NCBI GenBank assembly: GCA_963855995.1
Contig: OY979717.1
Span: forward strand, 29,180,246-29,244,245
Source of the DNA: Muricea muricata
Lineage: Eukaryota; Cnidaria; Anthozoa; Malacalcyonacea; Plexauridae
Direction of reading: 5' to 3'
DNA length: 64,000 bases
Made by a program: the position numbers and the translations under genes. Below are positions 1 through 64,000 of the stretch, piece after piece; position 1 is the stretch's first letter, and each line of letters opens with the position of its first letter. Under the pieces are notes generated by a model, which was given only the letters and a program-made list of their open reading frames with translations, searched no databases and was not told where the DNA came from.

Positions 1-1285
1 AATCATGTGTTATTCGGTAAAATCTCAAACCTCTCACAAAATGCTATTGTGGTAATATTGATAAGTAACAAAGAAAAACCAAAGAGTCGGGATTTTAAAA
101 ACAATAACCTTTCCGTCGTGTTGTATCGGATATGTACAACCTCGAGACAAAGGCAATAGTTCTATGTCTTATACAACATTGGCACGAATGTCGTAAATGG
201 CTTGTGAAACTCTCAAATTTTATAGATCTATTGACGTAGCAATTTTGAAAATACATCTCATGTAAGACAAGTTAAAGTTCATGCAAACCAAGAGAAATCT
301 GTATCACGTATACAGACTCCATGACTTCTTTTGTGTTTTCTTCATGAATTGTTAAGAGTTTCACAAGTTGTTGTAAATGTTCGCTCCATGCAACCAACAT
401 TCTGTCCCATATTTGATATCTTCATCCTGGCAAAAACTTCCCTCCTTCAAATATCCGCTCGTCTTTCCACGTATATATACAGTTGTAGCAATTGATTCCA
501 ATAAACATATAGTTGTGTTCTGTATCTGAATAAAATTTGTTCGAAATTCGACATACAAGATCAACCAATTATTTTGATAAGCTTCAACAACCCAACGAAT
601 TCTTATCAATATGTACTTTCATAGCATATACCATGAATGATGTAAATCAACAGCTGAGATCAACAGACGTACTCAGGTTTCCCTTCTACATGTCAGATCC
701 GTCGAATTAATCGTAAGTTGCTGATACGAAAGCAATGCACATAACTCTCAAATAAGACATATACGAAGTCAATCATTCTTTATCCGTTGCACTAGTACAT
801 TTCTACATGACTCGTGATTCTGACTGTTTCTGGTCAAAACATCGTAACTTCAATTTCGAATTGAAGTACTGTACAGTTACACAACAGTAACTCGGTGGAA
901 GCCCAAATATCTGGACGTTTTTCATAACCGCACAGGGAAGAATCCAATTAATAGTTTAGTTCTTTATTGACAGTATCTACTTCGAAAACATTCTATGAAT
1001 GTATTAGGTAAGATCAATGAAAGTAGAGTTCCTTTTCCTTCATTTCAGGCAAGCCTTGATGACGCCGTCTCACAGTTACACAACGTTTGAATATGGCATG
1101 TCCCAATTCTCACTCTTTGTACTTCAACTGTGTAATTCATTCATCTCCGCGAGACAAAATTCAGGTGCGAACTGTTCCATTTTTTTTGCAATGCTAACTG
1201 CACTCAACATATGCACTGGAAATTGATCCCAAATAACTGTTTATGATGCAAGGAAATTATGTTTCTAAAATATATTCTTGCTGTA
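1..1285. other. AT-rich non-coding stretch, no gene seen
   Basis: I see no supported gene. Open frames are under 85 codons, lack recognisable domains and overlap each other on both strands. No clear terminal repeats or tandem array were found before the minisatellite that follows. Confidence 0.5.
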
Positions 1286-1441
1286 TGGATTGATCATCCG
1301 TTCGTCTTTGGATTGATCATCCGTTCGTCTTTGGATTGATCTATGGGTTGATCTTTGGATTGATCTTTGGATTGATCTATGGATTGATCTTTGGATTGAT
1401 CTTTGGATTGATCTATGGATTGATCATCCGTTCGTCTTTGG
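1286..1441. repeat. Minisatellite, ~11-bp unit
   Basis: A short tandem array is built from the unit GGATTGATCTT and its variants (GATCTAT, GATCATCCGTTCGTC). It is bordered on both sides by the longer variant GATCATCCGTTCGTCTTTGG, which recurs near 1302, 1319 and 1424. The unit length makes one frame read as Gly-Leu-Ile-Phe/Tyr repeats. That is a product of the repeat and not evidence of a protein. Confidence 0.85.
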
Positions 1442-3180
1442 TCGTATCCAGAAAAAGCATCACTTTATTACGCACGTTGATTATTATCCTGAGAATTATT
1501 TGTAGCGCAAATTTTGGACTCGCGCACTTTTTTGACGTTTCCATACATTGACTTGATGTTTAATTTTCAGACACAGACCAGACTACAGTTTAAGGTTAAT
1601 TTTAACTTTGCATCTTCAGTATCCTTCATCAATATCATTAAATGTTTGTTGTTGCTACTGTCTGGAGAGGACACAGAATGTTGGCCACAGATTGATGTAC
1701 AAGTTTTTAGCGATAAAGAATGGATAAACACTGAGATGTAATCGTCAAGCATCGTTACAAGTTTAAAGTCTTTTTTGTTTATCATACAATAACTACGGTA
1801 GGTTCCTGCTATTTTATAATACAAGTTTTTTTGTAACGCAAGCTTCAATAGATTTGATTTATTTCGCTTACGATATTAAGTTTCCACAAATTCAGACATA
1901 CAAAGTCGCTCGCTCAATGCATGCACGCCGCAAAAAGGGGGCGCTTGAGTAGTCTGGGAGCGAACACGCCCCCTTTTTTTCAAGCGCGCTTTTTTGCCGC
2001 GTACAACACCGACTTGTTGAAATTGCACGACAAATTAAGCAGGACAAAGTTATAATACAACTTCGTTACGTTTGGTTTATCAGATGGTCATCTTTGCACA
2101 ATCGTGAATGTGTTTTCGTAGTTTTCAGAATAAAATATTTCCACATGGGCTTTTAAATAGTTTGTGTAACTTCCTACAACAGCAAATTTTGAGAATACTA
2201 CAACAAAAGGGTTACTCACTAATTTTGTCATCAAAGACGATGAGCAGAATAATCGTTTGGGCGATGAATTAATCTCGTAAAGTCTTTAGTGTATAAAACA
2301 TGAACAATTTTTGTTATTTTATGGCTTTCTGAAACAATATATAACGACCAGTGACACAATTCATTATATTTAGAAATTATCTTTCTGAAATTGTCTTTTA
2401 TTGTCATGACATATCATTACTCACAGCGTATATGTTCAATAGAAAAATCCTTGTTATTATCTTACAGATTATGTAGAATAGGACATCATGCAAATATTTT
2501 GAGAATATGTGGGAAGGGCAGGTGTCTTTCAAACCAGCGTTTCGATCTACGAACAATATTCATGCACGATTCAACGTTAGCTTGTGCTAAGGAAAGGCAT
2601 GGCGTTACTGGTGAACATCTCTGGTTTATATAAAGTAAACACCAGATAAACACAATAAAAAAGAGCTGTACTATTATTGAAAAGCTCGAAAGAAAAGTAA
2701 TGAAAAGATTTTTCATAGCGCGAAAAGAAAATTGTATTCAAGTCTAATAAGGTTTAGAAAATTGCTTGTGTTTTATAACATTTTGAAAACAGCCTCGATA
2801 GCAAAGGAACTGGTACGAGGACTGGAAAGCTTTAATCGCTAATTTAATCATTCACATATATTAAAAACTGTAACTGAATCGTGACTCTTTCTTTAGGAAA
2901 TTTAAATTGTTGATTTGAATCTTATGGTTATATTTTTTTCTTCATGCGAAAGCTTTTCCATTTTTAACACTCGTGTAATTTAAATGCTGATCAGCTGATG
3001 CAATTATATACAGTTTATATATGTACCAATAAACACAATTTCAAAAGATTTTTGCCCAGTGAAGCAAACCCAAAATATAGTATTAGCTCATTATGAACGC
3101 TTTGAAGTTCGGTAAGTTTCCAGGCCATGTCACTCGTGTACTCGTTTACTTACGTCTGTCCAGGCGGATGAACAGAAAGG
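1442..3180. other. AT-rich intergenic DNA with one small inverted repeat
   Basis: No gene is supported. At about 1925-2003 a GC-rich imperfect inverted repeat stands out from the AT-rich surroundings. Its left side reads GCCGCAAAAAGGGGGCGCTT and its right side ends AAGCGCGCTTTTTTGCCGCG. It could be a small MITE or a structured non-coding element. Nothing else in the stretch was recognised. Confidence 0.45.
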
Positions 3181-3383
3181 CAGTGGCGGATCCAGGGTAA
3201 GTCAAAATAAATTATAGCAGCTCAATTTTAAATTCAAAATAACTTTATAACAATGTCATAGGTTATGAATTTCAAAAGAATAAAATCTAACCAATGAAGT
3301 TGCTTTGAAGGTATTTTAAAATGTAAATATATCCTAGAATGAGCTGTGGTAATTTATTTTGACTTACGCTAGATCCGTCACTG
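3181..3383. mobile_element. hAT-type MITE, copy 1
   Basis: A 203-bp element with terminal inverted repeats of about 34 bp begins CAGTGGCGGATCCAGGGTAA and ends with the imperfect reverse complement finishing CCGTCACTG. The CAGTGGCGGATC end is a familiar hAT-type terminus. Flanks read cagaaagg (3173-3180) and cagaaaga (3384-3391), a near-perfect 8-bp duplication as expected for hAT elements. A second copy lies at 28692-28894 inside the Kolobok element. There is no coding capacity, so it would need a transposase supplied in trans. Confidence 0.9.
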
Positions 3384-4627
3384 CAGAAAGATATCCACAA
3401 CGATAAGTACAAGCTTCTGCTGATTATATACCTTCTCACCTGAGACCTGTATCTGACAAAGACATTGGCAAATGTTGGTATTCCACAGCCTTCGTAACTT
3501 CAGTATAATCTGTCACAGATCGGACTTTTAGATGTCGCTGCCAAGTTGTTCAAAAAATTCAAGCTCAACCTCTTCCTGTACACACACAAAAGCTGTAAAC
3601 GTTTCTGAAAAAAATCTTAAAACAGTTTCCAACGTAACCTAATAATGATGGGAGGAAGTCTATAATTCACAATTCATCATTTTCATAAATGAAACAAACT
3701 GCCCCCCCCTGTATGTGGTAGAGCAGTAATGGTGATCAGAAAGAGAAGAGGGACATATATGCATGACATTAATTTTATTTCTAAATAAAGCAAGAACTCA
3801 AGTTTCGTCGAAATTACCGGGTACCGAAATAACGAGATGAACAATTTATTAAAAAATGTGTTTAAATGAGGAATATATAAACAGTATAATCGAGATTAGA
3901 TGTAAAATAACATATAATGCCCTGATATTTCGATAATCCCCTGAGCCATGTTCTTAAAGTGTTGTAAATTAAGGTTATTGGCACATTGCTTGATATATCT
4001 AATGCTTCTTAAAGAGGTCCCTGCAGTTATCTGAAATTTCTGGTATTTTATGCAATTATAGCTTTCAGCCAAATTTACATTGGAACACTTAAAGTAGAGC
4101 AATACGACGTTTTGCAGGAAAATTTGAAAGTCTTCAGCTGTTTATATACGATTGAAATTGTGCAGTATTTTTGCTGTCATGGCAGCCATGTTATCCTCTG
4201 CACTTTCATTACCTTTTTTTTTCTGCATTAATCGACAGTACCCTTATTTTTCTTTAGTGAATTTTTTATTTTCCACTGAAAATTTATGAGCTATAGGAAT
4301 ATAACATACTCAATTTTAACGTCCAGTATACAAATACGTTTTTGACCTATTCTGAAAAATATAGGCAGTTTCACTGAAATAGAAAATAGCGTATTCTGTC
4401 TTAAAAAAATCAAAGCAACTAGCCGGAACTGTTTTAAATTAACAAATTTTGTTTGGCCCCAAAAATTCCACGCAAGGAACGTTAAATCGCTTTGATCTAT
4501 ACAAATATTTTTTCAAACTGTACTCTGACTGTAGAGAGCCACCTTGAATCAAACCACTCTCTCGAATTCTTGAAATCCAGGGGATAAATTAAAGGTGTCA
4601 TAACCCGTCTTGCTGGGCTGTCAAGGA
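3384..4627. other. 3' flank of the NACHT gene, no gene seen
   Basis: AT-rich sequence without a supported ORF, lying downstream of the minus-strand NACHT gene. It probably holds that gene's 3' untranslated region. A TTTATT (AATAAA on the minus strand) near 4267-4272 is a possible polyadenylation signal, about 360 bases after the stop. This is weak evidence because such hexamers are frequent in AT-rich DNA. Confidence 0.35.
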
Positions 4628-7600
4628 TTATGACGTCAGTGCAGTTGGTCTATATTGTACCTTATGCCTGTAATGCTGTGGCCAGTGCAAATGATATTTT
4701 CCAAACATACCATTGTAATAGTTTATGATAAGGGTCTGAACTTCGTGACTATAAAAAACTGAAGTTGCTTGCCTGCCAAGTGTAATAAGTGCATTTTCTT
4801 TTGTACGTAGGCAGATTAGTTGCATGTCATCAGAACGGATCAGCGATTGAAAATTTGCTACTCGACTTACTATGCTAATCAAATTTTCATCGTCAAGAAA
4901 ACAGATTGTTTTAGTTCGGCCATCGCTATCAAAATCGCAAATCTTTAGAAAAGATCCTGAAAGTTCATAGAAACTGAGCATATCCTCCTCATTATTGCGA
5001 AAGATAACTATCTTAGTTGCATGTGGTGAAAATCTGGCCAATTCTATATATTCTGCATTGTTCAGCGAATGCACAGTTGTGTTATCTCTTATTATGGAAA
5101 GAACACCCTCCTGTAAATTCTTTACTGCGACATCGTGCTTGCTGCTGCAAGCCAAAACTTCTTGATTTTCTGACAACGCAGTAGTTGACATAACCTGCAG
5201 TGTACGGCTGTCAATGAAACTGACTTTTGTTTTTCCGACACAAGCTACTAAAAAATCTGAAACAGATTCGCAACATTTGATTGCCTCATCTAGTTTACGC
5301 CTCAACGGTTTCTTGCCATCTATCGTCATTAGAACTTTCGACATCTCTACATTCCACATTTCTATATTTTCCTCTACGGTTACAAGGAAAATACCATTTT
5401 TCAAAACGGCGAATGCAAGAACATTCTCATGGTCATTTGATATCAACGAAGTCAAATCGGAAGTATTTCGTTTTGAAAGTTTGCGTGACGACTGAAAGTG
5501 TTGATAAAAAAATTTACCGTCAAATGAAATATTTCCAGGTACAATATTTGTACTCTGCAATTCCAGATTATTTGAATATAAAATTACTTCTAATTTTTCA
5601 TGCACAATTTTGCACCCCCAATCGATGTTAGAGGCATTTATACTAAGCAACCTTAAAAGATCTAAATACACCGATTGTGGCATGATTTGCGAGGTAATTG
5701 TAGCCTCCAAACTTTGGCGCCGTTTTGTACTAGCTGGGAAAATGAATTGTACATTAGGTGAAAAAAATGTTAAACCTAATCCGTTAATGTCGAATGAACA
5801 CAAACTACCTGCAATTGAAACAAACCAAGAATCTGATTTGTAACCTTTTAACGATACAAAATTACTATGCTCAGATAGTTCATTTAGATATCCTTCAAGC
5901 ACAATTCTCTTATTAAATTTATAATTTTTTTGAACGTCAAACACTGTGACAGCTGCTAACTGTGACGGCTGTTGACATGTGTCAGCGACAACTGCAAGAT
6001 AATTTCCACTGGTGGAAAAACTAAGAGAAAGGGCAGATTCTTTTAATTCAATACGATCAATGCACGAACTACTTTCCAAGTTCCAAACATGCAAATAAGT
6101 GGCACCACTACATCCTGTAATCATAATCGTTTTGTTTGGAGAGAAACAACAGCAGGTAAAGAAAAGTGGTGAAGAAAAATTTGTCTTAAAAGAGAATGGG
6201 CCTGGCTGCAATGACCCATCAGCCAAAACTAGAACCTGATCAAGTCTACCCGGCAATATTTTGTCGTGAATAGGATGAAACGCAATGCAGCTACACGAAA
6301 TTTCTTCCCTTGCAAAGGGCTTGGTCCATATTACCTCCAGGGGTTCTAGTGTAATTAACTTTACAACACCTGATTCAAAGCACAATACAACATAATTGAG
6401 CTTGGTATGAACGTCAGCGGAACGCACTACCTCTTTCCCCTTGGACAACATCAATCTCCGACATTTCTCATGTAAATTGTCTTCAAATATTTCAAACCTA
6501 GGAATTTTAGGGTAGAAACGCGATAATAATTTCAATGCTTCAGAACTTACCTCTCCAATTTCATACGTCATTAGTTGATGCAAAAAATCATAACAGGCAT
6601 AGGTCTCAAATTTATCAGCGCTTACTGAATCCATAATAACAATTACTTCTTGTAATGCATCTGCAACTTTATTTTCAGGTTGCATTCTTAACATATCTGC
6701 AATTTTTTTGGCAAATAAATGTTGAGAGCCTTGCGAAGAAACACAACGACAAATAATTTCTAAATTCTTTAAGTAGTCATTTAAGTACGAGTTAACATCA
6801 TACTCAATCATATGGAAAAACCCATTCCGCAGAGCGTACCTACTAACGTCGGTCAGCTTAGACGGGTCAAGGTCAGTGCTACCTTTCAACAGATGATCAA
6901 AGCAGTTGGCACATTGTTTCGCTAAAACATCGTGCCCACGTTTCTCAACAATTTGGAAGTGATGATATTCCCCATTAACCACCCAGTCCTTGACGGATTT
7001 ATGGAAGAAACTGACGTGACTGTCAATAATAGTGAAAAGTAAGGAAATACAATTCCTTACCTTCGCTACATTTCTTCTCTGACTAGCTGTTTCTCTTTTA
7101 ACACCTAAAATACCAACAACAAAATCGAGGGGTAGCGGCTCCTTGGCAGCTACCATTGCACTCAACAAAGACAAAAATGCATCTTCACTAATGTTTAAAA
7201 CTGTTGTACACTCTTTCTCAAGTCTTTCGAAATAATTTTTAAACAAATCGTTCAGATCAGTAGGAAAATTTTCATGATTTCCCTCTTTCTTATAACAATC
7301 AAAAATGTAGAATGCATAGAGCATAAGACCATCAGATCTTGACGTCAACTCCGTAATAAGGCTTTGACTCGATGCTATTTCAAGAGATGATAGCTTGGTT
7401 TCAAAAAAAATCTTCAAATCGTTTTTGTTGTTTTCGTCATCTTTTTTTAGATACAAAGGATTTAAACGTTGGAATTTGTCAACGATATTTTTTTGCGGTC
7501 TTGTAGTGATAAGAAATCGAAAAAAATCAGGCAGTTTATGTAAATGAGTAGCTATCAAATCAACCAATTCACTACGTTCCTCCCAATCACAACTTTCATC

Positions 7601-8962
7601 AACACCATCTATCACAAACAGAATGTTTTTGCCGCGATCCTTAACATAAGCAAGAGGTTCTTTTAAAAGTATCGTAAACAAACTCTCAATGTTCAATTCA
7701 TTGAGATTTTTACCCCCCAAGTTGCGCGATAATTGATTGCAAAGAGCTTTCTTGTAATCAGGTAACACATTGCTAATTTGAAAAGCTAATGACTGGAGAA
7801 GGATTTTAGGATTATTGTAACGATCGTTCTTATAACTAATGAAATGACATCCGGCAAGCTGTTCATGTAATCGTTTGCAAACAACTGCAGCAATCACTGA
7901 CTTTCCCATCCCGGCTTCACCAGTAATTATAAATGCACGATTGTCAGACTCATCATCATTGAACCATTGATTAACTTGATTAAGTACCCATTCACGAGTA
8001 CCCTGAACAAATCTGTCACACAATATCTTTATTTCTGCAGTAAAATCACAGCAAGCAATTTTTCTTAAAACTTTATCAGATTTATTGGACTCTGCACCCG
8101 ACGCGAGTTGAGGGCGAGATCCATCCTGTTCTACTTGGCTGTCTTCACTAAACTTACATCTCTTCTGTTCTTCATCAGTATTTGTTAAGGGACGCTTGCT
8201 TCCTTTTTGACCTACGTGTAACTTCTCACCTGATTGATGAGTGTTCTTGTGATCTTCACTCGCATCATCTCCACGTTTGTCTAAAATGTTCTTTATTACA
8301 TGCACCTCTTTCTGTAACTCTTCAACCTTTTCTCTCGTCTCACTACTAATTTCCAAATTTTTTTTCATCATTGTTTCAAACCTTTCTATATCACTGACAA
8401 TTAATTTCCACTCATTCACTACTCGTTCTACAACCTCCTTTAGACATTCCTCAGCCTTCATTTGGTCAATTTCTTCCTGACCTACTCCAAAACTGACTAA
8501 GATACGACTTATTTTATTCCAGTAGTGTTCAAAATCTTTCGTAGTGATTCCGGTTTCAGTTATATGAGCATGTAAGTCATTGCGAAACAACCTAATCCGA
8601 ACAATGTTTGCCTCACGTGAATTATCACTAGCATTTGGCTCCTTATCCCAACCCGTAGAAGGAGCAATAAGGCCACATATATTCCTCAGAAGGACAGACA
8701 ACAAGGTTATATCGAAATTACTAATATCTGGGATATTTGGTGGCGTCGGATAGAGTTTATCCCATTGAGTTTGGTTTATTATCTTCTTACCTTTAAGATG
8801 AACAAGGGTGGATGTATTTGCGGCTAATACTGTCTGTATGGTTTTACCTGTGTGGCATTGCTGAAAGACGATTCTCATTGCTTCAGTTCCACCGTCTATA
8901 AGCAACCTTACCAGTTTAAACCAATTGCTTTTTTCGGGTGACCAATCAAGAACAGAGGCCAT
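4628..8962 (-). CDS. DZIP3-type HEPN / NACHT ATPase / beta-propeller protein (NLR-like innate immune receptor)
   Basis: One uninterrupted 1444-codon frame. The start is well placed: GACCATGG gives a strong Kozak context and an upstream in-frame ATG is absent. Residues about 1-190 resemble the DZIP3-like HEPN domain common in cnidarian and mollusc proteins, including LFRNDLHAH with the HEPN R-x5-H pair at R127 and H133. A predicted coiled coil follows (about 165-235), then a charged linker. The NACHT core has Walker A GEAGMGKS (348-355), Walker B FVIDGVDES (449-457) and a sensor-like ITTRPQ (485-490). After a helical middle, residues about 890-1430 contain degenerate WD40-like blades (SPNKTIMITG, HVWNLE, SFSTSGNYLAVV). 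By family knowledge such proteins are cytosolic STAND ATPases that oligomerise on sensing. The ligand and effector action are not visible. A nuclease role for HEPN is inference. Lack of introns is unusual for an animal gene this long and may point to a retrogene or expansion family. Confidence 0.93.
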   Translation of the reverse strand: MASVLDWSPEKSNWFKLVRLLIDGGTEAMRIVFQQCHTGKTIQTVLAANTSTLVHLKGKKIINQTQWDKLYPTPPNIPDISNFDITLLSVLLRNICGLIAPSTGWDKEPNASDNSREANIVRIRLFRNDLHAHITETGITTKDFEHYWNKISRILVSFGVGQEEIDQMKAEECLKEVVERVVNEWKLIVSDIERFETMMKKNLEISSETREKVEELQKEVHVIKNILDKRGDDASEDHKNTHQSGEKLHVGQKGSKRPLTNTDEEQKRCKFSEDSQVEQDGSRPQLASGAESNKSDKVLRKIACCDFTAEIKILCDRFVQGTREWVLNQVNQWFNDDESDNRAFIITGEAGMGKSVIAAVVCKRLHEQLAGCHFISYKNDRYNNPKILLQSLAFQISNVLPDYKKALCNQLSRNLGGKNLNELNIESLFTILLKEPLAYVKDRGKNILFVIDGVDESCDWEERSELVDLIATHLHKLPDFFRFLITTRPQKNIVDKFQRLNPLYLKKDDENNKNDLKIFFETKLSSLEIASSQSLITELTSRSDGLMLYAFYIFDCYKKEGNHENFPTDLNDLFKNYFERLEKECTTVLNISEDAFLSLLSAMVAAKEPLPLDFVVGILGVKRETASQRRNVAKVRNCISLLFTIIDSHVSFFHKSVKDWVVNGEYHHFQIVEKRGHDVLAKQCANCFDHLLKGSTDLDPSKLTDVSRYALRNGFFHMIEYDVNSYLNDYLKNLEIICRCVSSQGSQHLFAKKIADMLRMQPENKVADALQEVIVIMDSVSADKFETYACYDFLHQLMTYEIGEVSSEALKLLSRFYPKIPRFEIFEDNLHEKCRRLMLSKGKEVVRSADVHTKLNYVVLCFESGVVKLITLEPLEVIWTKPFAREEISCSCIAFHPIHDKILPGRLDQVLVLADGSLQPGPFSFKTNFSSPLFFTCCCFSPNKTIMITGCSGATYLHVWNLESSSCIDRIELKESALSLSFSTSGNYLAVVADTCQQPSQLAAVTVFDVQKNYKFNKRIVLEGYLNELSEHSNFVSLKGYKSDSWFVSIAGSLCSFDINGLGLTFFSPNVQFIFPASTKRRQSLEATITSQIMPQSVYLDLLRLLSINASNIDWGCKIVHEKLEVILYSNNLELQSTNIVPGNISFDGKFFYQHFQSSRKLSKRNTSDLTSLISNDHENVLAFAVLKNGIFLVTVEENIEMWNVEMSKVLMTIDGKKPLRRKLDEAIKCCESVSDFLVACVGKTKVSFIDSRTLQVMSTTALSENQEVLACSSKHDVAVKNLQEGVLSIIRDNTTVHSLNNAEYIELARFSPHATKIVIFRNNEEDMLSFYELSGSFLKICDFDSDGRTKTICFLDDENLISIVSRVANFQSLIRSDDMQLICLRTKENALITLGRQATSVFYSHEVQTLIINYYNGMFGKYHLHWPQHYRHKVQYRPTALTS

Positions 8963-10224
8963 GGTCGTCTAGCAAATGAGATACAAACACATGTATTTAT
9001 ATGTGTGTATAAACATGAAACTAATGACAAAAACACCCTTTCACTACACAATGTGTCCCAAAAAAATCCCATCGCCAAACTTTAGGGTTTATTTTTCGAA
9101 ATCAAAACACGGTCTATAAATAGCTATTATCTTGTGAAAGTCTACAACGACATTAATTTTGTTCTTCTGTGAATTTTAGGGTGAAAATATCGAAACATGT
9201 GATTTCTGTATTAATCCAAGGAAGCAAGACCAAAATTCTGACTTGTCCAAGTTTTGCCTAATTTATTAACTTAAATTTGCATCGTAAGATTGTTTGACAT
9301 AACACATTTACGCCCCAAAAGTACGCCTTTTCAAAGGCAGTTCAAAGGTGATGTCACATGCGAGCAGCAGGATAAGAAATTCAAATTCCGACTCTGTGTT
9401 TTTATTAATTTTTGTCACTTAAAGTTAGATTTTTCGATATAATTTTATCATTAAAGGGTTCCTAATGTTTTGATGATCGTTTTGGTGGTTATTTGGCGAA
9501 GTTTCGACAAAAATTGGCGAATTTTTACAAGTAAATGATTGTTATGGCGTCAAAACTAAGCGAGAAGTTACGCTACGCATTGGTCTGGCGATTATGAATC
9601 ACTACAGCAATTTGTAAGGGGACGACCTAAGCCTTTAAGGAGTTTGGTTACAACCTGGTGGAGACAGAAAAATTTTTACATTCGATAATACACTATATTA
9701 TGGAAAAAGTGTAAGAATGTTCTATGCCTTGATGGCGATAAAACGAGTGGGATTATGCAAAGTTGTGCAGACTGACGCGTCTTTTCGAGCAACCTATACA
9801 TCAGACGCGCGAGCATAGAATCGATTGATGTTTCTGAAACTCTGGGAGATCTCCAACAAGGTCAGTTAGGAAATTCAGAGGAAATTCCGGCACTTACAAA
9901 TTTTTATGGATAAACATAATGTCCAGAGCAACGCAACAGTGAAGGCAAGTATTAAAACGGAATATAGTCATATGATAACTTCAGAGATAAAAACAAATAA
10001 TCAATAAATGATATCTCCTTTGTATCAAATGAGTGCGCAAGTCTTATTAATGGTCATATTGGTCCTGGTATAGACAATGCACCGGAACTACGTAATGAAT
10101 CAAACGGATTTCAACATTGCAATCATGAAGAACCGACGAGAATTGTCGGAAACAACAGGGAAACTCTTCTATGTATTAATAACAGCGTTGAACACGTTGA
10201 AAAAGCAACTTTTACGCAAAAGTA
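8963..10224. other. NACHT gene upstream region and unrecognised remnants
   Basis: The first few hundred bases above 8962 should hold the promoter of the minus-strand NACHT gene. I see no convincing TATA element. Around 9544-9720 the plus strand has a short broken frame beginning MASKLSEKLRYALVW that looks like transposase or retroelement debris but cannot be assigned. From about 9800 the sequence may already belong to the decayed LINE that becomes recognisable at 10225. Confidence 0.35.
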
Positions 10225-11125
10225 GTGGCATCTAAAACGGTCATGCTAAATACTTGCAAAATGACTGACGGTTCTAATGTTAATAAAATCACAAAAAATA
10301 AAAACACTATATCATTAGAAGAACTTAAATTATCTAAGGCTCCTGAGGATGGGCTCATCGGCGTTGAACGTAAGCGCATCAAAACGAAGAAATTTTTCTT
10401 AACCGGAATAGCGGAAAATTTGGAAGAGAGCCAAATCTGATCTTACCTCGAGAAGGAAAGATAACTCCTAGGAACATAAAAATTTTTCCTAGTAGACGTA
10501 AAGGAGCTATGTCAGCTAAAGTTCACATTTTTTTCAAGGCGTGTTTGTACGTGCAAAAAGAACATTTTTGGCCTAAATATGTGAAATGCAAGCCTTGGCA
10601 ATCAAAAGATGCCTGAAACGGAAATTAAACGTAGCCCAGAACGGGAATTATTCAATCTTTGTGCAATGGCTATTATACCAGTAGCTACAAATTACATTGC
10701 GCAATCATAGATACAAATCAGTGCAAAGAAATAGTGATATTGCCTTTTCTATTGCATTTAGTACTCGAAATCCTCATAACCCGATTCTAATTAAAAGACA
10801 GGCACCTATTCCAAGTCATAGACCTGTGGCCTCAATTAAATCACTCCCTAATGTTATGGTTCTCAATGCAAGATTAATCTTTAACGAAGTTGACGAATAA
10901 AGGCAAATATTGATAACTATAAATCAGAAACATTGTTTGTAACGGAAACGTGGTTAACCAAAAGTATCCCAAACGAAGCAGTTAACAATAGTGGTTTCAA
11001 TGTTTTTAGGAAAGACAGAACGGTACGTAGTACGTGGAGGAGGCGTAGCAATTTATATTAAAGATGATATTCCAGTAAAAACTAGATCCGATCTTAATAG
11101 CTCAACTGTAGAATGCTTGTGGATG
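10225..11125 (+). pseudogene. Decayed LINE: ORF1 C-terminus and AP-type endonuclease fragment
   Basis: Plus-strand frames with many breaks carry two pieces of a non-LTR retrotransposon. About 10365-10610 reads as the end of an ORF1-type protein (FFLTGIAENLEES, then after a stop PRNIKIFPSRRKGAMSAKVH and HFWPKYVKCKPW). This resembles the ORF1 tail of cnidarian CR1/L2-like LINEs. About 10860-11125 carries endonuclease motifs: a start region around NARLIFNEVDE, then VTETWL near 10940 and GGGVAIYIKDDIPV near 11035. These match the apurinic-endonuclease domain of LINEs. Several stops and frame changes separate them and no reverse transcriptase follows, because the copy stops near 11125. It is a dead 3'-truncated or interrupted copy. 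Clade assignment is tentative. Confidence 0.7.
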
Positions 11126-11197
11126 TGATGTCATTTCATTAGTCATAACATCATCCCTCGGACAAAATCGCGATAAAACCTCTCGCCGAGTACTGAG

Positions 11198-11270
11198 TTC
11201 GCGGTTGCGCAGTGGTAGGGCGCTTGTCTAGAAAACAAGAGGTCGCAGGTTCGAGCCCCGCTAGAGAATC
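11198..11270 (+). tRNA. tRNA-like sequence (SINE head or tRNA pseudogene)
   Basis: The sequence has a D-arm-like GCGCAGTGGTAGGGCGC, an anticodon-arm-like CTTGTCTAGAAAACAAG with loop CTAGAAA, and a B-box GGTTCGAGCCC followed by CCGC. If read as a tRNA the anticodon would be AGA. However, a serine tRNA should have a long variable arm, and the acceptor ends (GTTCGCG and AGAGAATC) do not pair. It is therefore more likely a tRNA-derived SINE head or a decayed tRNA than a working gene. Confidence 0.45.
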
Positions 11271-11286
11271 AGAATTTTTCTCAGTA

Positions 11287-11706
11287 TTAATTAAAGCTTA
11301 AGAACACATACACATCATATACCAACCTTATAATGTTAAAACTCCCATTGCTGCATTTCGCTAAGTGTTCACTGACACTTAACTGTCTATACTTCTCATG
11401 CTTTATTTGTTCTTTATGTGGTGTGACTCTGTTCCGTAAGTGTTCCCTTTGGCCAACATAAAAGCAGTGACATTTTGGACATATGATCACATATATAATG
11501 TATCTTGACTTGCATGTCATCTCAGATTTAACCTGCCATCTTTTGCCGTCCTTAAAGTTTATGTCATGCCCAGTTATTAAGATGTCGCATGTCCCGCATT
11601 TTGATTCGTCACATTTTGATACATTTTTAATTGAACGTTCTGATGAAAATTCTGTCCGAGTGAGTAATTTTTTAAGATTTTTTGGCTGACGTCTACTTAC
11701 AATTAT
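11287..11706 (-). pseudogene. Penelope-like element, 3' part with GIY-YIG domain (minus copy, piece 1)
   Basis: The minus strand reads the GIY-YIG endonuclease end of a Penelope-like retroelement: IIYVIICPKCHCFYVGQ supplies the IYV and YVG signature and is followed by LRNRV and the conserved EHLAKC. The zinc-binding KCGTC-type segment lies just upstream on the minus strand (plus-strand 11570-11600). It is nearly the reverse complement of the plus-strand copy at about 16020-16430. The copy is cut at 11706 by a foldback transposon and continues at 14057. Frame breaks make it non-functional. Confidence 0.8.
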
Positions 11707-12120
11707 GGCGTTCCGTTACGGACAAAATTATATCAAGTACAAAAAAACTATTCGACGTTTGTTTGAATTAATCCAAGTACTCACACAAATAGTCAACCAT
11801 CCATATCTAGTTTCACACCGTGTGATAACAAAATGAAATACTAAAATTTAAAGTGAATGTTGTATTTATTATATTAAAATTGCGTATTTTATATCAACAT
11901 ACAAAAAAGACAATTGAACGATACCCATAACAGGATCATTTGGAAGTTCGCATAAATAAATCAAGGTCGCAAAATTAAATCGAAAGGTCGTAAAAATAAA
12001 TCGAAAGGAAGCAGAAGCGTTGTTCAATTCGATGGCCGAAGCCAACCGGGCGAATCACTTCCGGCCATTTCAACTTCCGTTCTGAACTCCTGTGGCTGTA
12101 TCCTATTACAATTTCGAAAA

Positions 12121-12431
12121 ATGTCGGTGAGAAACGAGTTAAGCGACTTTGAAATTGAGGGATTTTTGGGTCTTTGCAAGAACTTCTAATTTCGTCCATT
12201 AGTAATGAGTATTTATCTTTTGATTCTGCTGAGTTTATGTCACGACGATTTGACGGTTATGAGAGAACATTAAACGTATTGACGTTAAGGATTCAAGAAT
12301 CAGCTCCGTTGGAAGAACAACTGATTTCACACTTACACATCCTTCTATCACTGGTTTCCGGCAATACAGCGACAACGTTGCGAGAGGCTGTCATTCAATT
12401 CATTTTTACAAGAAGAACAGAATGTGACTGA
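12121..12431 (+). pseudogene. Transposon-encoded protein fragment, left-arm copy
   Basis: The left arm begins with an ATG in frame with MSVRNELSDFEIEG, then a frame change near 12175, and continues SNEYLSFDSAEFMSRRFDGY to a stop after RRTECD. The right-arm copy encodes the same protein without that break, so this one is damaged. No known domain is recognised in this segment. Its position directly before a helix-turn-helix segment suggests it is the N-terminal region of the element's transposase (inference). Confidence 0.55.
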
Positions 12432-12451
12432 CTATTCATACAGGCGTAAGG

Positions 12452-12724
12452 GTGGTTAGCTCAGGCGTTGGTCGTCCCAGGCTAAATGTTTCTGACGATA
12501 TTTTAGAAGCACTACATAATAGAGCTGGATTTACCTGGGCTCATATAGCCTGTAATCTTGGCTTATCAGAAAGCACCTTGCGTCGAAGAAGACAGTCATC
12601 TGGATTTCAAAACCGTGAAACATCCTATTCAAATATAGATGACAGATCGTTAGATCAGCTCGTACGTAATATTCTGGATATCACCCCCAGAATTGGTTGT
12701 AGATTGGTACAGGGGTCCCCCTGA
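12452..12724 (+). pseudogene. Helix-turn-helix N-terminal part of an integrase-core-type transposase (truncated)
   Basis: The frame reads GVGRPRLNVSDDILEAL, then FTWAHIACNLGLSESTLRRR, a helix-turn-helix. It then reads LDQLVRNILDITPRIGCRLV. This order (GRPR motif, TWxxIAxxLGLSxSTLRRR, then a TPRxGxRxVQG linker) matches the N-terminus of a large family of cnidarian and fish proteins that continue into an rve-type integrase core. The core is absent because the frame runs straight into the inverted second arm at 12722. The element is therefore non-autonomous. The missing DDE domain means no catalytic activity is possible from this copy. Confidence 0.65.
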
Positions 12725-12855
12725 ACCAATCTAAAACCAATTCTAGGGGTGATATGAGCCCAGGTAAATCCAGCTCTATTATGTAGTGCTTCTAAAATAT
12801 CGTCAGAAACATCTAGCCTTGGACGACCAACGCCTGAGCTAACCACAGGGACCAC
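12655..12855 (-). pseudogene. Inverted partial copy of the helix-turn-helix segment
   Basis: The minus strand reads GVGRPRLDVSDDILEAL and GFTWAHI, then jumps directly to TPRIGFRLVQG. Compared with the plus-strand copy at 12452-12724 it has lost about 130 bases encoding the recognition helix and the following linker. It forms the inner part of the right arm of the foldback element. Confidence 0.6.
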
Positions 12856-13308
12856 GGAGCAATTTTTGGATTGAGGGGGCCGAATGTTTAGCTTTCCAGG
12901 GGCGGGGAAAGGGCTGGGGCAACAATCGAGTCCCCATTCTTGCTTCGTTCTTTTTCAACTTTTTTCCGTTTTTCTCCAACTATCTTGCGGTTGCGACGTG
13001 TTCATGTTTATTGTTGGGCTTTTTTCGTTCTTTATTAGCAAATATTGGAAAAACTATATGTATGTTATTTCGACCCAATCCTTTTTCCTTCTCTTTGCTG
13101 GATGTCAGAGTGCGTTTTTTTCCAAAATCACAGCCAAAATGTTAATGAGGTGCTCTTGACCTGAGCTGTAACGCTACTTATTAGAAAATCGTCAAGTAGC
13201 ACTGGTTATAACTAACCGCCATTCAATCAATCACAAGAAAATTATTGGGGGGAGGGGGGCAAGGCCCCCGCCCCCCCCCCCCCTCCTCAGCGGTCCCTGA
13301 ACTACCCT
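12845..13308. mobile_element. Small hAT-like insertion inside the foldback element
   Basis: About 0.46 kb interrupts the right arm. It begins CAGGGACCACGGAGC and ends GCGGTCCCTG, short imperfect inverted termini of hAT type. The left arm shows the uninterrupted sequence (rc of 12440-12470), locating the insertion within CTAACCACCC. The duplication is degenerate. A G-rich then C-rich tract (13248-13286) lies near the right end. No gene is supported inside. Confidence 0.6.
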
Positions 13309-13325
13309 TACGCCTGTATGAATAG

Positions 13326-13637
13326 TCAGTCACATTCTGTTCTTCTTCTAAAAATGAATTGAATGACAGCCTCTCGCAACGTTGTCGCTGTATTGCCGGA
13401 AACCAGTGATAGAAGAATGTGTAAGTCTGAAATCAGTTGTTCTTCCAACGGAGCTGATTCTTGAATCCTTAACGTGAATACCTTTAATGTTCTCTCATAA
13501 CCGTCCAATCGTCGTAACATAAACTCAGCAGAATCAAAAGATAAATACTCATTATTAATGGACGAAACTAGAAGTTCTTGCAAAGACCCAAAAAATTCCT
13601 CAATTTCAAAGTCGCTTAACTCGTTTCTCACCGACAT
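13326..13637 (-). CDS. Transposon-encoded N-terminal protein, right-arm copy (partial gene)
   Basis: An intact minus-strand frame starts best at MSVRNELSDFEIEEF (13637) and ends RRRTECD at 13326, 104 codons. It is collinear with the damaged left-arm copy at 12121-12431. The prediction is mostly helical with acidic and hydrophobic residues (FGSLQELLVSSINNEYLSFD, LRIQESAPLEEQLISDLH). I do not recognise the family. It sits at the outside of the inverted helix-turn-helix fragment and is probably the first exon or N-terminal region of the same transposase. Confidence 0.5.
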   Translation of the reverse strand: MSVRNELSDFEIEEFFGSLQELLVSSINNEYLSFDSAEFMLRRLDGYERTLKVFTLRIQESAPLEEQLISDLHILLSLVSGNTATTLREAVIQFIFRRRTECD

Positions 13638-14056
13638 TTTACGAAATTGTAATAGGATACAGCCACAGGAGTTCAGCACAAAAGTTTGAATGGCCAGAAG
13701 TGATTCGCCCGGTTGGTTCCGACCATGGAGTTGAACAACGCTTCCGCTTCCTTTCGATTTATTTTTACGACCTTTCGATTTATTTTTGCGACCTTCGATT
13801 TATTTATGCAAACTTCGATATGATCCTGTTATGGGTATCGTTCAATTGTCTTATTTGTATGTTGATATAAAATACGTAATTTTAATATAATACATAGAAC
13901 ATTCACTTTAAATTTTAGTATTTCATTTTGTTATCACACGGTATGAAACTAAATATGGATGGTTTACTATTTGTGTGAGCACTTGGATTAATACAAACAA
14001 ACTTCGAATAGTTTTTCTGTACTTGATATAATTTAATTTGTTCGTAACGGAACGCC

Positions 14057-14330
14057 ACATACGATAATATTCTTGTTGTCTAGTATGGATTTCACCTTTG
14101 ATGAGTTGTTTAAAAACTTGAGATCTGGCTTAATTTTTCCAACTATCTGTGGGTTCTTTGGATTATGTGTTATAACCAGTGGTATACGTTTGTAATTGTC
14201 GACTTGACTGATCTTTAGCTTGGCGTAGTTCTGATGTTGTGAGAGATTCTGCTTTCGTAATTCCTTGTTGTATCACTTTCGTTGGATATACATTCTTGTG
14301 ATTTTAGACCTTGTGATATTCTTGTGATTT
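14057..14330 (-). pseudogene. Penelope-like element, minus copy, piece 2
   Basis: This is the reverse complement of about 15790-16040 of the plus-strand Penelope-like copy, including sequence matching CTCACAACATCAGAACTACG. It resumes the minus-strand copy interrupted at 11706 and runs to about 14330. There the plus-strand Penelope copy begins in the opposite direction. Confidence 0.75.
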
Positions 14331-14339
14331 TACACCTAC

Positions 14340-16485
14340 ACCAGATACAAACAAAAGAAAACGGAAAAACAAGATTGAGGAATTCGGAAGAAAGTTGCGG
14401 CTAGTTGAGTATTTTGATAGCCATCAGAACGAAACTGATCCATCAATAGTGACGGCAATAAATCAAATTTTGTCCTTGCAAAAACGAACGATAAGTACTT
14501 AGAAATATTCCTTGACTCCTTCCCCACATATCAAGACCGAATGCCAACACTCAAACGTGTTAAAACTAACTTATCAAAAGATGAAAAAACGGCATTACAA
14601 GAATTGATCAACGACAACAACATTATTATCAGAGGCAGATAAAGGCGGAGCAACTATTATAATGGGGTAAAATATTTTACAGAAACAAAATAGAGGAATT
14701 ACTATGAGATCCAGACAACTATGTCTTAGATAAAGGTGGAAACCAAAATGAATCGATAATAAAAAAGATCGAGAAACTTTTAAACAAATTTAAAGAAGAA
14801 ACGACGAAAGCAGAAGAAGAATACGTTCACAATTTTTCCTGGAAAACGTCGAATTTCTATGGACTACCAAAAACACACAAATCCAAATGTATAAATGAGG
14901 CCATAAATAAACAAAATGCGGAATATATATATTAAACTACACGCATCAAATGATTTGAAATTTTGGCCAATTGTCGCTGGACTATTATCACCTACCCATC
15001 GTCTCAGTAATTTTGTGGATCTAATACTTAAACCACTGTGCCAACACGTCGTGCCTAGCTTTATAAGAGACGACTTGGATTTCTTAAATTATTTGCCAGA
15101 TGAAACACACATTACTAGTTTTATTTGACGTTGTCAGTTTATACACTAGTATTCCTCATGACCTGGGATTAACCTCAATTGAATATTAGATAGACAATTA
15201 CGCAACCAGTTTGCCACGATCCGTTTCGAAAGAATTCATTTGGAGGCGATTGCACTTGTTTTTAAACAAAACACTTTCACTATTGACAACAAATACTACC
15301 GGCAACTTCAAGGGACAGCGATGGGAACGAAGTTGGCACCCACATATACGACATTAGTTATTGGTTATCTTGAAAAATTTTTATACACAAGATATGAGGA
15401 AACATTTGGCAAAAACCAAGTGGAAGATTTCATCAAAATTTTCAAAAGATTCCTTGACGACTGTTTTCTGCTTTGGAAACGATCTATCGAAGGCCTTCAT
15501 AAATTTCATAAAATAATAAACAATCATCAAAATTTATAAAATGTAAATTTTGCGATGGAAAAAGACGAGTCGAGAATCCCATTTTTAGACGTATTAGTTT
15601 ACAAGGAAGGACGAAAACTGCATACGGATATATTTTACAAGAAGACAGAGACACACACCAATAACTGAATTTTAATTTCTGCCATCCTAAACACACCAAA
15701 CAGAACATCCCCTACTCCCTCGAAAAAAGGATCTGCAGTATATTGTATAGAAACCAGAGGTGAGAAACCAAAGACTGCGTGAACTTAAAGATTTCTTAAA
15801 ATCACAAGAATATCCGGCGGAACTGATACAACAAAGAATTACAAAAGCAGAATCTCTCACAACATCAGAACTACGCCAAACCAAAAATCAGTCAACTTGA
15901 CAATTACTAACATTACCGCTGGTTATAACACATAATCCAAACAACCCACAAATAATTGGAAAAATTAAGCAAGATCTCAAGTTTTTAAACAACTCATCAA
16001 AGATGAAGTCCATACTAGACAACACGAATATTATCGTAAGTAGACGTCTACCAAAAAACCTTAAAAAATTACTCACTCGGGCAGAATTCCCATCAGAACC
16101 TTCAATTAAAAATGTATCAAAATGTGACGAATCAAAATGCGGGACATGCAACATCTTAATAACTGGGCATTACATAAACTTTAAGAACGGCAAAAGATGG
16201 GAGTATAAATCTGCGATGACATGCAAGGCAAAATACATTATATATGTCATCATATTTCCAAAATGTCACTGCTTTTATGTTGGCCAAACGGAACACTTAC
16301 GGAATAGAGTCACACTATACACAAAGAACAAATAAAGCATGAGAAGTATAGACAGTTAAATCATAAATGTCAGTGAACACTTAGCGAAATGCAGCAATGT
16401 GAGTTTTAACATTATGCCCACATACAAATGTGAAATTACCACGAGACTATTTGAGTTAATGAAACAAGCGAAGAGCCAGAAGTAA
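14340..16485 (+). pseudogene. Penelope-like retroelement: reverse transcriptase and GIY-YIG endonuclease (decayed)
   Basis: The plus strand carries, with several frame changes and stops, the typical Penelope order. It starts with a basic N-terminal region and EADKGGATIIM (about 14630-14665). Reverse transcriptase motifs follow: LFDVVSLYTSIPHDLG (15120-15168), QGTAMGTKLAPTY (15310-15350) and FLDDCFLLW with the catalytic DD pair (about 15450-15478). Then come a cysteine cluster KCDESKCGTC (16118-16147) and GIY-YIG residues IIYVIIFPKCHCFYVGQT with LRNRV (16225-16305), ending near AKSQK stop at 16485. By family knowledge Penelope-like elements use the GIY-YIG nuclease for target cleavage. The intact stretches are 60-110 codons, so this copy cannot make a full protein. 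A second, inverted copy lies immediately upstream. Confidence 0.88.
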
Positions 16486-17017
16486 AGTTGTGCAAAGTCT
16501 AATGGGGTACAAAGGTCAGTCCAGGAACCGCATGATCATACACGTGCCTTTAGCACAAACTGTCGTAACAGCAAACCATTGTCTAAATTCTTCTGTATGT
16601 GTCTGGAAAAATTGGACCAATCAGGTTGCCCCATTTTGTCTACATAGCTTCCTGTTTGGATCAGTAAGCTTCATTCTGCCACATGCAACCAAAGGCATCT
16701 GACCTCTGCAGCAAAAGACTTTGAAATTTCCACCCATCCCACCCATCAGCGATTTTGCACCACTTTAGCGTAACTCGTTAAAATTAAACAAATAGATATA
16801 ATTATGTAAATACTCTGTGATACACTCTGTCAGCATCACTTGCATGAATACAATTCATGCAGCGTTAAATGAAATATTATAGGATAGTTATTGTTGTCAA
16901 TAATAATGGTAGTAAAAAAAATATTTCAAAAAGAAAAATCTTTTGGTTGTTGGGGATGTAGTGCTCCCAAAGGTCACCCTTAACCCCATAGACTCACACA
17001 AACCAACGTATGGTAAA
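16486..17017. other. Non-coding stretch after the Penelope-like copy
   Basis: No gene is supported. Short open frames at 16490-16702 have no recognisable domain. The sequence may be Penelope 3' flanking DNA. It ends at the 46-bp tandem array. Confidence 0.4.
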
Positions 17018-17200
17018 GTAAACAATGACCATCACGGGAATCTACTACCCCTTGGACATTAAAGTAAACAATGACCATCACGAGGATCTACTACCCCTTG
17101 GACATTTAAGTACACAATAACCATCACGGGGATCTACTACCCCTTGGACATTTAAGTAAACAATGACCATCAAGGGGATCTACTACCCCTTGGGCAAGGT
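17018..17200. repeat. 46-bp tandem repeat, four copies
   Basis: Four head-to-tail copies start at 17018, 17064, 17110 and 17156. Each follows the pattern GTAAACAATGACCATCACG, then GATCTACTACCCCTTGGACA, then a TTTAA link. The copies differ at a few positions. There are no unique spacers, so this is an ordinary minisatellite and not a CRISPR array. A fifth degenerate trace (GGGGGACCTATTACTCC) follows at about 17208. Confidence 0.9.
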
Positions 17201-18430
17201 CCAACATGGGGGACCTATTACTCCCTGAGGACATAATTATATCATAGTCATAATGCATAATCATAATTGTGAGTCTGTGGGGGGGGGGCAATTTGACCAC
17301 AGTTCATAATTATATAAGAATTGAAGCATTTTTCCCCGTCAACTCTTCTCCCACAACATTGTGTGTGTGTCATAGTCACTGAGCTATACTATGTATCTGG
17401 AGATCGGGCTCTCGACTTCAAAGTGTCCCCAAAAACATGGCGGATTTGACGTCACTGGGGTACAGCTGGGGTACGCCGTTAATGCGGTTTACCACTGACC
17501 AGGGCTCATTCACTTGCGGGCGACACGAAATTCCCCCCCTGATTTAGCGATTGAAATTGTTGTTTTATTTCTACAATCTACATCGTGTATTAAAAAAATC
17601 GTATCGTCGTTTGAAATTATTATGAATTTATGGTCAAGAACTTTAAACCGCCTGCGAATATGATGATAGCCTCTGCAGTCAACAGCGGGAAACAGGACGA
17701 AAGATATGAAAGGTCTTAGGTAAAGTTTTATATTTTACATGGCTAGTAAACTTGAACAACATAAAACCTGACTTTGAGTGACCCATGAATACTTTAATAT
17801 TTAGTACTCAGATGCGATGATATCATCATATCAATACAACAAAATTTATACATATGTCCATGCTTTATTTAAAACAGCATGTCAGTTGTCTTGGGCTGAA
17901 AGAACCTTTGTTTGGTTTTGCTCTACAATTGTATATTGTAAACACAACTTGCATCAAGTTTAACGTACAAAAAAATGTACATCTTCAATAAAACTGTTTC
18001 ACAAATTCGTTTTTACCATTTTTTCTTAAATTTGTCATTTTCTGTTTAGTTTAATATGAGTGGTAATAAATTTTACACATGTCATATGAGTGAATGCTTT
18101 TCACTTTTCAGGGGAATTGTACTGAACATTACTAATGCACCAGATAAATGTAAGCCCACATGGCAGTCAATATGACAAGGAAAAGGCCAGGAAGGTAAGA
18201 ATTTTTTTCATATTTTCATCAACATAAATCAAAGTACTCTCTCAATCTACACGTATAAGTTTAAATTAGTGTGTTCTCAATGGATTGGGATCTCAAGGAA
18301 TATTTGCCTGAGTTACCAAATTTCATACCTAGACCATTTCAGCAAGATAGTGTCCTTACCTGAACAATATATATTTGGGCTATCCAGAGCAGTGTCATGC
18401 CATTAGCACTTAAAGGGTCATAACAATTGT

Positions 18431-18688
18431 TATTATATACTGAGTGTCAAAGTTCATTTATTCCTGTTTCTTATTGGTTAAGAACGTATCACGTGATAGT
18501 GGAGAAATTCTACTGTCTCCCTGGCAACGTAGCTAAGCGGTGGACATTACTTTTAATTCACCGGTAAATAACAAATCCACAGAGCCTCGTGGAGCCATGT
18601 CAGGTAAAAGGTTTAAATGTTTGATTAAATATACACGTTTGATTGATTTGTGGTACTTTTCTTCTCTTTTGACACTCAGTATATAATA
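18431..18688. mobile_element. Small MITE nested in the P-like element
   Basis: About 258 bp bounded by the inverted repeat TATTATATACTGAGTGTCAA and TTTTGACACTCAGTATATAA. No coding capacity. The superfamily cannot be fixed because a target duplication is not clear. Confidence 0.65.
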
Positions 18689-18690
18689 AA

Positions 18691-18816
18691 ATACTTATTG
18701 ACTGAGACCTCGGGAAAGCAGTATATTTTGTGGACCCTCGGCTTTGCCTCGGGAAACATCGACAGTCTCTGGTCCACAAAACATACTGTTTCCCTCGGTC
18801 TCAGTCAATAAGTGTT
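18691..18816. repeat. Hairpin / foldback repeat
   Basis: Near-perfect inverted arms of about 45 bp surround a GC-rich centre. The left arm includes ACTTATTGACTGAGACCTCG and the right arm ends CGGTCTCAGTCAATAAGT. The loop region CCCTCGGCTTTGCCTCGGG is itself palindromic. It directly abuts the MITE at 18431-18688. Confidence 0.75.
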
Positions 18817-19399
18817 AATTATCATATGTATGTATAATTATAATACTTGATATATAATAAAAAACAACTATATTAATGAACAATGATTTTATTAATCAAA
18901 ACAATACCAGTATTAACATATATAATTATTATATACATATATAAATTTATAAGATTTAAATTATGCAGCACCAGCATTTCATTCCTGTTTAGTGAAAAAA
19001 AAAACATGATAATTGACAAGGGCAGATTTTAGGGGAGGGGGGTGGATGGGGGTTGGGAGGGGTGTGTACTAATGCCACTCCGCTTAGAAACATCTGCACT
19101 TCTTCTGTCAGATGAGAATTGATCTGCCATTAATAATTGAATATATACTTCACTTTTATAGATTCAGGCCTCTAGATGCCCAAAAATTCAGGACAGCCAG
19201 AAATTGTCAAACTGTAATTATCCAATTAAAATGTAGAGTAAAGAGAAAATTCAGTTGCTGTTAATAGATGAAGACTTTATTAAAAATTGACTTAATAGAA
19301 ATAGACATTGTTAATAGAAAATAGACTTGCTATTAATATGAAATTAATAAATACTGGTAATAGCCTAAAAAATTTACAATTCAATGTTCAATTTTACAA

Positions 19400-21760
19400 T
19401 GTTCAAGTTTGCTTTCTCTTCCCTTGTGAGACCATTCACCAGAAAATATCCACATGGTATTTTCCAGTTGGAATTTAAGGAGACTACCATAAACATTAGT
19501 GTGCCTGAAGCTTCTGGCAACAAGTCATCGTCGACATCAATGCCATAGTCAACAAACCCGCAATACTTCCCTGCCTTACCATCCCACTAGACATGCTTGT
19601 GTTTAGACATATCATCCTGGATATGCACCAGGATTTTTCTTCTTCTGTGTGATTAACCTTTTCATAAGTCCCTTAGTAAGAGGGTGGTAAAGGGTTTTTT
19701 CGTGATCCGTGAATTGCCAGTATTTGTTGTTGTGAAATGAGATTTGACAAATTTTTGTGTCATGAAATGTGATTTACATGCCTATATCTGAGCCGTGATT
19801 GGCAGCTGGACGAGTAGGGATAAGTGCTAAAGAACAAAGTACAATGCATTGGTTACAACAATTTTACTAAATGCATTTATTTTCTTCATTCTTTTCTACG
19901 TGTGTTGGCTGTTTTTACAAAAATTCGTCCGAATTTGAGCTTTCAATGGTGCTTTTTACTTTCTACAGCGTAAAAATAGGCTGACGGGTTAAGAAAGGGG
20001 TTAAATTTACACAGTTAAAAACGAGTTCATTAAATTTCGTGAAATTACTAATTTTTTATCTGTGAAATGTGAAATGGCTGTTTTTCCTCTCATGAAACAT
20101 GATCCGACCCCCCCCCCCCTTTTAGCAGCCTCTAGTAACTCCATAAAAAGTTTTTTCCAGAATATTAGCACAACCACTACTGACAAGGTTTTCTTTTTTT
20201 AACTCACCACTGTCATCAAGGAGCTTACCTTTTTATTTAACCTACATGTTTTTTTTTCTGAGATATATTCAATTTCTTCTTCAAACTTTCAACCTGGTCC
20301 ATAAGATCATCAACTTTTCTTCTTAATCTGCAAGGAGATCTTATAAAGTAGGAATGATCTTAATCATTTGCCTCATTACTACTCACTTTACTTTGACACT
20401 CATCAGGCTGTTTCCTTTTTTTCCTGGCTGGCTACTTACAATATTGAAAACCTTCATTCCTAAGTTGTCATTACCATCATACAGTAACAACTTCAACACA
20501 ACCTGGTTCTGTGGATGCAGCTTCAAATTCCTCAATCACAAGAACTGTTTCCTTCAAACCACTAGGCACCTTTTGTTTTTCTACCTAAACAATATATGTT
20601 TATTTGTTTCAGCTGGACAGTGACAATAATTGTTTATTATAATAATTTGTAGATTATTTTAAAATTGACCAACCTACTCAGTATTCAACAGTGCTAAATT
20701 AATCTTTCAGGCAATTTTAAAACATTGTTACATAAAACAGTTCTACCAACTATATACACAAATCCGTAACATACAAAATTCGAAACATACAAAAAGAATA
20801 AAATTTTGCAAAATTTCTGTGGACTAACCTGGATATACATAACTTTCAAAGGCTCTTAATTCAACAAGAACTAAAAAAATCAAGATTGCTGTATAATTGT
20901 CTTATATGAAATAGTTACTAATGAAATTTCTGATAATGCATGTTTTGTTTCTGTACTAATTACTGCAACCTGAAATATCACATTCTTGACAGCATAACAA
21001 TTTTTTAGGCATATTTAATAAAATCGAAAATTCACTTATCAGACCTGAAAAGGTACAAATAAAAGGCAAAATGGAATTGTCCCGTAAGACAATTAGTCGT
21101 CAGAATTATTTTAATTTGTTCCTTTATCTGCTGTATTAACCCTAGGGGGCTAGTTTCAGTACAGACACTTTTGAAAACATGGTTGAAAAACTACAAGTTT
21201 TGAGTTATATTTGACCCCAATTGATAATGGGCCATGAATGGGATTTGGGGTTGTAAACTGATATTTTTAATATGTCAAACAAAGTGACCTTCCTGACAAA
21301 TAACCTTCACTTGTAACCTTGATGTCTTGTTTGTAAATATTGTTTTTATATAGTGAAATAACCTATGGAAATATCATGTGTGCATTACCTAATCTAGTGG
21401 GTCATACGTGACCTATGGAATTCTCAATGTTTATATGCCATTCATTAGCATCTTATTGGATACAGTAAATGTAATATGACACGAGAACAAGGTATAGCAC
21501 CAACCTCAGCAAGCCACTTAAAGATTGTGGGTACAGCATATGGCTTCAATACTGCTTTTCCACCAGGGCCATCTTCTTCAAACATGTCAGTGCTCTGAAC
21601 TCATACGGCTATCTTTCACCGGGACAAATTTCGCTGGTCCACCTGTTTACATTTCTTACCCATATGCTGTACAGTGTGCAACTCTGGATTTTTCACAGAA
21701 TCTGGAAAGTACAAATCGATATTGCATGCGTAGAAACTTTAATGTCAAGTCGTCAACTGT
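19400..21760 (-). pseudogene. P-element / THAP9-like transposase, decayed multi-exon gene
   Basis: On the minus strand, pieces appear in the expected order. The end of a THAP zinc finger lies at about 21545-21650: a degraded SRMSSEH, then MFEEDGPGGKAVLKPYAVPT, which matches the THAP AVPTIF box. A linker exon lies at about 20455-20590 (VPSGLKETVLVIEEFEAAS). A coiled-coil follows at 20235-20345 (LRRKVDDLMDQVESLKKKL). A segment ANILEKTFYGV lies near 20145. The catalytic-domain start is at 19410-19600: YCGFVDYGIDVDDDLLPEAS then MVVSLNSNWKIPCGYFLVNG. That last block is characteristic of P-element and THAP9 transposases. Frameshifts and stops occur in the THAP part and just before the catalytic block. 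I cannot see the rest of the catalytic domain, so the gene is a remnant. Confidence 0.75.
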
Positions 21761-22175
21761 CAAGCGATTAAAAAAAGTCGTGCATGCGTGATTACTTTTT
21801 ACAAAAAATATACAAATAGCTGTCAAAACTATTCAGTATTTATACTCACCGGTGAAGAGACAAATTTTTTCTTTTTCCGGTGTTCCAAAACCAAAAGACG
21901 GAGCAAGAATTGGGCATTTTGTACTTTTTCTCAATAAAAAAATGAATATATTTCTCGCTCAAGTTTTAAAAAGAAACGCCAGGGGGGTGAAAATATTTTA
22001 TTTTTAACCCCTTTTTCCACATTCATTGCTGGTCAGTGGTCTATACCATAAATTTGTGACGTAAAAATGACGTATTTTTGGCCAAAAGCCGCCATGTTTT
22101 CGGGGACACTTTTTTGACTGGCGAGGTATTAGAGCCCGATCTCCAGATATATTAGTAGAGCTCAGTGGTCATAGT

Positions 22176-22884
22176 GGTTTCTTAATTGTCTCCGAATATT
22201 TTCCTGACGATTGGTGCATTAAGAGAAAACAAAGAACAAGATATCATAAAACTTCTTAGACCAGAGCTTAATTTTACTTATCATTAGTAATAAACACCAA
22301 CACAATGAAAGTCATACCACGCATACCGGGAACATTTAACAACCGGACTAAGTGAAAACACAAAAGATACTTTAGCGTAATTACTTAAGTCATATAAATT
22401 AATTATCAATCAGTTGTAAATATATAAGTATACAAACAAACTTATCCCATATGTGTGATGAAAGCGGGCTTCTGATTAATGGTTCTCCACAGGTTAGTTT
22501 TTTTTAACTAACCTGCTTTTTCCGAACTTACCCGCTTTTCTCTTTCATTGATAAAACCGGCTTTCTGATTGGTTACAAAAACTCGAAGTGACCTGCTTGT
22601 TGCTTACGCTGTCGTCCGCCTCAAACTGCTCAACAACAATAGCGAACAAAATTTAGCTGATTATTAAACCTACACTTTAAAGAACATTTTTGGGCAAAAA
22701 ACGTCACAGAAACCAAGCAAAAAGAAACGGAAAATTGTAAACTAAAGACAGCAGAGACCCTGATAAAGAAATATTAAAAGACCAATAAGTTTAAGAAGAG
22801 ATAATGTTGACAAAATACATCGGTGACATCGGCGACTCAGCGAGCCTCGAAAAACAACACAAGAAGATAAGTTAGTATGGGATG
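22176..22884. other. Non-coding stretch with a short hairpin
   Basis: AT-rich flank of the P-like element. At 22492-22520 there is a short hairpin (CAGGTTAG, a run of T, CTAACCTG). No gene is supported. Confidence 0.4.
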
Positions 22885-23152
22885 AAAACTTACTTGCAGG
22901 TTCGGTTGGTTCGGGATTAACGCCAGGGCCGTCGCTAGAACGTTAATTGGGGGGGGGGGGTGCATATTCATGTTCTGCCCAACGAGTTTCTTTTCAAATC
23001 AAATTCAAATTTCTCAATTTGAAAAGAAATCTGCCGGGCAAGACATGAATATATGAATAGGCACCCCCCTCGCTTCGCTCGGTAGGTTCAAACAGCTGTC
23101 AGACCCCTCGGTGCGTTAATCCCGAACCAACCTCCGCACAAGTAAATTTGTT
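22885..23152. mobile_element. Foldback MITE
   Basis: Outer inverted arms carry GGTTGGTTCGGGATTAACGC (22906-22922 region) and GCGTTAATCCCGAACCAACC (23113-23132), with further pairing outside. Inside, a second palindrome pairs TTTCTTTTCAAA with TTTGAAAAGAAA. A G-run (22948-22960) faces a C-run (23061-23067). It has no coding capacity and precedes the start of the LTR-unit series. Confidence 0.7.
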
Positions 23153-23282
23153 ATAAAACCAATTATATAAGAACTAAGAACTAAATATAGTGAAAGCGTT
23201 AGTGCGAAAACAAAATATAAATGAGTGGTTATTTCTTCTGTCGTCAAATCAAAAACTTTTCTCTCTATATATTCTATCCACG

Positions 23283-24059
23283 TCTCGATAACCAATATTC
23301 CTTCCGTTTTAAATCGATTCGCTAGATTTAAGTTTGATAGTAAAGTGTAGATATACATGTGATGGTGGATATTTGTATAAATCTGACGAGTAGACAAGCT
23401 AAAGTATGGTGTGTGAAGTCAGACCAAAATTGACTCTCGCTTCAGCTCGAGTGATGTTACATTAAAATAATGGTAGTGATCGCTTTTATTTATTCGTTCT
23501 ATACAAGAAAACAATATCTGACATAATTGTTTAAAGCGCATGTGTCCAAGTGTTTACTTTCAGTGTCTGTACAGAAATCGATTTATGGACAGAGTCGTAG
23601 TCGTAAAACACAAATATCAATAAGTGTCTGATGAACCCCCTCCCCCCTCCCACAAATTCAGAAGGATAAAGCTTAAATTGGAAATAGCTGAAAATCGGAA
23701 AAGTTTCTGTCTTGTGAAGAGTTTGGCTTTGATTTAAGCTTATTCAATGCGACTTATCATGCATAACTAAATTTCCTGATCAGTGCTGATATTAATTAAC
23801 AAAAATGCGAAACATTTTGCTCGCAATCATCATATATTGTTTAAAAAGAAATGAAAGCTAAATGACGTAACTTACTTCATGTAGCTAGGTATATTTTGAG
23901 TGAATACGCGATATATAGACACACAGACACAGTAGTTTGTAGTGTAAAGGACAAAGCATCAAATTGTAAAGTGAAATAATACGTAGACACACTGCAGTTA
24001 AAGAACGAAGCATCAGACTGTAAGGTCATAGGATGGTTATGCACACCGCAGTTTGTAGT
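23283..24059. repeat. LTR-family internal region, unit 1 (left part)
   Basis: Aligns by eye with 34022-34790, 36963-37690 and 55550-57110. Shared landmarks are GATGGTGGATATTTG, GCTTTTATTTATTC, a C-rich tract near 23636 and TTATCATGCATAACTAA. It is interrupted at TTAA (24060) by the Kolobok element and resumes at 31214. No LTR-like copy is seen to its left, so the series is truncated there. Confidence 0.8.
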
Positions 24060-27000
24060 TTAAAGGACATTGGCAACAAAAAATTTTATTCCTTATATCT
24101 ATTATACTTACCTATGGGTTACTTAATTACGCATTTTCGTGAGTCTATCGCATGTAGTTGTTGAGAAAATTTGGAGAAATGTTGATCGTACGGCAGCCAT
24201 TTTGAAAATAAAGCGTTTGCTAATTTATGCAGAATAACTTTGCTGACGTCATTAGTAGGGTAGGCCGAATTTTGCAATATAAATTATTATTACTATCACG
24301 TTTCAATAGGAACATTTTGCCAAAAAGTAAAAGTTGCTGAGCAAAATACAATTAAGTAATTGTGCAATACCCAAGTATTACTGTTCGCCAAATATGTTTT
24401 TAACATTATTTTGAATAAACGCATCTATCACAACTGTTATATACGCCGAGATGTCAGATCCCATGCTGGACGTCTGCCAATGTGCAAACACACACACACT
24501 CTCAGTCATACATTTCACTGACTTCAAATCAAACGACATATCATTTGGCATATTAATATACCAAGAAATGTATACCTTGTACATTATAACATATCAGTAA
24601 AAAACAAGACTTGATATAATAGAAACATCGCTTGGAACATCGAACACGACTCGCAGGCACAATATGCCAATATAAATTATATGCGACACTGTTACATATA
24701 CTGGGACTACCAGCACTTATACTTTGAACCCAAATTGTTGAATTAAAAAAAGACTGCCGAAAGGGTGTCGAATGGAAAAACATGTGAGGGCTTTCAACTG
24801 ACCTAGACGGCTAGTCGCCAAGTTTGAAATTCATTTAGCCATTTAATGATGTCGGCAAGGAAAATAAAGATACATTAGCACATAATGCGCATTACTAGTG
24901 CAATAGTGGGAGTTCAAAGGAAGCAATTGAAATCTTGTCTGGGCTTTTACCGACACTTGCCACCCACACATTTTTGCGACACTTTCTGACTTTATCTTCA
25001 TTCATCCGGATACACCTTGGTATTTTCTGTGAGGTCTAGCAATTTAAAATCGCAATTATTATCGTGTTACTGTATAGGCGCTGACAAGTTCTAAATAAGG
25101 ATGATTTGTTTGCGAAGGAGTTATATGTCCCGTTGCAAATTTTGCTGCTTCACTTGCATGCAAGGCCAAGGCGCAACATGTACTGTCCGGTAAACGGTTG
25201 CAATAGTGACAGCCAAAAAAATCCGAGTGGAATACGTTTCTTTTCGTTTCCAAGCGGGAAATCCGTAGCCCAACAACAGAGAAGAAAGGTATGGGTTGAA
25301 TTTTGCAAACGCAAAAAGTTTAATCCTTCGTCGTGCAGTAGAATCTGCTCACGGCATTTCACAAAAGACGCGTACGAAAAAGGGCATTCGCCACAGTTCC
25401 TCGAACAAATCGAGTGCAAGGAAGCGTTTCGTGTACGGTTAAGAAGTGATGCCTTGCCCACATTGAACAAACCCTTGGTAGAGGGAAGCTCAAGCAAACT
25501 AAGAACTTCTACGGCAAGGAGACAGCGAGAAAAGGTGAGTCGAGTGCTCGATCGATAAATTTATTTTATAATTTTTAAGACCTGATGAGAAACGGTTGCA
25601 AAAGGTCCCCTAATGTATGTATATTTTCTCACTTGGATTGCCTACTGTACTTAAATAAATATTGTACATCAAAACTCTTTAAATGTATTTTATATGTATT
25701 ATGTTATACAACACGGCGTATAAGAATGTTTTCCACACTTTCATTTCCATATTGTTGGCCAAAAATGTTATTGTAAATATATTTTACCTACAATTATAGG
25801 AACTTGATGACATTCTGAATCCAAGAGAATCGCAACTGGAGGAGAAAGAAGAACCCGAAAGTGTCCCCGATTCGCCAACTGAGCAAAGTAACGAACAAGA
25901 CCCAATGCCGAGTGCGTCAGAAACATTCGAGGTGAGAATACCATCGAACACTCGAAGTAGATCGACGCAAACAGTTCGTAGACGGGAGACAAGATCGGTG
26001 AGAACGCAGACTATCATGGCAGCAACTTCGACGTCTTACCCGACAAAACCCATTGTGGAATGTCCATCTTTTCCAGAAGCGGATGCAGTCGCCGAAGTAA
26101 CAGCCGTGGTTACAGACGTGGACAACGTTCAGTCTCACGGAGAGCCTAGCAGTGCATCAAATAAAAACGTGGACGATTTTTCAGCACAAATGGCTACAAC
26201 AACAGAGGTCGACGTGGAAAGCATTGTAAGCAGCGTGAGTGATGAATCGGCGGCATCACAGGGCCACAATCCAGACGACGTCGATGTATTATCGTCTACT
26301 GAAAGCGACGAAAGCAGCGCGGAAGACTCTGACTATGACAAGCGAACAGTATTAGTAACAGGGAAACCCCCACAAGATCAGGTCAAACTAATTGTATTCG
26401 AAGAAGCGATTTTAGATGTTTTCGGTCAATGCGTACAGTGTGGCTCAAAATGCATAATTACGACGGAAAACCAAATTGGCTCGTGTTGCAAAATTTGCAT
26501 CTCGTGTTCAGCCGATAGTGCACATTATTTTGAGTGGACAACTGGTCCATGCGTGTCTAGAATGCCAGCATTCCATCTCTTGTTAGCGTCTGGTATTCTC
26601 GCAACAGGAATGGAATCGTCGAAGGTTCTTCGTCTCTTCCAAGCTTTAAAGATTCCAAACCTGAAGCAACGCGAGCTGTCGGACATCCTAAAACTTTACA
26701 CCATTGCCGCAGTTTACCACGTTTGGAAAGCGGAGCAGTCTGCAAGATTGGGCGAGGCCGAAGGGGAACCGACTGTAATTGCATCGGATATGCGTGTGGA
26801 CAGTCCTGGACATAGCGGTCTGTTTGGGTCGGGCAGCACTTAGACATGAAAAGGAACGTCATATTAGACACGCAAGTAATTAAGGTAAAGATTTTAATAG
26901 TCATGATAATACAGTGATTACTGTATTTATCACAAAAAAGGGGAAAATTCAACTCTTTTAGATGTCCCACTAGCTCTGACATTTTCATCAGGGACCAGGG

Positions 27001-28691
27001 TTTACGTTTTTGACTTTTTATATACAGGTCCCCTCGTCTTGGGACTACAAGTTCTTGAACCGAAATATAAGAAATATATTTTTATTTCATTAATGTTTTA
27101 ACAGTCAACAGAAGTGAAAAACTCGAGCTCCAATGCCATGGAGCTCGAGTCCTTGAAGAGACAACTAAAATGCTTGGAGGGCAACAACGTCGAGGTAGTA
27201 TTATCATGATTAGCCAATTAGTCTTTTCATATCACGATGTTGTTTTCACACAGTTTATGTTCTTTTTATGGCGATATATTATTATTATTACTGTAATAAT
27301 TATTACTATTAAACTAAATAGGGCTCCCATTGATAACAGTAATTTTTATTACTGACGGGGCTACCCTAATGAAATAAAGGTTTCATATCATATCTTAAAT
27401 ACTTTATAATTATTAGGTAACAAAGTTGGTGACTGATCGACACATTCAAGTCTCTTCATACATGGCACATGAGAAGCCACAAATTGAGCATGCTTATGAT
27501 GTATGGCATGTAGCAAAAGGTATGTAGCTTGTCATTATTATTAAAGAGATGGGATATCACGTTCACTGCAGAGTACAGACATATATACAATACATAATTG
27601 TAAACTATTTTTTGCAATATTTCATTCGTCATTTTAAAGGTGAAAAGAAAAGATTAATAAAGGTTGCAAAGACGAAAAAATTTATGAAAATTAAGCCATG
27701 GATTGGAGTGAGTAGCACACTTATACTGAAAAGGAAAATATTTGAATAGATGCACATTTTTATGAAGTAAACCAGTGTGCATTGATTGATATATATAAAT
27801 ATATAAATATATATCTTTAATTATGATATTTATATCAAATTTATTTTCATATACTTGACAGTCAATCACTAATCATATTTACTGGGTTTGGTGATTCAAG
27901 CGAAAGTGAAGATGAAAGGGAAGAAAAGTGGCTCAGTATTTTAAATCATATTGTCAACATACACAAACATCCTGACAATAAGATTTTCGCTGAATGTCTC
28001 CATGGCACACTTGAACGAGAATGGCTTAAGCAAGGTTGAGTAAAATTTAATGAACAAGAGGATTTAAGACAAATTTTAAATTATAATAGTTCACCAAATT
28101 TAGCCTGATAATAGCGTTGGACCTGTCCTAAAGCAATCTGGCTACTTGGCTAACACTTGGTTGTGACATGTCCTAAGGCACTGACTGGCTATGCTAACCC
28201 AAGTCAGAATTTATATACAATAGTTTTAAGCCCTGACCAGGAACAGTTGCGAAAAATGCAACACTAGGTCCTCAATGGTAAACACTTACAGTAGTACCAA
28301 ACATTTATCACTTTTTCTTGTATATTACAGGATCAGCTGTTCATAAAAAGTTAGTTGAGATGTTGACGAGACCACGTCTGATCTCGGCAATACGAAAGTT
28401 ATCCAAATATCACCAGACATCTGGTTTAGAGGCCAAATGCTTTGGATAACTTGCTTGCTTCAAAGAACACCTACCATTCATATCATTCATTGAGTGCAAG
28501 GTGAGCTTTTGTTCGGGTGGCAGTGTACAATAGCAATTGATGATATAAGAGCCTTAAATATCAACTTTGTGCCCACTGAGAAAATGACAGTATATAATTG
28601 TTTAAACATTGACATTGTTGATATAGATTGTACTGTTCAAACTTGCGCTACAAAATGAAAATAGCAACCGAAAACAAGCAAAGACCGCTGA

Positions 28692-28894
28692 CAGTGGCGG
28701 ATCCAGGGTAAGTCAAAATAAATTATATCAGCTCAATTTTAAATTCAAAATAACTTTACAACAATCTCATAGGTTATGAATTTCAAAAGCATAAAATCTA
28801 TCCAATGAAGTTGTTTTGAAGGTATTTTATAATGTAAATATATCCGACATTGAGCTGTGGTAATTTATTTTGACTTACGCTAGATCCGCCAATG
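28692..28894. mobile_element. hAT-type MITE, copy 2, inside transposase exon 8
   Basis: A 203-bp relative of the element at 3181-3383 with the same CAGTGGCGGATCCAGGGTAA terminus. It has a perfect 8-bp duplication ACCGCTGA (28684-28691 and 28895-28902). It splits the coding run ENSNRKQAKTA from the continuation EGKLRWA in the Kolobok transposase. Confidence 0.95.
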
Positions 28895-28914
28895 ACCGCT
28901 GAAGGAAAGCTACG

Positions 28915-29332
28915 ATGGGCAATGGACCTTTCCCCTTTTACATGAAATTTTGAAAAAATCGAAATAGGCAAAAATATCACCATAGCTTGAAAGAGCATCC
29001 CAAGTTTACTAAAGTTGCAAAGTTTGGTTGTGAAATGTAGTAAACTGTAGAAAATATAGCCTTGCGAAGTTGGCAAATTTTGTATACATTTGTATTACGC
29101 GTAGGAAAATGATAATCAAAAGTATTAACTGATTATCACTTTTCCGCCCGTAATACAAATATATACAAAATTTGCCAACTTCGCAAGGCTATATTTTCTA
29201 CATTTTACAACATTTCACCGCCAAACTTTGCAATCTTACTAAACTTAGGATGCTCTTTCAAGCTGTGGTGATATTTTTGCCTATTATAAATTTTCTCAAA
29301 ATTTCATGTAAAAGGGGAAAGGTCCACTGCAT
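28915..29332. mobile_element. Foldback element, about 0.42 kb, inside transposase exon 8
   Basis: Almost the whole element is one palindrome with arms of about 200 bp meeting near 29115-29130. The left end reads CAATGGACCTTTCCCCTTTT and the right end AAAAGGGGAAAGGTCCACTG. It interrupts the transposase exon between EGKLRWA and YPKAFKGEK. Paired open frames on the two strands (28798-29076 minus, 29172-29354 plus) are mirror images of the arms and not genes. Confidence 0.88.
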
Positions 29333-30303
29333 ATCCAAAGGCCTTCAAAGGTGAAAAGGTAGTTGCAAAACCATTGAAGGAAAATCCTACATATTGTAAT
29401 AATTTTACACCCCCCCCCCAAAAAAAAAAAACAAGCCAAGACAATATAATTGTATAATGAAAATGCTTAAATTGTTAAAATTCTACCAAAATTCCTTTCC
29501 CCTATACAAAGTTAATCTTTCAAATATTCTACAGGATATGTACAGTTGATTCTAAATGAAGTCATGAAATTAAGGAGTCAGTGCCAAAGCTTGAAGAAGG
29601 CCAAAGACCATGCACATGATATGCTACCTACTGAGCCACAGTCTCTTGTTGCAAAGTACTTGACAGGAAAGGAACGCCCTTCACAGGAACAGGTAGTGGC
29701 CAGCAGAAGGTCGCGTTTCAGTAAACCAGCCTTACCTACTAGTGAAAAAGGAAGGTCACAAAATAAGCCCTGTGCTTGTAAGGGAAACACGAAAGTGCAA
29801 CTGTAGGGCAGTGTAAGTGTTGTGTGACAGCAAATGTAACTGTACATCAGCAAAGTGTGTAAACCGTGAATGAGATATTTGTGCACTTTCATACTCAATG
29901 TAAATACTAGCATTACTATTACTATTAGCTTAACCCATTGATGTGCAATAATTTGCTCTTCTTTAGTATCTACTGCGTCAGACAATTTTACTGGTCAAAC
30001 AAGGGAAAATGGGTTAAAAATGTGGTATTCATTAGAGTTATGTAGAAAATATTATTGTGTTTCCCCATTTTGAGGTATTACTGTAAAGGCGAAAAGGCTT
30101 TATTTTTATCATATTATTTGGTGTATCATTCTGGGGTTCCCACCATCGCACTCAACTATTCACTATTTTAAAAGTTTCTTTAAATTGCCCTAGTCCAAAA
30201 GAAATGTATATTAAATGGGGAAACACGTCGCCTTTGCCCACAAGATTTGGACTTTTGGAAATAATATAAATAATTTAAATATATATAAAAGTAACATAAA
30301 AGA

Positions 30304-30914
30304 TTACAGTTTTGATGTTTTGGCATATTTAAAATGCGTGTATAGGCCATCAGGTGACGCAAAGCGTTCTCGTATCCTTGAATAAACACATGCAGGAAAT
30401 GGTCTTCGCCTTTTCTTGCCCAAAATCTGGAAAATCCACCGTGAACATCGTTGATATGCCACTAAACGATACAGCTTGTGTATTTTCTCTAGATCCCCAT
30501 CATCTAAAGGCCAATTTTCTTCGAGATAGCGGCAAACATCTATCTTCAGTACCCCTTCCGACAACATGTTGTTTCGAAAATCCGGATGTATTGTCAAACA
30601 TTTTTCGCCAAGTGCTTCTGTTTGATCAAGAAGCACTCCGTATTCGTCGTACTCCACCGCTTTTTCGTGGCAACAAAAACACTCAATAGCCTTTGTTGAC
30701 AACGCACAATGACCACATTTGCACCAGCTTAGGTTTTCAAGCGCCAAGCGTTTGCCCTTTCGAGCTCGTTATCGACTTCCTCCTCAGACGAAGACAACAC
30801 ACTGCTTCGTTCCGAATCGCTTTCATCGCTAAGATTTGAGGTTCCCGCGCCAGCTACTGGATCAAATTGGTAAGGTAACACTTCTCCTACTTGATTTTCG
30901 TGGATATTTTCCAT
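30304..30914 (-). pseudogene. P2X7 C-terminal 'ballast'-domain protein encoded in the Kolobok-type element (one frameshift)
   Basis: The minus strand starts best at MENIHENQVGEVLPYQF (30914). An acidic, serine-rich stretch follows (SDESDSERSSVLSSSEEE), then after a 1-base frame change near 30740 the conserved domain. This carries WCKCGHC, ECFCC, CLTIHPDFRNNMLSEGVL, RLVAYQRCSRWIFQILG and PACVYSRIRERF, with a Y...FK end. The order and spacing match the cysteine-rich cytoplasmic C-terminus (ballast) of vertebrate P2X7 receptors, where these cysteines coordinate zinc. No P2X channel part is present: no transmembrane segments and no extracellular domain. It is a free-standing ballast protein of about 200 residues. 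It is transcribed toward the transposase gene from the other end of the element. Role in the element is unknown; a nucleic-acid or nucleotide-binding helper is speculation. Confidence 0.85.
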
Positions 30915-31213
30915 TACAATAAAAAAACGACACAATTTCTTATAAAATCTCACAAACCTCTATAAACCTGTGTAGAAAATTATATTGTTGTTTTGACGCT
31001 GCCCTACTAATGACGTCACATCGGGTCATGTGACCCAAAGATAATTTTTTGAGAACTATTTCCAAAATGGCGGACAAAAATCAAAATTTAGGTGCATTAA
31101 TATGCCAATAACTTTTGAGCAAAAGAGTTTGGCAAGAAATTAAGATTATATTTATTCTTAGATGAGTATGTACTTTTAAATTACGCGATAAAAATTTTCG
31201 TTGCCAATGTCCT

Positions 31214-31934
31214 TTAAATCAAGAACCTTCATCAGATTGTAAAGTGTAAGCATGTGTAGACACCGGTAGTTTGTAGTTTAGGGAACGAAACATAAGATTA
31301 TAAAGTCAAACGATCCTGAAACGATGCACAGACACAAAGCAGTTAAGTTTGCAATGTAAATAACTGAGCGTAAGACTATAAATTCGGAGCATATACCTTG
31401 ACACACAATATTTTGCAGTTTAAAGAAGGAAACATCAGATCGCAAATTCAAAGGATGCGTAGACACACAGTAGCTACTTTGTAGTTTATAGAACGCAGTG
31501 TCTGAGTGTCAGACTGTAGAGTGAAATAATACGTACGTAAGCACACAGTAACTTAGCTACAGTAAAAGTTTTTTGTTCAATGTAAAGCATCAGATAGTAA
31601 TTTGTAAAATCAATGAATACGTAGTTTGATGGTATTGAAAGGAAATCAGATTCATATGCGTCATATAATTATTTCAAAGTGTAACTGCATTTGAGTGTGG
31701 GGCTGTTTGATTTAGTGGTCTAACATTTATTTCGTGCCGTGTTCTCAAGTTCCAAACCACTGCGTATCCCCGTATCCACTCAAAAAGTCAAGTTTTCATC
31801 AGAGATGTGGTTGTGGTAGCTGGTAAAATACTATGTCACCTTGTCAAGTTCATGTCAACAACCGTTTTCACATAGCCTTATATTCCTGGCTGCCTTGGAT
31901 CAAATTACAAATTGTAGCTGAGCAAGAAGTGAAC
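31214..31934. repeat. LTR-family internal region, unit 1 (right part)
   Basis: Resumes after the Kolobok element and matches 34790-35313 and 37690-38245. It is rich in the phrase ATCAGATTGTAAAGTC with GTAGTTTGTAGTTTA between, giving a loose internal periodicity. It ends in a purine-rich run GAGCAAGAAGTGAA directly before the LTR-like repeat, as expected of a polypurine tract. Confidence 0.75.
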
Positions 31935-33189
31935 TGTGATGTCTGACGTGTCAATATATACATTATGAAATACAAACCTCAATTTTTAACCAATTCTGAA
32001 ATCACACAGTTCTAATTTGGAAGAGATACTTGATGATCAAAATCATCCAGGTTCTTCGGTATAAATCCACATATTGACAGGTAATTCAGAATTTTGTCGT
32101 CGTGAAAATGCGAGTGTTTTAAAACAACGTTTAGGGACTTCCCAAAAACGTTTAGAAAGCTATCACGTGACGTTCTCGACCAATAAAATAGCGTCATTAG
32201 GCGGGCGTTGTTTTGCCGGCGAGGATTTTTATCATAAAAATTTACATAGCGCACTAATTTGATTGTTATAATTAACACCGATTGTGGTAGAAGACTAATT
32301 GGACTTTTGATTTCTGAAATATTTAACAAGGTATACCTTAATTCCTTGTTCAATTCTAAATTCAATTTGACAGCCAATTTTTTTAAATTTGTAAACGCAT
32401 GTTGATAATTAGAATAATTAAAAACACTTCTAAACCTCATTAATAATTCATGAGAAAAACACAAAGGAAATCATAGCCGTGACTAGAGTCTATATATGAG
32501 ATAAAACACATGTCGATTTTCACAAATCTTTTACTTCGATTTTCTCGGCTTACACATCATCTATATTGAAAATTCTTTTATATACAAACAGACAAGATGG
32601 GTATAAAATGAATCGATTTAGAAGTCATTTAAAACACTCGCAATTCGCGCTTTATCAGATATACAACGCTCGGCTTCGCCTCGCGTTGTATATCTGATAA
32701 AGCACTCCTGCGCGTGTTTTAAATATTACATAAAGATACAGAGTTAAAACGCACACAAGCCATATGTTAAACATCGATCAATTTAAATCCAATGTTTAAA
32801 TGCGTGCGTGCTTATCAAAAATACTAACAAATTTTTGTTAATACCTGTGAAGGGGTTTTTCTTCTCTCGTGATTGTTTTCTCTTTAATAATTCTTACACG
32901 AATTTTCTATAAATACAATTTTAAATTTTAATTCCTGTATGAATTTTACAATACATGCATATATTTGGCTTTTCAATATTTTTTTGCGTTTTAAGGATGT
33001 ACTGAAATATGTCTTATATAACACAGGAAAATATATGGGACCTTGGAACTACCAGATTTTCTTCTCGATCGTGTTTGTGCTCACTCGTGAGATATTATTC
33101 TCGCTCTATTTTTCTCTATAATTATAATAAGGCGTCATGGATTGGTGTTATATTTGTGCACTTCATCTGCTCGTCCTTTAGACTGGTAA
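31935..33189 (+). repeat. LTR-like repeat, copy 1
   Basis: Begins TGTGATGTCTGACGTGTCAA and ends near CTTTAGACTGGTAA. It aligns with copies at 35314, 38246, 53862 and 57815. It is longer (1255 bp) than the ~1027 bp of copies 2 and 3 because of an insertion of about 0.23 kb around 32500-32740 containing a hairpin (32628-32724). The boundary with internal DNA is inferred from copy 3, which ends here, and from copy 4, which begins at the same start. The termini are not the canonical TG...CA. Confidence 0.72.
32628..32724. repeat. Hairpin inside LTR copy 1
   Basis: Inverted arms of GCTTTATCAGATATACAACG and CGTTGTATATCTGATAAAGC flank a GC-rich loop. Outer pairs AAAACACTCGC and GCGCGTGTTTT extend it. 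It is absent from the other four LTR copies. Confidence 0.7.
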
Positions 33190-35313
33190 TCAAGTCATAT
33201 TTGAGTACAACTAAAGGCCCATATAGATAGTTTTAACTTAGTCTCAGGTATTAGGGACGTACCAAGTAAAAGGTTTGGGAGTTTAGAAAGCCCCTACTTT
33301 CGCTCACTTTCTGGGGGAAACAGTTTTTAATTTGATCGGATGAAAATACGACTTGTCAGAAATTTGATTAGTACGTAACAAACAAAACATGAAAACAAAC
33401 TATTGGTCCTACACAAAGAGGCTCGTTAATCCAAGGGGATGCAAAATAGTAAAGGCTGTTTTCCATTTACGCGTTTTTTACACGTGCGTACCTAAATCAA
33501 TTTCAATATGACATTTGAAATGAAAAAATGTTTTGATGGAGAGAATTCAGCATTCCCTACAAGTTAGCATACTTTAGTGATTCTATTTGTTAAATACAAA
33601 CTACTTAGAAGAGCTTAAACTTTTACGGGCGTGCACGTACGTTTAAAAAACGGATAACTGGAAAGCAGCCTTTAAACGAAACTTTGAGTCATCATTCACC
33701 AAGCAATATGCAATGCACTAAAATACCTCCCATTTCTTCATTTCAGCATAATTACGATAACGCATCATTTCACTCATATACACATATTCTTAATTAGATT
33801 AAAGATATTTAATACATCGAATATCACAAATGCATATTGATTGAATACAAAATTTAATAATAATATATGCAAAAGATATCAGACTTTATGGACAACATTT
33901 TGACGTATGGTATGGGCAGCTTTTAAAGACATTACTTGTAAAAGTACCGCGCATATATTTCTTCAATCACAATAATTATGTCAATTATTTATGACGTGTC
34001 TTTGCTTTGCTACACGGCTTGATAACCCATATTCTTCCCGTTATAACTCGACTCGCAAGATTTAAGTTGGATAGTGTAGATAGATGTGATGGTAGATATT
34101 TGCATTAACTAGATCAAGTAGACAAGCTAAAGTATGCGTAGGTGTCGTCGGAACGAAATGATGACTCTCGCTTTAGCTCGAGTAATATTACTTTAAAATA
34201 TTGGTACTGATCGCTTTTATTTATTCGGTCTTTAAAAGAGAACGATATCTGATATAATTGTTTAAAGCTGCATGTGTCCAAGAATTTACATTCAGTATTG
34301 GTATAGTAATCGATTTATTAATAGAGTAGTGGTCTTAAGCACAAATATCAACAAGTGTTTACTGAAAAATAACTTCCGTTCCCTTCCCCCCCCCCCACCT
34401 ATTCAGAAGTATAAATTTAAAATAGCTGAAAAATCGGAACAGTTCATGTTTTGTGAAGACTTTGGCTTTGATTTAAGCTTATTCAATGCGACTTATCATG
34501 CATAACTAAATTTTCTGATCAGTGCTGATATTTATTCACAGAAATGCGAAACAATTCGCTAGCAATCTTCATATTACTTAAAAAGAAACGAAAGTTAAAT
34601 GACCATACTTACATAAGGTAGGTATATTTTATGTGGCTACGTAGACAATCCGACACACCAGTTTATAGTGTAAAAGACGAAGTGTCAGATTGTAAAGTAA
34701 AATAATACGTAAACGCACTGCAGTTAAAGAACAAAGCATCAGATTGTAAAGTAAAAGGACGGTAGACACTTTGTAGTTTGTAGTTTAAATTAAGTAGGAA
34801 ACGTCAGATTGTAAAGTCTGAACATGCGTTGACAGACAGTAGTTGTTTGTCGTTTTGAGAACCAAAAATTAGATTGTATAGTCAAACAATGCACAGTAGA
34901 GTTAAATAATACGTACGTACGCACACAGTAACTGAGCTACCAGTATTTTGTTCAATGTAAAGCATCAGTTTGTAATTTGTAAAATCAATGAATACGTAGT
35001 TTGATTCCATTGAATGGAAATCAGATTCATACATGCGTCATATAATTATTTCAAAGTGTAACTGCATGTGAGTTTTGGGCTGTTTGATTTAGTGGTCTGA
35101 CATTTATTTCGTGCCGTGTTCTCAAGTTCCAAACCACTGCGTATCGCCGTATCCACTCAAAAAGTTAAGTTTTCATCAGAGATGTGGTTTATGGTAGTTG
35201 GTAATATACTATGTCACCCTGTAGAGTTCATGTCAACAACCGTTTCCACATAGCCTTATATTCCTGGCTGGCTTGGATCAAACTGCAAATTTGTAGCTAA
35301 GCAAGAAGCGAAC
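33190..35313. repeat. LTR-family internal region, unit 2
   Basis: Follows LTR copy 1 with a leader of about 200 bp. It then has an ATG (33391) opening the same first codons as the BEL gag at 58961 (ATGAAAACAAACTATTGGTC), but diverges after about 40 bases and stops. The rest is AT-rich, with a C-tract near 34387 and no domain-bearing frame. It ends with the purine-rich AGCAAGAAGCGAA. It appears to be a non-autonomous internal region. Confidence 0.75.
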
Positions 35314-36340
35314 TGTGATGTCTGACGTGTCAATATATACATTATGAAATACAAACCTCAATTTTTAACCAACTCTGAAATAACACAGTTCTAATTTGGA
35401 AGAGATACTTGATGATCAAAATTATCCAGGTTCTTTGGTATAAATCCACATATTGACAGGTAATTCAGAATTTTGTCGTCGTGAAAATGCGAGTGTTTTA
35501 AAACAACGTTTAGGGACTTCCCAAAAACGTTTAGAAAGCTATCACGTGACGTTCCCGACCAATAAAATAGCGTCATTAGGGCGGCGTTGTTTTGCGAGGA
35601 TTTTTAGCGTGAAAATTTACATAGCGCACTAATTTGATTGTTATAATTAACACGGATTGTGGTAGAAGACGAATTGGACTTTCGATTTCTGAAATATTTA
35701 GTAAGGTAGCCAATTGTTTTTAAATTCGTAAGCAATTTGCATCAACATGTTGGATAATTAAATCAAATCAAATTATTAATTCTATCACAAACATGAGCTT
35801 TCGTTCTGTTTGACTCCTGATCAGTCCATCATCGGAAATACAAAGAGTTAAAACGCACACAAGATATATGTTAAGCATCATTCAATTTAAATCCAGTGTT
35901 CAAATGCGCGTGCGCTTATCAAAAATACTGACAAATTTTTGCTAATACCTGCAAAGGTGTTTTCCTTCTGATGATTGTTTTCTTTTTATAAGTTCTTTCA
36001 CAAATTTGCTACATATACAATTTTAAATTTTCATTCCTGCATGAATTTACATTTCATGCAGATATTTGGCTTTTCAATATTCGTTTGTGTTATAAGGATG
36101 TACCGAAATATTTTTTATATAACACACAAGAAAATACATGGGGCCTTGGAAATACCAGATTTGTTCCTCGTGTTTGTGCTAACTTGTGAAATATCGTGTA
36201 ATAACACTCGAAATAAGTCTGGTATTTCGCTTAAACCATGCATGTATTGTTCTCTATTTTTCTCTGTTATTATAATAAGGCATTATGGATTGGTGTTACT
36301 GCATTTCTGCACTTCATCCACTTGTCCTTTAGACTTGTAA
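35314..36340 (+). repeat. LTR-like repeat, copy 2 (1027 bp)
   Basis: Starts TGTGATGTCTGACGTGTCAA and ends CCTTTAGACTTGTAA, collinear with the other four copies. Conserved landmarks include CATATTGACAGGTAATTCAG, TTTGGCTTTTCAATATTCG and GGATTGGTGTTA. Short frames within it recur between copies only as far as the nucleotide sequence is conserved. Confidence 0.78.
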
Positions 36341-38245
36341 CCAAGTCATATTTGAGTATACCTAAAGGCCCATATAGATAGTTTTAACTTTGTCTCGGGT
36401 AGTAGGGACGTACCGAGTAAAAGGGTCGGGAGTTTAGACAACCACTATTTAGGCTAGCTTTTTCGGGGGAAATATTTTTCAATTTGGTCAGCAGAAAATG
36501 CGACTTGTCAGAAATTTGATTAGAAACCGTGCGAAACAAAAAGAACATGAAAACGAACTATTATATTGGTCCAGCACAAACAGGCTCGGCAATCCAAGAG
36601 GATACAAAATAGTTAAACGAAACTTTAAGTCATCATTCACCAAGTAATATGCAATTAATGCACTAAAAATATCTCCCATTTCCTCATTTCAGCATAATTA
36701 CGACAACGCATCATTTCACTCAAATACACATATTCTTAATTAAATTAAAAATATTTAATACGTCGAATATGACAAATGCATACCGATTGAAATACAAAAT
36801 TTAATATATGCAAAAGATATCGGACTATGTGTACATCATTTTGGCGTATGGTATTGAAAGCTTTTAGAGACATCGTCAGTGTATAAATACTGCGCATATA
36901 TTTCATTAATCACAATAATTATGTTAATTATTATGAAGTGTTCCGTGCTTTGCTACAGGGCTAGATTTAAGTTTGCTAGTGTAGATACATGTGATGGTGG
37001 ATATTTGTATTAACTAGATCAAATAGGCAAGCTAAAGTATGCGTATGTGATGCCGGACTCTTTAGCTCGAGTAATATTATATTAAAATGATGGTAGTGAT
37101 CGATTTTATTTATTTGGTCCATACAAGACAGCGATATCTGACATAATTGCTTAAAGCTGTATGTGTCCAAGAATTTATATTCAATGTCGGTATATAGTAA
37201 TCGATTTATTAACATTCGTGGTCGTAAAACACAAATATCAACAAGTGTTTGGTGAAAAATATCTCCCCTTCCCTCCCCCCTCCCTACAAATTCGGAAGTA
37301 TAAATTGAAAATAGCTGAAAAATCGGAACAGTTCATGTCTTGTGAAGAGTTTGGCTTTGATTTAAGCTTATTCAATGCGACTTATCATGCATAACTAAAT
37401 TTTCTGATCAGTGCTGATATTTATTCACAGAAATGCGAAACATTTCGCTAGCAATCTTCATATTACTTAAAAAGAAATGAAAGTTAAATGACCATACTTA
37501 TTTAAGGTAGGTATATTTTATGTGAATGCGTAGACAACCAGACACACCAGTTTATAGTGTAAAAGACGCAGTATCAGATTGTAAAGTAAAATAATACGTA
37601 AACACACTGTAGTTAAAGAACAAAGCATCAGATTGTACTGTAAAAGGACGTTTAAACACTCCGTAGTTTGTAGTTTAAAATTAAGTACGAAGCGTCAGAT
37701 TTAAAGTCTGAACATGTGTTGACACACAGTAGTTGTTTGTCGTTTTGAGAACCAAACATCTGATTGTATAGTCAAAAGATGCACAGACACAAAGTAGTTT
37801 GTAGTTTCAAGAACAAAGTGTCAGACTGCTGAGTTAAGTAATACGTACGTACGCACACAGTAACTGAGCTACTAATTTCTTGTTCAATGTAAAGCATCAG
37901 TTTGTAATTTGTAAAATCAATGAATACGTAGTTTGATTCCATTGAATGGATATTAGACTCATACATGCGTCATATAATTATTTCAAAGTGTAACTGCATG
38001 TGAGTCTAGGGCTGTTTGATTTAGTGGTCTGACATTTATATCGTGCCGTGTTCTCAAGTTCCGAACCACAACGTATTCACGTATCTACTCAAAGCTAAAA
38101 TTTCATCAGATATTAGCTTTACATGGTGGCTGGTAATATATTATGTCACCATGCCAAGTGAATGCCAACAACCGTTTCAACATAGCTTCATATCCCTGGC
38201 TGGTTTGGATCAAATTGCAAATTTGTAGCCAAGCGAGAAGCGAAC
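36341..38245. repeat. LTR-family internal region, unit 3
   Basis: About 1.9 kb, collinear with 33190-35313, giving a repeat period near 2.93 kb. The shortened gag start appears at 36547. A C-rich tract lies near 37268-37283. It ends with a purine-rich GCGAGAAGCGAA before the next LTR copy. No coding domain was found. Confidence 0.75.
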
Positions 38246-39272
38246 TGTGATGTTTGACGTGTCAACATACACATAATGAAATACAAACCTCAATTTTTTA
38301 ATGCAACTCTAAAATTACAGTTCTCCAATTTGGAAGATATACTAGTTGATCAAAATTATCCAGGTTCTTCGGTATAAATCCACATATTGACAGGTAATTC
38401 AGAACTTTGTCGTTGTGAAAATGCGAGTGTTTTAAAACGAACGTTTGGGGACTTCCCAAAAAAGTTTGCAGAGCCATCACGTGACTTTCTCCACCAATAA
38501 AATAGCGTTATTAGGCGGGCGTTGTTTTGCGAGGATTTTTAACATGAAAATTTACATAGCGCACTAAAATACACAAATTTGATAGTTAATTTACACGGAT
38601 TCTGGTGAAAGACTAACTGAACTTTCGATTTCTGAAATATTTGGTAAGGTAAGTCTTAATTCCTTGTTTATTTTTATCATCAATTTTCGCAGTACAATTC
38701 AACTTGACGGCCAATTATGATAATTGAAATAAATTAAATTAAATTAAATTAAGTTATATTAATTAATTTTATTACAAACATGAGCCTTTGTTCTGTTTGA
38801 CTCCTGATCAGTCCATCATCGGAGATACAAACAGTTAAAACGCACACAAGATATATGTTACGAATCAATCAATTTAAATCCAATGTTCAAATGCGCGCGC
38901 TTATCAAAAATGCTGACAAATTTTTGTCAGTACCTGTGAAGAGGTTTTCCTTCTCTCGTGATTGTTTCCTTTTCATAAATTCTTTCACGAATTTGCTACA
39001 GATACAATTTCAAATTTTCATTCCTGTATGAATTTTACAATACCTGCATATATTTGGCTTTTCAATATTCGTTTGCGTTATAAGGATGTACTGAAATGTT
39101 TCTTATATAACACAGGAAAATATATGGGACCTTGGAACTACCAGATTTTCTTCTCGCGTTTGTGCTCACTCGTGAGATATTATTCTCTATTTTTCTCTAT
39201 AATTATAAAAGGCGTTATGGATTGGTGTTATTATATTTGTGCACTTCATCTGCTCGTCCTTTAGACTTGTAA
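38246..39272 (+). repeat. LTR-like repeat, copy 3 (1027 bp), end of left cluster
   Basis: Starts TGTGATGTTTGACGTGTCAA. Similarity to the family stops at TTTAGACTTGTAA (39272), after which unrelated sequence follows. This abrupt end supports the right boundary of the LTR. Its two neighbours to the left make an LTR-internal-LTR-internal-LTR array, a usual product of recombination between LTRs (inference). Confidence 0.78.
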
Positions 39273-39316
39273 ATCTCAACTGTACATATTCTGGGTGTCT
39301 GTGTTCATACATTACT

Positions 39317-39506
39317 TAACAAATAGATTTCATTTTTGCGTGCATCTGTACTGTAATAGATCACAGATGACGTCATAGCGTGTGAAGAACAAAAAAGTAC
39401 GCACGAGGCGCAGTCGAGTGCGTGACTTTTTGTTCTTCACACGCTATGGCGTCATCTGTGATCTATTACAGTACAGAAGCACAAAAAAATGAAATCTATT
39501 TGTTTT
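39317..39506. mobile_element. Foldback element, about 190 bp
   Basis: Arms of about 80 bp pair AACAAATAGATTTCATTTTT and CTGTACTGTAATAGATCACA on the left with TGTGATCTATTACAGTACAG and AAATGAAATCTATTTGTT on the right. The loop CGCACGAGGCGCAGTCGAGT is GC-rich. It starts 45 bases after the end of the LTR copy. Confidence 0.85.
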
Positions 39507-39566
39507 ATATTATAATAAAGTTGGCTAAAATCATGCGAAGACCCGCGAAATAAATTAGCTAAATTA

Positions 39567-40118
39567 GCACATGTTAGACTTTCGCTTCAAACAAAAAAAT
39601 TAACACAATTTACCGCAAAAAAACTAGATACAAATGACCTTGGATATCTCTTTTACATTTCAAGATAGTTTTTAGACAAAAACAAGATTCGAAAATACGT
39701 AAATTTGTTCAATAAAAAGTGTTTTTGATCGAAATTTTGCGTGTAGATAGGCGGTATGCAAAGTGCTCTACAAACGTCATCTTCGGAAATGACTTCGGCT
39801 ACGCTGCTATTGGCTGATGAGCACTCGGAAACGCCGAAGAAAATACGAATTCAATAGCAGCCAATAGGAACTTAGATTTGCTTAGCCGAAGTCATTTCCG
39901 AAGATAACGTTTGTAGGGCACTTTGCATCCCGCCTATCTACACGGAAAATTTCGATCAAAAACACTTTTTATTGAACAAACTTACGTATAGTTTTGAATC
40001 TTGTTTTTGTCTAAAAACTATCTAGAAATATAGAAGAGATATCCAAGACCATTTGTATCTTGTTTTTTTGCGGTAAATTGTGTTAATTTTTTTGTTTGAA
40101 GCGAAAGTCTAACATGTA
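39567..40118. mobile_element. Foldback element, about 550 bp
   Basis: A second near-perfect palindrome. The left arm begins ACATGTTAGACTTTCGCTTC and the right arm ends GAAGCGAAAGTCTAACATGT, with pairing across about 240 bp. The centre (39800-39870) contains GCTATTGGCTG facing CAGCCAATAG. No gene. The similar GCGAAAACCAG-type foldback at 44843-45075 also carries the CAATAGCAGCCAAT style centre, so they may be distant relatives. Confidence 0.85.
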
Positions 40119-40397
40119 TGAGTTTATCACTGAAAAAGAGTAGCCAGCCTTAGGATATTTATATAATCCTCGAGCCAACGGCGCGAAGCGCCGTTCCGGG
40201 AGTAAGCCCGGGGCGAGGGTTACTAATTTCGTATTAGGGGAGTTCAAAGTCGTTGCTCGTGGTAGTTAGGTAGTAAAACTGGTATGTCATGACGTCATCC
40301 TCACTGATCTCAACAATATGGCGGACTATCATGAATGGCTAACACTGATTGGCCAGATTTAAAATTTTTTGTTGATTGATTAATCACGAATTCAAGT
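40119..40397. other. Short non-coding stretch
   Basis: Contains a GC-rich patch (CGAGCCAACGGCGCGAAGCG, 40173-40192) within a small inverted repeat (CCTCGAGCC and CCCGGGGCGAGG). No gene seen. Confidence 0.35.
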
Positions 40398-40405
40398 TAT
40401 TCAAC

Positions 40406-41688
<1,283 letters not shown>

Positions 41689-41699
41689 TATTCAACTGT

Positions 41700-42252
41700 C
41701 AGCAAATATTTAACTTTGGTCAGCTTTTTGCACTATAATATTTTGTATTTTTGCAAAAAGTTTTGGGAACTTTAACAACAATTTATTGTTGTAAAAATTA
41801 GATAAAAAGCATTTATCAGGTCACCAAATATGGAGTCAAGCAAGCAGCGAAAGGAAAACGAGGAAGCAGAACGTTTAGCAAGGCGAAACGAGCGTAGATG
41901 ATGACAAAGGCTCGCGGAGACTGCCGAAGAAGATTGAAGAGAGATTAATTCGGGGAACATACAGAGAAGCGCCAACAATTGACTATGGCGTGAAACACAA
42001 GGCAAGTTTGTTGATAATGCGTATTTATACTTGTGTTTTAATGCTTTATAAAGGCCAGCGTAGCCGTACTCATCCAGCGGTCTATTCACTGTTTAAATTC
42101 CAGAGTAAGTTTATGTTTTGTAAATGCAAGACTGTCTTCTTATTATTAATGTAATTAATAGGTCGTATTTTATACCAAATTTAAGCTTACATTCGGCGTA
42201 ATAACATACCGATGACAAATGTTGTGCCATTTAAAAAAATTGTCAATAAAAC
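41700..42252. other. Non-coding stretch between MITE and long-TIR element
   Basis: A short plus-strand frame at 41829 (MESSKQRKENEEAERLARRN) is rich in Arg/Glu and ends after 23 codons. A minus-strand frame at 41772-42089 overlaps it and shows no domain. No gene can be supported. Confidence 0.35.
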
Positions 42253-42335
42253 CCTAGGTAGCCCAAAATTGCTAGGTGTTTTGACAATTCAAACATCCAT
42301 TCAGTTTTATATTGAGGTCTGTGGCGTAGCGGTAG

Positions 42336-42342
42336 TTGCGTA

Positions 42343-42380
<38 letters not shown>
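42336..42380. repeat. TA dinucleotide repeat in the left TIR
   Basis: About 20 TA units. The matching position in the right TIR (45280-45292) has only a short TATATATATATA, so the tract has expanded on one side only. Confidence 0.95.
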
Positions 42381-42385
<5 letters not shown>

Positions 42386-44056
42386 GGTTGGCAACTAAAT
42401 ACAAATTATTACAATTTTACGATCTATCAACTCAAGAATATCGACAAAAAACATTGAAAATATACCAGTTAACACAAAACAAACTACATAACTATAAAAT
42501 TTGATATTTTTACTTGCTTCCTGGTAAGTTTTTTAGTTGCAAACGACTCGAAAAATAATGAAAATTTAGCAAAGCATTGCGTCACAGATTAAGTATATAC
42601 AGATAGGAAACTCGCGCGTGTTTCCTTATTATTTTGTGTCCTCACGTACGCGTCAGCTCGCGTCACCCCACGCGTCACGCAAAATTGCTCTGGCAAGTGT
42701 CATCGTTCGAATTTTTAGGTAAAAGTATAGGGAAAACGGTGTTCGAAAGAGAAAAAATGCATATTTTACAAAATTGAAGCAAGGTTTCACTGTTTTGAGC
42801 TCGAAATTTAAAGATAAATGGTAGGTGGTTGTTTTTGGGTGGAAAAGATTTACGAGAGTTTATTCAGAGTTTATTTCAAGGCAGAAATACAAGCGATGTA
42901 TTGACCTGACCTGCCGACCTCTACCCTTGATCACTTTGATGGTTCAATTACATGATCGGTTAACTTTGTTTTAAAATTGTTGAAATCTCAAAGTAGTAAG
43001 AAAAGATGAAAGAGCTGATTTCAAAACGACAAGAAGCTAGCTAGCTCTTTGCAAGTTAGACCTTTGATCGAGGCTACAAGCATATAGTAGTGTTGTAAAC
43101 ACTATTTATCAACTTTAACATTTAACATACTAACAATGTTGGTTAAGCATGAGTTTATACTTATATTTTATTTATATACATGTAAACAGTCCCTAATTAT
43201 GCTAAAAAGTGGAGCTTTGTTTATATTAACCCCAGTCACTGATTTTCACTGCATGGTTCTCACTATCCTGTTCTGATTATCTGCCAGGAATTGTGTCTGC
43301 TAAAGTACTGCTGAGTCTGCTTTAGAGCATAACAGACTGCCACAAGCCTTCTTAAAAGGATTGGATCATGCTTGTCAATGAATGGTCCCAAAGGATTGTT
43401 GGCAACTAAAAGAGAAAAAAAGTACTCTTTTTACAAGAACAAACTTAAAAAGAATATTGTAGCTGAAAGTAGCAACTTGCAACAAACTTTTTATCCCAGC
43501 TGAGACTTTTTACCTAGAGAAACATATTGCACATAATGTGTTCATGTGAACAGGGAAAACTTGAATTGAGGATTTGACAATTGTATGTGCAACAAGTTTC
43601 TTGTAGGTTTATGAGATGAGCAAGTGATGGCTATACCTCATAATGGAATAAATAGAAAATACAGCATGAGTTTCTCAGCTCAAAGCTTTCATATCTGCAT
43701 GTACTTGTTTCATTATGTGTAGTGCATTCACAAATACATACAAACTGTTCATGGTGCAATCTGAAGTACCTCAGAAAATAGGGCATACTTAAAAGTGAAC
43801 AAAATATGTGTTTTTTAATTACCTTGATGAAGAGTATTTGTCCATGCATGCTCAAGTCACTACAGCTGTGAGACTGGCTTTCTTTTCACCATCTTGTTTT
43901 TCTGGGTATTATGTAAATTCTGAATTAAAGCAAAATAGCTTATTTGGCCCTTTTCAGTATAGTTATCTTTATAATCTGAGTGTATAGGGAATATGAATTT
44001 TGTAAACTTAAATCTCTATAGAATTGTATACTTTAATGTATTAACAAGCATATTTA

Positions 44057-44180
44057 ATAGACACTTCCCGAATTTGCTTGAGTGCACACGAAACAATTGC
44101 TTGAAATCGAGGCGGGGTATGAAGCCTATTGAAAAGAAGTGTTTTTTATGCCCACAGAATAAATTCGGGAAGTGTCTATA
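44057..44180. repeat. Small inverted repeat inside the long-TIR element
   Basis: ATAGACACTTCCCGAATTT and AAATTCGGGAAGTGTCTAT are perfect reverse complements 85 bp apart. This is probably a short MITE; no gene. Confidence 0.7.
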
Positions 44181-44831
44181 GACAACGTTAGGCGTGAAGA
44201 ACTAAAAACATGGTCGAAGACAAAGTGTATGAGTGTATGGGTGAATTGTTTTTGGATAAAATACAAACATAAATGGCTTGGAATGTAAATTCGCTCACAT
44301 GTCATCAAGCAAGTTCGAATCTTATGGCTGCTTGAGAGAAACTTGCCTGTCTAGTGTTTTTTTGTCCACATTTTCGTTGGTAAGCACAAAACAAGTGAAT
44401 TACAAATAGTTTTGATCAACTTCACGACAAAACAAGCAATATTACACTTACCTGTTGGTATTATTATCACATCGTCTTCAGATAAAGGCATGAACACTTT
44501 GAAAACACACTCCTTAGCGTTTTTTTTCCTCGTTTTTCTCGCCAGCAAGGGACGCTTGTACAGTCATTTCATGTCAAAATGTTTGGGTTTAACTTCATTC
44601 CCAAAAATTGAGACGTTGACGAAAATCAGAAATATATATTTTTTAAAATCGCAGTTTTATTGCCGAAATTTGGGTTTTTCCTATCTATTTTCTTATTAAA
44701 TTTTTTCATGACACTTGCCAGACGCTTGCCAGACACTTGCCACAGGCTGACGCGTACACTGCTGACGTGACATCAAAAGTGAGGACAGAAACACGCGCGA
44801 GTTGCCTATCTGTATATACTTGATCTGTGAT

Positions 44832-45080
44832 TGCGTGTTGTTATATTTTTTTTCGCCGTGACGATGCTGGATGCTGTTTACCTGATACTGGTTTTCGCTT
44901 CAAATGACGAAGCAGTGATTTCATTGGCCGCTGAAATTACTGAAATTTCAGCAGCCAATAAACTCAAATTCAGTAATTTCAGCAGCCAATGAAATCACTG
45001 CTTCGTCATTTGAAGCGAAAACCAGTATCAGGTAAACAGCATCCAGCATCGTCACGGCGAAAAAAAATATAACAACACGC
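44832..45080. mobile_element. Foldback element nested in the right TIR
   Basis: Arms of about 110 bp pair GCGTGTTGTTATATT with AATATAACAACACGC, and CATTTGAAGCGAAAACCAG with its complement CTGGTTTTCGCTTCAAATG. The left TIR (42574-42600) shows the uninterrupted target GCATTGCGTCACAGATTAAG, confirming an insertion. Confidence 0.85.
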
Positions 45081-45639
45081 AATACTTTGCTAAATTTTCA
45101 TTATTTTTCGAGTCGTTTGCAACTAAAAAACTTACCAGGAAGCAAGTAAAAATATCAAATTTTATAGTTATGTAGTTTGTTTTGTGTTAACTGGTATATT
45201 TTCAATGTTTTTTGTCGATATTCTTGAGTTGATAGATCGTAAAATTGTAATAATTTGTATTTAGTTGCCAACCTTATTAATATATATATATACAATTACG
45301 CAACTACCGCTACGCCACAGACCTCAATGTAAAACTGAATGGATGTTTGAATTATCAAAACACCAAGCAATTTTGGGCTACCTAGGATAAAACAAGCATT
45401 AAAAACTCAATATTTTGTCATTTTAAAAAAAATATACAGAAAGAGTAACAATTGCCGTGTTGCTATAACAAAACCTATCGAAGTACTTCATGTAATTCCG
45501 AAAATTTATTTGCATGCTCTTAGTTAGTGGCGAGGGGTTGCTGCATGCAAGTATTTCTAGTAGTGTATGAAGTGTGTTTATGTGCGCACTGATCTCTATA
45601 TGAAACTACACACTGAATTGGGCCGCCTATGATAAAATT

Positions 45640-48364
45640 ATCGAAAATTAAAAATTGTATAAGATATACCGTTTGTATATAAAATTTAAACGCTCAAGAA
45701 ATTGCGTTGTACGAAACCCGTTTAGCGCTATCCACAGGTTAAATTTCGGCCATCCGACGGATAAAGTTCCGGCGTTAATTCAAAGTTAAATGACAACAAA
45801 TCAGTATGCGGGGCAAAACGAGACACTTAAGGATTTCACTTGCTATAAAAAAGCATGAAAGCAAAATCAAGTACTTTTTTCATAATGAATATGTTAAATA
45901 GACTCAGGACTAGCAATACAGAGAAGGAAAACTCTTTTGGAGACACGGCTGTCGTGTTATGAGAACAAAAACAACAAGTCATTATTGTCTCATTTTGCCC
46001 CAGGATGTGGGGCAAAATGAGACAGGCAAATAAAATGCTACAAAAATGTTCAAAAATAAAAAAATTTTTAATCAAATGATTGAACTAAACGTAACAATAC
46101 ATTAACTATCAGTTTCTTAATATATAAATCACAGGTTGCATTTCAGACGACTACCATGGATTGACAGTTTTCCTGTTACCATAATGTCCAAACAAGGAGC
46201 ATTTATCTCACTCCTTGCCTGCAGCAGACTTGGACCAGAACACATCACACACATGACATTTGGTATATCTTGCACACGCTCAGTGTCAGATCCTAGGAAC
46301 ATTTTGCAGGCTAGGGTTAGATGACAAAATGTTGATGAAACATCAGAAACCAGTCATAGTCTATTCACTCATTGGAGAACAGAGGCCAGCAGGGTCTGAA
46401 GCATGGTCGATCAAAGCAGACTTGTTTTTTCTTTCAAGTTCATCACTGGTGGGACAAACTTAACACCACTGACACATGTCACTGAATACAAATAGAATAA
46501 TATTATGGTTGTTCGACCATGTCTACCACTGGTCGCTAACAAGAGACAAGCCGCTTTATAACATCTTCGAGACTATAACTATCACTGACATATGTACACT
46601 TATTAAACTATTTTCACAACATTTGAGTATCTATAAGCTACTCACAGACAGCTTATTTAACACAGTTGCCCCAGTATTATGATACAGTGGACAGGTGTTT
46701 TATTCACACTATATACATCAATCACAAGTGGTTTTCGAAATGAGAGATCAGGGTTGTCCTTTGGGTTGATCGGCAAAAGATCATGACCAATGAGTTTGCA
46801 GCCAAATTTAAAATTGTTGTTAATATTGCTTATTTTGCAGTAAAGTCATATACTAATGACCATTGGTGCAACATTTCTAGGCAAAATTTCACACAACTTG
46901 AATTGGATGATGTGTAACTGCTATCACACAAGAATTTGGTGACCTATTTACATGTTACATGGCAATAAATCCATAAAGAATTGGTGACTTTGCTTTATTG
47001 AGACAACATTAATATTGTGCTGTTGTGCAGAATCATTTAGTAAACACAACAACAGATAACGACAAACAAAAAGGTTCACATAAGTATAAAAAAAGGCTGT
47101 AGGCTTGTCTCATTTTGCCCCAACTGCCTGAGTGAATTAAAAGTCGTCCAATGCGAAAAATTACAGTCAACATTAACAAAATATACATCTGACATGAAAG
47201 GGCGAAAGGGCACATGCTAATGCCTCTTAAATAAATGAGGTTTTATTCGATCGTTACGACCTGCGAGAGAAAAGAAATACTACTTAAAATATAAAATAAT
47301 AATGTACCTTAATTTAACCAGACAGGATCCAATGTCACTCACAAAATTCAGGATAATTCTCGTCCGAAAATAGGTTTTGATTTGCAATAACTTTCAAAAC
47401 AAGCCAAGAAGCATCACGAATGAGCCCGCAATTCCTTATTAGGCAAATAGCGGTAGATCACTCGCTATATTCATTTAAGCCAAAGTGTCTCATTTAGCCC
47501 CACTGTCTCGTTTTGCCCCGCATTACGCTACTATCGGGCGTTTAAATCAAAGTTAAATCAGGACAACAAATCAGTATACTTGGATGAAAGAAGGCGTGAA
47601 AGACTGCAAATATCCCGATTAAAAGTCAATTTAAATGAACAAGAAAACCCACTTTTTACTGCTTTGCTATTAAATTGCTCTTGTGGTACATTGATGTGAC
47701 TTGAATCATGGGCAATCCTTTGCAATATTATTTTCGGAAAAACATTGTCATCGCTTCGATTGTTCGTTATATTTTAGTACACATGCAGGAATAAGAAAAA
47801 CGTTCACGGTCACGGTTTAACTATGGAAACAATCCCTTTGAATTTTGAAAGCCAAGCAAGTTGAGTAGTTTGCATAGACAACAAGGTGTCAAAATTTTGT
47901 TCGCTGTGGCTTAATCGCTTAGCATAGCCAATCAAGACTTGAGGTCAAATGTTCTTAAAATTGTTCTGAATAAAGTACAAGGTCAAGGAACAAATGTTAT
48001 CAGCAAAACTCTGAAACTCAGCACGAATTACAACACAACTGTAGCTTTTGACAAATGCCTTCGGCATGCTTTTGGCAAATACCTCTAACAAAATCTGAAT
48101 AAGAAACTACGTAAAATATGTTGAAACTGTGCAGACGTTTCGAAAAGCTTGAAACAAGTGGACTAAGTTTACTCAAAATATAAACAACATCGAGTTTGAT
48201 TAAGAATTTAGTGCAATCACATTCACTGGTTCACACATTATAAAGCTTGAAAGGTTCACAAATACCTAGCAACAGCTGACAAAAAGGTAACAAATTTCAG
48301 GTGACTTCATTCATTTTATATACAAACGGTATATCTGATCTTTTACAATTTTTAATTTTCGACA
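45640..48364. mobile_element. TIR-bounded block, 2.7 kb, with a nested element
   Basis: Inverted repeats of about 50 bp bound the block. The left reads TCGAAAATTAAAAATTGTAT then ATACCGTTTGTATATAAAAT, and the right reads ATATACAAACGGTATATCTG then CAATTTTTAATTTTCGA. The superfamily and exact ends are uncertain. A second TIR element sits inside at 45806-47525. No intact gene was found. Confidence 0.6.
45806..47525. mobile_element. Nested TIR element with GGGGCAAAACGAGACA ends
   Basis: The left end TGCGGGGCAAAACGAGACA and right end TGTCTCGTTTTGCCCCGCA are inverted. Subterminal relatives of the motif recur internally: TCTCATTTTGCCCC near 45989 and 47107, GGGGCAAAATGAGACA near 46010, and TCTCATTTAGCCCC near 47490. 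A ~35-bp direct repeat containing ACAACAAATCAGTAT lies on both sides (45770-45805 and 47540-47577). Short frames inside (46136-46463 plus and others) are unassigned; on the minus strand about 46690-46780 a run DLLPINPKDNPDLSFRKP is open but not recognised. Confidence 0.65.
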
Positions 48365-49229
48365 AACGACGCGCTATTAGGCAATTTTGTTTGCTGTGTA
48401 GGTAATTTTATCAACTATCTTGCATTGCTGGTTGACTCAGATATTTGATTCAGACCTGACTCAGATAGTTCCCTCCCCCCTGCTGCAAAATTTTCACTCT
48501 CAAAACGTCATAAACTGTGCATTTTTTAGACCAAAGGAATCACACAAAATATTTTAAAAATATGACGAATACGCCAACCTGTGGCATCCCGCATAGAGAC
48601 AAGAAAGTTTGCGCCAAAACCTTGCAAATATATGCGTTTTTTCAGCTCTCCGGCACTGTTGAAGCTAATTTTTGGTGTGAGAAGATAGAAAAATTATCAG
48701 GGCATGATATGTTATAATTTTTTATTATGTTTTACTTCTTTAAACAAAGTATTTTGCTTTTTGTTCGAGTGATATGTTCGTAATCCATTAAAGAGTTGCC
48801 AACCTTATATCATTATTACTACACTATCAATATGGACGGCGCTTGCGCGCGTGACAAGGTCAGGAAGAATGGGGCAGTTTAGCATTGATCGATACTTACA
48901 ACGTTCTACACCAAGTTTTGGGCTGCTATGGTATAATAATACAGAATTTCTCATTTAAATTGGTTATCTCGTATTAGAATTAATGTAAACTTTGTTTACG
49001 TTTTACATCATTTTTTGGCAAACAAAAAATTCTCTTCTCTTGGGAGTACACATGCAGTATTGTGCTTTGCATTGGTTTCTATTGTCTTCAATCACTCATT
49101 GCTTGTGATTGGTCCTTAAGATTATGGTTAATGTTGCAATTATTCCTGTATGTCTTCTAATTCACATGATCATGTATTCGTGCGCCATCTTGTCGGCATT
49201 TTCTGCCAGGCACTTCCTTTTCCCGTCTT
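48365..49229. other. Non-coding stretch
   Basis: No gene is supported. Short frames such as 48517-48717 have no domain. GAGTTGCCAACCTTATATC at 48792 resembles the inner TIR sequence of the long-TIR element (TTGCCAACCTTATTAAT at 45266), so a small fragment of that family may be present. Confidence 0.4.
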
Positions 49230-49693
49230 CCTCAAGTACCATTAACAGTATATTGTATGGATTACCGGCCTATCAAATAGCAAAATTACAGAAAGCTCAA
49301 AACACTGCTGCAAGATTAGTTTATATGACTCCTAACTTTACACACATCAGTCCGTATTTAAAGGAACTTCATTGGTTGCCGGTTAAATTTCGAATTGAAC
49401 TCAAAATTACAATCTTAACATTTCAAGCAATTCATGGATTGGCTCCTAAGTACTTGCGTGAACTAGTGAGAATAAAAGAACAGTCCTCTTATCATCTGCG
49501 ATCAAGTGAAGAAATAATATTATTGCAGCGATCAGAAAAGTCTCTTACTAGACACGGGGATAGAGCCTTCTAATTTGCTGCACCAAGATTATGGAATCAT
49601 TTGCCTAGGGATTTGAAACTTGTACATTCAATCGGCACTTTTAAAACGCAACTTAAAACATATCTTTTTAGAGTAGCTTACGATATTACTTAG
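49230..49693 (+). pseudogene. 5'-truncated LINE, end of reverse transcriptase ORF
   Basis: The plus frame carries the typical C-terminal stretch of CR1/L2-like LINE ORF2: LPAYQIAKLQKAQNTAARLV, LKELHWLPVKFRIELKI, FQAIHGLAPKYL and, after one in-frame stop at 49571-49573, APRLWNHLPRDLKL and TFKTQLKTYLFRVAY. The catalytic reverse transcriptase core is absent because the copy begins downstream of it. The upstream codons of the open frame (49109-49229) are flanking DNA. The premature stop falls where relatives have a serine codon, a likely nonsense change. Confidence 0.85.
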
Positions 49694-49946
49694 TAACTCG
49701 TTGTCTTGACTATTATATATGTTATCTTATGATATTAAGTTATTTAGTAATATTTTATGATTTAAACTCACATTTTGACTTTTAATGTTTACGTAACAGT
49801 TATAGTTTATGATGATTCATGAGGAATAATGATAAATCGTGCTTACGCTCATGAAAGTGCCGTTTTTCTATATATTGTTATCTTACAAATTACTCAACCT
49901 CACTAACACTCATGGAGTGTGATGTCAAAACTTTTTTATTCGGATA
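49694..49946. other. 3' flank between LINE fragment and secreted-protein gene
   Basis: AT-rich, no gene. TTTATT at 49935-49940 reads AATAAA on the minus strand, only six bases beyond the stop of the secreted-protein gene, and could be its polyadenylation signal. Confidence 0.4.
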
Positions 49947-50600
49947 TCAGAGAAAGTTTAATATCTGGACAAGGATAACAGCTGTAACAATTCCACATAT
50001 TGTCATTTTTACGGATCTTTGCAATGCAGCCACACCGTGTGCGATTGTCGGTGTCTCTGCACTAGCTGCTTCGGTAGAGAGCGTCGAGTTTGGCTTATCA
50101 GCTCCTCCTGGACACCCATCTGACATACTGTTCGGGTCTAGCGTTTTTGGCGAGACGATCATATTCTTGACAGCAAGCATGGCTGGTTTTGAATCAGTTG
50201 CCTCTTGTGTGATAGTGCCAAAGAAGGTTCCACGCAGACCTCTCCTGATGGTACCACCGCTCACACAGGTAGAGCAGATTCCATTGGCACGGGCTACCTC
50301 AAGCACCTTCTGGTTCCCGACGCCGTCCAAACGAACAGCGTTGGCGTAGGCTGGGGATCCACTTGGATTGGGCAGCAAGATGTTAAAGCCGCTTTCGTAG
50401 CACACACTGACATCCACTAAACAGTGGACTGAATGCTTCTCCGGATTTTCTAGTGTCTTGACTCTAAAGTTATCAAGGAGGGTACCGCGGTCGATGCAGA
50501 ATTTGTCCATCACGAAGCCTTCCACGCAGACCTCTCGTGCAGCGTTAGCACCGCCCCACGATGTAATAGCGGCAAGTAGTAGCAATAAACGTGTAGCCAT
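49947..50600 (-). CDS. Secreted or membrane-anchored cysteine-rich protein of unknown function
   Basis: An intact 217-codon minus-strand frame starting MATRLLLLLAAITSWGGANA, a clear signal peptide with likely cleavage after ANA. The frame is open 26 codons further upstream. However, TTCTTTTTTTTAG at 50634-50646 (minus) looks like a 3' splice site, so the longer start is probably untranslated sequence after a 5' intron. The mature part has spaced cysteines: CVEGFVMDKFC, HSVHCLVDVSVC, GICSTC and SDGC. Hydrophobic runs (GFNILLPNPSG, KVLEVARANG) and a conserved-looking RLDGVGNQ and RGTFFGTI follow. It ends in a Ser/Thr-rich stalk and a hydrophobic tail TICGIVTAVILVQILNFL, consistent with a GPI signal or a single membrane anchor. 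Codon use is GC-richer than the surroundings. I do not recognise the family. Position inside transposon debris does not inform its role. Confidence 0.85.
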   Translation of the reverse strand: MATRLLLLLAAITSWGGANAAREVCVEGFVMDKFCIDRGTLLDNFRVKTLENPEKHSVHCLVDVSVCYESGFNILLPNPSGSPAYANAVRLDGVGNQKVLEVARANGICSTCVSGGTIRRGLRGTFFGTITQEATDSKPAMLAVKNMIVSPKTLDPNSMSDGCPGGADKPNSTLSTEAASAETPTIAHGVAALQRSVKMTICGIVTAVILVQILNFL

Positions 50601-50633
50601 GTTTTCAATGTTTCTTTCAATAGCTTGATAGTC

Positions 50634-50646
50634 TAAAAAAAGAAAA
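50634..50646 (-). other. Likely 3' splice site of a 5'-UTR intron
   Basis: On the minus strand a pyrimidine-rich run ending TTTAG/ACTATC lies 34 bases before the preferred start codon of the secreted-protein gene. The donor and first exon are not identified; they would lie above 50650. Confidence 0.45.
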
Positions 50647-50913
50647 ATACGATCATCTAAAGCTTCGGTTTTCAACATTTATTTAACACTTAAGAAGAGA
50701 TTTGATTTTCTGTTAATTTTCTTCTCTGACGGCAAGAACTTTATCGTATTTCTTATATCCCTGTGCTATTTGCATTCAAGATCATGCCTTGATACCAAAG
50801 CTTATTTCTGTTTATCAGATTATTTAATAATATAGTAATATACAGTATATCACACGATTTTACGATTTCAAGCCAAACAATGTTCTTAATATTCTGTCAG
50901 CATAGTAAAAGTA

Positions 50914-51180
50914 GATGGGAGGATAAAAGGCGGATAAGGGGATAAAAGGCGGATGGGAGGATAAAAGGCGGATGAGAGGATAAAAGGCGGATAAGGGGAT
51001 AAAAGGCGGATGGGAGGATAAAAGGCGGATGGGAGGATAAAAGGCGGAGGAGGGGATAAAAGGCGGATGGGAGAATAAAAAGGCGGATGAGAGGATAAAA
51101 AGCGGATGAGGGGATAAAAGGCGGATTGGAGGATAAAAGGCGGATGAGGGGACAAAAGGCAGATAGGAAGATAAAAGACG
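50914..51180. repeat. 18-bp minisatellite (left arm), about 15 copies
   Basis: Head-to-tail units of GATAAAAGGCGGATGAGG with variants ATGGGAG, ATAAGGG and ATGAGAG. The same unit appears inverted at 52311-52389. The proline-rich minus-strand frame over it is a repeat by-product. Confidence 0.95.
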
Positions 51181-52389
51181 CTAGGTAATAAAACTATGGC
51201 AATATGATATATTGTTTCGGGTTAATGTTCGACAAAGAAGAGTTTTAACATTAAAATTAGTAACATTTTATAACGTATACATAGATCGATGCCTTCCATT
51301 AAGAACAATGTCGTTTGAATTCTTTTTATTTCACACTTAATAATATAACGTTTCATAGTGGTTGTAATATAATGTTTGACAACCAATCAACAAAGATATT
51401 TAGCACTAACAGTAAAAGTATTAACATTCAATATATTAAAAACTATGGCGTTTGATGGTTTTTTATTTTCAACAAAAAAAAGTCATTGTACTGGGTGTTT
51501 CAAAGAAAAGCTACACCCTGCTTGATTTCATGTAGCGTAAAAGCTATTTCTCTAAATAACTTACATAAAGCAGCGAATTCACTAAGGATTAAGTTGAGGT
51601 CCAATCCATAATGTAGAAAAAAGGTTTTGGTTACATTTTGGATTGCTGAGTTTATAAAATATAATCTACTTAGTATGTGACATCTGCATAGTAAATAGTA
51701 CGTGTTTTGCTCGTAAATGAATATAAACCAGAGTTTCAATTTAAAAAAGTTTGCAAGGTGCGAAACTTTGACAATGTTAATATTTGTGACTTTTTTTGTT
51801 ACTGTATGCGCAGAACGCAAGTATACAAATCTAAACTGAGTAAATTCATTGGTCTTTTGTTCAAATGAGGACATGAGACAATTTTAAAACTGAAAATCCA
51901 GTCGCAACAATGCCTATTTCATTACGAATTTGAACCGTAAGGGAAGTCAAATAAAACTTTCTTTTAGTAACGTTAGTACTTGCTTATTTCGGAAAATAAA
52001 TTTTATGTGCAATTTCTAGAAGTAATTCGCCTTTGCATGCGAATGACCTTAATTTAAAGATGTTTTCACGTGAAGTGAAAACTGCGACCGATTCGCTTGA
52101 TGCGGCAATTTTTGCTGTCGTTTCGCCAATTTGTAAAACTCAACACATGTAAATGTCAACACATGTATGTATGTGAAGTCAAACAGGGTATAGTTTTTTT
52201 AGGGAACACGCGGTGTATTTTACTAGGACTATCCCGAGAGCAAAGGAAAATACTGTTTTATTTGCAAAAAAGGACGAGTATTTTTAGCTTTCAACAAAGT
52301 CTGACTAACATATCCGCCTTTTATCCTCATATTGGCCTTTTATCCCCTTATCCGCCTTTTATCCCCTTATCCGCCTTTTATCCCCTCAT
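50914..52389. mobile_element. Element bounded by inverted 18-bp minisatellites
   Basis: Left end: about 15 units of GATAAAAGGCGGATGAGG. Right end: about four units in reverse orientation (TATCCGCCTTTTATCCCC, 52311-52389). The core of 1.1 kb includes 51716-51835, which resembles the MITE at 56812-57036 (shared AATATAAAC, then CAATT and AAAAAAGTTT, then GACAATGT and ATGCGCAGAA). Arrays of tandem repeats in inverted orientation at the ends are known from some foldback-type transposons. I cannot identify a target duplication, so its mobile nature is inference. Confidence 0.55.
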
Positions 52390-52713
52390 TTTACGATCGT
52401 GCAATGCAACCGTGCAAATAGTTCTTTCCATTGTACGGTCGATTTCATTATTTTCAACTACTCAAACTGTTACCATGGCGTGCAATCCGCACGCAATAAA
52501 TAGCGAATCTATGAACGTGGCGCCACAATGTGAGCGATGGAATTTTATTCAGTAAATGAATGATCAACTTTATTTTAGCACACTAATCTCATTCAACAGA
52601 TGCTAATTTCTAAGAGAGGCGTGCTGACATTTACAATTTAAATATATTACTAATTAATACATACAAACTATTCTATATTAATACTATACTCTAAATCCAA
52701 CTACAAAGTTAAT

Positions 52714-53815
52714 TCAAAAACTAAATTTGAAGGCAGCGGCCGAGGAAGAAAGATTTTTACAAAATGAGTCATACGATACCAAACTTCCAATATCTTTCGG
52801 TATCCTATTCCATAATTTAACCTCACTATAACTGAGACTTTTTTTAACAAATTCTGGCTTGGGCCTTGGAATAAAGAGCCCAGTTGAAGAACCTCTTAGA
52901 CAATAGTTATTCACATTGTCAGAAAGTTGAAAGATGTCACACAGTCTTAGTGGAGCTAACTGATTTACTGTTTTGTACATTAGCCTGGCTTTCGCTACTG
53001 CTCTACGTTCTTTAAGAGATGTCTAACCGAGAGATGTACGAGCTAAGATAGACTGTTCATGTTCATACTGAAAATTCATAATTAACTTAGCCGCTCGATT
53101 CTGTAATTTTTTGAGACCTTCAATGAGACCTTTATCAAGCTCAATAATCAAAATGCAGCTGTATCAATGCATTTTATGCCAGCACTAAAGTATTCCGGTC
53201 TACTAATTCTTTAAGCCTTTTTATCGCACCGATCCCAGATGATACTTTACTAACAATATGATCAACATGTTTTTCCCATTTCAGGTGCTCCTCAATTTCA
53301 ACTCGTAACAATTTAGAGCATTTTACTCTTTTGATGGGACATGTGTCGATCTTAACTGTAGGTTGGACATCAATGCTACTTATCTTAGGACTTGACCAAA
53401 TAAGTATATATTCTGTTCTCGCAATATTTAAACTAAGTTTGTTTGAAGACAACCAAGCTTTAACATTATTCAAGTCTTTATTCGCTATCTCTTCTGCTAT
53501 GTTCAATGTTTTGCCAACAGCTCTAAGGCTGGCATCATCCACGAACATTCTTGGTGTTGTATGTTCGAGACAACTTGGCAAATCATATATATAGATAATA
53601 AACAGAAGAGGGCCAAGTATACTTCCCTTAGGAATACCGCAAGTTATTCCTGTCTGATGTGAAAGCATTTCGTTTAGTTGACATCGCTGTGTTCGATCTG
53701 TTAAGCAGTTACGAAGTAACGCCACGGCTTTTTTACCAAAGCCATATCCTTCAAACTTACGTAAAAGTATTTCATGATTAACAGTATCGAATGCTTTCTT
53801 CAAACAGCTATGTTG
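52714..53815 (-). pseudogene. LINE reverse transcriptase fragment (CR1/L2-like), truncated at the LTR boundary
   Basis: The minus frame 53803-53174 contains FDTVNHEILLRKFEGYGFG, GITCGIPKGSILGPLLFIIY and the catalytic MFVDDASL (FVDD near 53535-53546). A later LSSNKLSLNIARTEYILI follows, the usual order of a non-LTR reverse transcriptase palm and thumb. After a stop at about 53174 and further breaks, the C-terminal part resumes at 52980-52714 (TVNQLAPLRL, SYSEVKLWNRIPKDI). The N-terminal fingers and endonuclease are missing because the sequence joins LTR copy 4 at about 53850. It is a different copy from the fragments at 49230 and 55655. Confidence 0.88.
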
Positions 53816-53861
53816 TATGGACCACGGTCCATGTTAATGTACCATTCAATGGTAGCCGAAC

Positions 53862-54929
53862 TGTGATGTCTGACGTGTCAATATATACATTATGAAATAC
53901 AAACCTCAATTTTTAACCCAACTCTGAAATCACACAGCTCTAATTTGGAAGAGATACTTGATGATAAAAATTACCCAGGTTCTTCGGTATAAATCACATA
54001 TTGACAGGTAATTCAGAATTTTGTTGTCGTGAAAATGCGAGTGTTTTAAAACAACGTTTAGGGACTTCCCCCAAAACGTTTAGAAATCTGTCACGTGACG
54101 TTCTCGACCAATAAAATAGCTTCATTAGGCGGGCGTTGTTTTGCGAAAATTTTTAACATGAAAATTTACATAGCGCACCAATTTGATTGTTATGATTAAC
54201 ACGGATTGTGGTAGAAGACGAACTGGACTTTCGATTTCTGAAATATTTAGTAAGGTAAGCCTTAATTTTTTGTCTATTTCTAGATTTTACTTGACAGCCA
54301 ATTTTTTTAAATTGATAAACAATTTGCATTAACATGTTTGATAATTAAATCAAATTAAATTGTTAATTAATTCTATTACAAGCATGAGCCTTCGTTCTGT
54401 TTGACTCCTGATCAGTCCATCATCGGAAATACAAAGAGTTAAAACGCACACCAGATATATGTTAAGCATGATTCAATTTAAATCCAGTGTTCAAATGCGC
54501 GCGAGCTTATCAAAAATACTGACAAATTTTTGCTAATACCTGCGAAGATTTTCCTTCGGATGATTGTTTTCTTTTTATAAATTCTTTCACAAATTTGCTA
54601 AATATACAATTTTAAATTTTCATTCCTGCATGAATCTTACATTACATGCAGATATTTGGCTTTTCAATATTCGTTTGTGTTATAAGGATGTACCTAAATA
54701 TTTTTTATATGACACATAGGAAAATACATGGAGCCTTGGAAATACTAGATTTGTTTCTCGTGTTTGTGCTAACTTGTAAGATATCGTGTTTAACACTCGA
54801 AATAAGTTTGGTATTTCGCTTAAACCATGCATGTATTATTCGCTATTTTTCTCTGTTATTATAATAAGGCGTTATGGATTGGTGTTACTGCATTTCTTCA
54901 CTTCATCCGCTCGTCCTTTAGATTTGTAA
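53862..54929 (+). repeat. LTR-like repeat, copy 4, start of right cluster
   Basis: Starts TGTGATGTCTGACGTGTCAA, exactly where unrelated sequence (GGTAGCCGAAC) ends, supporting the left LTR boundary. It ends GATTTGTAA at 54929. Length 1068 bp. It is closest by eye to copy 2 (both share GATGTAC, TTTTTTATAT and a CTCGAAATAAG insertion near 54797). Confidence 0.76.
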
Positions 54930-55654
54930 TCAAGTCGCATTTGAGTATACCAAAAGGCCTATATAGGTAGTTTTCACTTAGTCTCAGGTAGTAGGGACGT
55001 ACCGAGTGAAAGGTTTGGGAGTTTAGACAGCCGCTACTTTCGCTAGCTTTTTCGGGGGAAATATTTTTCAATTTGGTCGGCAGAAAATGCGACTTGTCAG
55101 AAATATGGTTAGAAACCGTACGTAACAAAAAGAACATGAAAACGAACTATTGGTCCTGCACGAACATGCTCGGCAATCCAACAGGATACAAAATAGTTAA
55201 ACGAAACTTTAAGTCATCATTCCCCAATTAGTAATATGAAATTAATGCACTAAAAATATCTCCCATTTCCTCATTTCAGCATAATTACGACAACGCATCA
55301 TTTCACTCAAATACACATATGTTCTTAATGTCGAATATGACAAATGCATATGGTTTGAAATGCAAAATTTAATATATGCAAAAGATATCGGACTATGTGC
55401 ACATCATTTTGGCGTATGGTATTGAAAGCTTTTACAGACATCGTTTATATAAGTACCGTGCATATATTTCATTAATCACAATAATTATGTTAATTATTTA
55501 TGAAGTGTTCTGTGCTTTGCGACAGAGCTTAATTACAGTACCTATATTCTTCCCCTTATAACTCGACTCGCTAGATTTAAGTTTGCTGGTGTAGATACAT
55601 GTGATGGTGGATATTTGTATTAACTAGATCAAATAGGCAAGCTAAAGTATGCGT

Positions 55655-56246
55655 ATTTATTTATATGTCTTTGCCATTTCAATATATAGTATACAACACA
55701 AATACAATCAATAACAGATAATAGAATCTACATGGCAAGGTGCACGAAACAGCTTTCGCCAATTACAGCGGCCCTTTACAAATATATATGCGTATAGTAA
55801 AAGCTACAGATTGATAAAACACAAATGACAGCTTACAAGACAGGTTACAAGACAAGTTACAAGACAGACATAGATTTACAAATGGATATACAAAGCTACA
55901 GACTAATAACAACACGCCATTTTACATGACAGATTACGAGACGTGTTGCAAGACAAGCATACAGATTTCCATGTTCGTGGATCATTAACATCGTACACAT
56001 TCCCTAAAGCAACTTTATAGTATTTAATAAGTCCACATTTAAACTTATTTAAGCTGACGTTGTTGCCAGTCAGTTCCTTCGGTAGTGAATTCCATAGTCT
56101 TGTTGATCTACTCAGATACGATTTTTGGTAGGTGGTAGTCTTGCATCGAGTTGTTACGAAGGATAAATTATTTGGACTAGATGATCTGGTTACTTTCTTG
56201 ATGTTGACTGGTGATGGTAATAAGTTATTGTTAATTGAGATGATTT
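55655..56246 (-). mobile_element. 3' end of another LINE inserted in the LTR unit
   Basis: On the minus strand about 56140-55970 reads SYLSRSTRLWNSLPKELTGN, then SLNKFKCGLIKYYKVAL and YDVNDPRTW. This is the usual C-terminus of a LINE reverse transcriptase ORF. A 3' untranslated part with repeated TGTAAC/TTGTAA phrases follows toward 55655. Comparison with 37040-37075 shows the uninterrupted site. It is a short 5'-truncated insertion, typical of target-primed reverse transcription. Confidence 0.78.
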
Positions 56247-56811
56247 CTCTTTAGCTCCAGTAATATTACATTAAAATGATGGTAGTGATCGCTTTTATTT
56301 ATTTGGTCTATACAAGACAACGATATCTGACATAATTGTTTAAAGCTGCATGTGTCCACGAATTTATATTCAATGTCAGTATATAGTAATCGATTTATTG
56401 ACAGAGTCGTAGTCGTAACACAAATATCAACAAGTGTTTGATGAAAAATAACACCCCACCCCCCTTCTACAAATTGAGAAGTATAAAGCTAGAATTAGAA
56501 ATAGCTGAAAAATCGGAACAGTTTATGTCTTGTGAAGAGTTTGGCTTTGACTTAAGCTTATTCAATGCAACTTATCATGCATAACTAAGTTTTCTGATCA
56601 GTGCTGATTTTTATTTACAGAAATGCGAAACATTTCGCTGGCAACCCTCGTATTATTTAAAAAGGAATGAAAGCTAAATGACGTTTATTTTTGAGTGGAA
56701 CGCGGGCACGTAGTCACACAGACAGACCAGTTTGTAGTGTAAAGGACAAAGCGTCAAATTGTAAAGTGAAATTTATTTAATGATATGTAGACACACTGTA
56801 GTTAAAGGTAG

Positions 56812-57036
56812 GTTACAGTCGCTAATGTAAACAAACGCTTTGTTTACATTTTGAGAGCTGCTATATTTGTAAAATTTGATAAACTAACTGAATATCTGAC
56901 ACTTTTTGGGTTTGCTATGCTCCTAATGGAATATAAACGAGTGTCTCAATTCAAAAAAGTTTTTAAAAACGCAAAATTTGGACAATGTGGTCCACATTTG
57001 TTATGAGCAGATTGGATGCGCAGAAACGACTGTAAC
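56812..57036. mobile_element. MITE with GTTACAGTCG ends
   Basis: A 225-bp insertion absent from the other internal regions (compare 34728-34740, 37612-37622). Inverted ends GTTACAGTCG and CGACTGTAAC. The interior includes a palindrome AATGTAAACAAACG / CTTTGTTTACATT. Related sequence occurs at 51716-51835. Confidence 0.75.
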
Positions 57037-57814
57037 GAAGCGTCAGATTGTAAAGTCAAAGGAGGGTTAGGCACTCCGTACTCCGTAGCTTGTAGTTTAA
57101 ATAAGAACGAAGCGTCAAATTGTTGAGTCTAATTAACATGTGTTGACACACAGTAGTTGTTTGTAGTTTAGAGAATGAGCATCAGATTGTAAAGTCAAAC
57201 GATGCACATACACAAAGTAGTTTGTAGTGTAAATAACTGAGCAAAAGACTGTAAATTCAGAGCATATAGGTACCTTGACACACAATATTTTGCAGTTTAA
57301 AGCAGGAAACATCAGATCGATCGCAAATTCAAAGGATGCGTACACACACAGTATAGCTACTTTGTAGTTTAAAGAACGAAGTGTCTAAGTGTCAGACTGT
57401 AGAGTCAAATAATACGTATGTAGCCACACAGTAACTTAGCTACAAGTTTTTTGTTCAATGTAAAGCATCAGATTGTCATTTGTAAAATCAATGAATACTT
57501 AGTTTGATTGCATTGAATGGAAATCAGCTTCACATATGCGTGTGCGTGATATAATTATTTCAAAGTGTAACTGTATTTGAGTCTTGGACTGTTTGATTTA
57601 GTGATCTGGCATTTATATCATGCCGTGTTCTCAAGTTCAAAACCACTGCGTATTCACGTACCACTCAAAAGCTGACTTTTCATCAGAGATGTGGTTTATA
57701 TGGTGGTTGGTAATATGTTATGTCAATTTCATGTTAACAACCGTTTCCACATAGCCTTATATTCCTGGCTGGCTTGGATCAAATTGCAAATTTGTAGCCA
57801 AACAAGAAGCAAAC

Positions 57815-58761
57815 TGTGATGTCTGACGTGTCAATATAGCTGCACATTATGAAATACAAACCTCAATTTTTTCACCAAACTCTGAAATCACAGTTCTAAT
57901 TTGGAAGAGATACTAGATGATAAAAATTATCCAGGTTCTTTGGTATAAATCCACATATTGACAGGTAATTCAGAATTTGTCGTCGTGAGAATCCGAGTGT
58001 TTTTAAACAACGTTTAGGGACTTTCCAAAAAGGTTTAGAGATATCACTTGACGTTCTCGACCAATAAAATAGCGTCATTAGGTGGGCGTGGTTTTGCGAG
58101 GATTTTTAACATAAAAATTTTCATAGCGGACTATTTGATAGTTAATTTACACGGATCGGGTTAGAAGACTGACTGGACATTCGATTTCTGAAATATTTAG
58201 CAAGAGAAATATTTAATTCCTTGTTTAATTCTAAATTCAAATTGGAAAGCCAATTTTTTAAAATTTATAAACACATGTTGATAACTAAATTAAATTAAAA
58301 ATACATAAACATACAAAGAGTTCAAACGCACACGAGATATATGTTAAGCATTAATCAATTTAAATCCAATGTTTAAATTCGTGCGCGCTTATCAAGAATA
58401 CTAACAAATTTTTGTAAGTACCTGTGAAGAGGTTTTCCTTCTCTCGTGATTGTTTTCTTTTTACAAATTCTTTCACGAAATTTCTACAAATACAATTTTA
58501 AGTTTTTATTCCGGTATGAATTTTACAATACACGCATATATTTGGCTTTTCAATATTCGCTTACGTGATAAGGATGTACTGAAATGTTTCTTACATAAAA
58601 CAAGAAAATATATGGGACCTTGGAACTACCAGATTTTCTTCTCGTGTTTGTGCTCACTCGTGAGATATTATTCTCTATTTTTCTCTATAATTATAATAAG
58701 GCATCATGGATTGGTGTTATTATATTTGTGCACTTCATCTGCTCGTCCTTTAGACTTGTAA
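57815..58761 (+). repeat. LTR-like repeat, copy 5, directly upstream of BEL gag-pol
   Basis: Starts TGTGATGTCTGACGTGTCAA and ends CTTTAGACTTGTAA, 947 bp. A 199-bp leader separates it from the gag start codon at 58961. If these repeats are the LTRs of the BEL element, this is its 5' LTR and the 3' LTR lies beyond the window. No TGG-initiated primer-binding site was found right after it. Confidence 0.72.
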
Positions 58762-58960
58762 TCAAGTCATATTTGAGTACAACTAAAGGCCCGTATAGAT
58801 AGTTTTAACTTAGTCTCAGGTATTAGGGACGTACCAAGTAAAAGGGGTGGGAGTTTAGACAGCCCCTACTTCCGCTAACTTTCTGGGGGAAACAGTTTTT
58901 AATTTGGTCGGCAGAAAATATGACTTGTCAGAAATTTGATTAGTACGTAACAAACAAAAC
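58762..58960 (+). other. Leader between LTR-like copy 5 and gag
   Basis: About 200 bp conserved in the other units, with GTCTCAGGTATTAGGGACGT, CTTTCTGGGGGAAAC and CAAACAAAACATG. It presumably holds the packaging and start region of the element's RNA (inference from position). Confidence 0.6.
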
Positions 58961-61900
58961 ATGAAAACGAACTATTGGTCCTACACAAAGAGGCTCGGCA
59001 ATCTCAAAACTCTGAAAACTATTGTGGACGAAGCTGATCAATATCGAAGGGAAGAAGAGACGGCGAAGATTGTGGCAAAGGAAGACCTCGCACAAATTGG
59101 TGAATGGAATGCGGGAATTGAAGAAAACTTAGCCAAGGCGGAACAGGAAATGAAACGTTTAAAGACATGGAAGGATGAGTATAGCTGGAGGTTGGGCGAG
59201 AAAAAACGGAACCAAGAGTTGGAGTTCGAACAAAAACTTTTCGAGACACGTCTTAAGTTTCAAACAGAGTTACAGCAGGCAAAAGCAACGCAAGAAGCTA
59301 AACTAAGCAAAAGCAGTAATGAGACCGCGGTTAAAGCCGAGAAAAATGCTCAAGCGAAACTCCCAAAATTGGTGATCACTAAATTCAATGGGACCTACCA
59401 GGACTGGCCAAGATTCTGGGAGCAATTTAAGGAGACCGTTGATAAAACATCAGTCGAACCAGTCATAAAGCTGACGTACAGGGAATTATTAGAAACCAAA
59501 GCTCGGAAGACCATCGAAGCACTACCATTTACCAGTGAGGGGTATAACAGAGCCAAAAGTGTCTTGGAAGAAAGATTTGGAAAAGAGTCCGAGATAATCA
59601 AAGCGTACACGAAGCAGATATTTGATCTTCCCACAATTCCTGATCTGAATGTTAACAAGATTCATGACTTTACCGACAAACTTACTTATGCAGTTCAGTC
59701 GTTAGAAACTCTAGGAAAGCTATCACAAGTCAATGGAAATGTATCAATGACACTAGACAAGTTACCCGCCATTCGAGGTGATTTAGTGCGCACTGATGAT
59801 TCATGGGAATCTTGGGATTTTGTTAAACTTACCGAAGCATTGAGATGGTGGACACGGCGAAATCCAATTGAAAGGCGCTCATCAGGCAAGCTACTTAATG
59901 CTCGCGTAGAAGATTTTAAAGTTAAAGATTGCGTTTACTGTGACGGGAAAACACACAAGTCACCCGAATGTACGAAAGTTGTAACACTTGCTGAAAGACG
60001 GGAGATATTGAAGAAAAAGCGACTCTGTTACAACTGCACTAGTCCCGCACATCGAGCTAGCGAATGTCAAAGTAGATCCAAGTGTAAGCATTGCGATCGA
60101 CGACACCATACCTCTATCTGCGACCGGAAAGAGGCAGATAGTAAAGAGAAAGGGAAAACTTTGTTGATTTCTACCGAACAAAATACGGAAGGGATTTTTC
60201 CAGGTGTTCAGATAAAAGTGGACGGTGTTGAGTGCAGAGCATTAATCGACTCGGGAGCAGGCAGCTCCTATGCCTCGGCAAAACTTATTAATCTTCTTAA
60301 GAAAAGACCAGTTGATGTCACCAAGAAGAGAGTTGACATGGGGTCACACGTGGCACATCTTGAGACATATCAAGCATCCCTGGGTTCGGTGAGTGGTGAC
60401 TTCAATATGGATGTGAATCTGGTGAAAGTTAACAAAGAGGAACTGTTGTCTATTGATAATCCGAGATACGATGAATTGATCAAGAAGTATCCTCATCTGC
60501 GGGGTGTAGAAGTTGTGGACCACGATCCAAAACCAAAGTTACCTATTCATGTCGTGCTCAGCGCGGGGGAGTATGCTCGAGTGAAAACAACCACCAAACC
60601 ACGAATTGGCCAAGATGGAGAACCGATTGCGGAACTGACGAAATTAGGATGGTTCGTGATGTCACCTGGAGCAGAATTTGACCATAACCGAATGTTGCTC
60701 ACCCAAACTTCCCAGACCGACTACGAGCAGTTATGGCGACTGGATGTCTTGGGACTGAAGGACACTTCTGAGAATGATCAAGGTGACGTGTACACGGAAT
60801 TCAAGGAACAACTGAAACGTGATGAACATGGATGGTATGAATCAGGATTACCATGGAGAGCAAACCACCCTCCATTGCCCAACAACGAAAAGAGAAGCTT
60901 GCGTCGTCTGGACAGCTTAGTGCGGAAGCTTGAACGGACAGATAAATATGAATCTTATGACCAAATCCTGCGGAGCCAACTCAACGAAGGCATCATTGAA
61001 CCAGCACCGAAGATACCTCAAGGCAAGGAGTTCTATTTACCTCATAAATGTGTTGAAAGGGCAAATGCTGAGTCTACCAAGCTTAGAGTTGTGTATGATG
61101 CTTCAGCTAGAGCGCAATCGAACAGTCCATCGCTCAACGATTGTTTAAATACTGGCCCCCCTCTTCAAAATCAACTTTGGAGTGTCCTCGTACGGCAAAG
61201 ATCCTACCCGGTATCAGTGTGCGGCGATATAGAGAAAGCATTCCTACAAGTTCGTGTAAAGATCTGCGAGAGCGATGCCCTCAGATTTCATTGGAAGCAT
61301 CCTGGTGATGAGTTAATCCAAATTTACAGATTTACACGTGCTCTCTTTGGTCTTACTTGTTCGCCTTTCCTTCTTGGTGGAGTGATTGATCAACATTTAG
61401 AACTGTGGCAGAAACGAGAACCCGAGATCGTAGCTGAGCTAAGGAAGAATCTGTACGTAGATGATCTGTTGTCTGGTGGTACCACTGTAGCTGAAGCGCA
61501 AGAGAAGAAAAGGAAAATGACGGACGTTCTCAGTGATGCGACATTCAAGTTGCACAAGTGGAATGCAAGTGAGAAAGAGCTCGAAGGAGACGGTGATGTT
61601 GTTGGGGATGAGAAAGCCGAAAGTCAAACCTTTGCGAAGCAGCAACTAAACGTTGATTCGAAGTTGTTAGGCTTAGCATGGGATAAGATATCGGACACGT
61701 TAACCGTCACTTTCCCACAAGAGTCTGTGTCAACAACGAAGCGAGGTATCCTAAGCAAATTAGCAAGAATATATGACCCCCTCGGACTGGTTTCGCCAAT
61801 CACTGTGGCAGGAAAGATGATCTACCGGGAGGTGTGTGATGCAAAGTGGTCATGGGACACCCAGATTGCAGGCGAAATGGCTGATCACTGGAAGGTTTGG

Positions 61901-64000
61901 GAGGGTTCGTTGCCATCTGGAGAAACAGTACAAAGATCGTTGTTGCAATATCATGAGAAAGCAACGACCATTAGTTTACACGCATTTGGAGGTGCAAGCT
62001 ACAAGGGTGTTTGTGCTGCTGTCTATGCTGTGATAGAGCAGCCATCGGGGACCACTCAGACTCTCGTTGCGGCTAAGGCTCGGTTAGCAAAGCAAGGACT
62101 AACTATTCCAAGATTAGAACTGATCGGAGCTCACATGGCGGCAAATTTGATTACCAACGTACATGAAGCAGTAGAGAATGATTTGGGGATACCTCTTCAC
62201 TGTTGGCTAGACAGCACGGTAGTCCTGTATTGGCTTCAAGGTAACGGCACCTTCAAGCAGTTCGTAGCAAATCGTGTGAATAGGATAAATGGTCATAAAG
62301 ATATCGAGTGGCACTATGTACCTACGAAGGATAACCCCGCTGATCTTGGGAGCCGTGGGACTAAGCAGCTTAGTGAATTGTGGAGAAATGGTCCTGAGTG
62401 GCATCACAAGAAAACTGGCCGGCAAGCCCAGTTATCAAGTCAACTATCGAAAGTCAAGCAGAAGAGAAGATGGAACGGGAGATTGTCGCCTGCACCGTCC
62501 AACCCGAAGAGAAGAAAGATTTGTTTGATGTTTTGATCGAAGTAAATATCACTAATGTCTGGAGAGTGTTGAGAGAGTGTGCCTGGGTTCAGAGGTTCAT
62601 ATCCAACCTGAAGCTGACAAAAGTAAGTCCAAACCTCGGACCGTTAACTACAAAAGAGTTGGAAGAACAGCAGGAATGGTGGATCAAGAGAGTTCAACAA
62701 AACCCCGGGAATGTCGACAGCTTTCAGACAGATCGAGTTCGGCTCAATTTGCAAGAAAATGAACAAGGAATGTCGAGGACGGATCGTTGGCCAGTACCCA
62801 ATTTACTTACCTGATGGAGCACCCTTCACCCATGCACTAGTCCACGAAGCCCATCTTCACACGCTACACGGGGGAGTGGTTCTTACTATGGCGAGAGTGC
62901 GAGTAACGTTCTGGGTCCCGAGACTACGGAAATTGGTTAAAGAAGTTCGAAAACGCTGTTGGGGATGTAAGCGATTTCAAGTCAGTGCATACGCTGCACC
63001 ACCGCCTGGTCAGTTACCGGTAAGCAGAACACGGGGAGAACGACCTTACGAAGTGGTGGGAGTCGACTTCGCTGGACCGATCAAGTTTATCATCAAGGGA
63101 AAAACAGAGGGGAAAAGTTATCTTTGTCTGTTTGCTTGTAGCCTAACGCGTGATGTTTACCTCGAACTGTTACACACGTTAGAGATGGAAGAGCTCCTGA
63201 GTTGTCTTAAGAAATTCGTAGCGAGACGAGGTCGACCTAGACTAATATATTCGGATAACGGAAGTACCTTCAAAGGAGCGGCGTCATGGATGAAGAAGGT
63301 GATGAATGACGAGAAGCTGCACGATTATCTTGCTAAGAATAAAATTGAATGGAAGTTCAACTTGTCGCGAGCACCATGGTGGGGCGGACAATTTGAGAGA
63401 TTAGTGGGTATATTCAAGGGAACATTCTACAAAGCAATTGGAAATGGAATGTTGTCTTTTAGCGAATTGGCTGAAATCGTCACGGACGTAGAAGTCGCAA
63501 TTAACAACCGACCATTGGACTACGTTGAAGAAGATGTCCAACTTCCATTGCTGACACCTAACTCGTTGCTGTTTCTTCAGCCAAACTATCTACCCGAATT
63601 GGAATCCCATCATCTCGAAGAGCCAAACCTGCGACGACGAGGGAGACACTTATCTAGAGTAAAGGATGCCATGTGGGCACGGTGGAGAAAAGAATACATA
63701 AAGAGCCTACGAGAACGGCATCGGTTGCAGGGAGTGAGAGGAGTCCGAGCACCGGCAGTGGATGAAATTGTCATAATAAAGAGCGAGGAGAAGAATCGCA
63801 ACCGGTGGAAACTTGGTAAAGTTGTTGAACTGATTCGTGGCCGTGATGGAGTGGTAAGAGGAGCGAGGGTCCAAACGGAAAAGGGAGTACTGGAAAGAAC
63901 ACCGCAGCATTTGTATCCACTGGAGCTGAAGTGCGATCGGTCGGAGAAGAGAAGTTTGAATGTTGAAGCCCTGGAATTTCAACCCAAGCGTCAAGCAAGT
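58961..64000 (+). pseudogene. BEL/Pao LTR retrotransposon gag-pol, two frameshifts, open at window end
   Basis: Frame one (58961-62536) holds an N-terminal coiled coil and a DUF1759-type gag domain from about residue 133 (LPKLVITKFNG). Next are two zinc knuckles starting at C356, a retroviral-type aspartic protease (LIDSGAGSS, catalytic D430) and reverse transcriptase with YVDD at 832-835. The A17-type linker and an RNase H-like domain (LDSTVVLYWLQGN, D1084) follow. The reading then shifts near 62398 to a second frame (to about 62767) and back to the first. It continues through the HHCC zinc motif (62840-62990) and integrase core with D at 63065, D at 63254 and E at 63395. A C-terminal DUF5641-like segment stays open at 64000. 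Domain order protease-RT-RNase H-integrase is that of BEL/Pao elements. The two shifts leave the frame-one product ending before integrase. The first ~14 codons are shared with the non-coding repeats at 33391, 36547 and 55136. Confidence 0.93.

Follow-up and report, generated by a model that had tools for sequence, protein, structure and literature searches.

A two-gene Kolobok-type element in the window

The window, the whole 64-kb stretch of DNA analysed here, contains a Kolobok-type element of 7,150 bp at 24064-31213, whose borders between TTAA duplications were read in the window. It carries a THAP transposase gene on the plus strand and, on the minus strand, a gene (KolX) encoding a protein that resembles the cytoplasmic ballast of P2X7. 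The features of the element are as follows (strand in brackets where it applies).

24060..24063, left target-site duplication TTAA, read from the sequence; TTAA on both sides in 15/17 deleted relatives
24064..24089 (+), left terminal inverted repeat, starting AGGACATTGGCAAC; inverted-repeat search, end alignment and terminus count
24244..24263 (+), subterminal inverted block of 20 nt; partner at 30999-31018, 95% complementary
25178..25534 (+), transposase exon 1 with THAP DNA-binding domain; PF05485, tblastn, donor GTGAGT
25801..26884 (+), transposase exon 2, SDMRVDSPGHS being the putative first catalytic D motif, with a frame break near 26831-26840; tblastn
27102..28036 (+), more transposase exons with introns between; putative second D in VTDRH and C/DxxH signature DVWH, both in 27417-27524; tblastn
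28330..28489 (+), transposase exon with GLEAK (putative last catalytic E) and a frame break near 28437; tblastn
28692..28894, nested 203-bp element with inverted ends, interrupting the transposase; relative L015 lacks it
28924..29327, second nested insert, a palindromic fold-back that interrupts the transposase; not present in L015
29323..29394 (+), penultimate transposase coding piece; tblastn
29537..29803 (+), last transposase exon; tblastn
30304..30914 (-), KolX (P2X7-ballast) gene with one frameshift; ballast domain frame 30304-30741, acidic N-terminal part frame 30732-30914
31188..31213 (-), right terminal inverted repeat; inverted-repeat search, end alignment and terminus count
31214..31217, right target-site duplication TTAA, read from the sequence

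Internal to the TTAA duplications the termini are AGGACATTGGCAAC and GTTGCCAATGTCCT, and the terminal inverted repeats are 26 nt long with 24/26 positions matching; taken as 31 nt (24059-24089 and 31188-31218), the inverted ends are 94% complementary. Exact copies of the 14-nt terminus are found in the window at the two ends of the element and nowhere else; allowing up to two mismatches gives three matches against 0.49 expected. Local alignment of the element ends gave a score of 42, compared with a best of 36 among 500 single-base shuffles. By complementarity, terminus count and shuffles, the TTAA-flanked inverted ends described in the first-pass annotation are present as claimed. The termini read AG...CT, as in the 5'-RR...YY-3' rule of the Kolobok superfamily, and the TTAA of this superfamily was found at the window element, at 15 of 17 deleted relatives and at two other loci, L034 and L035. 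Imperfect repeats of about 44-74 bp lie on both flanks of the element (23927-24069 and 31216-31624). Since a repeat copy outside the element holds a GTAAAGGACA stretch resembling the element's first bases, the element lies within a repeat similar to its own terminus.

The plus-strand ORF at 25106-25558 matches the THAP domain PF05485 in a Pfam scan (E 3.7e-16, above cutoff). Downstream, SDMRVDSPGHS, VTDRH, DVWH and GLEAK align to relatives in a DDD/E arrangement with the C/DxxH signature between the second D and the E, and they are probably the catalytic motifs of the transposase. Together with the duplications and termini, this DDD/E transposase with its DVWH signature bears out the Kolobok-type identity given in the first-pass annotation. 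Relative L015 lacks both nested inserts and shows both empty sites. The transposase and KolX are both broken in the window copy and, because of these frame breaks and the two nested inserts in the transposase, this copy is very likely dead. The 203-bp inverted-ended element has a second copy at 3181-3383 that is 94% identical to 28692-28894; its insertion into the Kolobok element seems to have produced a target duplication of about 8-9 bp.

The KolX gene starts 300 bp from the right end of the element, with its ATG ending at 30914, and lies tail to tail with the transposase. Its frame at 30304-30747 matches PF20478 (P2RX7_C) with E 1.8e-12 and 48 bits (cutoff 23.5), all seven zinc cysteines are present in it, and each of the six KolX sequences scanned scores above the Pfam cutoff. 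What had been annotated as one minus-strand ORF at 30304-30914 is indeed a gene with ballast motifs, in two frames that one frameshift near 30732-30741 separates; in intact relatives, about 203 aa long, the frame continues through this site. The further description, of a ballast motif series without any channel, inside the element borders and convergent to the THAP transposase, agrees with the domain match, the cysteines and the opposite strands of the two genes. No P2X channel domain was found by Pfam in the six KolX proteins scanned or in the Pfam column of 120 listed relatives, and the scans of the six proteins returned no domain with a recognised catalytic function. The protein relatives with E <= 1e-3 number 204, the candidates having been filtered by length, which left out the 595-aa P2X7. 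The closest among the matches listed are 98% identical over the ballast domain, and the organisms named in the 120 listed of the 204 (Dendronephthya, Xenia, Paramuricea) are all Octocorallia. A search of viral contigs and genome contigs for KolX gave no confirmed relative.

Elsewhere in the window, judging by eye, an uninterrupted frame encoding 1,444 aa and containing the P-loop GEAGMGKS looks NACHT-like (4628-8962, minus strand), a 1,191-aa open frame resembles part of a BEL/Pao-type retroelement polyprotein (58961-62536, plus strand), and a 209-aa fragment looks like a reverse transcriptase (53174-53803, minus strand). A long simple repeat at 40628-41738 can be read as open frames in either direction (PACL / GRQA repeats), and a tRNA-Ser (aga) is predicted at 11198-11270 on the plus strand.

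Recurrence of the gene pair, deleted relatives and selection

The genome that contains the window (453 Mb, 74 contigs) was searched with the transposase core alone (534 bases), leaving the ballast gene unused in the query; all candidates were scored, giving 13 matches. At nine of these, which match the query at 70-100% identity, KolX lies downstream on the opposite strand, 2.7-11.7 kb away (12-kb limit). Random placement, in 2,000 trials that took in 96 KolX places on contigs C1 and C2, averaged 0.05 and never exceeded 2/13. The remaining four have no KolX at the expected place among the matches listed. Three of them are partial, covering 251 (C1:72240070), 437 (C1:17494487) and 141 (C1:17014964) of the 534 bases; the fourth (C1:86197989) is nearly full, and its nearest listed KolX is upstream on the same strand. 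Since 150 of the 978 KolX candidates were scored, and matches were listed in part, absence of KolX at these four cores cannot be concluded. Twelve of the 13 core matches are on contig C1, which holds 124 of the 453 Mb, unlike the KolX matches, which are found across many contigs.

L034 is also a complete element (6,645 bp, with TTAA on both sides and identical 16-nt ends), in which THAP, transposase and an open KolX are arranged as in the window, with a stop in one matched transposase stretch that spans a probable intron. L015 and L033 are parts of a single long copy, separated by another insert that we compute at about 7.3 kb; the matched transposase exons and KolX of this copy are free of stops (left end outside the sequence examined). 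In L032, from an 84% family, both genes have the window layout and frame breaks (left end likewise outside the sequence examined). The proposal had been that the ballast travels with a DNA transposon family as its second gene, to be checked by asking whether it recurs in the same place and orientation in other TTAA-flanked copies; the nine of 13 paired cores and L034 answer this in the affirmative. Neither of the outcomes named as contrary to it, full-length copies lacking the ballast gene or a gene with its own insertion borders, was seen, with 4/13 cores having no ballast gene at the expected place in a listing that was incomplete.

We also compared 21 close loci (L009-L028 and L031) that were chosen from KolX DNA matches and in which KolX is therefore present by construction. 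Seventeen of the 21 are about 3.5-4.2 kb long and have lost the catalytic core while keeping the THAP exon and KolX, a modest addition to the published picture. The deletion junction falls between element positions 1713 (1637 in L022) and 5320, and 15 of the 17 have TTAA on both sides. KolX is open in 13/16 deleted copies and the THAP exon in 12/16; both are open in L031. Fifteen of the 16 copies compared are 97.6-99.7% identical and L023 is at 95.5-97.5%. Two more deleted types, L029/L030 (2.9-3.0 kb) and L035 (2,667 bp), are TTAA-flanked with KolX broken and 22 residues or nothing left of the THAP domain. Because these types spread with a broken KolX, KolX is probably not needed in cis for spread, with the caveat that the breaks in their KolX could postdate a common origin. 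Dozens of KolX matches of the L035 type (e.g. C16:3946112-3946690), at about 45-51% identity, have similar sets of stop codons; from the one copy examined, this type is apparently an amplified deleted family with a dead KolX.

Within the recent burst of 16 deleted copies no selection was detectable on KolX, where 8/33 singleton and 5/13 shared changes are synonymous (expected fraction 0.241, p 0.33). The same holds for the THAP exon, with 4/27 singleton and 1/10 shared changes synonymous. The right non-coding block was unusable in this comparison because the right end of L023 had been set by hand past the real end. These counts do not support continued selection on KolX in the deleted family. 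Between families, KolX is under purifying selection. L009 and L029 differ with dN 0.090 and dS 0.487 (ω 0.19 over 195 codons, skipping codons with gaps or stops, as the L029 frame is broken), and L009 and L030 likewise give ω 0.19. In pairs involving L027 or L028, two decayed single copies, the ratio is 0.26-0.55 (0.41 and 0.55 among them, and 0.50 for L027 with L028). Among 11 open KolX ORFs, 7/55 pairs are unsaturated, with ω 0.07-0.33 and a median of 0.12 in a set whose selection for openness lowers ω; three young pairs give 0.18-0.33, and for the four more distant pairs dS exceeds 1.8 and the ratios are rough. This is the usual transposon pattern, in which masters are conserved and copies decay freely after insertion.

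Likeness of KolX to the P2X7 ballast

An AlphaFold2 model built from 51 relatives was of mediocre quality (mean pLDDT 61, pTM 0.57). When it was searched against the PDB with Foldseek, ranks 1-14 were all P2X7 (best E 3.8e-4, probability 1.00, TM-score to the model 0.44-0.46), and with ranks 15-20 at a probability of 0.02 or less the confident matches are P2X7 alone. A profile search found four sequences at E <= 1, all P2X7, the best at E 2.7e-6. This profile search and the PF20478 match give the result expected of the profile check against P2X7 tails that the first-pass annotation had proposed. In the PDB, the single window sequence matched mouse P2X7 weakly, at E 0.11, and the next two matches (E 0.55 and 1.1) were unrelated proteins. 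KolX and P2X7 align in cysteine spacing and in a C-terminal IRxxF...GxY..FK stretch. Zinc cysteines, C-terminal core and fold are thus common to KolX and the P2X7 ballast (PF20478; PMC7016195), whereas the P2X7 receptor has a channel domain in the same protein and KolX has none.

All seven zinc cysteines are present in 40/51 relatives. For the guanine-nucleotide contacts we took the rat GDP-binding positions described in PMC7016195 and transferred them through one pairwise alignment. Equivalents of R546 and R578 are kept in 48/51 and 50/51 KolX relatives; at the positions of H547, R574 and K583 most relatives have L (45/51), Y (50/51) and S (50/51), respectively. With two of the five kept, the P2X7 contact set is not conserved in KolX. 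As the cysteines are conserved and the GDP contacts are not, the comparison suggests that zinc binding is the older property. KolX has 58 conserved residues (six gap columns dropped), eight of which are N-terminal to the P2X7 segment and not comparable, and in one alignment 25 of the 50 comparable residues are identical in mouse P2X7. Polar residues conserved in KolX and absent from mouse P2X7 in this alignment are E96, E100, N128, D138, N146 and H158, and likewise K159, R168, R171, R182 and R183 (P0001 numbering). A speculative and rather unlikely extension is that P2X7 kept the zinc scaffold of KolX, lost these polar residues and gained guanine-nucleotide contacts, so that its tail would be a disarmed transposon protein, with KolX a distinct trans-acting and possibly enzymatic accessory factor of Kolobok transposition.

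Origin and role of KolX

The main part of the idea of a transposon-borne ballast is right and already published. Kojima & Bao 2022 (PMC9587614) describe the Kol0 lineage of Kolobok as encoding a second protein, KolX, which shares the fold of the P2X7 ballast and has seven conserved cysteines; they place ballast-like proteins of diverse animals in Kolobok families and explain P2X7 as a fusion between a P2X4-like gene and KolX. Rump 2020 (PMC7016195) describes the fusion and the ballast as a zinc-coordinating domain, in a text that does not mention transposons, THAP, mobile or retro elements; in the open literature searched, KolX and the ballast-transposon link were found solely in Kojima & Bao 2022, and one further paper (PMC9319628) names both Kolobok and P2X7. 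The protein described here is, like the KolX of Kol0, the second protein of a TTAA-inserting Kolobok, and the Kol0 feature of encoding KolX with a ballast fold was found by Pfam, cysteines, fold search and pairing, so that by gene content (KolX) alone the element would be Kol0-type. The published range of Kol0 includes cnidarians, and here we describe one octocoral-type family from a broken copy. The strand layout of KolX, the deleted derivatives that keep it, the selection estimates and the state of the GDP contacts are given here and were not found in the parts of PMC9587614 available to us. The KolobokP, KolobokD, KolobokE and KolobokH lineages also carry an accessory gene, which in KolobokP is downstream on the complementary strand, as KolX is here; these accessories are nucleases or a RecQ helicase (PMC9587614), whereas no domain of recognised catalytic function was found in KolX by the Pfam scans.

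From a joint reading of the anatomy, the recurrence, the fold match, the purifying selection between families and the conserved cysteines, we consider it very probable that this is a decayed two-gene Kol0-type Kolobok in an octocoral-like genome. The THAP domain would guide the transposase to the element ends, and the transposase would cut and paste at TTAA. Because deleted families with a broken KolX spread, yet KolX is conserved in the long term, it may act as a trans-acting accessory factor in transposition. A role in DNA processing or complex assembly is plausible, since the accessory gene of other Kolobok lineages encodes a nuclease or helicase (PMC9587614). Vertebrate P2X7 would have taken its ballast from a KolX-like gene, as was proposed in the same paper.

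A host (nanor-like) ballast gene might instead have been captured by chance in a single element, as cargo from outside the family. The neutral-looking evolution of KolX within the burst and the four of 13 cores without a listed ballast gene at the expected place fit such cargo; however, the convergent pair recurs at nine of 13 cores of 70-100% identity and in the complete L034, and it is published for the Kol0 lineage across animals (PMC9587614), which makes chance capture very improbable. Convergence of small zinc domains without common descent would account for the weakness of the single-sequence match (mouse P2X7 at E 0.11, followed by two unrelated proteins at E 0.55 and 1.1). Against it, all four profile matches at E <= 1 are P2X7 (best E 2.7e-6), six of six KolX sequences pass the Pfam cutoff, the confident fold matches are P2X7 alone, and the cysteine spacing and IRxxF...GxY..FK align, so that we hold convergence to be extremely improbable.

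KP-type repressor elements are the model for another reading, in which the deleted 3.6-kb elements with THAP and KolX are repressors, a stand-alone THAP protein of about 126 aa binding the ends and regulating autonomous copies while KolX helps in trans. The same kind of deletion in 17/21 close loci, the open THAP exon (12/16) and KolX (13/16), and the unspliced THAP exon of L009, which gives a 126-aa protein, are in its favour. However, no selection was detected on either ORF within the burst, copies at 97.6-99.7% identity (L023 95.5-97.5%) could simply have inherited their open frames, and in L029/L030 and L035 KolX is broken and the THAP domain is reduced to 22 residues or gone. We therefore regard the repressor function as improbable.

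One chromosome-scale genome supports the published idea that the ballast of P2X7, an inflammation receptor, is a domesticated transposon protein. Since KolX has been under long-term selection, its biochemistry could explain what the ballast does.
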